From the IMG/VR virus record IMGVR_UViG_3300027987_000184, positions 1 through 39,131 of that record: a DNA stretch of 39,131 nucleotides, one strand, 5' to 3'. Under the pieces are notes generated by a model that saw only the letters and a list, made by a program, of their open reading frames with translations, was not told the DNA's origin and searched no databases. Source of the stretch: a virus. A program made the position numbers and the translations under genes. Shown here in pieces: positions 1 to 39,131 of this stretch; within the stretch, counting starts at the first letter, position 1, and every line of letters begins with the position of its first letter.

Positions 1-36
1 CGCGGGCCATTGTTGCTATTGGGAGGGATAATTGAA

Positions 37-321
37 ATGATGATTGAATCCGAATTGTGTATAGTATGCTGGCGACCGTATGCAATGGCGGCGGTGCCCG
101 TATGTGATGCATGTGCGGAACGGTTGCGGCGCGGGCCGTGCAGGGGCTATGTATTGACGGGAGAGGGGAACAACACGGGCGGCATGGCGGGCGGCAAGGC
201 CGACGCTTTTGTTTTGCCCATTGAATCGCGCTCAGTAAACCTGAGGGAGACGACAGGACATGCAGCAGAGACAACTTGTTGGCCGGGTAACGCCACCGCC
301 GAAGCCCGCGTTGCCCGTTGA
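37..321 (+). CDS. Small putative zinc-binding protein
   Basis: No family recognised. The 94-residue product has an N-terminal Cys-X2-Cys (C8, C11), eleven residues, then Cys-X2-Cys (C23, C26), the spacing of a small zinc ribbon or knuckle. The rest is Gly/Ala/Arg-rich without clear domains. I chose ATG 37 (ATG 40 is equally possible) because GGGAGG at 21-26 sits ten bases upstream; the frame is open to the window edge. Its last 62 bases overlap the next gene, which is long for this genome, so the C-terminal part may be less constrained. Several other small Cys-pair proteins occur nearby (3622, 5090, 12252), so the phage seems rich in mini zinc proteins. Role unknown. Confidence 0.5.
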   Translation: MMIESELCIVCWRPYAMAAVPVCDACAERLRRGPCRGYVLTGEGNNTGGMAGGKADAFVLPIESRSVNLRETTGHAAETTCWPGNATAEARVAR

Positions 322-994
322 TGCCAATGGCAAGGTGATTGATCCGGTCCGGCCCCGGTGCGGTGCCCACAGCAAACGGTCAGGCAAACCCTGCCGGAAT
401 TGGGCTATGCCGAATGGCCGGTGCCGCATGCACGGAGGGACTTCAACCGGCCCCACGGCGGCGGGCCGGGCCAAGATATCGGAGATAAACAAAGGGAATA
501 AGAACGCCGAGAACCTTGGTTTGTACGCCGACGGCATGCACCCGCATGAACAGGATATTTATGGAATGGTAGCCGTGGGCGACCTTCAGCATGAGATACG
601 GATGACGCGGTTGATGTTGAAAAGGGCGTACCGGGCTCAATTCATTTGGGAGGCGGTGCGCGGCCAAATAGCCCGCACGCGGGAACACGGCATAAAGGAG
701 GCCATGCTGGAGAGTGGTTTGTGGGACATCGACGAATTGGTGACCGAAACCGGCACCACGGGCTTTGACAAAGATGGCATTCCGCTGGATATTGATAAGC
801 AACGCGTGGTTCGCCGTAAAACGGACTTCAATGCCGAGATACGCCAATATGCCAAGTTGCTTGACCGATTGGAAAACACGCAACGGCAACTCCTTGAGGG
901 TGCCAGTGATGCTGATTTGGTTGCCCGTTTGGCGGAGGACTTAAGGGCGTTTAACGATAACGCCGTGGGCACGTTGCCGGGCGGTGAAATATGA
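260..994 (+). CDS. HGGxSTG-domain protein, probable small terminase subunit
   Basis: The 244-residue product has a Cys/His-rich N-terminal module (C34, C45, C55, H58) ending in HGGTSTG at residues 58-64. This is the signature of HGGxSTG-domain phage proteins, commonly encoded just before the large terminase. Residues about 100-230 are charged and helical, which fits the oligomerising part of a small terminase. A small terminase recognises the packaging site on concatemeric DNA and recruits the large subunit. Here the large terminase starts about 1.2 kb downstream, with a repeat-dense block between them. The start is ATG 260, preceded by GGGAG. The stop overlaps the next ATG (ATGA). The domain match is clear; the terminase role is inferred from family and position. 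Confidence 0.65.
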   Translation: MQQRQLVGRVTPPPKPALPVDANGKVIDPVRPRCGAHSKRSGKPCRNWAMPNGRCRMHGGTSTGPTAAGRAKISEINKGNKNAENLGLYADGMHPHEQDIYGMVAVGDLQHEIRMTRLMLKRAYRAQFIWEAVRGQIARTREHGIKEAMLESGLWDIDELVTETGTTGFDKDGIPLDIDKQRVVRRKTDFNAEIRQYAKLLDRLENTQRQLLEGASDADLVARLAEDLRAFNDNAVGTLPGGEI

Positions 995-1101
995 GCGGGC
1001 TGAATAAGGTGCATACCATCGCACCAAGGCCGAACCGATCGTTTAACCTTGCGCAAAAGACGCGGCCCATTTTCAACGATTTTTTAATAAGGAGGCAATA
1101 A
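991..1101 (+). CDS. 36-residue hypothetical peptide
   Basis: This short frame starts at ATG 991, overlapping the upstream stop as ATGA, and ends at TAA 1099-1101, whose last base is the first base of the next ATG (TAATG). It thus fills the gap between two genes exactly, as translationally coupled phage genes do. The product is basic, with several Arg/Lys and the C-terminal sequence FNDFLIRRQ. No domain is recognised. The downstream gene's ribosome binding site AAGGAGG (1089-1095) lies inside its last codons. It could instead be a chance open frame in a leader, so confidence is moderate. Confidence 0.4.
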   Translation: MSGLNKVHTIAPRPNRSFNLAQKTRPIFNDFLIRRQ

Positions 1102-1679
1102 TGGCGGCACATGGCCAGAAAACACGTTTACTCGACCGCCCGCCATCATGGCGGCGGGCATGGCAGGTAGTTGTGGACCCCGGCACCGATAATAGCACGG
1201 GCCGATTGAAGGAGAAATATACGTGGTTCAGGGACAAGTGGGAATTGTTTGCCAATGAGGTAGCCGGTTTGGGCGCGGTTGTGATAACGTTTGACTTTAA
1301 GCCCGTTCCAAAGATGACGTGGAAGACCATGAAGTGCCCGTTGATAATCAACTTCATTGGATATTACACCGGCAACCATGCCACGCCGCAGGGGCCTACG
1401 TTCCAAATATATGACCACGTGGGCACCGATTGGGAAGAGGTGCCCGATGGGATTTTGGATGTGGGCCGCACGACGGAAGAATTTAAAACCATGTACGTTC
1501 CCTTCGACGATAAGTACTTTGACGCGGATAATAACGTGCGGCTCCGCATACTTCATCCGGTTGTGGGCGGCAACCCGCTTCATGAACTTCATGTGAATCA
1601 TGTGGGACTTGCCATAGGTGGCGTGACAACCACAACCACAACCACAAGCACCACAAGCACTACAACCACGGGGCCGTAA
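1101..1679 (+). CDS. Structural-type protein with Thr-rich C-terminal tail
   Basis: The family of this 192-residue protein is not recognised. The body (1-175) is rich in beta-forming residues (for example GAVVITFDFKP near residue 58) and looks like a compact beta-sandwich. The last 17 residues switch to a tract of Thr with interspersed Ser, encoded at 1626-1670 by mixed ACA, ACC, ACT, ACG and AGC codons, then Gly-Pro. The same tail ends seven other virion-type genes here, so I infer a virion component such as a head fibre or decoration protein, although it lies upstream of the terminase rather than in the head cluster. The start is well supported by AAGGAGG at 1089-1095. Confidence 0.7.
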   Translation: MAAHGQKTRLLDRPPSWRRAWQVVVDPGTDNSTGRLKEKYTWFRDKWELFANEVAGLGAVVITFDFKPVPKMTWKTMKCPLIINFIGYYTGNHATPQGPTFQIYDHVGTDWEEVPDGILDVGRTTEEFKTMYVPFDDKYFDADNNVRLRILHPVVGGNPLHELHVNHVGLAIGGVTTTTTTTSTTSTTTTGP

Positions 1680-1681
1680 CT

Positions 1682-2011
1682 ATGCGGATACTTACAAAGC
1701 TATGGGGACTTTGCCAAAGTAACGTAGGGGGTTTAAGGGACCGGGCGTTTTGCCCCGGTTATTCATGGTTACTTAAAAAGGTTCCGGAACCTTTGCAAAG
1801 TAACGTAAGGGCTCAAAAGGAACGCCGGATTTTCACGTTACTTACCAAAGGTTCCGTAAGGGACGTAAGGGACCGCCGGATTTTCACGTTACTTTGGGGA
1901 CTCTCCGAGACTCCCGTAAGGACCCCGGCATTTTGCCCCGTACCTTACGGCCCCTTACGTGAACTCACGGCCCTTTGCGAGATAGCCCAAAGGAACAAAA
2001 GGGATTTGTGA
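1682..2011 (+). CDS. Doubtful frame across the repeat block
   Basis: A 109-codon frame begins three bases after the preceding stop and ends two bases before the next possible start (2013). The ATG has no good Shine-Dalgarno sequence. Codon use differs from the neighbours (AGG for Arg, CTT/CTA for Leu, TGC clusters), and the frame lies almost wholly in a block of nested direct and inverted repeats. The 51-base spacing of the main repeat keeps frame, so the peptide RRIFTLL appears twice. It may be a real repeat protein, but I think it more likely that the DNA itself is the functional element and the open frame is incidental. Confidence 0.22.
   Translation: MRILTKLWGLCQSNVGGLRDRAFCPGYSWLLKKVPEPLQSNVRAQKERRIFTLLTKGSVRDVRDRRIFTLLWGLSETPVRTPAFCPVPYGPLRELTALCEIAQRNKRDL
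1690..1990 (+). repeat. Repeat-dense block before terL (candidate packaging or origin site)
   Basis: Several short motifs recur in both orientations. AAGTAACGT occurs at 1717 and 1798 and its complement ACGTTACTT at 1835 and 1886. A 21-bp direct repeat containing CCGGATTTTCACGTTACTT lies at 1823-1843 and 1874-1894. CGTAAGGGAC occurs at 1855 and 1864, with CGTAAGG-like copies at 1804 and 1915 and inverted copies near 1943 and 1953. TTTTGCCCCG occurs near 1748 and 1930. AAAGGTTCCG occurs at 1777 and 1847. AAAGGTTCCGGAACCTTT (1777-1794) is a perfect palindrome flanked by GTTACTT and AAGTAAC. Such clusters mark binding sites for oligomeric proteins. The position between the small and large terminase genes suggests a pac/cos site, but an origin or regulator site is possible. 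Confidence 0.7.
1768..1804 (+). repeat. Large inverted repeat centred on an 18-bp palindrome
   Basis: The perfect palindrome AAAGGTTCCGGAACCTTT at 1777-1794 is extended by GTTACTT on the left (1768-1774) and AAGTAAC on the right (1798-1804) across a two-to-three-base mismatch. The whole forms a near-perfect 37-bp cruciform or hairpin. No T-run follows, so it is not a typical intrinsic terminator. It most likely belongs to the protein-binding architecture of the surrounding repeat block. Confidence 0.7.
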
Positions 2012-2012
2012 T

Positions 2013-2192
2013 ATGCGTTTGATGCGATTGCGTTTGTTTAATACATGGCACGCGCTCACCCATTGGCGGGCACACAAACGGATAAATGATGGATTTATCG
2101 AAGGGATTCGAGAGCCCGGCGTTACGTGGAGCGCCCGTTTGTGGTGCCCGGTGTGCGCACTCACGGCCCTTTGGAGGAATATATGGGATTAA
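2013..2192 (+). CDS. 59-residue hypothetical protein overlapping terL start
   Basis: ATG 2013 follows an AAGGGA-like site and the frame runs to TAA 2190-2192, overlapping the terminase start by ten bases. The product is very rich in Trp, Arg and Leu (for example RLRLFNTWHALTHWRAHK) and has a single Cys-X2-Cys (WCPVCAL) near residue 48. No family is recognised. Overlap with the next gene and a good start context favour a genuine small gene, but an unusual composition and no second Cys pair leave doubt. Confidence 0.4.
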   Translation: MRLMRLRLFNTWHALTHWRAHKRINDGFIEGIREPGVTWSARLWCPVCALTALWRNIWD

Positions 2193-3613
2193 TCACCCGC
2201 GCCGCCGCCGATATGCAACCCGGCCAATTAACTTCCCGATGGACAAAGATGTTTGACCATCCTGAGCAGATCCGTTTGGTGCGTTCGCGTGCCCGGTTTA
2301 ACATGGTTCCTGCGGGCCGTCGTTCAGGGAAGACCGAATTAATTGGTAAACGCAAACTTATCCTTAAAGCACTTAACGCGCACCGGCGGGACTTACCGGA
2401 TTTCTTCATCCCTTACGCAGACCCGCGTTTGTTTGTGGCCGCACCCACAAGGGACCAAGTAAAACGTATTTACTGGAACGATCTGAAGTTAATGATTCCG
2501 CCGCGTTACATCGTGGGCCGCCCAAACGAGAGCTTGCTTATGATCAAGTTGGTGAATGCGGCGGAGATATGGTGTTTGGGCATGGACAAGCCCGAACGTG
2601 CGGAGGGTGTTGGCTGGGATTACGGGGTTTTGGACGAATACGGCAACATGAAGAAGGAAACCTGGCCGGAGCATATCAGGGCCGCGTTATCCGACCGGAA
2701 GGGCCAATGTGATTTCATTGGGGTGCCGGAAGGGCGGAATCACTATTATGACCTTTATAAGGAAGCCCAGGCCCGCGCCGCACATGCCGACCGCAAAGGC
2801 AAGCCCCGCACGTGGGACACGTTCCACTGGGTGAGCGCCGATATATTGGACCCCGAAGAAATTGCCGCCGCCAAAGCCGACCTTGATGAATTAACATTTG
2901 CGCAGGAGTATGAGGCCTCTTTTGTTAATTTCACCGGGCGGGCATACTGGGCCTTCCTGGAGGCGTATAATTGCGGCCCGTTGCAATACAACAAACAAGC
3001 GCGGCTTGATTTTTGTTTTGACTTCAACGTTGAGCCGGGCGTGGCCGTTGTACTGCAGGAGCAATGGTTGCCGCAAAAGGTAAGCGGAGGGAAAAAGGAA
3101 TGGGGAGATGGCGTAATAGGGGAGGTGTATATACCACGGGGCTCAAACACGGTGCGGGTGTGCGATAAACTAATCGATGACTGGGGCGGGCCGGACGGCC
3201 ATGAGGGGCCTATTTATTGCTACGGCGATTTCACGGGCGGTGCGCGGGGCACGGCGAGCCTATTGGGGAGCGATTGGGAAATAATAAAGCGTAAATTGTG
3301 GGGCCATTGGGGCGACGAGCGGGTGTTTTTCCGCGTTAAGCCGAACCCACGAGAGCGCGACCGCGTGAACAGTGTGAACAGCCGTTGTTTATCGCTCGAT
3401 AAAGCGGTGCGGTTAATGGTGGACCCCTCCCGCGCACCCAAAACGGTGAAGGATTTTGAGGGTGTCACGTTGATTGAGGGCGGTAGCGGCGAGATTGATA
3501 AGAAAACAAACCCCGAATTGAGCCATCTTACGGATGCGTATGGCTACCGCACATGGTATGAACATCCCGTGAAGAAGCAATACACAACAAGCGGGGTGAA
3601 ATTTTGGAAATAG
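2183..3613 (+). CDS. terL: Large terminase subunit
   Basis: The packaging motor ATPase and nuclease. It pumps DNA into the prohead at the portal and cuts the concatemer. The 476-residue product shows Walker A as GRRSGKT (45-51), Walker B as VLDE (149-152) and a C-terminal RNase H-like nuclease with acidic residues in FDFNVEPG (D280), YGDFTGG and LTDAYGY. Length is usual for the family. I start at ATG 2183, directly behind TTTGGAGGAAT, rather than at the in-frame ATG 2126, which has no ribosome site. The repeat block upstream may hold its recognition site. Both active centres look intact. Confidence 0.95.
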   Translation: MGLITRAAADMQPGQLTSRWTKMFDHPEQIRLVRSRARFNMVPAGRRSGKTELIGKRKLILKALNAHRRDLPDFFIPYADPRLFVAAPTRDQVKRIYWNDLKLMIPPRYIVGRPNESLLMIKLVNAAEIWCLGMDKPERAEGVGWDYGVLDEYGNMKKETWPEHIRAALSDRKGQCDFIGVPEGRNHYYDLYKEAQARAAHADRKGKPRTWDTFHWVSADILDPEEIAAAKADLDELTFAQEYEASFVNFTGRAYWAFLEAYNCGPLQYNKQARLDFCFDFNVEPGVAVVLQEQWLPQKVSGGKKEWGDGVIGEVYIPRGSNTVRVCDKLIDDWGGPDGHEGPIYCYGDFTGGARGTASLLGSDWEIIKRKLWGHWGDERVFFRVKPNPRERDRVNSVNSRCLSLDKAVRLMVDPSRAPKTVKDFEGVTLIEGGSGEIDKKTNPELSHLTDAYGYRTWYEHPVKKQYTTSGVKFWK

Positions 3614-3621
3614 ATGCGATA

Positions 3622-3888
3622 ATGGCAACGGCCCCGCTTGTGATTGAGGGTGTTATGCACAAAGGGCGGGCGAAGCGTTGTGCTATTTGTAAGGGGCAAA
3701 TAAGGAACGGAGAACCTATTGTGAGTTTTACCGTTAACACAAACAAACACCGACGCTTTGACATGCACGGGGGCCGGTGTGCAATGGCGGCGCTATTTGA
3801 CTTCATGAGAACGTGGAACGCCATAAACAACGGAGGGGCTAAATGGGTAAAAGGGACCGAGCCGCACATACAAAACGAACCCCGATAA
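3622..3888 (+). CDS. Small treble-clef-like zinc protein
   Basis: An 88-residue protein with CAIC (C20, C23), the phrase IRNGEPIVSF, and later FDMHGGRC (H49, C53). Cys-X2-Cys followed by a Gly-Glu turn and a His-X3-Cys is the layout of small treble-clef zinc fingers (PARP- or LIM-like). Start is uncertain: TTG 3604 overlaps the terL stop, ATG 3622 has only a weak GGAAAT site. The 3' end overlaps the following gene by 46 bases. Function unknown; nucleic-acid binding is a guess from the fold type only. Confidence 0.6.
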   Translation: MATAPLVIEGVMHKGRAKRCAICKGQIRNGEPIVSFTVNTNKHRRFDMHGGRCAMAALFDFMRTWNAINNGGAKWVKGTEPHIQNEPR

Positions 3889-4490
3889 GCGGGTATACCA
3901 TTGAGCGACATTTGGACGTGTACGATATGAACGATTATTTGGATAAGCCGCGTTGTACCATGTTCGGGCGGCCCGCCCAGCAAGCCTTTAGCGCTTTTTT
4001 TGTGTGGGAAAAATTATTGGGGCCGTTGGAATTCAAGCGATTCATCGAAGTGGGCACCGGGTACGGCAACGCCAGCATCTTCTTCATGCTTCACTGCGTG
4101 CAAAAAGAAGCCAATTTTATCACATGCGAAAAAATGAAAAACCGCACAACCGATTCATCGCCGCTCAAGAAGATGTTGTTATTCCACGAGAATTGCATTG
4201 TGGGCAACGTATACGGCCCGGCGATATCACAGTTTATCCTGGAGCAAATTGCCGCACCGGGCCGCACCGTGCTTTTCCTTGATGGCGGTGATAAGCCTCA
4301 TGAGTTCCGTTTGTTTGCCCCGGCGTTAAAACGGGGTGATGTTGTGGCGGTGCATGATTGGGGCCGTGCAATTATGCGGGAATGGGTGCAGGATGTAATT
4401 GATGCCTACGACCTTCAGGAAATATTTGGCAAGGAAAATGTGTTTTATAAAACACTTACGGCAATGTTCCGTAGAAAGGAGGAAACGTGA
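3843..4490 (+). CDS. Class I SAM methyltransferase-like protein
   Basis: The 215-residue product has a Rossmann glycine motif FIEVGTGYGNAS near residues 61-72, where S-adenosylmethionine would bind, and LFLDGG followed by LKRGDVVAVHDWG near 141-167. This is the arrangement of the Methyltransf_24/cephalosporin-hydroxylase-like group, whose members often act on sugars or small acceptors. Start ATG 3843 follows GGAGGGG; the stop overlaps the next start as GTGA. A second protein of similar layout lies in the glycan cassette (35249), so a role in glycan decoration is possible, but it sits in the packaging region and could act on DNA, protein or host material. Substrate unknown. Confidence 0.7.
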   Translation: MGKRDRAAHTKRTPISGYTIERHLDVYDMNDYLDKPRCTMFGRPAQQAFSAFFVWEKLLGPLEFKRFIEVGTGYGNASIFFMLHCVQKEANFITCEKMKNRTTDSSPLKKMLLFHENCIVGNVYGPAISQFILEQIAAPGRTVLFLDGGDKPHEFRLFAPALKRGDVVAVHDWGRAIMREWVQDVIDAYDLQEIFGKENVFYKTLTAMFRRKEET

Positions 4491-4645
4491 TTATCCAAAA
4501 AATCACAGTGGTTGATGCCAATGGCCGGGAACGGACTATTGATTTCCAAAAGACGCCCGTGGCGTACCGGGCAAAATCGGTGCTTGGTTACGTAGCCAAA
4601 ATGATGGACCACAAACAGGCGGCGAAGAAGGGAAAAAAGAAATGA
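4487..4645 (+). CDS. 52-residue basic hypothetical protein
   Basis: GTG 4487 overlaps the upstream stop (GTGA) and is preceded by a strong AAAGGAGG, and its own stop overlaps the next gene as ATGA. This tight packing on both sides makes it a confident small gene. The product starts with a short beta-like stretch (IIQKITVVDANGRERTI), then a helical part, and ends in a Lys-rich tail (KQAAKKGKKK). No family is recognised. It precedes a peptidoglycan peptidase, but nothing links it to lysis. Confidence 0.75.
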   Translation: MIIQKITVVDANGRERTIDFQKTPVAYRAKSVLGYVAKMMDHKQAAKKGKKK

Positions 4646-5121
4646 CAAGGGAAGAGGCCGTGGCCATTGCCACGAAAACCGCGCTCGGGTATATGGGCCT
4701 CCCGTACCTGTGGGGAGGGGATGATCCGATTGCGGGTTTTGATTGCTCGGGGTTTGTGATTGAAATACTCAAATCCGTGGGCTTGTTGCCCCGGCAGGGA
4801 GACTGGAACGCCGCCGGGTTGTGGAGACACTTCTCGGAGAATCACGGATGCGCGGTTTTGCGGACCGCCGTTACGGAAGGCTGTTTGGTGTTTTGGCACG
4901 GGGCCGACATGATGAAGATTATTCATATCGAGTACGCGTTGAACGACGAGTTGTGCATTGGGGCTTCGGGAGGCGGCAGTGGAACCGTTAGCCGTGCGGA
5001 TGCAATTACCGGCAACGCATACATAAAAATCCGCCCATTCGCATCGCGGAAAGGCATATACGGGGTCGTAGACCCATTTAAGCTTAAATATGGCGGCGGA
5101 TATACCAGCGAGCCGGTTTAA
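4642..5121 (+). CDS. NlpC/P60 cell-wall peptidase
   Basis: Cleaves peptide stems of peptidoglycan, as an endolysin or as a virion enzyme that opens the wall during entry. The 159-residue product carries the family hallmark YLWGGDDPIAGFDCSGFV, with catalytic Cys35 and the characteristic GG turn, and a downstream His in IIHIEY near residue 93. No signal peptide or transmembrane segment is visible and no holin is seen beside it, so export would need another route or delivery by the particle. Start ATG 4642 overlaps the previous stop. The family call is firm; whether it acts in lysis or entry is not decidable here. Confidence 0.85.
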   Translation: MTREEAVAIATKTALGYMGLPYLWGGDDPIAGFDCSGFVIEILKSVGLLPRQGDWNAAGLWRHFSENHGCAVLRTAVTEGCLVFWHGADMMKIIHIEYALNDELCIGASGGGSGTVSRADAITGNAYIKIRPFASRKGIYGVVDPFKLKYGGGYTSEPV

Positions 5122-5275
5122 TACCGACGTCCGCGCAATCTGCCCAATATGCCACCGGGAAAAACCGCATTGGGAGCTGTGCGATTGCTGGGAATTTGTA
5201 AATGGGCACATTAAGCGGAAGGAAAAAGAACATGGCGAAACGCAAAGGGAAAAAAAGGACGGCGGCGGCCAATAA
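5090..5275 (+). CDS. Small Cys-rich putative zinc protein
   Basis: A 61-residue frame starting inside the end of the peptidase gene and overlapping the start of the next basic protein. It contains CPICHREKPHWELCDCW, that is Cys-X2-Cys and Cys-X-Cys separated by a His-containing loop, a plausible zinc site, and then a strongly charged Lys/Glu tail. The start has no obvious ribosome site, so translation would rely on coupling. The ordered Cys pattern makes it more than a chance frame, but function is unknown. Confidence 0.5.
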   Translation: MAADIPASRFNTDVRAICPICHREKPHWELCDCWEFVNGHIKRKEKEHGETQREKKDGGGQ

Positions 5276-5648
5276 AGCCCGGCGGTTGCAGGGGCCGACC
5301 AGGAAGAAGGATTACGATTACGGGCGGCCCGTGAGCGCGGCGGCCAAGAAGAAAGCGCGGGCATACGCCAAGGCCCGCCGTAAGGGCGGCGGTAGTAAAC
5401 GCACGGGCACGCAACACAGCCGAAGTTCCAAAGGTACGGAGGGAATCCATTGGAGCGGCCCCGGCGGCAAACGGCCCAAAAGCGGCAGAGGACTTAAGGG
5501 CCGGGAACGCCGTATGTTGATTTCGGAAACGAGTATGAGGCGGGTGATGCAAATACAACGCAACCGCGACATGAGCAAACTTAGCAAATCTTCGCAGAAG
5601 AAGGTGAAGATTTTAATGAAACGCGTTACCAAATTCGCGTTCGGTTAA
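5232..5648 (+). CDS. Highly basic small protein, possibly nucleic-acid binding
   Basis: The 138-residue product is dominated by Lys, Arg, Ala and Gly (for example KRKGKKRTAAANKARRL at the N-terminus), with an estimated strongly positive charge. Its second half has an amphipathic helical region (ETSMRRVMQIQRNRDM) ending in RVTKFAFG. No named family is recognised. Short basic proteins of this kind are often virion or DNA-condensing components. ATG 5232 is preferred because GGAAGG lies upstream; the in-frame ATG 5202 has no site. Confidence 0.7.
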   Translation: MAKRKGKKRTAAANKARRLQGPTRKKDYDYGRPVSAAAKKKARAYAKARRKGGGSKRTGTQHSRSSKGTEGIHWSGPGGKRPKSGRGLKGRERRMLISETSMRRVMQIQRNRDMSKLSKSSQKKVKILMKRVTKFAFG

Positions 5649-5666
5649 AATGCGCGGGGGGATATT

Positions 5667-5837
5667 ATGAGCGTTAAAATGCGGGGAGGCCGTTGGTGAG
5701 TTTTACACGGCCATCCCAAGAAAAAACGTAGCAAAAGGGATAAACCGAAGGGTTCGGTGATTAAATGCTACCCCGGCACCAAAGCCGGGCATAAAAAAGC
5801 GCTGGCGATGCATTATGCCATTCGCATGAACAAATGA
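5667..5837 (+). pseudogene. Small Lys-rich gene interrupted by an in-frame TGA
   Basis: From ATG 5667, which follows a G-rich site, the frame reads MSVKMRGGRW, then TGA (5697-5699), and continues open for 45 codons, VLHGHPKKKRSKRDKPK and onward, to TGA 5835-5837. The part after the first stop has the Lys-rich look of its neighbours, ends in ALAMHYAIRMNK and stops 13 bases before the next gene, so it looks like real coding sequence. No ATG, and only a late in-frame GTG, could start it separately. A nearby duplication of GTTAAAATGCG (5644 and 5673) may have disturbed the start. Options are a broken gene, stop-codon readthrough or a sequencing error. TGA is an ordinary stop elsewhere here. Confidence 0.45.
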
Positions 5838-5850
5838 AGGGAACAAAACA

Positions 5851-6408
5851 ATGGCAACAAACGCGATGGAATTATACCGGCACCACAGCGGCCAGATGGA
5901 GTCGTGTGATTTGTTGGAATGGCAAAGCCACACGGTGCTGGGCGGTGCGATACGGTTGTTTACACGTAAGGAAGTGAATCATTCAAGCATAATCATTCGG
6001 CCCCGTGAATATGCCGGGCTGGCTAACCGGCGCTTTTTAATTGAGGCGCTGGGCGGCGGTTTGGTGCCCCGGTTGTTAAGCACGCGGCTTGAAGAATTCA
6101 AGGGACGGGTATGGTGGCACCCATTGAGGCCGAACCTTATTACCGTGGAGGCCCGGCAACGGATGGCCGAGTGGGCCATATTGGAAACGGTTAAGGGCAC
6201 CCGGTACGATTACGGGAGCTTGCTTGGCAACATGTTTAGCCGGGTAAACGTTGACGCCTCCCGTTGGTTTTGCAGTGAGGCGTACACGGCGATGCTTATG
6301 GAAGGCGGTTTATACCCAAGGGATAGCAAGGCGTTGAGGCCCGGCGAATTCGACGTGCTCAACGTTCATTTGCCGCCCGTTTTGGTTTATGATACTGTGG
6401 ACATGTAA
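5851..6408 (+). CDS. Permuted papain-like (YiiX/NlpC-P60 superfamily) peptidase or amidase
   Basis: The 185-residue product has the permuted order of this superfamily: a His early (VNHSSIII, H44) and the putative nucleophile Cys late (RWFCSEAY, C141), with the typical YDYGSLLGN segment between. Members hydrolyse peptide, amide or ester bonds, in several cases in the cell wall. It is the second peptidase of this superfamily between terminase and portal, the first being the classical NlpC/P60 at 4642, so the two may act together on envelope substrates. Start ATG 5851 follows AAGGGA. No signal peptide. Substrate not predictable. Confidence 0.7.
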   Translation: MATNAMELYRHHSGQMESCDLLEWQSHTVLGGAIRLFTRKEVNHSSIIIRPREYAGLANRRFLIEALGGGLVPRLLSTRLEEFKGRVWWHPLRPNLITVEARQRMAEWAILETVKGTRYDYGSLLGNMFSRVNVDASRWFCSEAYTAMLMEGGLYPRDSKALRPGEFDVLNVHLPPVLVYDTVDM

Positions 6409-6418
6409 GGAGGCTAAT

Positions 6419-8125
6419 ATGGCGGAATCATTGACAATTACTGAACTTCAATACACCCACGAATACTATGATGCATACAAGCAATTCTGGGATTTTATGT
6501 TGGCATCATACGAAGGGATAAGGGCGTTAATTGCCGGGGAGCATGTGTTGTTCCGCCATGAACGGGAGAGCCCCGGCAATTACAACCGGCGCGTAGCGGA
6601 GGCTTATGGGTTTGGGTATAGCCAAAGCATCGTCGACATCTTCAATTTTTATTTGTTTAAAAACCCGGCGAAGCGCGACATGGGTCCGCTGGCGGACGAC
6701 AAGCAATGGGAGATGTTCAAGCAAGATTGCAACATGTACGGGGCCGCGTGGGAACAATGGTTGCTGGAGACGCAACGGTACGCGGCCATCCTGGGCCATG
6801 TGGGCATATTGGTTGACAAAACCAGCACCACGTTTGATAGCGTTGCCGCCGAATTAAAGGCTCAAGTTTATCCGTATGTGGCGCGGTATTTCCCGCAGAA
6901 TATTTTGGATTGGGAATATGAACGGGATGAAAACAACCGGCCATATTTGGCAATGGTTAAACTGCTCGATGATGACCAGGTTTACCGGGTATGGACGACC
7001 ACGGAATGGGCCACGTACCAAATCGATGAGGATGCGGAGAAAACCGCGCCCACAGTGAAGGACGTGGATACGGGCATTTCACGCGGCGGTGTGCAAAGCG
7101 CCGGGGCCATTGGTAGCCAAGTTGAGGGCGGTGATGAGCGGGCCAGGATTGAGCCGCTCGACCAAGGGCCGAACCCGTTTATTAATGAGGCCACGGGCAG
7201 GGGCGAGATCCCATTTATTTGGATGTATAATATCAAGAGCCGGTTGCGCGGCGTGGGTGTATCCGACATCAAGGACGTGGCGTACATTGACGGCTCGATT
7301 ATCCGTAACTGCAGTGAGGGCGAAGAATGTATTAAATACGGCGCGTTCCCAATGTTGCGGAAACCAATGAGGGAAAAGGGTGCCGGACCTTCAAGCAAGA
7401 TGGAAGTGGATGAAGTGGGCCAGCAAGCGGTTTTGGAATTTGACCCGGAATTGGGTGAGGCCGGGAAGCCCGATTGGTTGGAGGCGGCGGTATCCGAGCC
7501 CGTGGACGCTATATTGAAATGGTTATCCAATAAGGTGGCGGAGATATACCGCTCGAGCAATGCGGGCGGCATGGCGGGCACGGAAATCCAAACCCAAGCC
7601 AAAAGTGGGGCCGCCATGAAAGCCGAATTTCAATTACTCAATAGCAAATTGGTGAGCAAAGGGGCCAATGGCGAAAAATCGGAAAAGGCGACCCTCCGCT
7701 ATTGGTTAATGTGGCAAAAACGGGAAGAGGAATTGACAAAGATATCGTTGGAATGGCCGCGCACATACGACATCGAAAACCTGGCCCAAGATTTGGAAAA
7801 CGCGTTAACGGCCAAAAACATCGTGATGAGCAAAACGTTCCGCGCCGCCGTGCAAAAACAAGTAGCGCGACAATACATGCCCACGGCGGACCCCAAATTA
7901 ATGGCCGACATTGATGATGAAATTGACAAGGCCGCCGAAGAAGCGGAGGCGGCGGCGGATGAGGCGAAGAAGGTAAGTGAAGAAAATATTTTTGGAGGAG
8001 CGGATACCGGCGCGGCCAAACCCGGCGGCGGTGCTGGTACGGGCACAGGGAAGGAAGCTCCCACAAATGAAAAAGTAGTGCCGTTGCCGGGCCGTGGTGC
8101 ATCAAGCGCAGGAGGTGATAAATGA
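6419..8125 (+). CDS. Portal protein
   Basis: Forms the twelve-subunit ring at one capsid vertex through which DNA enters and to which the tail joins. The 568-residue product shows portal-like features: an N-terminal helical part with VLFRHERESPGNYNRRV, then AYGFGYSQSIVDIFNFYLF, a long mixed wing region, and a helical C-terminal third (EIYRSSNAGGMAGTEIQTQ) typical of the stem and crown. The end is a flexible Glu/Ala- then Gly-rich tail. It resembles the DUF4055/SPP1-type portals. The position between terminase and the MuF-type minor head gene agrees. Start ATG 6419 follows TAAGGAGG; the in-frame ATG 6389 lies within the upstream gene. Confidence 0.8.
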   Translation: MAESLTITELQYTHEYYDAYKQFWDFMLASYEGIRALIAGEHVLFRHERESPGNYNRRVAEAYGFGYSQSIVDIFNFYLFKNPAKRDMGPLADDKQWEMFKQDCNMYGAAWEQWLLETQRYAAILGHVGILVDKTSTTFDSVAAELKAQVYPYVARYFPQNILDWEYERDENNRPYLAMVKLLDDDQVYRVWTTTEWATYQIDEDAEKTAPTVKDVDTGISRGGVQSAGAIGSQVEGGDERARIEPLDQGPNPFINEATGRGEIPFIWMYNIKSRLRGVGVSDIKDVAYIDGSIIRNCSEGEECIKYGAFPMLRKPMREKGAGPSSKMEVDEVGQQAVLEFDPELGEAGKPDWLEAAVSEPVDAILKWLSNKVAEIYRSSNAGGMAGTEIQTQAKSGAAMKAEFQLLNSKLVSKGANGEKSEKATLRYWLMWQKREEELTKISLEWPRTYDIENLAQDLENALTAKNIVMSKTFRAAVQKQVARQYMPTADPKLMADIDDEIDKAAEEAEAAADEAKKVSEENIFGGADTGAAKPGGGAGTGTGKEAPTNEKVVPLPGRGASSAGGDK

Positions 8126-8370
8126 TAAACAACGATAAGCCGCCGGTATACACACCGCCGGAGCCGCCAAAGAAGAGCTTTGCAAAGCAATCGGGCGTTA
8201 ATTATGCGAATGAATCCCCGAATAAAATCAAACGGCAGGACGCGGAGTATATTGACAAACAACTAAACGTTATTTTCATCAAAGGACACGCCCACAACGT
8301 ACATGACAAACAAATGGACCTTGTACGGGGCAACGCCAAACGCAACGCAATCCGGAGGAAGATGCCATGA
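8122..8370 (+). CDS. Small hypothetical head-region protein
   Basis: An 82-residue protein starting at ATG 8122 behind GGAGGTG and overlapping the portal stop by ATGA; its own stop overlaps the next start in the same way. The N-terminus is Pro-rich (PPVYTPPEPPKK), followed by a charged region with several His and a basic C-terminus. No family recognised. The coupling to portal and minor head genes suggests a head-assembly accessory, but nothing in the sequence proves it. Confidence 0.7.
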   Translation: MINNDKPPVYTPPEPPKKSFAKQSGVNYANESPNKIKRQDAEYIDKQLNVIFIKGHAHNVHDKQMDLVRGNAKRNAIRRKMP

Positions 8371-8615
8371 TTCCAGAACCCACAAGCGACAAGGAATGGG
8401 AGGCCCGGTATGACGCCGAAACGTTGGCGCGGGCGGAGGAGATAAAGAACGACCCGACCCGTTTGGCCGCCGCCCAAAAGCAAGCCGCCAAAATGACGGA
8501 GGCCAAGGTGGAAGAGGCGAAAGCAATGGCCAAGGTGGCTGGCAAAGGCAATCGCCCGACGTCGGCCCAATCTGGCGGCCAGAAAAACCCATTTAATGTA
8601 GGGGTCCGGTTATGA
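8367..8615 (+). CDS. Small helical head-region protein
   Basis: An 82-residue protein with a long charged helix (EWEARYDAETLARAEEIKND and on through a Lys/Ala-rich stretch) and a short unstructured end. Similar small proteins with the DAETLARAEEIKNDP phrase are, from memory, common between portal and capsid genes of tailed phages and are annotated as hypothetical. Start ATG 8367 has GGAGG upstream and overlaps both neighbours by ATGA. Probable head-assembly accessory; function unknown. Confidence 0.7.
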   Translation: MIPEPTSDKEWEARYDAETLARAEEIKNDPTRLAAAQKQAAKMTEAKVEEAKAMAKVAGKGNRPTSAQSGGQKNPFNVGVRL

Positions 8616-11600
8616 GCAACCCACGGGCAATATTGCACGCGGCGGAAAAGACCGATGAGGCTTTGGGCAAAATAATATCAAGCGGGCAGAATGAATTGCG
8701 TGCGGCCATTACGCGGCTCGAACGCCGTATCGTCGACGGGTTTAAGGAATTGTCCACAAATGGGAAGGGTTTGCTTGTGGGGCCACGGGTAAACCTCAAG
8801 CAAGCCCAGAAAATGCACAAAGACCTGGTCAACATTTTTGAGGAAGAATACGGCAAAGGGGCGCGGCGTGCGGTAAACGGTTTTAATGACGTTGAGGCTC
8901 AGATAAAAGCGAATTTTAAATCGTTGGATGTGGCGGCGGAATTTACGGGTGTCGATCGGGATATCATTAAAACGTTGGAAAGCCAAGCGTTGCTCGAATT
9001 CGAACAATTTGGCCGGGCCGCCCAGGAAAAAATTGCCACGGCGATGTATGATGCCGTTGTGGCAAAGGGCGGCTGGGCTGATTTGGTGGCGACGATGAAC
9101 GGGGTGCTCCAAGGAGGCACCGCCGCGAATGGCCTCAGTTTGGCCGCCTATTCCACAACGTGGGCCAATGACGCTATCATGAATTTTCATCAACAAGTTG
9201 CATTGAAGAAGGCATCGGATGCCGGGCTCACCATGTTTTTGTATTATGGCAACATTATCGGAACGAGCCGCCCGTTTTGCATTGACCGGGCCGGGAAGGT
9301 ATTTAGCCGCCAGGAGATTGATTCATGGAATGATTTATCATGGGCGGGTAAACGCGGCCCGGCCATGACGTACCGTGGCGGATGGAATTGCCGCCACCAT
9401 TGGCAACCCGTGAAAAAGGACTGGCTCCCGGAAGGCGGCATTGAGATTGCGGATTACTTTGAGGAAAAAGGAATTGCTGTTAAACGGGGCACCACGATTC
9501 CGGCATGGCCGGGCAAAAACGGCAACAAGGGCGGTGTGCGCGTGGGCAAACCCAAGGGCAACCCAAGCGCGGACCCCGATTTGCGATGGGTGCCGGATGA
9601 GGACGACGACAATGGCCGGGCATGGTGCGACCAAATATTCACCCATTGCCAAGCGTACACAAACACCTCCGGCCTTGGTGCATGTGGCCCGGTGGCCGAT
9701 AACATTGTTGACCTTTTGCAGGCCCAAGGCCGTAAGGCCCGCGTTATGTATTGCGACTTCCGAACATTGGAAGCAACCACGCCCAGTGACATTTTTGGCC
9801 ATTATGTAGCCGTGGAATTGGATGAGGCCGATAACGTCATCCGTATATGGGACCCGACAAACCCATACGCCCGCAAGAAGCCAATATTGAACATTTATCC
9901 TGGCAACAAACCCGCCCAATATTGGAACGGGAAGTTTAAAGATGCCATTGAAGACGCCCGCGTGGATACGGAGATATTTACGGCGGCGGGCCGCTCCGGC
10001 GACGATGGTTTATACGGTGCCGGGGATTTGAAATGGTGGAACGACAAAATGGGCAACCCGCAGATCGCCAAGGAGGCCGCCATTGAGGCAGGGGAGGCGG
10101 AATTTAATGAGGCTTTGAAGAAGGTTCGGAAGGCGGGCACGGCCACCGAGATTGAAATGGGCGTTGGTTACGTGGACACCAATGTTCCGCTGGATGCGTT
10201 GGATACGGCGAAAGTGGAAGCCATCAAGAAGAGCATATTGGCCGGGGATAAATTCAATCCGATTGTAATATTGGGCGAAGCTGATGACCCGCGTGTTTTG
10301 GACGGCCTACACCGGATGCGGGCATATTTGGAATTGTATGGGCCTGAGCATAAGGTTAAATTTATCACGACCGATAGAATTTATTATAACGTACTCCAAG
10401 GCCGGGAGCGCCCGTTGCTCAAATATACGAAAATCTATGGCAAGCCGGAAGTTAAGGATTTGTTTGAAACCGGGCTGGCCAAATACACGGACGAAGAAGG
10501 ATATTTTATCGTTAGTGATGCGAAGATATTTGGCACCGTTGAAAAAGATCTTAATTTGTTGGATGAAATTGATAAAATACGGGGCTCATTTACGGAGGAT
10601 GAGTTGGCCTCAGTATCGGGCATGAAAAAAACCCCGTGGAACCGCATGCGCGGGGCATTTAAAACATTAAAGGATGAGCGGATACGTTTATATAAGGATG
10701 TCGATTTTGGTGATGCGGAAACGTATTGGGAACAACTAAAAATCATCAAATACAAAGGAAAATTGTACGTAATGGACGCCCGCAGTGCCTACCGTGTTGC
10801 GGCGGGCCGGTTGAAGGAAACCGCCTCTTTTTATACCAATGTTGTCGATCTTGATGAGTTAATTGCCAGAAAGGCGTCCTTTGGAAAGGACATTGTGTAT
10901 GCACCCAGCAAAACAAAGGGCGACGCGGTTGCAAATTTATCAAAAACGGTGAATAAATCGTTAAACGATAGCCCGTATGGATACGTGAAATCACATGACC
11001 AGTATACATGGCGCTTCAGCCATAATGACTGGCCGGGGTTTTCGTATACCATGCCAACAAAAGATAAAACGGCCTTAATTCATGGCATGGTGCGGGTTGA
11101 AGGAGAGATGACTCACGAAACCCTTGAGGGTGTTCATTATAAATTTGTGGAATTGCAAAACCGGGCCAAACGTTTAGGCTTGCCGCCGTTGCGGGCCGTA
11201 AACGCCAAGGACGCCGTGAACATGAGCAAGGCGAGTGTGGCGGCCAGCATGGGAGACGGTGTTTTAACATTGAACGCACATTCCATGAATGCCGATTTGG
11301 GCGGGTTTGTGATTGATAAGGTTGCATACCGTAAAACATGCGACAAATTTGTGAGCATGGGCGAGAAGGTATTACCGGCCATTGAAAAACAATTTGGCAA
11401 GACCAGCGCGGAGGCCCGCGTATTAAAGGAACAAATTGCGCTCCGCAAAGACGAATTGAAAAAATTGAAGGATAATACTTGGGAAGGCCCGGCGTTTGGC
11501 GGCCAAAACCGGCGCGTCAATAAATGGAGGCCCGGTACAAAAGGAACGGGCACCGTAACAAAAAAGGGCGGGTCCATTACATTTCAATTAGACAACCGCC

Positions 11601-12250
11601 CGTTCACGTGTGAGCAATATTTCGACAACGCGTGGGAGCAGGGCTACACAACAATGGACCATGAGTTTGGGCACCATATACATCAGCAACTATTGGTTGA
11701 TACGTGGTATGAACAAAATAAGCCACCGTTGGAACAATGGTTGAAAAAGCACATGCCAAACACGGACCTTGACCGGCAAGCCACGCGGTACGCCATAAGC
11801 CGGGATGATTATGGGAACCTTCAACCGCATGAATGGTTCGCGGAGAACTACGCGTTGTGGGCCAATGGGAAGAAGGGATTGGTGGACCCGTATTTGCACG
11901 GGCTCATGGAAAGCCTTGATGATTTAATGGCAAACAAAATCACAAAAGATGAATTGAAAGCCAGATTGATGACGCCGAAGGGTACAATACGGTCGACCCC
12001 AATAAAAGCCAAGGGCACGTATGCGAGCAAGGTTGTAGGGTACTCACGAAATGATTTGCTGGTATTGCGTGCAATGGCCCAAAAACCCAGCGGCGTAAGT
12101 TTGGATGATTTGGGCAAACTTATTGATAGCGATGTGTGGCAGGGGAATTGGGGATGGACCGAAATTGATAACGTGGTCAAAAAGTTAAAACGGGAAGGCC
12201 TTATACGGTCCCCGGCAAATGACCGCTTTGTGTTGGCGGGAAAGGCATAA
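8612..12250 (+). CDS. MuF-type minor head protein fused to peptidase-, ParB-, zincin- and wHTH-like segments (polyvalent type)
   Basis: At 1212 residues it is several times longer than a plain minor head protein. Residues 1-265 match the Mu gpF/SPP1 gp7 class, ending in the diagnostic RPFCIDRAGKVFS and GGWNCRHHW (C223, C260, H262). Residues 338-430 look like a papain/transglutaminase-type peptidase, with GACGP (C359), GHYVAVELD (H397) and WDPTN (D414). Residues 515-600 are ParB-like, with VLDGLHRMRAYLELYG. Residues 1010-1085 hold a zinc-peptidase motif HEFGH (1017-1021) and a candidate third ligand E1078 in EWFAENY. Residues 1145-1210 look like a winged helix. This is the architecture of polyvalent proteins, thought to be injected with DNA to counter host functions. 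The effector role is inferred. Confidence 0.85.
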   Translation: MSNPRAILHAAEKTDEALGKIISSGQNELRAAITRLERRIVDGFKELSTNGKGLLVGPRVNLKQAQKMHKDLVNIFEEEYGKGARRAVNGFNDVEAQIKANFKSLDVAAEFTGVDRDIIKTLESQALLEFEQFGRAAQEKIATAMYDAVVAKGGWADLVATMNGVLQGGTAANGLSLAAYSTTWANDAIMNFHQQVALKKASDAGLTMFLYYGNIIGTSRPFCIDRAGKVFSRQEIDSWNDLSWAGKRGPAMTYRGGWNCRHHWQPVKKDWLPEGGIEIADYFEEKGIAVKRGTTIPAWPGKNGNKGGVRVGKPKGNPSADPDLRWVPDEDDDNGRAWCDQIFTHCQAYTNTSGLGACGPVADNIVDLLQAQGRKARVMYCDFRTLEATTPSDIFGHYVAVELDEADNVIRIWDPTNPYARKKPILNIYPGNKPAQYWNGKFKDAIEDARVDTEIFTAAGRSGDDGLYGAGDLKWWNDKMGNPQIAKEAAIEAGEAEFNEALKKVRKAGTATEIEMGVGYVDTNVPLDALDTAKVEAIKKSILAGDKFNPIVILGEADDPRVLDGLHRMRAYLELYGPEHKVKFITTDRIYYNVLQGRERPLLKYTKIYGKPEVKDLFETGLAKYTDEEGYFIVSDAKIFGTVEKDLNLLDEIDKIRGSFTEDELASVSGMKKTPWNRMRGAFKTLKDERIRLYKDVDFGDAETYWEQLKIIKYKGKLYVMDARSAYRVAAGRLKETASFYTNVVDLDELIARKASFGKDIVYAPSKTKGDAVANLSKTVNKSLNDSPYGYVKSHDQYTWRFSHNDWPGFSYTMPTKDKTALIHGMVRVEGEMTHETLEGVHYKFVELQNRAKRLGLPPLRAVNAKDAVNMSKASVAASMGDGVLTLNAHSMNADLGGFVIDKVAYRKTCDKFVSMGEKVLPAIEKQFGKTSAEARVLKEQIALRKDELKKLKDNTWEGPAFGGQNRRVNKWRPGTKGTGTVTKKGGSITFQLDNRPFTCEQYFDNAWEQGYTTMDHEFGHHIHQQLLVDTWYEQNKPPLEQWLKKHMPNTDLDRQATRYAISRDDYGNLQPHEWFAENYALWANGKKGLVDPYLHGLMESLDDLMANKITKDELKARLMTPKGTIRSTPIKAKGTYASKVVGYSRNDLLVLRAMAQKPSGVSLDDLGKLIDSDVWQGNWGWTEIDNVVKKLKREGLIRSPANDRFVLAGKA

Positions 12251-12251
12251 C

Positions 12252-12470
12252 GTGAAACCCATTTGTTTTGAATGTATGTGGTTGTTCGAGCCCGGCAAAG
12301 AATATGAACCGTCATTGGAGGAAGATGGGCGGTTGACGTGCATGGCGTTTTTCCCGGATAAAATACCACACGAGATTTTCTCGGGAGAATTTGCGCACCA
12401 TGTACGGCACCCGGCCCAGCCTAATGATTTGGTGTTTGCATATTCGACGGATTATAAAAAGCCGGAATAA
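12252..12470 (+). CDS. Small Cys-containing hypothetical protein
   Basis: A 72-residue protein read from GTG 12252, one base after the upstream stop, with GGGAAAGG before it. It opens with ICFECMW (Cys-X2-Cys) and has a third Cys in GRLTCMAFFPDKIP and paired His in FAHHVRHP, together a possible metal site. The compact, hydrophobic and Pro-rich sequence looks like a folded mini-domain, but I do not recognise the family. It closes the transcription block before the promoter region at 12484. Confidence 0.65.
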   Translation: MKPICFECMWLFEPGKEYEPSLEEDGRLTCMAFFPDKIPHEIFSGEFAHHVRHPAQPNDLVFAYSTDYKKPE

Positions 12471-12483
12471 ATTAATTTTTCAC

Positions 12484-12513
12484 TTTACGGTCTTTTGTGG
12501 TGCGGTGTATACT
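12484..12513 (+). promoter_or_regulatory. Probable late promoter for scaffold and capsid genes
   Basis: A sigma-70-like pair TTTACG (12484-12489) and TATACT (12508-12513) with an 18-bp spacer. The 13 bases GTGGTGCGGTGTA (12497-12509) recur identically at the same offset in the promoter at 31776. TTGTGGTG (12495-12502) and CACCACAA (12516-12523) form an 8-bp dyad across the -10 box, a likely operator. CAATATGTCGTAT (12521-12533) appears in inverted form just after the second promoter. This is the largest gene-free gap in the head region. Confidence 0.65.
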
Positions 12514-12546
12514 GACACCACAATATGTCGTATTACTAACTGAACA

Positions 12547-12586
12547 GCCGCCGGTAACGGCGGCAAGAGCCCGGCGGGTGACCGCC
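12547..12586 (+). ncRNA. Structured leader with two GNRA-tetraloop hairpins
   Basis: The leader before the scaffold gene contains GCCGCCG-GTAA-CGGCGGC (12547-12564), a perfect 7-bp stem with a GUAA loop, and GGCGG-GTGA-CCGCC (12573-12586), a perfect 5-bp stem with a GUGA loop. Both loops are of the stable GNRA class. The ribosome site GGGAGG begins a few bases later, so the RNA could set translation or stability of the scaffold/capsid message. No known riboswitch was recognised. Neither hairpin is followed by a T-run, so they are not intrinsic terminators. Confidence 0.5.
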
Positions 12587-12605
12587 ATAAAGGGAGGCGT
12601 AAGCT

Positions 12606-13517
12606 ATGGATTTTATTTTAAAAGTTGATGAGAACAAGCAAGCCGTTTTGAACGATGGGAAACCCGTTTACATTATGAAGGACGGGGACAAGGAAGAAGA
12701 GTTTATTGCCGACGTGCCGAGCATGTACGGCAAAACCCTTGAATTGAAGGGTGAAAACAAAAACTTCCGCACCAAACTCAAAGAGACGCAGGATAAATTG
12801 GGCGTTTTCACCGGGTTGTTTAATGGCGTTGAGGACATTGGAAAATGGAAGGGTGATGCGGATAAAGCGTTGGCCACGGTTAAAAACCTCAATGACAAGC
12901 AACTGGTGGATGCCGGGAAGGTGGAGCAAATTAAGAAGGAATTGCAAATGGCACACGATACCAACATTGCCAATGCTCGCACCGAATTTGAAAACGCGCA
13001 AAATGCGATGAAGGACCAGTTGGCGGGTAAGGACGCGACGATCCGAAAGCTCACCGTGAGCACGTATTTTGCAAATGACCCGCACTTTGCCGGGAAGGAC
13101 CCCAAAACAAACGTGAAGCCGGAAATGGCGGAAGCGTATTGGGGCCACCTTTTTAGCGTTGATGAAAAGAAAGCGGATGGCAATGGGCGGCCCCGTGTTG
13201 TAGGACATCATCCGGTAACGGGTGATGAGATTTTGAGCCGTAAACCGGACACCGTTGGTGAAATTGCCGGTTTTGCGGAAGCGATGGAGGTTATTATTGA
13301 CAACTCCCCGCTTAAGAACGACATCATGACCACGCGCCAAGGCGGCTCCGGTGGCGGAGGCGGGCAGGGCGGTGGCGGTGGCGGTGGCACCGATGAAATT
13401 AGCAAACTCCAGGCCGAATATGCGGAAGCGCAAAAGGCCGGGGATGGCCGCCGGGCGGTAGCATTAAAAAACAAAATTTTCAGGCTCAAGCAGGGCGCTA
13501 CGCCCTCTGGGCGATAA
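12606..13517 (+). CDS. Capsid scaffolding protein
   Basis: Guides assembly of the major capsid protein into the procapsid and then leaves. The 303-residue product has the expected form: an N-terminal domain, a long charged coiled-coil region (about residues 50-150), a middle region with a conserved-looking HPVTGDEIL, a Gly-rich linker (about residues 249-262), and a short basic helical C-terminus (ISKLQAEYAEAQKAGDGRRA) such as scaffolds use to bind capsid protein. It lies directly before the capsid gene, behind its own promoter and leader, with GGGAGG before ATG 12606. No protease is fused or adjacent. Confidence 0.8.
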   Translation: MDFILKVDENKQAVLNDGKPVYIMKDGDKEEEFIADVPSMYGKTLELKGENKNFRTKLKETQDKLGVFTGLFNGVEDIGKWKGDADKALATVKNLNDKQLVDAGKVEQIKKELQMAHDTNIANARTEFENAQNAMKDQLAGKDATIRKLTVSTYFANDPHFAGKDPKTNVKPEMAEAYWGHLFSVDEKKADGNGRPRVVGHHPVTGDEILSRKPDTVGEIAGFAEAMEVIIDNSPLKNDIMTTRQGGSGGGGGQGGGGGGGTDEISKLQAEYAEAQKAGDGRRAVALKNKIFRLKQGATPSGR

Positions 13518-13575
13518 ACGCCGGGGCTTACACGTTAACGGGTAAGCGCTGGCCAATTACAAGGAGGACTTAATT

Positions 13576-14535
13576 ATGGCTAACGTTAACGCAGCGGCAA
13601 CCGTTTGGAACTGCCCCAATTATACCGGGGAGCTTTATCTTATTGGTGCAAACCAAACCCCGTTCCTTAATATGATTGGCGGTTTGCAAGGGGCGAACAT
13701 CCGCACCGTTTCCGATTTCCAATATCCCTTGGCTCAGCCGTGGGCGTTGGAAAGTGCGAGCCAGCCCGCCATTACGGAGACCGCATCATTGACAGCGCCG
13801 AACCCGTGGACGTATGTGCGTTCGCAAGACGTTAATACGTGCCAGATTTGGCAAAGGCAAGTGAGTGTATCATACGCCAAGCAATCCGTTATCGGCCAAG
13901 TGACCGCCGATGGCACAACCGGGCTCGTAATGCTTGACCAGCAACCCGTGCAAAATGAGCTGGATTTTCAAATCACGGCCCACATGCGGCAGATTGCGCT
14001 TGACGTGGATTACACATTTTTGAACGGCGCGTATCAGCAAGCTACCAACGCTGGCGTAGCCGCGAAAACCCGTGGCGTCATCACCGGTGCCGCCACCAAC
14101 TCCGTAGCGGCGGGCGGTGCGGCCCTGAGCAAGGCCGTTATCGATCAGTTGCTTCGGACGATGGCAAGTAATGGAGCGGAGTTTATCAACCCGGTTGTAT
14201 TTTGCAACGCCTTCCAAAAGCAAGCATTTAGCGACATTTACGGTTACGCTCCGAATGACCGTAATGTGGGCGGTGTGAATATCAAAACCGTGGAGACCGA
14301 CTTCGCCGTGCTCGGAATTGTATGGGCTCCAAACGTACCGGCGGCGACCGTGGCAATCATCGACATGGCGTTTTGTGCCCCGGTTTTCCTCCCCGTGCCG
14401 AACAAGGGTGTTTTGTTTTATGAAGAATTATCCCGTACCGGCGCTTCGGAAAAAGGCCAGATTTATGGCCAAATCGGCTTGGATTACGGGCCGGAGGAAT
14501 ACCACGGCAAAATCACCGGGCTTGCAACCTCTTAA
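13576..14535 (+). CDS. Major capsid protein (DUF5309/SU10 type, HK97 fold)
   Basis: The 319-residue shell protein. The sequence has the DUF5309 pattern seen in SU10-like phages: an N-terminal arm ending in TPFLNMIGG, a central QIALDVDYTFLNGAY helix followed by TRGVI, the segment VIDQLLRTMASNGAEF, and a beta-rich C-terminal part with DYGPEEYHGKITGL. Strong AAGGAGG precedes ATG 13576. It follows the scaffold gene and is followed by a Thr-tailed peptide. There is no N-terminal delta domain, consistent with a separate scaffold. Expected to be the most abundant virion protein. Confidence 0.9.
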   Translation: MANVNAAATVWNCPNYTGELYLIGANQTPFLNMIGGLQGANIRTVSDFQYPLAQPWALESASQPAITETASLTAPNPWTYVRSQDVNTCQIWQRQVSVSYAKQSVIGQVTADGTTGLVMLDQQPVQNELDFQITAHMRQIALDVDYTFLNGAYQQATNAGVAAKTRGVITGAATNSVAAGGAALSKAVIDQLLRTMASNGAEFINPVVFCNAFQKQAFSDIYGYAPNDRNVGGVNIKTVETDFAVLGIVWAPNVPAATVAIIDMAFCAPVFLPVPNKGVLFYEELSRTGASEKGQIYGQIGLDYGPEEYHGKITGLATS

Positions 14536-14593
14536 TGAAGTGACGGCCATTAATTAAAACCGCACACAAACCAATTCATAAGGAGGAATTGAC

Positions 14594-14770
14594 ATGACCC
14601 AGCAAATTAAAAAGGACGCCATACGCCGACAGCGGCTGGCAAACAACCCCGCACTCGAACCCGAGTTGCGTTGGTACATCCAGCAACTTAACGCGGCGCT
14701 TGGCCAGAACACGTTTGGCACTACCACAACCACGACCAGCACCACTTCGACCACAACCACTTCCGCTTAA
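14594..14770 (+). CDS. 58-residue Thr-tailed peptide after the capsid gene
   Basis: A very small gene with strong AAGGAGG before ATG 14594, ending at TAA 14768-14770. The first 41 residues are a charged helix (IRRQRLANNPALEPELRWY), the rest a Thr/Ser tract coded at 14720-14761 by mixed ACC, ACA, ACG, ACT, AGC and TCG codons. The short anchor plus mucin-like tail, located directly after the major capsid gene, suggests a capsid decoration peptide displaying the tract outward. That is inference; no family is recognised. It is the most compact Thr-tailed protein here and a good test case for modification. Confidence 0.8.
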   Translation: MTQQIKKDAIRRQRLANNPALEPELRWYIQQLNAALGQNTFGTTTTTTSTTSTTTTSA

Positions 14771-14820
14771 TGCGGTGGCGGTTTGGTAATGGTGGCTGGC
14801 GTTTTTGATGGAGGCTACCA

Positions 14821-15216
14821 ATGGCAACAAAGCAAGAAGTTATCTTCACCCGCGTTCGCGGTTTGGCGAGCGTTGTTTGGGATCCGGAAAAGAACCGTAT
14901 GCTGGCCCACTTTAGCAAACAGGGCCTACTCGTGACCGATGATAAGCGCGTTATTGATCGGCTTGATGCAATGGGCTACCGCCGTGTTACGGCGGCGCAG
15001 GTTGCCGGGGCCGGTTTAACGTTGCCGACCGTCGAAGACAGCACACGAACCCCTGGCCGTGGTTACACCCACGACGGCGAAGAGAGGCCAGCAACGGCTT
15101 TTCCGATGGGAGACGTATCGGAACACACGGAGGGCGGCTCGATTTTTGACCCGGTGGACGAAGAGGAATATCCACCGGGGCCGCCGGGTGCCCGTGGCCG
15201 ATCATTAGTTCGTTGA
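14821..15216 (+). CDS. Hypothetical head-connector-region protein
   Basis: The 131-residue product has a small folded N-terminal part (residues 1-60) with SVVWDPEKNRMLAHFSKQG and VIDRLDAMGYRRV, a pattern often found in short phage proteins placed between capsid and connector genes. The remainder is an acidic, Pro/Gly-rich, probably disordered tail. ATG 14821 follows GGAGG. Likely a minor virion or head-completion accessory; exact role unknown. Confidence 0.65.
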   Translation: MATKQEVIFTRVRGLASVVWDPEKNRMLAHFSKQGLLVTDDKRVIDRLDAMGYRRVTAAQVAGAGLTLPTVEDSTRTPGRGYTHDGEERPATAFPMGDVSEHTEGGSIFDPVDEEEYPPGPPGARGRSLVR

Positions 15217-15226
15217 GGAGGGTTGA

Positions 15227-15676
15227 ATGGCCTCATATTGCAACGAAGATGACATGGAAAAAATACGGCCCAAGATTATGGAGCTGGGTGTTGACGGATG
15301 GGATGACCAAATCGCGGAAGCGGATGCCGTAATCGACCGCGTGTTGGAAACCCGTTGGTATCGGAAGGCGGCGGAGGATATGGGATTAGATTTTCGCGAG
15401 ACGCCGTTTAACCGAGACCAATTATTGGAACAAGTGACACAATGCACCCGGCTCGGTTGTTACAAAACCCTTGAACTGGCGTATTTGTACCTCATGAAAG
15501 ATGCGGCGGAGGCGGATGCGTTTGAACGCCAAGCCAAAACGTTTCGCGAATTATACACCAAGGAACTTTCGGAGGTATTGGCCACGGGGTTGACGTATGA
15601 TTGGGACGCGGACGGTGAAATTACCGACACGACGGAAGTGCTCGTGCCCGTGACCCGCCGTTTGGCCCGGTGTTAA
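15227..15676 (+). CDS. Head-tail adaptor-like protein
   Basis: A 149-residue mainly helical protein (IAEADAVIDRVLETRWY, TRLGCYKTLELAYLYLM, ERQAKTFRELYTKELSEV) in the position where siphoviruses encode the first head-completion adaptor (HK97 gp6/SPP1 gp15 type). That protein binds under the portal and starts the connector. GAGGAGGG precedes ATG 15227. Helical content, length and location agree, but I see no decisive motif, so the call rests mainly on gene order. Confidence 0.5.
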   Translation: MASYCNEDDMEKIRPKIMELGVDGWDDQIAEADAVIDRVLETRWYRKAAEDMGLDFRETPFNRDQLLEQVTQCTRLGCYKTLELAYLYLMKDAAEADAFERQAKTFRELYTKELSEVLATGLTYDWDADGEITDTTEVLVPVTRRLARC

Positions 15677-15677
15677 T

Positions 15678-16142
15678 ATGGCGGCATCGGTTGAAATAAA
15701 AGGTGCCCGACAACTTCAGTTGAAACTCGACAAAGTTGCGATTGCCATAATACAGAACGGGCGTTTAATGGGCCAGCTTGGTGAGCTTGTTAAATTGCGC
15801 ATCAAGGAACGCACGGCGAAGGGTGTGGGCGCGGACGACAAGAAGTTTCCGCCGTATAGCCCCGGCTACAAACGTTGGCGCGGCAACGTAATGAAGCGCC
15901 CGACGGATTTTGTGGATTTAAATTTAACCGGGAGCATGTTATCGGCCATGACCCAAGACGCCACGAACAATCGGGTGACCGTGTTTTTTATGGACACGGT
16001 TGACCGGTTTGGTGGCCGTAACCCCGAGAAAGCGTTTTTCAATCAAGAGCGCCGAAACTTCTTTGCCATAAATGCCAACGATGTAGCCGAAGTTGAAACG
16101 ATGGTTAGGGATTATTTGGCCGCACGTTTGAGGAAGAAATAA
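15678..16142 (+). CDS. Tail-completion / virion morphogenesis protein (gp10/gpG-like)
   Basis: The 154-residue product begins with VEIKGARQLQLKLDKV, the usual opening of HK97-gp10-like and Mu-gpG-like proteins, has a basic mid-region (KKFPPYSPGYKRWRG) and ends with FFNQERRNFFAINANDVA and a long helix, again typical of this group. These proteins act at the head-tail joint or in tail completion. It starts two bases after the previous stop without a strong ribosome site, so coupling is likely, and its TAA overlaps the next ATG. Confidence 0.65.
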   Translation: MAASVEIKGARQLQLKLDKVAIAIIQNGRLMGQLGELVKLRIKERTAKGVGADDKKFPPYSPGYKRWRGNVMKRPTDFVDLNLTGSMLSAMTQDATNNRVTVFFMDTVDRFGGRNPEKAFFNQERRNFFAINANDVAEVETMVRDYLAARLRKK

Positions 16143-16600
16143 TGGCCGCAAATAGCCGCCGAGAGCAAATATTGCTTAAATTGATTGACGAATTGGATGC
16201 GCTCCGCACCATTAAATTCGTTGACCGTAAACAACCGCAAGGGATATCGGATCTTCAACAATACGCCGAGACCCAATTACCGCTCGCGGTTGTTATGGGC
16301 CGCTTGCCCGCGCCCGAGTACAAAATTAGCAGAAGGGACGGGCACACGGTGGACATGGTGACCAGCGTTTTGGGCGTTGACGTTATTTGTTACGCCCACG
16401 ACAATGTAAATCCTGATTCGACGATAAGCAATTTGGCGGATGATATTTGGGCCGCGTTGCTGGCCGATGAAACGCACGGGTTCCAATGGGTGACGGGGAC
16501 CGTAATTATCCCCGAAACTAATATTGGTGTTTGGGACCCATATTGCGCTTTTTCAATGTTGGTGAATATAACATACTTGCACGGCAAAGGAGGAATCTAA
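16142..16600 (+). CDS. Tail terminator-like protein
   Basis: A 152-residue alpha/beta protein opening with a helix (REQILLKLIDELDAL) and containing several strands (LPLAVVMGRLP, SVLGVDVICYAHD, FSMLVNITY), with the helix TISNLADDIWAALLAD between. This matches the fold order of tail terminators such as lambda gpU, which cap the tail tube and set its junction with the head. Its place directly before the tail tube gene supports this. ATG 16142 overlaps the preceding TAA, with GAGGAAG upstream. Confidence 0.65.
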   Translation: MAANSRREQILLKLIDELDALRTIKFVDRKQPQGISDLQQYAETQLPLAVVMGRLPAPEYKISRRDGHTVDMVTSVLGVDVICYAHDNVNPDSTISNLADDIWAALLADETHGFQWVTGTVIIPETNIGVWDPYCAFSMLVNITYLHGKGGI

Positions 16601-16601
16601 C

Positions 16602-17183
16602 ATGCCTCAACCCCACAGCACCAAAAACTACACAATCCTCAAAGGCATCATGTACGTGGCGGAACACGACGCGGCTACCGGCGTTGTGGGCGCGTATACG
16701 GACCTTGGGAATGTGGTAACTGCGGAAATCGAACCCACGGTTGAGCGGTTGCCGCATTACAGCAACCGGAGCGGGTATCGGGTGAAGGATGCAAACCCGG
16801 TGATTAATACGGACTACATGCTCCGCGTTACCCTTGATGAACACGCGGCGGTAAACCTTGCGAAATATTTGCAGGGCATGCTGACCGGTGGCGGCGACAC
16901 CATTTATGCCCTCATGGGCATGGATAAAGAATACGCCATTCGGTTCATTGAGGACAACCCGCACGGGCCAAACAAAATCTGGGACCTTTGGAAAATAACC
17001 TTGGCTCCCGCCGGGCCGTTGCAACTCGTAGGCGACGGTACGGAATGGGCCGTGATGGAATTGCAGGGTGAAGGATTGGCCGACACCAAAAACCATCCGG
17101 AAAGCCCGTACATTACGGTTGATTACAAAGGCGGCGAAACCACTACCACAACCAGCACCACGACAACCACTACGTCGGTTTAA
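16602..17183 (+). CDS. Major tail tube protein with Thr-rich tail
   Basis: The 193-residue product has the mixed beta composition and length of siphovirus tube proteins, with KGIMYVAEHD near the N-terminus and a C-terminal beta region with TEWAVMELQGEGLAD. It is followed by the frameshifting chaperone gene and the tape measure, as tube genes normally are. Tube proteins polymerise into the channel for DNA. The end is a Thr/Ser tract coded at 17139-17174, then Ser-Val. Carried by every tube subunit, such tails would stud the whole tail surface if exposed. AAAGGAGG precedes ATG 16602. Confidence 0.75.
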   Translation: MPQPHSTKNYTILKGIMYVAEHDAATGVVGAYTDLGNVVTAEIEPTVERLPHYSNRSGYRVKDANPVINTDYMLRVTLDEHAAVNLAKYLQGMLTGGGDTIYALMGMDKEYAIRFIEDNPHGPNKIWDLWKITLAPAGPLQLVGDGTEWAVMELQGEGLADTKNHPESPYITVDYKGGETTTTTSTTTTTTSV

Positions 17184-17253
17184 TGTTTGGGCCGTTGTTA
17201 ATTGGGCGGGCGTGGGTGTGCTTGGTTTGGTAGGTGATCTTCGGAGGTAACCT

Positions 17254-17604
17254 ATGCGCAAGCGCGACACACTTAAGATTGACGAGCGGGAAATCACCGT
17301 TAAAGAACTCACGGTGCGGGAAATTTTGGAAATTGCCGAGCTTAAAAACACCGGCGGCGAGCGGGATTTAACGTTGGCGGTGTTTAAAGAAGAGTTCGGC
17401 AATTACCTTCCCAAAGCCATTGAGGGCGTAAACCTTGATGAAATGTTGGAAATGGCTCCGTCGGAATTGAAAGCGATTTACGACAAATTTAAAGAGGTAA
17501 ACACCGTTTTTTTCGACATAGCTCGGGAGGCGGGCCTGGGAGTGCTTCTCGAGCAATTACGGACGGCAATTCAACGGGACTTTTTGAAGTTGCTTGCCGG
17601 TTGA
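17254..17604 (+). CDS. Tail assembly chaperone, short (gpG-like) form
   Basis: The 116-residue product is a helical acidic protein (ITVKELTVREILEIAELKN, NLDEMLEMAPSELKAIYDKF) in the lambda gpG position between tube and tape measure. Such chaperones coat the tape measure during tail assembly. Ribosome site GGAGGT precedes ATG 17254. The -1 frame is open beyond the stop for a T-like extension, and two slippery heptamers occur in the 3' part of the gene (17508 and 17580). Confidence 0.75.
   Translation: MRKRDTLKIDEREITVKELTVREILEIAELKNTGGERDLTLAVFKEEFGNYLPKAIEGVNLDEMLEMAPSELKAIYDKFKEVNTVFFDIAREAGLGVLLEQLRTAIQRDFLKLLAG
17580..17586 (+). promoter_or_regulatory. Candidate -1 frameshift slippery site
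   Basis: C TTT TTG, with TTT and TTG as zero-frame codons, lies 16 bases before the G stop codon, where lambda-like chaperone genes shift. A second heptamer, T TTT TTC at 17508-17514, has the textbook X XXY YYZ form but lies earlier and would replace about 24 more residues. I cannot tell which is used. Confidence 0.5.
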
Positions 17605-17774
17605 TTGAAGCGGGCCATGTTGACGCGCTGAATTATGGTTACAGCTATTTCATTACCGCATTGAATGTGCATATAAAAACCAAGCACGAGCGGCAACGCG
17701 ACCGGGCGTTGAGTTACCGTAACGCACGGTTCATGAAGGACCGAGATTTTAAGCGGTATTTACGCGGAGGATGA
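17580..17774 (+). CDS. Tail assembly chaperone extension (gpT-like), reached by -1 frameshift
   Basis: In the -1 frame the sequence stays open through and past the G stop to TGA 17772-17774, giving FEVACRLIEAGHVDALNYG and on to a basic region (KHERQRDRALSYRNARF). No start codon with a ribosome site precedes it, and it ends just before the tape measure ATG. This is the G/GT arrangement of long-tailed phages. The best slip site by position is C TTT TTG at 17580-17586, with T TTT TTC at 17508-17514 as an alternative of more classical form. The extended form would bind tape measure and recruit tube subunits. Confidence 0.65.
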   Translation, partial: LFEVACRLIEAGHVDALNYGYSYFITALNVHIKTKHERQRDRALSYRNARFMKDRDFKRYLRGG

Positions 17775-17775
17775 A

Positions 17776-20451
17776 ATGGCAACCACTTCCGACACGCTGG
17801 AAATTATTATACGGTTGAAGGACACGGCCAGCCGTGGCCTAAAATCAATCGGACAAGGCCTTGGTGCCTTGCGTGGCCGGGTAAGCAACTTGCTCGGTTC
17901 GTTAACGAGCATGAAAGCGATGATTGCCGGTGGCGTTGCTGGCATTGGTGCGGGTTTATTGGCCCGCTCATTTGTTAGCGCCGCCGACACGGCGGAACAA
18001 TATCGCACCCGGCTCAATATATTATTGGGCTCGCAGGAAGAGGGCAACCGGCTTTTCAAGGAAATGTCCGATTTTGCGGGCACCGTTTCATTCTCATACG
18101 AAGAGATCATGGGCTCCGCTACCAATTTGGCGGGCGTTATGGAAGGCGGCGTTGACGAAATCAACAAATGGATGCCCATGATTGCCGACCTTGCCGCCGC
18201 CAGCGGCCTCTCAATCCAAGATACCACAAACCAAATCATCCGCATGTATTCCGCCGGGGCCGGGGCCGCCGATCTCTTCCGTGAGAAAGGTACGTTGGCC
18301 ATGCTTGGCTTCAAGGCCGGGGTATCGGTTACGGCGGAGGAAACCCGGAAACAATTAATAAAAGCATTTGAAGACCCTCAATCCAAATTTAAAGGGGCCG
18401 CCACGGCGCTGGCCAAAACGTGGACCGGTATGCTCTCGATGATGGGCGACCGTTGGTTTCAATTTCGGAACCTTGTTATGGAAGAGGGCGGTGTTTTTGA
18501 TTACATGAAATTGTTATTGCAAGAGTTGCTGGGGTTTGGGGATAAATTATCAAAGGAGGGCAAGCTCAAAAAGTGGGCCATTAGCTTCGGTAACGTGATT
18601 GTCAACGTTTTGGAAACGATAATCAAGTTGGTTGCATGGCTCGCGGACGCGTGGCGCGGATGGAAAATGATATGGAATTCATTGAAGGCGGGTTTTGCGG
18701 TTTTGGGCCGGGCGTTTATGTGGGTGATGCGCGGGCTCATCACAATGATTCAAGCAATATATGACGGGTATGCCAAAATCCTGGAATTGCAAGCCAAACT
18801 CGGAGAGGCCATCCGCGACATGGGAACGAAAATGGTTGAGGCGGCGGCCAAAATACCGGAATCGCTCGGTGGCACAAAGGTTGCCCAAATTGGCGAAGGG
18901 ATTAAAGCGTTTGGTCAGGCTTTTGCGAAGGACACGTATGTGGCAATCGGCAACGTGAAGCAAGCGGTGGACCAGTTGGAAGACGCCAAAAAGGAGACCC
19001 GCGAAGTTGATAAATGGCTCGACGATATTTTGGATAAAAGCATTGCCGAATTGGACGCCTTGGCCGCGCAGGTGCCCTACCATGAATTGGCCCGCCGCAA
19101 ATTGGAAGAAATACGGGCGGCGTGGGTGAAGATCCAAGAGGCACGTGAAAAGGCGGCGAAGGAACCGCCTAAAAAAGGTACGGGCCGCAAACCGAAGGAA
19201 AAAGAAATGGACCCTGGGTTGCGGCTTGCCCTCTCGGACGAAGAGGTGCAAAAGGCGCTGGCGGCAAACAAAACGGCGCTGGCGTTATTGGAATCACAAT
19301 GGGCAAACCACGAAATCACAATGGAGGAATATTTTAAACGCCGTGAGGCGCTTCTTTACAAAGAATTCGAATTGCAAAGGGCTCAATTAAAGATGGAACT
19401 TGCATTGGAGCCCAAACCGGAAAAGCAAGCGGCCATACGGGCCAAACTTGCAATGCTCAATGAAACGTACACCCAAACCGTTATAAAACTGGCGGACGAC
19501 CGTATCCAAGCAATTAAAAGCGAAGAGGAGGCACAAAAACGGGCGACCGACATTGTGCAAAACATCAAGAACCGCGTGGCACAAACGGCGGCGGGTGATA
19601 GCCTTGCGGCACAACAAAAACTTCAAACCGACATGCTCCTTCAACAGCAACAAGAAGAAATCGACCAATTATTGGCAATGAAGAAGGCCGGGTATGAAGT
19701 TGAAAAACAATTAACGGACGCCAAAAACCAACACATACTTGAGCAGGAGGCCTTGGCCGCCAAACAAAAGAAGGAAATTTGGAATACATACATTTCATCC
19801 ATTGGCTCCGTGCTGGGCGATATGACCGACATGTTTTTGGAATGGTATAAAGCCTCCGGTGAGAAGAATAAGGAATTGTTTAACGTGTTTAAGGCCGCCT
19901 CCATTGCACGGGCGCTCATTGCCACGTATGAAAGCGCGACCAAGGCTTATAACGCGATGGTAGAGGTGCCGCTCATTGGCCCGGCACTTGCAACCACGGC
20001 GGCGGCGGTGGCCGTGGCCGCCGGTTTGGCCAAAGTGCAACTCATCCGACAGCAACAAATGGCGAGCGGTGGCATGGTGGCGGGCGTTAGCCCGCATCCG
20101 AAGGCTGACAACATTCCAATAAAGGCCACCGCCGGGGAGTTTATGCAACCCGTTAAAACCGTCAAATATTATGGCCGTAGCGGCATGGAGGCGATCCGAC
20201 GTATGCTCATCCCGCCGGAGGTAATACAAGCCTTTGCGAAACCAGGACTCGCCATACCACGGGGCGCTCGTTTGGCCGTGGGCGGTATTGCAACGGCTGG
20301 CTCGGGCACCAGCGGCGGTGCGGAAGGGCCATCGTTAAGCATGACGACAAATGTTATGCTTCCGGAAACGCTCAGCTTTATTGGCCGCCGTTTGGAGAGC
20401 GAAATTGAACCCGTGGTTGTGCGGGTATTGCAGGAGGAGTTAAAATATTAA
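17776..20451 (+). CDS. Tape measure protein
   Basis: The 891-residue protein sets tail length by extended helices inside the tube. It has the usual signs: IIIRLKDTASRGLKSIGQGL at the N-terminus, a hydrophobic Gly/Ala-rich segment (MIAGGVAGIGAGLLA), a central stretch of membrane-like helices (about residues 270-340), long Gln/Glu/Lys-rich coiled-coil parts (about residues 500-680), and another hydrophobic region (AATAAAVAVAAGLAKVQLI). At about 1.5 angstrom per residue, the family rule, this implies a tail near 130 nm. GGAGG precedes ATG 17776. The hydrophobic segments may help DNA cross the inner membrane. Confidence 0.9.
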   Translation: MATTSDTLEIIIRLKDTASRGLKSIGQGLGALRGRVSNLLGSLTSMKAMIAGGVAGIGAGLLARSFVSAADTAEQYRTRLNILLGSQEEGNRLFKEMSDFAGTVSFSYEEIMGSATNLAGVMEGGVDEINKWMPMIADLAAASGLSIQDTTNQIIRMYSAGAGAADLFREKGTLAMLGFKAGVSVTAEETRKQLIKAFEDPQSKFKGAATALAKTWTGMLSMMGDRWFQFRNLVMEEGGVFDYMKLLLQELLGFGDKLSKEGKLKKWAISFGNVIVNVLETIIKLVAWLADAWRGWKMIWNSLKAGFAVLGRAFMWVMRGLITMIQAIYDGYAKILELQAKLGEAIRDMGTKMVEAAAKIPESLGGTKVAQIGEGIKAFGQAFAKDTYVAIGNVKQAVDQLEDAKKETREVDKWLDDILDKSIAELDALAAQVPYHELARRKLEEIRAAWVKIQEAREKAAKEPPKKGTGRKPKEKEMDPGLRLALSDEEVQKALAANKTALALLESQWANHEITMEEYFKRREALLYKEFELQRAQLKMELALEPKPEKQAAIRAKLAMLNETYTQTVIKLADDRIQAIKSEEEAQKRATDIVQNIKNRVAQTAAGDSLAAQQKLQTDMLLQQQQEEIDQLLAMKKAGYEVEKQLTDAKNQHILEQEALAAKQKKEIWNTYISSIGSVLGDMTDMFLEWYKASGEKNKELFNVFKAASIARALIATYESATKAYNAMVEVPLIGPALATTAAAVAVAAGLAKVQLIRQQQMASGGMVAGVSPHPKADNIPIKATAGEFMQPVKTVKYYGRSGMEAIRRMLIPPEVIQAFAKPGLAIPRGARLAVGGIATAGSGTSGGAEGPSLSMTTNVMLPETLSFIGRRLESEIEPVVVRVLQEELKY

Positions 20452-20452
20452 A

Positions 20453-20881
20453 ATGATACAAACCGGGCAACAAACACTGGGCGGATATCAATTTTATTGG
20501 GACCCCGATAACATGGCAATACCGGAGAAGAAGAAGATGGTTGCCGAGACCCAAACATACGGCGGCTCCGCGATTTTTGAATGGGATGCGTTATTGGTAG
20601 GGACCCAGGTTGTTTTGGAATGGAATTTCATGCCGAAGGGTATGTATAAAAAACTCCGTGAGCAATATATACAAACGGGCGTTGATTTTGAGTGGAACCC
20701 ACAAACGGGCGGGAACCGTTACACCGTTCGAATGGTGGATTTGGAAGGGGATTATTTTGGCACCGTGCATCATGAAGGGGATTTCCGCCGTAACGTTAAA
20801 TTGACACTTAGCATCCGGAGTTTAGCGGCCACGGTGCAAGCAACCACAACCACAACCACGAGCACAACCACAACCGCGTAG
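20453..20881 (+). CDS. Tail-tip-region protein with Thr-rich tail (possible distal tail protein)
   Basis: The 142-residue body is beta-rich (FYWDPDNMAIPEK, GGSAIFEWDALLVG, VVLEWNFMPKGMY, NRYTVRMVDLEGDY) and sits right after the tape measure, where distal tail or baseplate ring proteins are encoded. The final residues form a Thr/Ser tract coded at 20843-20875, ending in Ala. Distal tail proteins link tube and tip, but no decisive family match is seen. AGGAGG at 20432 lies somewhat far (about 15 bases) from ATG 20453, so coupling to the tape measure stop probably helps. Confidence 0.55.
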   Translation: MIQTGQQTLGGYQFYWDPDNMAIPEKKKMVAETQTYGGSAIFEWDALLVGTQVVLEWNFMPKGMYKKLREQYIQTGVDFEWNPQTGGNRYTVRMVDLEGDYFGTVHHEGDFRRNVKLTLSIRSLAATVQATTTTTTSTTTTA

Positions 20882-20889
20882 GGGTTTTT

Positions 20890-23800
20890 ATGTTAAATTT
20901 GGACGCCACATTACAAACCCGGCTCGATGGCATTGAGCGGCAACCACAAATTGAAATATTAAGTTCCAATTTCTTGGCATCAATACCGTTTCAAGGCAAT
21001 AGCTTTGGTATTGCGGGAACCAGCACGTTCCGGCCTCATTTGATGGTATTATCCAGCGGCAGTTTGGCCCAATTATACATTGATGATGACGAAGAGCCGA
21101 AATTTATGTATACGGACGCCGCCCGCACGCAGTGGACTTTGTATAATTTGGCCGGGTTGACAGGGGCCGGTACTTATACGGAGTTTATATGTGGCGTTGA
21201 ATTGCCGAACGGAAATATCGGGTTGATATTGATAACGCGATCGGGCAGTAGCGACCGGAAACTTTATTACGCCACCATAACACCCACGGGCGGCACCGTT
21301 ACGGCCCTCACCCTGATTGAAAATCTCAATGATACGTACACATGGCCCTCCGCGTATGTTGCCCGGCTGGCCTCCGGTGATTATTATTTGGTTTATATTC
21401 AGGAAGATACGGTGACGCCGGATTACGCCATATTGGCCCGCACGGCGAGCACTTGGGGCACCTGGGGCAGTGCGAGCGAAATAACGCCGTCTGGTTTAAA
21501 TCCCGCCCGAGAAATTGCCAATCCAAGCCTATTTGAGACCGAAGAAGGCGATTTGTTTTTGTTGGTTGACCACGTGACTTCCGTGCAGGATGATGTTACC
21601 ATTAAAAACATATTTTCATCGATGAGCGTGAATGACGGGGCCACATGGAGCGCGGCAACGGCCCGCACCGCATACACCGCATTCGGCTCCAATGGTTTGG
21701 ACCCGATAATGGTGCAAAAAAGCAACGGTACAGCGTGGCTTATATTTTATGAAAATATCCGCGTTTTACACATGGATTCTTCGGCCAGCGGGTTTTTGCA
21801 AAGTTGCAACTACGGGATGGGAGTTAAAGACATCCACGTTGATTCGGTCAACGGGAAAATCATTGTTACGTATGGAAATTCGCAATTTGGAAATAAGTGT
21901 GTGTGCGGCGTGGCCGTTGTGGACATGACCACTTGGTCGATTGACAAAGTTTATTATAATTCATCAACGCCAACGTTGAACCAAATATTCGCAGATACAC
22001 ATGTGTGGAACAATTCTTTAATACATGGGGACGGAAAATATGTGGCGATGGCGGTAACGTATGGCGGCGGGCATGCGGTAGTAGCGGTGATTGACCATAC
22101 GGTGGACACGGTGACCCATTATGTAATTGACGACGTCGGAACTAATGATATAACGGATGGCGTGCCCGCGTATAACTTGCCGCGAAATATTGAATACAAT
22201 AGCTCTCCTGGTTACGGTTTTCTTACCATAAGCCCCTCATGTATACGGGTAGACGCCTCCCGTGACCGTTTATATATTGGATGGGATGGCGGGTATTACC
22301 GGGAATATATGATGTTCAGTTACATTGACCTCACCGCCGCGCCGGACGGGGAGGGGATGTACTCGATGACGTGGTTAACATCCCAAACGAGCGGAGTTGT
22401 GGTGCCGGGCCAGAACCGGTTGTGGTATGAATCCACGTGGCAATTTCAACTTGACCGAGACCGCGATTATATTGTGGCCTATACGGACGCGGGAAGCTTA
22501 CGCTCATCATGGCCGGGCGGGATGGTTGTGTTGGCCGAGAATGCCGGGTGCGCGATTGTTTCATATTACACAACGGCCAATAACAATTCGATGTGTTTAT
22601 TTGGCCCCGGCGAAGCGATCCTTTACGGTGGCGCGTTATATGGAAATTTTGTATATGAAAGCGCGTACCCTTACACCGATCAACGCGGCCTTATTAAAAT
22701 CGATTACGTGAACGATGTTATAACGTACTACCGGCCCAGCTTTGTAACGGCGGATAGTTATCCTTTTCAAGATTTTGCGTTGGACGAAGAAAATGAACGT
22801 ATATATTGCGCGAGCCCGTGGGGCATTGCCAGGTTCGATATTAATAGCGGCGCGTGGACCGTTTTTAATACCGACACATTGCCGGGGTTTGTACGAAGTG
22901 GTGAATCGGATTATATGGGTTTCGTGGGGTTTGACCCCATAGGCCGCAACGTTGTAGGAGGAGCGTGGAATGATTACATCACCAATTATTTGACCGGAAT
23001 AAATATGTTTTCGGAAAATGGTGCATATAATCAGCTTCAATACGTAACGGCGGATAAAGCGGCGTCATGGGTTTGGGGTAGCCAGTTGGATTTGAGTTAT
23101 TATAGCACCGAATTGCATCCCAGCGCCGTTGTCGACCAAGATGATTTTTTATGGGTGACATGGAATCATCAAGATTGGTTGCACAACCAGAATGTTTTAT
23201 ATTGGGACAATGATTTGGGCGATATTGATGTGGTTGATAATTTAACGGATACGGTCACATTGAACTGGGGATTGAAAAAAACAAACACCCTTGATTTTAG
23301 TTTGGCGAATGGGCATTTATATGACCCGCAAAACCTCCTAAGCACGCTTAACGTTGTGGGGCAAAAGGGCCGGAAGGTGCATGTGCGCATCGGTGAACAA
23401 ATTGGCCCCTACACGTATTGGGTAAACCAAGGCACGTTCATCGTGGATACGGTGAAATTGAGTTATACGCGGGGAGCACACCCACAAATTTCAATAAATT
23501 GTATCGGGAAGACGGCATTGTGGCGGCGGCAACAAATACCAGTTAGCACGTTGTATTCGGGCCAAATGCCAAACACCGTCATAGCGGATTTGATTGATGA
23601 TAATACCCAATGGTTGAACACCGATTACAATTTGGATGATGCGTTTGACGAAGAGCATTCCATTTATTATCAATGGATTGATAAAACGTTGTGGGACATG
23701 GTGGAAGAATTATGTGACCACTTTTTCTACGCCATGTATGAAGACGTGGACGGCGTGTTTACATGCCGCCCGGTATCGTTAACGCAAGCGGTTGACCATG

Positions 23801-24687
23801 AATATCCCGACTCGTTGCAACTCATTGATTTTAGCCCCGACGATAATTATAGCGATTTTACTAACCGGGTGCGCGTTATTGGCGAAAATGATGATTATAC
23901 GGAAGTACTCCACAACGAAGAGGTCGTTGCAACCCGTGGCGGCACCGTTGGCTGGTGGACGAAGAAAACCGATGAGGATATTTATTTTAGCGAAGACCAA
24001 GCGCAACAATGCCGCAACCCACGGCTCGAAATTATACATAGCCCCACGGAATACGGATTGCTATTGGACCAAATATCATCAGGAGAGGGGCACATTGTTA
24101 TTTCATACGTGGACCCATACGAAAAATATATAACGGTGGAAATCCAAGTACCTGATTTGACGGCGGCGTTTGTTGGTGCCGTGGCCGCGATGGTGGCCCT
24201 TGCCGCCGCCTCCACGTTTTGCGGCGCTTCGGTATATAGCACCTGCGGCCCGTATATTTGGGGAGTTGCGATTGCCGCCGCGTTGGTGTTTTACATATTG
24301 GCGGCGGTTGCGAATTATCAATATGAAGTATGGGCGCGGCCATTGGGCCGGGTGAAATCGACGATCCAATATGAAGCCAATGACGTTGAATTTCAGCAAA
24401 AGTTAAACGGTGAAATTGTTACCGAAGAAATTACCGACGCGTTGTGTAATACGATTACTGAGTGCCGCCGTGTGGCGGAGGGAAATTTGGCAATGGTGCG
24501 GGCACAACGGAGCCGCATTGCCTTCAAGAAGGTGGCCCATTTACAAGATGAATTATTGGATAAAATAAAAGTTTATCACCCATATAGCGGGGAGGGTATG
24601 GAAATCCTCATTGTGGGTTTGAAGCGCATGTATACCAAAGGCGAAGGGGTTTTTGACCAAATCGATGCTTGGAGATATATACCGTGA
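20890..24687 (+). CDS. Tail hub protein with N-terminal propeller-like region and two hydrophobic helices
   Basis: A 1265-residue fusion. After about 25 residues comes a beta-repeat region to about residue 780, with a sialidase-type Asp-box (VNDGATWSAA near residue 245) and repeated Trp/Tyr strands such as DRLYIGWDGGYY, most like a BNR or related propeller. The C-terminal 480 residues look like a tail hub: KTNTLDFSLANGHLYDP, YWVNQGTFIVDTV, ISINCIGKTALW, DKTLWDMVEELCDHFFY. At about 1090-1140 two hydrophobic helices (VGAVAAMVALAAAS and WGVAIAAALVFYILAAV) flank a short Cys/Gly turn, unusual for a hub. I infer receptor or glycan binding by the propeller and possible membrane insertion by the helices. 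AGGGG precedes ATG 20890. Confidence 0.75.
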   Translation: MLNLDATLQTRLDGIERQPQIEILSSNFLASIPFQGNSFGIAGTSTFRPHLMVLSSGSLAQLYIDDDEEPKFMYTDAARTQWTLYNLAGLTGAGTYTEFICGVELPNGNIGLILITRSGSSDRKLYYATITPTGGTVTALTLIENLNDTYTWPSAYVARLASGDYYLVYIQEDTVTPDYAILARTASTWGTWGSASEITPSGLNPAREIANPSLFETEEGDLFLLVDHVTSVQDDVTIKNIFSSMSVNDGATWSAATARTAYTAFGSNGLDPIMVQKSNGTAWLIFYENIRVLHMDSSASGFLQSCNYGMGVKDIHVDSVNGKIIVTYGNSQFGNKCVCGVAVVDMTTWSIDKVYYNSSTPTLNQIFADTHVWNNSLIHGDGKYVAMAVTYGGGHAVVAVIDHTVDTVTHYVIDDVGTNDITDGVPAYNLPRNIEYNSSPGYGFLTISPSCIRVDASRDRLYIGWDGGYYREYMMFSYIDLTAAPDGEGMYSMTWLTSQTSGVVVPGQNRLWYESTWQFQLDRDRDYIVAYTDAGSLRSSWPGGMVVLAENAGCAIVSYYTTANNNSMCLFGPGEAILYGGALYGNFVYESAYPYTDQRGLIKIDYVNDVITYYRPSFVTADSYPFQDFALDEENERIYCASPWGIARFDINSGAWTVFNTDTLPGFVRSGESDYMGFVGFDPIGRNVVGGAWNDYITNYLTGINMFSENGAYNQLQYVTADKAASWVWGSQLDLSYYSTELHPSAVVDQDDFLWVTWNHQDWLHNQNVLYWDNDLGDIDVVDNLTDTVTLNWGLKKTNTLDFSLANGHLYDPQNLLSTLNVVGQKGRKVHVRIGEQIGPYTYWVNQGTFIVDTVKLSYTRGAHPQISINCIGKTALWRRQQIPVSTLYSGQMPNTVIADLIDDNTQWLNTDYNLDDAFDEEHSIYYQWIDKTLWDMVEELCDHFFYAMYEDVDGVFTCRPVSLTQAVDHEYPDSLQLIDFSPDDNYSDFTNRVRVIGENDDYTEVLHNEEVVATRGGTVGWWTKKTDEDIYFSEDQAQQCRNPRLEIIHSPTEYGLLLDQISSGEGHIVISYVDPYEKYITVEIQVPDLTAAFVGAVAAMVALAAASTFCGASVYSTCGPYIWGVAIAAALVFYILAAVANYQYEVWARPLGRVKSTIQYEANDVEFQQKLNGEIVTEEITDALCNTITECRRVAEGNLAMVRAQRSRIAFKKVAHLQDELLDKIKVYHPYSGEGMEILIVGLKRMYTKGEGVFDQIDAWRYIP

Positions 24688-25811
24688 AGCTTTACAACCG
24701 GAACATATTACGGAGACGGTTAGGTGATGAGGCCCGGCAACATGTACCGGATCGTGACGCGGTTGTGTGGAGCGTTAACACCACGAACTTTTATGTATTG
24801 GTAAAAGTGCAAGGAAGCGCCACAACCATCAAGGCCCATTATCCGCGCAACTGGACAACCGTGCCCTCATGGTTAAAACCGGGCAACGCCGTTCGCATAC
24901 GTCACCGTTCGGGAGTGCAAGGATATATCGAAGTAGTGGGCCACGGGCGGGCCATACCGACCCCGGTGGAGGGAGATACGTTGCCAATACCGGGCACGCA
25001 ACCCGACGGCGTTGTAAGTGGGATGGAGGTTTTGCCATATAGCGGCGGCGGAATGAATGTGATTATAAATGATGGCGTTTATCGCATCGATGGAACGTTG
25101 TATGCGTTTGTGATGCCGGTGACCGGCTACATTGTAATGGATGACCCGGCTCCGATGATAATGGGATCTGGGATTTTAATGGGCTGGGGTGATACCGTTG
25201 TTCCGGTGACATTTGATGCCGCACCCGCCGCCGGGCAGGGCCGCTATGACGCGATTGTTGTGGCCGCCGATGGGGTTGTGCATGTGGTTAAAGGCACTTC
25301 CGTTAGTTTGGGAACCGAACCGGCATATCCCACAACGCCCGCCGGGCACATTGTGATTGATTATGTGTTTATATATGGCGGCATGACGGAAATCACCGCC
25401 GCTGATATTGGCGTGCGATGGAGCGCTCCACAAGCAAATACGTTGATAGTAACAAGCTCGATGAAAGATTCGAACGGCGTGTTTTCAATGGCATGGAACG
25501 CGGGTGATGATACGCCCGTGGGCTCCATAACGGTGAACGTGAAGGACCAATACGGAAACTCAAAATCAATAAGCACGACCATGACCGTGTCATTGTTAAT
25601 TGGCACCGGCGGCGTGGGGTTTTCCGGTGCCGGGCCGTTTGCATCCAGCGCATCGGCCACCATTGGCTCATCGAAGACGTTTTATTATGAGCGCAACCAA
25701 TTAGCAACGCCCGAAGTAGGCCCGCTTTTTTCATTGGAATTCACCGAGTTTGGATATTTGAAAACATTGATACCCTTAATTTTATTGGACGTTGGAGGTG
25801 AACCCGTATGA
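24684..25811 (+). CDS. Tail-tip structural protein
   Basis: The 375-residue product is beta-rich with no clear family. An OB-like N-terminal part (FYVLVKVQGSATTIKAHYP, GNAVRIRHRSGVQGYIEVVG) is followed by repetitive beta segments with alternating Gly and Val, as in baseplate and fibre proteins. I start at GTG 24684 (overlapping the hub stop as GTGA, with GGAG nine bases upstream) rather than TTG 24669. Tight coupling to the hub gene suggests joint assembly at the tail tip. It lacks the Thr tract. Confidence 0.6.
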   Translation: MKLYNRNILRRRLGDEARQHVPDRDAVVWSVNTTNFYVLVKVQGSATTIKAHYPRNWTTVPSWLKPGNAVRIRHRSGVQGYIEVVGHGRAIPTPVEGDTLPIPGTQPDGVVSGMEVLPYSGGGMNVIINDGVYRIDGTLYAFVMPVTGYIVMDDPAPMIMGSGILMGWGDTVVPVTFDAAPAAGQGRYDAIVVAADGVVHVVKGTSVSLGTEPAYPTTPAGHIVIDYVFIYGGMTEITAADIGVRWSAPQANTLIVTSSMKDSNGVFSMAWNAGDDTPVGSITVNVKDQYGNSKSISTTMTVSLLIGTGGVGFSGAGPFASSASATIGSSKTFYYERNQLATPEVGPLFSLEFTEFGYLKTLIPLILLDVGGEPV

Positions 25812-26059
25812 CGCCAGAAGAAATGCTACATGATTTTGCTCACAAATTTGAGGCATTATGTGAGCGGTTTGATGCAATGGAAGACGCGTTGCAATACCAA
25901 ACCAAACTGCTGGAAACCATTGTGGAGGCCATGCCAACGGGAAGGCCAAATGTTATGAAAGCGCTGGCACCGTTGTTCGAAAGCCCAATAATTAAAAACA
26001 ACCCGATGCTTGCTGATATGGTTAAAAACTTCACCGCCAATATGGGAGGCGAACAATGA
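25808..26059 (+). CDS. Small helical tail-region protein
   Basis: An 83-residue helical protein (HDFAHKFEALCERFDAMEDA, TKLLETIVEAM) followed by a Met-rich amphipathic part. It overlaps both neighbours by ATGA and has GGAGGTG before ATG 25808. Family unknown. The heptad-like spacing in the first half suggests a short coiled coil, perhaps a clamp or chaperone for the fibre proteins downstream. Confidence 0.65.
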   Translation: MTPEEMLHDFAHKFEALCERFDAMEDALQYQTKLLETIVEAMPTGRPNVMKALAPLFESPIIKNNPMLADMVKNFTANMGGEQ

Positions 26060-26577
26060 GCGAATTTTATCATACACCGTATGAAGACGGCGTTACGGAA
26101 TACAAAGCCGCCGACATGAACGTGCCATTGGGCGAATTGGACCAAGCGCTGAATGACATCCGTGGCCCCAAATATTACGACTTCATGGGCCAATATTTGG
26201 GCGATATTTTGAACAGCAATGCGTTGCTTTTGCAAGGCCTCACGGCCCGGTACATGGTACTCAAGGCCGGGGCACCGGGCTCCCACGTTTACGCCGGGGT
26301 CGCCACGGCGGCCCAGGCCGTGTTCACCATAAAGCGGAACGGCGTGCAAATTGGAACCGTTACCATAAACGCCGGGCACAATAAAGGCGCGTTCAGCGTG
26401 GCGGCGGATATTGCGTTTTACAATGGCGACCTTTTGGAATTGTATGGGCCGAACCCGGCGGACGCCAGCATGCAAGATGTAAGTTGGAATTTGATTTTGG
26501 AGCGGCCCGACCCGGCGGATATAACAACCACAACCACGACCACAACCACGACAAGCACGACGACGACCGTGCCATAA
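26056..26577 (+). CDS. Fibre-type protein with Thr-rich tail
   Basis: The 173-residue product has an N-terminal helical part (ADMNVPLGELDQALNDI) and a beta-sandwich-like part (AQAVFTIKRNGVQIGTVTIN, AFSVAADIAFYNGDLLELYG) resembling small tail-fibre modules found in many siphoviruses. The C-terminal Thr/Ser tract is coded at 26524-26568, followed by Val-Pro. It overlaps the preceding stop (ATGA) behind GGGAGG. First of four consecutive Thr-tract proteins, so probably a fibre base or surface component. Confidence 0.65.
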   Translation: MSEFYHTPYEDGVTEYKAADMNVPLGELDQALNDIRGPKYYDFMGQYLGDILNSNALLLQGLTARYMVLKAGAPGSHVYAGVATAAQAVFTIKRNGVQIGTVTINAGHNKGAFSVAADIAFYNGDLLELYGPNPADASMQDVSWNLILERPDPADITTTTTTTTTTSTTTTVP

Positions 26578-26586
26578 GGAGGAAAT

Positions 26587-27684
26587 ATGGCGTTAAAATT
26601 GATCGAAGGCTTCCGCGCAGTATACGGATCATCTACAACCGATTGGACGACGTATTTGCGCAAAAAGGGATATTTTGTGTCGGGAACAACTTCCAATTAT
26701 ATCGGCCCTTATGGAAGATGGTCGGCACCTAATAACTACGGTTTGTGTTTGAATAGCGCGCCGTATTATGCGGGGATGAAATATCTTAATAAAACTAAAC
26801 GATTATATGTCGGAATGGCATTGTATAAAGCTAATGGAACGCCCACGTATACCACTGGCCAGCCGTTTTTTCAATTTTATGATTATGATAACGTGACCCG
26901 GCTTGTGCGAATGCACATGGAAGCGGATTTCTCGATATCCGTTTACAATGCGGCGGGCACGTTGTTAGGGCAAACCGCCGGAGGGGTAGTAGGGAATGAG
27001 AGTTGGTTTTATTTTGAGGCGTATATTAAAGCGGACGCATCGGCGGGAGAAGTTATTATACGGATAAATGAGCAGGTTGTTTTAAATTTATCAGCGAAAA
27101 ATACCGATTCGGGTGCGGCGGGCAACGTTGGCGCGATCCGGATGTGGCAAGTAAATTCGGCGCAGGATTTGTATATCACGGATTTATACGTGGACGATGC
27201 TCAATTTCACGGGAATTGCCGGGTGCGCTCATTTGTGCCCGATAGTGACGAAACTCATAGTGATTGGACGCGCAATACCGGGGCCAATGATTATGAATGT
27301 GTTGATGATATTGCACCCATTGACGGCGATACCACATACATTGAGGGGCAAAATATTGATGATAAATCATCGTTCGGTATAACAACCGGGGCTTTAGCGG
27401 AAGTGGTTAAGGGGCTCGCCATTGATAATTATTACCGGGCATCCAACGCGGGGCAACCAAGGCGTATTCAGGCCTTGGTACGCTCGGGCGGCAGTGATTA
27501 TAAACAACCCCGGTCCGGTTCGGCCACGACATCATATAAAATGAATTACGCCGTGGTTGAAAAAGATCCGCAGGATAACGGCACATGGAATCAATCCAAA
27601 ATTGAGGCGGCGGAGTTTGGTGTGGCGTTAACGTATAACACCACAACCACGAGCACAACCACAACCACAACCACAACGGTCTAA
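26587..27684 (+). CDS. Lectin-like (ConA/LamG-type) fibre protein A with Thr-rich tail
   Basis: The 365-residue product opens with LKLIEGFRAVYG, then a jelly-roll of the concanavalin/LamG class (YVGMALYKANG, FFQFYDYDNVTRLVRMHME, SWFYFEAYIKADASAGEVII, DLYITDLYVDDAQ), a bridging segment with ANDYECVDDIAP, and a second beta part. The end is a Thr/Ser tract coded at 27640-27678. The second half aligns with the next gene (PYECVDEIP there), so the two are tandem paralogues. A receptor-binding or surface-display role is inferred. AAGGAGG precedes ATG 26587. Confidence 0.7.
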   Translation: MALKLIEGFRAVYGSSTTDWTTYLRKKGYFVSGTTSNYIGPYGRWSAPNNYGLCLNSAPYYAGMKYLNKTKRLYVGMALYKANGTPTYTTGQPFFQFYDYDNVTRLVRMHMEADFSISVYNAAGTLLGQTAGGVVGNESWFYFEAYIKADASAGEVIIRINEQVVLNLSAKNTDSGAAGNVGAIRMWQVNSAQDLYITDLYVDDAQFHGNCRVRSFVPDSDETHSDWTRNTGANDYECVDDIAPIDGDTTYIEGQNIDDKSSFGITTGALAEVVKGLAIDNYYRASNAGQPRRIQALVRSGGSDYKQPRSGSATTSYKMNYAVVEKDPQDNGTWNQSKIEAAEFGVALTYNTTTTSTTTTTTTTV

Positions 27685-27698
27685 AAATGGAGGCGTAA

Positions 27699-28760
27699 AT
27701 GGGAAGAATTTGGATTGACGGTTTTGAATATGGCGGAGCGACAACATTTCTCGGAGGCATATATACCGCTTCGGGCATGACCGCGTTAGGGACGCCACGG
27801 GCCGGGTTTAGTGGGAATTATTACCTCAACGCCGGTTCGGGTTTTTCATATATTCAAAAGGAATTGGATGCGGCCCTTTCGGAAATATATGCGGCGATTA
27901 AAGTTTATCCGCAAGTTAGGACGAGTGATGGGCCGGGCGTTTTGGGTTTTTATGACTCCGCCGGAACGGCAATCATGGGAATTAAATTTTATTATGACGG
28001 CTCAACTTATTTTTATATACGGGCGGAACGCGGGGCACAAAGTTCGGGTAATATACTGGGCACCGGCCTCATCCCGATTTTGCCATCAACCGCCGTGCAT
28101 CTTGTGGAGGTGTATTACAAACCGCTTAATAGCGGAGGAATATGCCGGGTTCGGTTGAACGGTGTTTTGGATATTAATTATACGGGGGACACCACAGCGG
28201 GGCTTGAAAATGTCAAAAAGGTGCGCGTGGGATACGCCGGTAGGGATAATTATTTATCCCAATATGACGATTTCGTTTTGGATGATTCGCAAAGAATTGG
28301 AAACACAAGGATTCAAAAATTGCAAATAAGCGGCGCGGGCACGACCGGGGAGTGGGATGCCAGCGCGGGCAACCCTTATGAATGCGTTGATGAAATACCT
28401 TTTTCGGATACGGATTTTATATCAACCAACGTGCCCGGTGAAATTGCAACGTTTGCTTGTGGCGATATGACGGGCAACGTTAGCTCGGTTAAGGCGTTGT
28501 TATTGCATGGCAGAATGCTATATGAAGGAAACCCGGCACCAAACAAACAAAAATTAGCGATTCGGGTGAATGGAACCAATTATTTTAGCGGAAGATTTAC
28601 GCCGGGCTTATCAGCGGCTCCGTTTCAAAAATTGTGGGCGGTAAACCCCGATGATTCACAACCGTGGGAAGAGGCGGATATAAATGCCATTGAAATAGGA
28701 GTTCAAGCGGTGCAAATGACCAGCACATCGACAACAAGCACAACCACAACCACACCATAA
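27699..28760 (+). CDS. Lectin-like fibre protein B with Thr-rich tail (paralogue of A)
   Basis: A 353-residue paralogue of the preceding protein. It has WIDGFEYGG at the start, a ConA/LamG-like domain (SYIQKELDAALSEIYAAIKV, AVHLVEVYYKPLNSGGICRV, YTGDTTAG followed by KVRVGYAG and YDDFVLDD), then the bridge GNPYECVDEIP and a C-terminal beta part with PWEEADINAIEIGVQ. The Thr/Ser tract lies at 28719-28754. Sequence identity to A is modest in the lectin part and clearer in the bridge, suggesting an old duplication. GGAGG precedes ATG 27699. Confidence 0.7.
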   Translation: MGRIWIDGFEYGGATTFLGGIYTASGMTALGTPRAGFSGNYYLNAGSGFSYIQKELDAALSEIYAAIKVYPQVRTSDGPGVLGFYDSAGTAIMGIKFYYDGSTYFYIRAERGAQSSGNILGTGLIPILPSTAVHLVEVYYKPLNSGGICRVRLNGVLDINYTGDTTAGLENVKKVRVGYAGRDNYLSQYDDFVLDDSQRIGNTRIQKLQISGAGTTGEWDASAGNPYECVDEIPFSDTDFISTNVPGEIATFACGDMTGNVSSVKALLLHGRMLYEGNPAPNKQKLAIRVNGTNYFSGRFTPGLSAAPFQKLWAVNPDDSQPWEEADINAIEIGVQAVQMTSTSTTSTTTTTP

Positions 28761-28769
28761 AGGGTTCGA

Positions 28770-31700
28770 ATGGCCGATTATCAAAAAAGTACGCAAATAC
28801 TCGGACAAGTTGATTACGATCCATCGGGGGAGCAACAGGCTACCCAAATTGTGGGTCAGGTTGAGTGGGGTGTAACAACCACAACCACAACAAGCACAAC
28901 CACAACTTCGACGACAACCACGTATGAATTCTTCGATGATTTTGAAACGGGGGATGCGAGCAAGTGGGATGCCTCCGGTGGCACGCCTACGTTCTTGAGC
29001 GGTTTGGATACGTGGACCGACCCGCGTTTTGGCACATACCAAATTTTCGCTGAGAGCGCCGATTACGTTGATAAGAATTTGCCGGAAAGCGATGAATATT
29101 ATGCCTCATTTTATTGGCATCCCGGAAATGCGTTTTACGATTTTGTCATCACCTTCATGTATAATACCACAGTTTTAGGGGCTGTGCGATATTATGAAGT
29201 AAATGAATATTTCTACGCTATGGCAGGCGCGGTTACGCTTGCAACATCAGGAACCACATGGAAAAAGTCGCTGGGCGCTTCAGGCCACATCGCGAAGTTT
29301 CCGGTATATGTGGAATTTTATTACAAGATAGCCGATACGGGCGGGCGTTTCGTTCTTAAAGCGGATGGTGTAACGATATTTGATATAACGGGGGACACAA
29401 AACCGGGAAGCGAAACGGTTATCAATAAGATACGCATTGGGCACAGCTCTTCATTTGGTTCGATTATTGATAACATCAAAGTATCACGTACCCAATTTCC
29501 GGGGTATTATAGGGAATGGCGGCCCAGCAGTTTTAATGTTGATTTTGAAGACCAACTTTTGGACGATTGGGATGTATTGGGAGGGGCCGTTGATACGGGT
29601 GACATTGTGGCATCCGAGCCGGGGTTTGGTGGAAGTTATAATTTGGCATTGACGGGCTATGGTGATTTTCTGGCGAAGGTTGTAGCGCCAACGGATGAGA
29701 TATTTTTTGATTTTAAATGGAAATGGGATGGTAGCGCATCCGCCAGAATTGTAACTTTTAAATGGGGCGATTCCAATTTGGTGCGGTTTGGCCTTGACAC
29801 CACAAGCGATGAATTTTATTTGCTTATAGGTGCGTCGGTGGAGGACAGCATAGCCGCCGCGTTTGCAACCACGCCACGTAGGTTTCAAATTCACCTAAAA
29901 ATCCATGATACGAATGGTTTTGTAAAGATTTGGGACGACCAAAAAAGGCTTATATTATCTTTCAATGGGGATACCACAACCGGTAGGCCCAGCGCTTTAG
30001 TTGACAATTTGATCATAGGGGATGTTGCCGGGTATGGCCTTGAATTTGATGATATCAAATATGATGTGTTGGATTGGCCCAATGGGTTGACAACCACAAC
30101 GACCACGACTCAGACCTCAACCACGACAACCCATTTTATACGGGATTCACACATTGGCGTTCAAGCATTAATGCGGGAAGATGTTCCTTCATTACGTGTA
30201 ACCCACACGGGCGTTCAAAAGCTGGCGCGTGAACCGATGCCGAATCTTTATGTGACCCATGTATCCGTCCAAATGTTGGAAGCCAATACATCCAGCACAA
30301 CGACACATTTTTGGGAAGAAGATTTTGAGGCAATGGCCGCTGGCAACCCGCCTACGGGTTGGACGGAGGTATGGGCCACGGCCCCGACAACCACGGTCGA
30401 GAAATTATATGGTAAGCGGGCGTTGAGCGTTGACATATCCGCGAACGCCCGTGTTGCGGTAACGGACGACCCGATTGATAAATATAATGTTGAGGTTTTG
30501 GGCCTCATAAAGGCGATTGACGATTTTTCAACGTTGGCCGGTGGCGTTTGTGGCCGGGTAAGCGGGGCCGCCGGAACGGAGACGGGATATGTGCTATTTA
30601 TGGATCCGGCGAACGATTTGATATCGTTGCGGCGGTACAAAAACGGCACACAGGCCACGCTAACAACCGCCAGCAAAACGATCGCGGCGGGCTTGTGGTA
30701 TTGGATGCGACTGCGTATAAACGGCACGAATATCAAAGCCCGTGTGTGGGCCAAATGGACGGCGGAGCCGGGTACGTGGGACATTGATTACACTGACTCA
30801 TCGAATCCGGTCAGTACGGAGGGCGGTGCCGGTGTTTGCACTTACAACGCGGATGCTTATTGCGATTATTTTGCGGCGGAAGGATGGGACGCTAATTGGC
30901 CGATACCGTTGCCATCGTTAACAACCACAAGCACAACCAGCACCACGACAACGCACACGACGACAAGCTTGGTTACGAGCACCACAACCACGGGCACCAC
31001 AACCACATCGGAACCGGGTGCCCAATATTGGACCGATTTTAGCGAACACACACCGGACACGGCCCCGGCGGATTGGACGGAGGTTTGGGAAGCGCCCGTG
31101 GCTACCATATACGCCCGTGAGGACGGACAATATGGCCAGCAACATTTGGAAATAGCTCATAGCACTTACGGCCATTACTTCGCCCAATGGAATGACGTGC
31201 CGGTTGCAAACAACGTGGAAACGTTGGTGAAATTTAAAGTGGTTGACGCATATCCGATCACCGGCCAGGATTACATGAGATTGATTGTGCGGCAAACCGG
31301 CGGGAGCGCCAATAAGAACGCTTACGAATTACGTATTTATCCGGACAATAACAATTTCAAGATTTACAAATGGGTGAACAATGTTGCAAGCCAGCGCGGG
31401 GCCACGGGCGCGCTTACAATAAATTCCGGAACGTGGTATTGGGCACGGTTCCAGGTTATTGGCAACCTTTTGAAAGCCCGTATGTGGGCCGGGCAACCAA
31501 GCGACGAACCGGGCGCGTGGGGCATTGAGACAACGGACAGCGCACATGCCGGGGTTTATGGCACCGTAGGCCTTGGTGGATATAATGGAAGCGAAATTCA
31601 AATTGATTACTTCGCCGTGGGCGTGGGCGGCGATGCGGCCCCGGCCCCGGCGGATTATGTAACGACAACCACGACCACGACAACCACAACCAGCACCACA

Positions 31701-31772
31701 ACCACGGGCACGACGGAAACCCCAATGGAGCCCGCAACCTACGCGGCAGTAGGGGTTCTTCAACGAAAATAA
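28770..31772 (+). CDS. Beads-on-a-string fibre: four lectin-like domains joined by Thr-rich linkers
   Basis: In this 1000-residue protein the N-terminus has two short repeats (TQILGQVDYDP and TQIVGQVEWG), then a Thr linker (28875-28922). Domains at about 53-245 and 250-440 share with the paralogue upstream the motif GDT-x2-G, V/I-rich strand, IGH/IGD and DDI/DNI. After linker 30090-30131 comes a short region with three copies of a TH-x-GVQ-x-L motif (about 458-506). A third domain (515-712) and a fourth (752-955) have the ConA hallmark WYW-x-R followed by KAR-x-WA and DYFA. Between them is the 30-codon linker 30921-31010; the last tract is 31662-31715. The multi-domain form fits a long fibre with mucin-like stalks. 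Confidence 0.75.
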   Translation: MADYQKSTQILGQVDYDPSGEQQATQIVGQVEWGVTTTTTTSTTTTSTTTTYEFFDDFETGDASKWDASGGTPTFLSGLDTWTDPRFGTYQIFAESADYVDKNLPESDEYYASFYWHPGNAFYDFVITFMYNTTVLGAVRYYEVNEYFYAMAGAVTLATSGTTWKKSLGASGHIAKFPVYVEFYYKIADTGGRFVLKADGVTIFDITGDTKPGSETVINKIRIGHSSSFGSIIDNIKVSRTQFPGYYREWRPSSFNVDFEDQLLDDWDVLGGAVDTGDIVASEPGFGGSYNLALTGYGDFLAKVVAPTDEIFFDFKWKWDGSASARIVTFKWGDSNLVRFGLDTTSDEFYLLIGASVEDSIAAAFATTPRRFQIHLKIHDTNGFVKIWDDQKRLILSFNGDTTTGRPSALVDNLIIGDVAGYGLEFDDIKYDVLDWPNGLTTTTTTTQTSTTTTHFIRDSHIGVQALMREDVPSLRVTHTGVQKLAREPMPNLYVTHVSVQMLEANTSSTTTHFWEEDFEAMAAGNPPTGWTEVWATAPTTTVEKLYGKRALSVDISANARVAVTDDPIDKYNVEVLGLIKAIDDFSTLAGGVCGRVSGAAGTETGYVLFMDPANDLISLRRYKNGTQATLTTASKTIAAGLWYWMRLRINGTNIKARVWAKWTAEPGTWDIDYTDSSNPVSTEGGAGVCTYNADAYCDYFAAEGWDANWPIPLPSLTTTSTTSTTTTHTTTSLVTSTTTTGTTTTSEPGAQYWTDFSEHTPDTAPADWTEVWEAPVATIYAREDGQYGQQHLEIAHSTYGHYFAQWNDVPVANNVETLVKFKVVDAYPITGQDYMRLIVRQTGGSANKNAYELRIYPDNNNFKIYKWVNNVASQRGATGALTINSGTWYWARFQVIGNLLKARMWAGQPSDEPGAWGIETTDSAHAGVYGTVGLGGYNGSEIQIDYFAVGVGGDAAPAPADYVTTTTTTTTTTSTTTTGTTETPMEPATYAAVGVLQRK

Positions 31773-31775
31773 AAC

Positions 31776-31805
31776 TTGACGGCGACGCGTGGTGCGGTGT
31801 ACTAT
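31776..31805 (+). promoter_or_regulatory. Probable promoter for the glycan cassette, matching the capsid promoter
   Basis: TTGACG (31776-31781) and TACTAT (31800-31805) are separated by 18 bp, the same spacing as in the promoter at 12484. The 13 bases GTGGTGCGGTGTA (31789-31801) are identical to 12497-12509 and sit at the same offset from the boxes. Just downstream ATACGACATATTG (31804-31816) is the reverse complement of 12521-12533. It lies in the 108-bp gap after the last fibre gene, so it should drive the cassette separately. Confidence 0.65.
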
Positions 31806-31830
31806 ACGACATATTGTGATTTTTATATTG

Positions 31831-31855
31831 TACGGGCACGCTATACGGTGCCGTA
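31831..31855 (+). promoter_or_regulatory. Leader hairpin before the glycan cassette
   Basis: TACGGGCAC (31831-31839) pairs with GTGCCGTA (31848-31855) over 8 bp with one bulged G and an eight-base loop. It lies between the promoter and the AAGGAGG of the first glycosyltransferase. It has no following T-run. It may stabilise the leader or be an operator; the evidence is only the symmetry. Confidence 0.4.
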
Positions 31856-31880
31856 ACTATAAAAACATGAAGGAGGAAAA

Positions 31881-33251
31881 ATGAAAGTAGCAATTTTATC
31901 ACATTTTCAAAGTTTCGCGCCCAGTTACGCTCTGGCCGTGGGATGGTACGAACGGGCCAAAATGTTGGAATATTTTGGCGTTGACTTTACATTCTTCACG
32001 GCGAAAAACTGCCCGCCGGATAGTTACCCTCATCAAGAGGCCGTGTTGCATACCATACCGGGGAGCCGCCCATTTGACGAAAAGGTTGCCCGGTTTACGG
32101 ACCAATATATCGAATTGCTGGGCGACTTCGATGTGGTTTGTACGCCGGACATTATATACCAACGAAAAGGGAATTTTTTGGCGTGGAACAAGGCCGCCCG
32201 CAACGCCGCCGAAGTTATTAAGCCTTGGTGGCTTCATTGGATTCATTCTTCATGGACAAAACGCCCGCTGACGTTAAATTTAAAGGACCCCGACTCCCTC
32301 CGTTACCAAATGATGGACCGGAGTTTTTTGGTGTATTTGAACCAAATTGAATCATTCAATTTGGTGCAGATGTATGCTACCGAAGAGAAATGGGTGCGGT
32401 ACGTACACAACCCCAAGGACCCGCGTGTGTTTTTCGACATGCACCCATTTTCATGGGAAATTATACGGCGGCTCAATATTTATGAAAAGGACGCCGTTTG
32501 TATTTTCCCACATTGTTCCACGCGTATGGATTCCAAAGGAATTGACGGCGTCATCAATGTTATGGCCGCATTAAAACGGGCGGGCAAGAGCATCGCCCTT
32601 GTGTTTTGTAATGCGAACGCCCGCAAGGTGCAAATTGAAATTAATGCCAAACGTGAACACATGAAGAAAAAGGGCCTTGTGGAAGATTCGGATTACATGT
32701 TCACCCACGGGCTCGATAACTATCGCCCGATGCCGCGCCAAGTGATACGGGATTTAATGCGAATATCGAACATATTTGTTTTCGCCAGTTGGCGGGAAAC
32801 CACGGGCAACGCATTTCAAGAAGCTCAAATAACGGGCAACCTCCTTATATTAAATCAACACCTGCCCTGCCTCCGCGAATTGGCCCGGCGCGACGATAAT
32901 GTTATATGGATCGACACAAGTTACAAAACGCCGGGCCGCATTGATGGCCAAACCGGGGACCTTCAGCAAGTTAATTATCAACCGAGCGACGATCAGTGGT
33001 TTGATTGGTTTGCCAAGGCCCGCGTTATACCGGCGCTGGAAATGAATAGCCGCCGGTACATGTGGGATTTTTCGTTTGAACGTATTTGGTTTGATCAATT
33101 TAAACCATTGCTGGAAGAGGCGACCCGTTTGGCCAATACGATTGACCCTCCCAAAATGCCGAAAACGAATGTGACGGAGATAACGGTTGATGATAACGTT
33201 GAGGCGTGCGTATTGGGCGACGTTGCGGCGGAAGGGGGTGCATCATGTTAG
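31881..33251 (+). CDS. GT-B glycosyltransferase (GT4-like)
   Basis: Transfers a sugar from a nucleotide donor to an acceptor. The 456-residue product has two Rossmann-like halves: an N-terminal acceptor domain (MKVAILSHFQ, FDVVCTPDIIY) and a C-terminal donor domain with DAVCIFPHC and the E-x7-E motif of retaining GT4 enzymes (E306 and E314 in WRETTGNAFQEAQITGN). There is no signal peptide, so it acts in the cytoplasm. It is the first gene after its own promoter, with AAGGAGG before ATG 31881. The donor sugar cannot be read from sequence; UDP-sulfoquinovose from the third gene of the cassette is a candidate. Protein, lipid or DNA acceptors are all possible. Confidence 0.8.
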   Translation: MKVAILSHFQSFAPSYALAVGWYERAKMLEYFGVDFTFFTAKNCPPDSYPHQEAVLHTIPGSRPFDEKVARFTDQYIELLGDFDVVCTPDIIYQRKGNFLAWNKAARNAAEVIKPWWLHWIHSSWTKRPLTLNLKDPDSLRYQMMDRSFLVYLNQIESFNLVQMYATEEKWVRYVHNPKDPRVFFDMHPFSWEIIRRLNIYEKDAVCIFPHCSTRMDSKGIDGVINVMAALKRAGKSIALVFCNANARKVQIEINAKREHMKKKGLVEDSDYMFTHGLDNYRPMPRQVIRDLMRISNIFVFASWRETTGNAFQEAQITGNLLILNQHLPCLRELARRDDNVIWIDTSYKTPGRIDGQTGDLQQVNYQPSDDQWFDWFAKARVIPALEMNSRRYMWDFSFERIWFDQFKPLLEEATRLANTIDPPKMPKTNVTEITVDDNVEACVLGDVAAEGGASC

Positions 33252-34066
33252 TGCATGCCTACTTGACCGACGGGTTTTTTCCAATGGCAGAAATGTTTTT
33301 GTTGAGTTTGAGGGTTGCCGCCGGTAACGCGCCGCCGTATGTGTGGCTTGATACGCGTGGGCTTGATGGTTTGCAAATTGCACAACTCAAAACCTTTTAT
33401 CCTGATGGAATGTTGCATGTAGCAAATAAAAGGCTTCCGTTGCGGGAGTGGGCGGCGCGGGCCGGTGTGCCCGTGGGCACCATGAAACAATACAAGAAGG
33501 AATGCGAGCAACGGTTTGTATCCAATAATAATAAGGTCTGGAAATTGATGACCGCCGGGGACGACCGCGTCCAAGCGCTTTATGACATTGTATGGAATCG
33601 CCATGCTATTGAGTTGCCCGCGTGGGACACGCCTCCCCGGTACGTGGCCCATTTTGATATCGATACGCTCTTCCGTAAACCGTTGACCGGGTTTGTGAAA
33701 ATGATGGCGGAACATGATATATGGATTAAACTTCGCCGGGGACACCCGACCATGAAGGCTCGTATAACCATCGACATGATTTTAATGAACGGGGCCGACA
33801 ATGTGCGCTTGTTTTTTGACCGTTGGCGGCACCACATCAATCGAGTACAACCGGCGGACCGGCCCGTGGGCTGGGGCCAGGCCAGTTGCTGGCATGCGTT
33901 CACGGAAGTGGAGACAAAATTAAATTATGGAACTCTGCCGTTGAAATTTGGTTTGCCGGGCCGTAACGCGCCCGACGATGTTATATGGACGGGCAACGTG
34001 CATCGATTGGCCAAAACGGATTTCACTAAACTTTGCAGAAGGGAGTTGGAAAAATGGAGCGCGTGA
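33245..34066 (+). CDS. DxD-motif (GT-A-like) glycosyltransferase
   Basis: The 273-residue product has a DID motif (138-140, in VAHFDIDTLFRKPL), which in GT-A enzymes binds the metal and nucleotide sugar, preceded by a strand-turn pattern (ALYDIVWNRHAI) and followed by ITIDMILMNGADN. It resembles cytoplasmic glycosyltransferases of poorly characterised families. I start at ATG 33245, overlapping the upstream stop and just behind GGAAGGGGG, not at the earlier in-frame ATG. It overlaps the next gene by 13 bases. Donor and acceptor unknown. Confidence 0.6.
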   Translation: MLVHAYLTDGFFPMAEMFLLSLRVAAGNAPPYVWLDTRGLDGLQIAQLKTFYPDGMLHVANKRLPLREWAARAGVPVGTMKQYKKECEQRFVSNNNKVWKLMTAGDDRVQALYDIVWNRHAIELPAWDTPPRYVAHFDIDTLFRKPLTGFVKMMAEHDIWIKLRRGHPTMKARITIDMILMNGADNVRLFFDRWRHHINRVQPADRPVGWGQASCWHAFTEVETKLNYGTLPLKFGLPGRNAPDDVIWTGNVHRLAKTDFTKLCRRELEKWSA

Positions 34067-35295
34067 TTGTGTTTGGCGGTGATGGTTTTTGTGGATGGCC
34101 TACCGCATTACGGCTCAGCGCTGCCGGATATGATGTAACCATCATCGACAATTTTAGCCGCCGCACCATTGACGTGGAGCTTGGGTGTGAAAGCCTAACG
34201 CCGATTGTAACATTGGAGCAACGCGTTAAACGGTGGCGGGAATTGACCGGGAACAAATTGTTTTTTAAGCGGGTTGATATTGCTCGCAATTTTCACGGCC
34301 TTTGCGATGTGCTTACAAAATTAAAACCGGCAACGTTAATCCATTTCGCGGAACAACGGGCCGCGCCGTATAGCATGAAGAGCACGGCTCATAAGCTTTA
34401 CACGGTGCGAAATAACATTGAGGCAACCCACAACATCCTGGCCGCGCTTGTGAAATTGGAATTGGACGCCCATTTGGTTCATTTGGGCTCGGCGGGTGTG
34501 TACGGGTACGGCGGCGACGCGGCGTTTATGATACCGGAGGGCTATGTGAAGGCCCATTTGTTTGACCTGAGCGGCACGCGGTACGAACGGGAGATTATGT
34601 ATCCGGCGGCACCGGGGAGCGTGTACCACATGACCAAATGTATGGACGCCTTGATGTTTCAATTTTATAACAAAAATGACGGCCTCCGCATTACGGATCT
34701 TCATCAAGGCGTTGTGTGGGGCACACAAACGGATGAAACCGCCTTGCATCCGGAGCTTGTCAACCGGTTCGATTATGATGGCGATTACGGCACCGTTCTA
34801 AACCGTTTTATAATGCAGGGCGTTACCAAACACCCGCTCACCATATACGGCACGGGCGGGCAAGTGCGGGCGTTCATTAATGTGCAGGACACGGTGCGTT
34901 GCATACAAATCGCCGTTGAAACTCCGCCACAACGCGGAAATCGCGTGCGGATTTTTAACCAAACCGCTGAACAGCTCCGGTTGCATGATTTAGCCGCCCG
35001 TGTGGTGCATGTAACGGGTGCGGAAATCCGGCATTACCGGAATCCACGTGTGGAAGCGGAGGATAATAAATTGTCGCTGGAAAACCTCCATTTCCGGGAA
35101 TTGGGATGGGACCCCATCATGTTGAATGATGACCGCATAGCGGAGATTTGCGTTGTGGTGCATCGTTTTAAAGAACGGGTGAACATGGATAAAATTTTAG
35201 CAACAAGTACATGGCGGCGCGGTATGTGCGCGGATATGGAGGGGGACATTGGGCCGGGGTGCGAATGCCAAAGTGCTAATCAAGCTGTTGCGTGA
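34054..35295 (+). CDS. sqdB: UDP-sulfoquinovose synthase (SQD1/SqdB/Agl3 type)
   Basis: Makes UDP-sulfoquinovose from UDP-glucose and sulfite using bound NAD, in the cytoplasm. The 413-residue product follows plant SQD1 closely: GGDGFCGWPTALRLS (8-22) with the NAD glycine motif, ESLTPI (46-51), HFAEQRAAPYSM (97-108), DLHQGVVWG, DETALHPE, NRFDYD, FGTALNRF-like YGTVLNRF, FNQTAEQ (301-307) and NPRVEAE (330-336). The catalytic Tyr191 and Lys195 are in YHMTK; the unusual Thr of SQD1 is Ser here (S146). General UDP-sugar epimerases lack these SQD1-specific blocks. ATG 34054 has AAGGGA upstream; an in-frame TTG at 34033 is less likely. Archaeal Agl3 supplies sulfoquinovose for glycoproteins, a close precedent. 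Confidence 0.92.
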   Translation: MERVIVFGGDGFCGWPTALRLSAAGYDVTIIDNFSRRTIDVELGCESLTPIVTLEQRVKRWRELTGNKLFFKRVDIARNFHGLCDVLTKLKPATLIHFAEQRAAPYSMKSTAHKLYTVRNNIEATHNILAALVKLELDAHLVHLGSAGVYGYGGDAAFMIPEGYVKAHLFDLSGTRYEREIMYPAAPGSVYHMTKCMDALMFQFYNKNDGLRITDLHQGVVWGTQTDETALHPELVNRFDYDGDYGTVLNRFIMQGVTKHPLTIYGTGGQVRAFINVQDTVRCIQIAVETPPQRGNRVRIFNQTAEQLRLHDLAARVVHVTGAEIRHYRNPRVEAEDNKLSLENLHFRELGWDPIMLNDDRIAEICVVVHRFKERVNMDKILATSTWRRGMCADMEGDIGPGCECQSANQAVA

Positions 35296-35806
35296 CCGCC
35301 CGCACGCCACGGGCGCGGAAATTGGCGTGTTTGCTGGGGACACCAGCCGCCGGTTGCTTGCGGAGTTGCCGGGTTTGAAGATGCTGGTATGCGTTGACCC
35401 GTGGGAATACAATGAGGAATTCTATAACGACATGCCGTACAAGCGCGGGCGTATTTTAAGCGCAAATTGGGAAAATGTAAGGGAAGAATTTCGGGCGTGC
35501 GTTTTGGCCCCGTATGCCGGGCGGGTGTGGGCCATTAAGAACACCAGTTTGGGTGCCGCCCGTATTGTGGAAGACGATGTTTTGGATTTTTGTTTTATCG
35601 ATGGAAATCACACGTATAAACACGTTCGCGCCGATACCTATGCTTGGTGGCCCAAAGTACGCGTAGGCGGTTTGCTGTGTGGCGACGATTACCGAGACCG
35701 GCCAGGGTATGGCGTAATAAAAGCCGTGACTGAAATATTTGGTGCCCGTGCCAGTAATCACGGGCGAATATGGTACGTTGAAAAATTCGAAGGAGATTTG
35801 AAATGA
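35249..35806 (+). CDS. SAM methyltransferase in the glycan cassette (Methyltransf_24-like)
   Basis: The 185-residue product has GAEIGVFAGDTSRRLL (SAM-binding glycine motif), LVCVDPW, and FCFIDGNHTYKHVRADTYAWWPKVRVGG, a layout shared with sugar- and small-molecule-methylating enzymes of this group. The start is TTG 35249, six bases after GGAGG (35238-35242); no in-frame ATG fits. It overlaps the synthase gene by 47 bases and its stop overlaps the next start, so it is translated as part of the cassette. I infer O-methylation of a glycan built by the neighbours. Target not proven. Confidence 0.7.
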   Translation: MGRGANAKVLIKLLRDRPHATGAEIGVFAGDTSRRLLAELPGLKMLVCVDPWEYNEEFYNDMPYKRGRILSANWENVREEFRACVLAPYAGRVWAIKNTSLGAARIVEDDVLDFCFIDGNHTYKHVRADTYAWWPKVRVGGLLCGDDYRDRPGYGVIKAVTEIFGARASNHGRIWYVEKFEGDLK

Positions 35807-36462
35807 TTGTTATTGTGGCAGGTATGCACCGAACCGGAACGTCGGCGCTTGCCGGTATGCTTCATCATAACGGGATTATAATGGGCCACGCGGAAGATTT
35901 TTATCCGCCGCCCATGAAGGAAAACCCGAAAGGATTTTTTGAAAATGTGCGGTTTCGCCGGATAAATGACGCATTGTTAAACGGCAATGGCTACCGAGTG
36001 AAAAGCTTCGACCCCGACGTGCCCGTGATTAAAACAACCATGATCGACACCCGGTTGCAAATGATACGGCTTATCGATCAATACGATTCCAAACATGCGG
36101 CCTGGGGATGGAAGGATCCGCGCACGTGCCTCACGATGAACGTGTGGCTTGGTTTGTTGGAACAAATGGGCCTCATTGGAACGGTTGCTGTTTTGGTGCC
36201 ATGCCGGGCGACCAAGGATGTGGCGGCCAGCATGCTCCGCCGGGGCAACAAGGGCACACATACACAATTTGAAGATCTTGCCCGTACATATAACAAACGG
36301 TTGCTGGTATCATTGACCGAATACAATGTGCAATTTAAAACGGTTGACTTCGAGAAGTTTATGCTTAAGACGGAATTTGTGGTATCGGGGATAAGCAAGT
36401 TTTTGGGATATCCGATAACCGATACCACGTTTGTGGACCCAAATATTTCGCAGGTGGCATAA
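35803..36462 (+). CDS. PAPS-type sulfotransferase-like protein
   Basis: The 219-residue product begins with VIVAGMHRTGTSAL, the 5'-phosphosulfate loop of sulfotransferases (residues 4-16), followed by a helical region with GFFENVRFRRIN, a WGWKDPRTCL segment and PCRATKDVAASMLRR, the usual place of the 3'-phosphate binding Arg/Ser. Such enzymes move sulfate from PAPS to hydroxyls of sugars or proteins. Beside a sulfonated-sugar synthase this hints at a doubly acidic glycan. Start ATG 35803 is behind GAAGGAG and overlaps the upstream stop. The family is fairly clear; activity and acceptor are inferred. Confidence 0.7.
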   Translation: MIVIVAGMHRTGTSALAGMLHHNGIIMGHAEDFYPPPMKENPKGFFENVRFRRINDALLNGNGYRVKSFDPDVPVIKTTMIDTRLQMIRLIDQYDSKHAAWGWKDPRTCLTMNVWLGLLEQMGLIGTVAVLVPCRATKDVAASMLRRGNKGTHTQFEDLARTYNKRLLVSLTEYNVQFKTVDFEKFMLKTEFVVSGISKFLGYPITDTTFVDPNISQVA

Positions 36463-37055
36463 TGGACACACGGATTGACGTGCGGATTGCATACGAGCCG
36501 GGCCGTAAATTGGCGGCGGCGTACAATCGCGCAATGAAGGAGAGCGTGGCCGAGTGGGTTTTGTTTTTGGATTGGGATTTATTTAATTGCAATCCGTACT
36601 GGTACGATTGCTGCGTGAGCGCCATCAATCAAGTGGGTGATGTGGCGGGATGGATTACGTGTGTCACAAACCGGATCGGGAGCAATTCGCAAAAAGCCAA
36701 GCGGTTCATGCCGCCGGACGACCCGCCACCGTTGAACAATACCATTGAACACCACATGGCATATTCGCGGCGGGCACACCAGATGAACAATACAATGAAT
36801 GAAGATGGAACCCTTGCGAAAGCAAGGGTTGTGCGGGTGCCCGGCGCGTTAAGCGGCTTTTTTATTTTAACGAGCAAAACGGCCTGGGCGGCCTCCGGCG
36901 GATTTGATGAAAATCGGAAGCGGCTTATGGGCGTTGATAACGCATATAGCTCGGCGTTATCACGGGCGGGATATCAGTTGTGGTGCATGCCCGGCTTATA
37001 CTTTTATCATATTTATCGGTTGAAAGCGCGCATGTGGCGCGGAAACCCAAAATAA
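36462..37055 (+). CDS. GT2-type (GT-A) glycosyltransferase
   Basis: The 197-residue product has YNRAMKESVAEWVLFLDWDL, where DWD (37-39) is the metal and nucleotide-sugar site, and ASGGFDENRKRLMGVDNAY followed by ALSRAGYQLWCMPGLYFYH, the acceptor-side pattern of GT2 and polypeptide-GalNAc-transferase-like enzymes. It is short and lacks the usual first 60-80 residues of GT2 enzymes, so it may start in a minimal fold. ATG 36462 overlaps the upstream stop as TAATG. The resemblance to mucin-type O-glycosyltransferases in the GVD-x2-Y block is suggestive given the Thr tracts, but not proof of peptide acceptor use. Confidence 0.65.
   Translation: MDTRIDVRIAYEPGRKLAAAYNRAMKESVAEWVLFLDWDLFNCNPYWYDCCVSAINQVGDVAGWITCVTNRIGSNSQKAKRFMPPDDPPPLNNTIEHHMAYSRRAHQMNNTMNEDGTLAKARVVRVPGALSGFFILTSKTAWAASGGFDENRKRLMGVDNAYSSALSRAGYQLWCMPGLYFYHIYRLKARMWRGNPK
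36809..36830 (+). repeat. Perfect GAAA-tetraloop hairpin inside the GT2 gene
   Basis: AACCCTTGC-GAAA-GCAAGGGTT forms a perfect 9-bp stem with a GAAA (GNRA) loop in coding sequence at about residues 117-123. No T-run follows. A perfect stem of this length in a coding region is notable; it could affect translation or be coincidental. Confidence 0.6.
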
Positions 37056-37070
37056 AAAAGGAGGCATGAA

Positions 37071-37511
37071 ATGAAAAAGAGGTATTTAGCAATCGCGTTA
37101 GGAATGGTTTTGTTTATTGCCACGGTGGCGTTCGCCATTGATTGGACCACGGCCAATCAAGCGACCGTGGCGTGGGACGCCATTACATACCAACTCGACC
37201 CCGGTGAACGGGTGACCTACGTGGTGTATTTGGCGAACGCAAAGACGGACCCCAATAAAGCGAACCCGGTGGAAGTTGCACAAACCCAAGCGACACAACA
37301 AACGGTGACGCTTGGAACCAAGGGCTCGTATTTTGTGGGCGTTAAATCGGTTATTGAAATAGATGACGGTGCCGGTAATTGGAGCGCGGCGTCGGAAAGT
37401 GCCATTGGATGGAGCGACGACCCTCAGTATGCGCAGGGTGGAGCAATTTTTGGCTTAAGGTTTTACCCTGCGCCCAATGTACCGACGGAATTGAGACCCG
37501 TGTCCGGATAG
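37071..37511 (+). CDS. Exported FN3-like protein
   Basis: The 146-residue product starts with a clear signal peptide (basic KKR, hydrophobic core, Ala-X-Ala at VAFA, cleavage after about residue 22). The mature part matches a fibronectin type III fold: VAWDAITYQLDPG, VTYVVYLANA, TQQTVTLGTKGSYFVGVKSV. AAGGAGG precedes ATG 37071. Phage proteins that are exported by the host are uncommon among virion genes, so it may act in the periplasm or at the surface, for example in superinfection exclusion or adhesion. Not joined to the sugar genes by overlap, but follows them by 15 bases. Confidence 0.7.
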   Translation: MKKRYLAIALGMVLFIATVAFAIDWTTANQATVAWDAITYQLDPGERVTYVVYLANAKTDPNKANPVEVAQTQATQQTVTLGTKGSYFVGVKSVIEIDDGAGNWSAASESAIGWSDDPQYAQGGAIFGLRFYPAPNVPTELRPVSG

Positions 37512-37547
37512 AATATTTCCGGTATTAACCAAGGAGGAATTTAAACA

Positions 37548-39131
37548 ATGGCAATCGGTGATGATTTTAGCGTAAACGCGGCTGGCGATATCCGGCACGT
37601 GGCCAACACGAATCACTACACGGTGCTGGAATTACACCGCTGGCTCCAAGATTTGGCAGATGACGCGGAGGCTTCCGGAAATGATATTATTGATATTTCG
37701 CGGGCCACACCCTCCGAGCGTTCCACAAACCAAATTATCCAATTACTGGGTGATTATAACATTGATGACGATGCCGCCGAATATTTGTATGGTGGCTCCA
37801 TCAAGCAGGGCTCGGCGGAAACGGAGGAAATTTATGCCGGGCTAAAAGTGCTCGGGGCCGTAAACAATACGGACACCCAGTTGATGATAATCCAAGCGAA
37901 TGATTATTATCAATACACAACCACACCCTTATCGCCTTTTTGGGGTGACCAATCAGCGGGCGGGTACAATGGCAACGCGACCGAGAATATCCTCATGCAG
38001 GTGCTTGTTAAATGCCGCACCGGCGGCGTTGATATTGATAAGCGCCAGATACGTGTGCAAGCCCGTGAGTGGGGTGACACGTATGACTTCTTCAATGTTA
38101 CATTGGGGGAGGGTGAGTTTGTTGCGGCCATTGGTACGACACCCGACCCACAAAACAACACGGCCATCGCGACCGTGCAAGCGTGGGCCGGTGGCGACAT
38201 ACCGACCAACACGGAGGGCTACCAACAAATTGACATTAATGATGGCAATGGGAACCAGCCGTATTATAGCAAATGGACATATAATACCAACGCCGCCGCC
38301 ATGAAAGCCGTGTGGGAATGGATTAAGGAAATCACGGGTAACAATAGCCCGGAGGCCGCTGACCCGTATGACATGAACGGTGAATTGTTTTTGGGAATCA
38401 CCCACAGCATCGCGTTTGATGCGGGCTCGGGTGCGGCAACCCAAAACGAAATCATTGTTTGGGGGACGGCGGTTACGTATGACACCCTTGCCGGTGGCAC
38501 GTTTACACCGGGCAACCTAATCCGCTTTTCCGGTGGCGCGGCGGGAACCGTGCTTTACGATAACGGCTCCACGCAACTTATTTTCGCGCAAGAGGATATC
38601 ACGGATACGATTGCCAATGATGAAACGATTACCGAATACGACCCGAGCGACGGGACTGCGACCGGTGTTACCGCCGCCGTGAACGTAACGGTAACGGATG
38701 CCAATAAGGAAGGCGGCTCAGGCATCATACTTGCAACCACGGGCACCACAACGGGCTCCCATTATATCCAACTGCTCACCGGCAAAGCCCCGGTGGATAA
38801 CCTCAACATGTATGGCCTCACTTCGACGAACGATTGGGACGTGGCCGGTTCGCCCACGGCCCGCACGGTGCCGAAGATCTTCCTTGGCTCATACACGGGC
38901 TCGCTCATTGGCGCGTATGGCGTGGGCATTGACCCCGATGACCTTGGGTATCCGGACACCGTTGAGGACCTTGGCGGCAACACCCGCACCGCACCCAATA
39001 ACGTGACCTGGTACTTTTACAATTTGGAAGTAGGTGACCGAATACTCGTTGGCAAAAAGCATGCCGTTAATAGCGACTTTGATTTTGCCGAAATGACGCT
39101 TAATACGGCGCTCACGGGCGGAGCGGAAACT
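37548..39131 (+). CDS. Large virion-type protein, partial (runs off the window)
   Basis: A frame open for at least 528 codons from ATG 37548, preceded by AAGGAGG, with no stop before the edge. It opens with MAIGDDFSVNAAGDIRHV, then VLELHRWLQDLADDAEASGN, and continues in Gly/Asp/Thr-rich beta-repeat sequence (EGYQQIDINDGNGNQPYYS, NGELFLGITHSI, FTPGNLIRFSGG). I recall similar openings in large structural proteins of marine and environmental tailed phages, often annotated as tail or baseplate-associated. Neither the family nor the full length can be fixed here. It is likely a virion surface protein, given its place after the fibre and glycan regions. Confidence 0.65.
   Translation, partial: MAIGDDFSVNAAGDIRHVANTNHYTVLELHRWLQDLADDAEASGNDIIDISRATPSERSTNQIIQLLGDYNIDDDAAEYLYGGSIKQGSAETEEIYAGLKVLGAVNNTDTQLMIIQANDYYQYTTTPLSPFWGDQSAGGYNGNATENILMQVLVKCRTGGVDIDKRQIRVQAREWGDTYDFFNVTLGEGEFVAAIGTTPDPQNNTAIATVQAWAGGDIPTNTEGYQQIDINDGNGNQPYYSKWTYNTNAAAMKAVWEWIKEITGNNSPEAADPYDMNGELFLGITHSIAFDAGSGAATQNEIIVWGTAVTYDTLAGGTFTPGNLIRFSGGAAGTVLYDNGSTQLIFAQEDITDTIANDETITEYDPSDGTATGVTAAVNVTVTDANKEGGSGIILATTGTTTGSHYIQLLTGKAPVDNLNMYGLTSTNDWDVAGSPTARTVPKIFLGSYTGSLIGAYGVGIDPDDLGYPDTVEDLGGNTRTAPNNVTWYFYNLEVGDRILVGKKHAVNSDFDFAEMTLNTALTGGAET

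Follow-up and report, generated by a model that had tools for sequence, protein, structure and literature searches.

Can a tailed phage make a sulfonated sugar and place it on its own particle? The question is raised by six genes at 31881-37055 of a 39 kb virus record (the window, meaning the whole stretch of 39,131 nucleotides analysed), which belongs to an uncultured tailed phage and has tail genes directly upstream of the six. An earlier note had described the genes as tightly coupled behind one promoter and as a route to a sulfonated glycan. The coupling is as described, with all six on a single strand and neighbours overlapping or abutting. The promoter is not supported: there is a TTGACG-18-TACTAT site at 31776, yet a scan counted 8 sites of this kind where chance alone predicts 7.7. 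The genes of the cassette are:

31881..33251, + strand: GT1, a GT4-type glycosyltransferase of 456 aa (Pfam Glycos_transf_1, PHROG 2170)
33245..34066, + strand: P286, predicted GT8-like GT-A-fold glycosyltransferase of 273 aa, ATG at 33245 (AlphaFold2 model, Foldseek)
34054..35295, + strand: SQD, UDP-sulfoquinovose synthase (SQD1/SqdB) family, 413 aa (PDB 1qrr, NF041015, tree, Foldseek)
35249..35806, + strand: class I methyltransferase (Methyltransf_24), start codon uncertain (Pfam)
35803..36462, + strand: putative PAPS-type sulfotransferase (Sulfotransfer_3) (Pfam, homologues)
36462..37055, + strand: short GT2-type glycosyltransferase of 197 aa (PHROG 14179, Pfam PF00535)

Membership of SQD in the SQD1 family, which the earlier note had proposed, is upheld by sequence, profile, tree and predicted fold. 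It matches PDB 1QRR with E 1.2e-92 and GalE with E about 1e-7, and NCBIfam NF041015 with 329 bits versus 45 bits for GalE. The 329 bits fall short of the NF041015 equivalog cut-off of 575; SQD is therefore not called an equivalog here, and the score is not used as evidence of activity. An initial tree, whose two outgroup branches were very long, placed the root on the window's branch; this was treated as a long-branch artefact, and two trees replaced it, one without an outgroup and one with eight. The SQD family is split from the eight SDR outgroups with an SH-aLRT of 100, and the phage protein groups with SQD1/SqdB, apart from GalE, RmlB and UXS. The predicted structure has the SQD1 fold (Foldseek TMt of 0.92 to 1qrr, 0.80 for the next class). 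An ordinary epimerase is ruled out by profile, PDB match, tree and fold. Arabidopsis SQD1 (PDB 1QRR/1I24), 38-40% identical, has fold, length, Y-H-x-x-K and the catalytic Ser/Thr in common with the phage protein, and the blocks HFAEQRxAPYSM and FDYDGxYGTxLNRF are common to it and SQD1/SqdB. Bacterial SqdB relatives, for example at Sinorhizobium pSymB locus L154, are 54-61% identical and, like the phage protein, have V in place of the E of SQD1 GEYG. The catalytic Y191 and K195 pointed out previously are present, as is H192; with S146 they keep the Y-x-x-x-K and Ser/Thr of the family, and the other key positions are H97, R102, Y150 and A147, where Met is expected. The neighbours differ: virion genes and a predicted GT8-fold enzyme for phage SQD, sulfolipid genes for SQD1/SqdB.

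That GT8-fold neighbour, P286, has no family match in Pfam, PHROG or NCBIfam. Its AlphaFold2 model (pLDDT 91.7) has LgtC (1g9r, E 2e-7) and glycogenin as best Foldseek matches, with TM about 0.55, and there is a DxD motif within HFDID, of which D139-x-D141 is invariant in 12 homologues. From predicted fold and motif together, P286 is taken to be a GT8-like GT-A-fold glycosyltransferase. Nine of its ten viral homologues have an SqdB-like gene nearby and the tenth is at a contig end. The pairing occurs also in phage loci that lack the threonine tracts considered below. Matches to P286 were found in viral contigs only, with none in isolate-phage and plasmid collections.

The feature of SQD that the earlier note missed is the loss of the Met of the [ST]MG motif, which here reads S146-A147-G148. 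SQD1 has this Met, as do 35/35 bacterial SqdB sampled for the tree, whereas Ala or Thr occupies the position in all four phages with the cassette and in another clade linked to P286, and Thr in a divergent SQD that adjoins P286 (L177). Among viral SqdB loci, its loss coincides with a neighbouring GT8-fold glycosyltransferase in 8/8 (three of them weak matches), and 59/59 loci that keep it have no such neighbour. Agl3, the UDP-sulfoquinovose synthase for the S-layer N-glycan of Sulfolobus acidocaldarius, is of the SQD1 family like phage SQD but depends on Met145: M145A abolishes activity and the Met is deemed essential (PMC4388408). Across nucleotide-sugar SDRs the residue after the catalytic Ser/Thr varies with reaction type ([ST]DE, TCE, [ST]MG; PMC8987622). 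Synthesis of UDP-sulfoquinovose by SQD, as first proposed, is therefore not supported, and because of the Met loss and its coincidence with the GT8-fold neighbour that product can only be called putative. The same facts argue for changed chemistry, in which an enzyme lacking the Met would not add sulfite to UDP-glucose and would make another nucleotide sugar for a dedicated P286 (for example an epimer or a 5,6-ene, or whatever a different nucleophile or UDP-sugar would yield). This is rather unlikely, though the strongest of the alternatives: the fold is that of SQD1, and the other Agl3/SQD1 residues known to matter are retained (Agl3 H95, R101, Y148, S180, Y182, K186). The sulfotransferase in the cassette also fits a sulfur theme, though it proves none.

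The remaining four enzymes are placed by profile matches of varying strength. GT1 matches Pfam Glycos_transf_1 with E 2.6e-5, below the Pfam cut-off, and the glycosyltransferase family PHROG 2170 with E 1.1e-8. The methyltransferase matches Methyltransf_24 with E 3.2e-17. The putative sulfotransferase scores 25.2 bits against Sulfotransfer_3 (E 2.3e-5; cut-off 27) and has no PDB match by profile, but 4/4 homologues match the family (best 7e-8), and it carries a conserved GMHRTGTSAL P-loop, a candidate 5' PAPS-binding motif, and WGWKDPRT. The short GT2 protein matches PHROG 14179 with E 1.1e-9 and PF00535 with E 0.0012.

All six genes recur in three records of 83-87 kb from the same capsid lineage (L002, L174 and L176). 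Their GT1 orthologues, in the same place, are 74%, 70% and 48% identical, respectively, and the short GT2 orthologues of the cassette relatives 70%, 52% and 52%. Homologues of the methyltransferase lie beside SqdB/P286 in these three and in L003, L008, L053 and L067. In L002 and L174 tail genes and a Thr-rich protein precede the cassette, as in the window, and comparison with these two gives a pN of 0.19-0.39 against saturated pS, which indicates purifying selection, synonymous sites being too saturated for a dN/dS.

If a glycan is made, on what might it be placed? The window has Thr tracts in eight proteins, in seven of which they end within 2 residues of the C-terminus. These are the candidate acceptors:

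1101..1679, + strand: 192-aa protein with a poly-Thr C-terminal tail
14594..14770, + strand: 58-aa protein ending ...TFGTTTTTTSTTSTTTTSA, possibly a decoration protein; its gene immediately follows that for the major capsid protein
16602..17183, + strand: major tail protein ending ...GETTTTTSTTTTTTSV (PHROG 807, E 4.5e-27)
20453..20881, + strand: 142-aa protein after the tape measure, with a poly-Thr tail
26056..26577, + strand: tail fibre-related 173-aa protein with a poly-Thr tail (PHROG 7049 tail fiber, E 5e-12)
26587..27684, + strand: 365-aa protein with a poly-Thr tail
27699..28760, + strand: 353-aa protein with a Thr/Ser tail
28770..31772, + strand: virion/tail fibre-like protein (1000 aa) carrying five Thr-rich tracts, its gene next to the cassette on the upstream side

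In both L002 and L174 a homologue of the last, with several Thr tracts, lies ahead of the cassette; equivalents of the 58-aa protein are found in many members of the lineage. Thr tracts are a lineage trait, being present in 52/82 loci (mostly fragments) in which the capsid or a tail protein is related, and are absent from 63 other viral SqdB loci. A strict link between tails and cassette was rejected, as tails occur also in lineage members without it; of 16 larger lineage records, 12 lack a match to SqdB and 13 a match to P286. A looser association with glycosyltransferase content in general is suggested by the nine records of at least 50 kb, where glycosyltransferase matches occur in all eight that have tracts and not in the ninth, which has no tracts; among smaller fragments the picture is mixed. 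By analogy with mycobacteriophage virions, it is plausible that the poly-Thr tails are O-glycan acceptors and the virion the target of the glycan.

The reading tentatively favoured, though at a little under an even chance, is a phage-owned pathway that puts sugars on Thr-tailed virion proteins. In this pathway the SQD1-family enzyme would convert UDP-glucose, with host sulfite (PAPS reductase, CysH, was found in 0/26 records as a phage-encoded supply), to UDP-sulfoquinovose or a closely related sugar nucleotide modified at C6. P286 would take up this UDP-sugar, the GT4 and GT2 enzymes would attach the remaining sugars, and the methyltransferase and PAPS sulfotransferase would cap the glycan. 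No evident membrane segment or lipid-carrier step is seen in the cassette (none of the six proteins has a 19-residue window with mean hydropathy above 1.8), so the glycan would most likely be attached in the cytoplasm, straight to phage proteins as the particle assembles, probably O-linked to the poly-Thr C-terminal tails and the Thr-rich linkers of tail and head-associated proteins. The virion would then have an acidic, modified coat, perhaps the strongly acidic one first envisaged, which may serve in shielding or attachment. The parallel with Agl3 would be a sulfoquinovose in protein glycan, not in lipid; however, Agl3 serves an N-glycosylation pathway and no oligosaccharyltransferase or lipid-carrier gene is seen in the phage cassette.

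It is improbable that what the cassette alters is instead the surface of the host, be it polysaccharide, lipid A or glycerolipid, so as to exclude superinfection or remodel membranes. Host surface sugars are often modified by phage glycosyltransferases, bacterial SqdB normally feeds sulfolipid synthesis, and in Sinorhizobium L154 SqdB is followed by a glycosyltransferase. Yet the cassette has no flippase, lipid-linked or membrane-bound step, and lies among late structural genes beside Thr-rich virion proteins, as it does in L002 and L174. Hypermodification of phage DNA bases is very improbable: there is precedent for DNA hypermodification by glycosyltransferases of viruses (Pyle 2024, as cited in PMC12619734) and the sole PHROG match of the methyltransferase is named DNA methyltransferase, but Methyltransf_24 is not a typical DNA methyltransferase, the cassette adjoins tail genes, and the three 83-87 kb relatives have no thymidylate-synthase/hydroxymethylase-type gene. 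That a sulfolipid or capsule operon fragment of host DNA was captured by chance or misassembled is scarcely credible, common as SqdB is in bacteria (at least 590 matching stretches), since phage records from other samples have this cassette at the corresponding position, the window shows no composition break and P286 fails to match plasmid or isolate-phage collections. In 80 bacterial SqdB loci no relative of the other five genes lies nearby, whereas related phages retain the full set of six; the cassette is therefore, on sequence grounds, a phage-owned module.

A phage SqdB gene alone is not new. In 2020 a putative UDP-sulfoquinovose synthase of a Mu-like phage from the Cariaco Basin was reported, and a role in host N-glycosylation under pressure proposed for it (PMC7785012); SqdB-like genes are in at least 72 viral contigs. 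Gene and proposed glycosylation role resemble those considered here, whereas the phage type differs, and the main text of that paper describes no six-gene cassette or virion acceptor. Mycobacteriophage Che8 and its relatives encode glycosyltransferases, as the cassette does (PMC12619734, PMC11652166, PMC11256854). Their virion modification is described as O-glycosylation (PMC11652166), with glycans at the C-termini of capsid and tail-tube subunits (Freeman 2023, cited in PMC12619734). Acceptors in the Che8 group are reported, while that of the cassette phage is deduced from sequence; a sulfonated-sugar enzyme, a sulfotransferase and poly-Thr tails go unmentioned in those three papers.

The interest is in the intact cassette, the altered enzyme and the poly-Thr tails. 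A broader and still more tentative version of the favoured pathway is that poly-Thr tails at the C-terminus of many virion proteins serve the lineage as all-purpose O-glycan acceptors, onto which it swaps cassettes. Here the cassette, with a dedicated GT8-fold transferase and an SQD1-family enzyme of remodelled active site at its core, would make a coat of a kind not described for any virus, sulfonated or with some other new C6 modification, and methylated and sulfated as well. If true, this would be the earliest demonstration of a virus that builds a sulfonated or related sugar for its own particle, and glycosylation of phage virions would reach beyond mycobacteriophages into a large uncultured lineage whose acceptor signal is simple and visible. 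With the Met-to-Thr/Ala changes, nature offers variants for asking what the Met in the signature of UDP-sulfoquinovose synthases, so far unexplained, is for, and the number of viral contigs with SqdB-like genes suggests that viruses may have a hand in sulfur cycling through sulfoquinovose.

The head and tail genes of the 39,131-base virus record are in normal order:

2126, large terminase
6389, portal
12606, scaffold
13576, major capsid
15678, neck
16602, major tail protein
17776, tape measure
after the tape measure, to 31772, tail and fibre genes

Directly after them, on the same strand and with neighbours overlapping or abutting, are the six cassette genes (31881-37055) singled out by the earlier note, and there is no base-composition shift at the boundary. 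The promoter proposed at 31776 fared less well: its motif is present, but at chance level in the region. Directly 3′ of the cassette, 37071-37511 encodes a 146-aa protein with a signal-peptide-like N-terminus (64% conserved in the related phage L002).

All six genes are present in three more phages, whose major capsid proteins are 78-91% identical. L002 (86.9 kb) and L174 (87.2 kb) have the cassette order and upstream tail genes of the window, and L176 (83.0 kb) has the final two genes inverted. Cassette amino-acid sequences are conserved (pN 0.19-0.39) with synonymous sites saturated in L002 and L174, and the other five genes have no relatives near any of 80 bacterial SqdB loci. The cassette is therefore no stray host fragment, and phage ownership, as originally proposed, stands.

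The 34054-35295 protein (SQD) aligns over nearly its full length with Arabidopsis SQD1 (E 1e-92; GalE entries merely ~1e-7). The NCBIfam UDP-sulfoquinovose synthase model gives it 329 bits, below the equivalog cut-off of 575, with GalE and RmlB models at ~45. Its AlphaFold2 model fits 1QRR with a TM of 0.92, well above epimerases and decarboxylases, and a fully supported split in the trees sets the family including SQD1 apart from eight other sugar SDRs. The SQD1-family membership and catalytic residues named at the outset are thus borne out; product and target of the cassette remain hypotheses, and caution on the product is needed because the active site is changed.

The active-site motif of UDP-sulfoquinovose synthases is [ST]MG (PMC8987622), and in archaeal Agl3 M145A is inactive and T144A is not (PMC4388408). 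SQD reads S-A-G. Every one of the 35 aligned bacterial SqdB proteins keeps the Met, as do SQD1 and 16 other viral proteins; in the four cassette phages the residue is A, T, T and A. A second Met-less clade, made up of six viral loci plus two MAG contigs, has T or A as well. Two MAG contigs titled Pacearchaeota and Desulfohalobiaceae (L077 and L081), with SqdB lacking the Met, are possibly binned phage contigs.

The neighbouring protein P286 (33245-34066) matched no sequence family, nor anything in isolate-phage and plasmid collections. Its model has a GT-A fold, nearest LgtC and glycogenin (GT8), with D-x-D invariant. Nine of the ten viral homologues found have an SqdB-like gene nearby, the tenth being truncated by the contig end. 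Among viral loci with a readable motif, P286 accompanies all eight that lack the Met (five strong, three weak profile matches) and none of the 59 that keep it; a much more divergent SQD homologue, in L177, is also beside P286 and has Thr at that position. The loci compared are related, so they do not count as independent events. From this co-occurrence we read the active-site change as linked to one particular transferase; sulfite may or may not still act as the nucleophile. The putative sulfotransferase and methyltransferase are assigned at family level.

A capsid-lineage member without P286, G039 (contig of L273), encodes at 35541-36713 an SqdB-like protein whose catalytic Tyr (YHMTK to FDLSK), catalytic Thr and ~30 substrate-region residues are gone, a decayed or repurposed copy.

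The closest bacterial relatives of SQD (54-61% identity) are presumably sulfolipid SqdB genes, judging from neighbourhoods and general knowledge rather than record annotation. Among the nearest are an SqdB-type gene of Sinorhizobium pSymB, with a glycosyltransferase gene after it, and the sole close homologue in a Prochlorococcus genome. A Pelagovum plasmid relative adjoins PAPS reductase, a sulfite source. At L156:5998-7904, on a bacterial plasmid, the PAPS reductase gene directly after the SqdB relative is a possible local source of sulfite.

Putative phage SqdB genes are widespread, in at least 72 viral loci, most forming one large viral clade separate from the window's. A putative UDP-sulfoquinovose synthase of a Mu-like phage from the Cariaco Basin was published in 2020 and discussed as a host N-glycosylation gene (PMC7785012). 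A second, virus-only SqdB clade (L015, L020, L031, L038, L066, L073 and ~30 more loci, on phage contigs of up to 153 kb) has a normal TMG motif and is without P286. At L067:9986-10756 (contig shared with L175) an apparent intein start (CYDDQTEIFTDSGWKLFKDLKDEDKVAT...) splits an SqdB-like gene precisely at its catalytic LG^[ST] motif, the contig stopping before the far side. The open-access literature yielded no description of the full cassette, altered active site, GT8 partner or poly-Thr tails.

Eight window proteins have a Thr tract (at least 10 Thr/Ser within twelve residues), and in seven of them no more than two residues separate the end of the tract from the C-terminus:

1101-1679
14594-14770
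16602-17183
20453-20881
26056-26577
26587-27684
27699-28760

The major tail protein ends ...GETTTTTSTTTTTTSV. Such tails are also present on several tail proteins and on the 58-aa product of the gene that follows the capsid gene; the 1000-aa protein adjoining the cassette has five tracts. The 63 viral SqdB loci that fall outside the P286 group (966 kb) have none. Tracts are frequent in the capsid lineage (52 of 82 loci, L195-L276), with or without the cassette; larger tract-bearing records carry other glycosyltransferases and smaller fragments are mixed. Poly-Thr C-terminal tails are on many virion proteins throughout one uncultured phage lineage, some tracts being ~70 or more residues long (e.g. 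in L196 and L214); we know of no description of them.

The tie between tails and cassette is drawn from analogy and position. Since the C-termini of mycobacteriophage capsid and tail-tube subunits carry glycans (as stated in PMC12619734 and PMC11652166, citing Freeman 2023), the poly-Thr tails are plausible candidate glycan acceptors.
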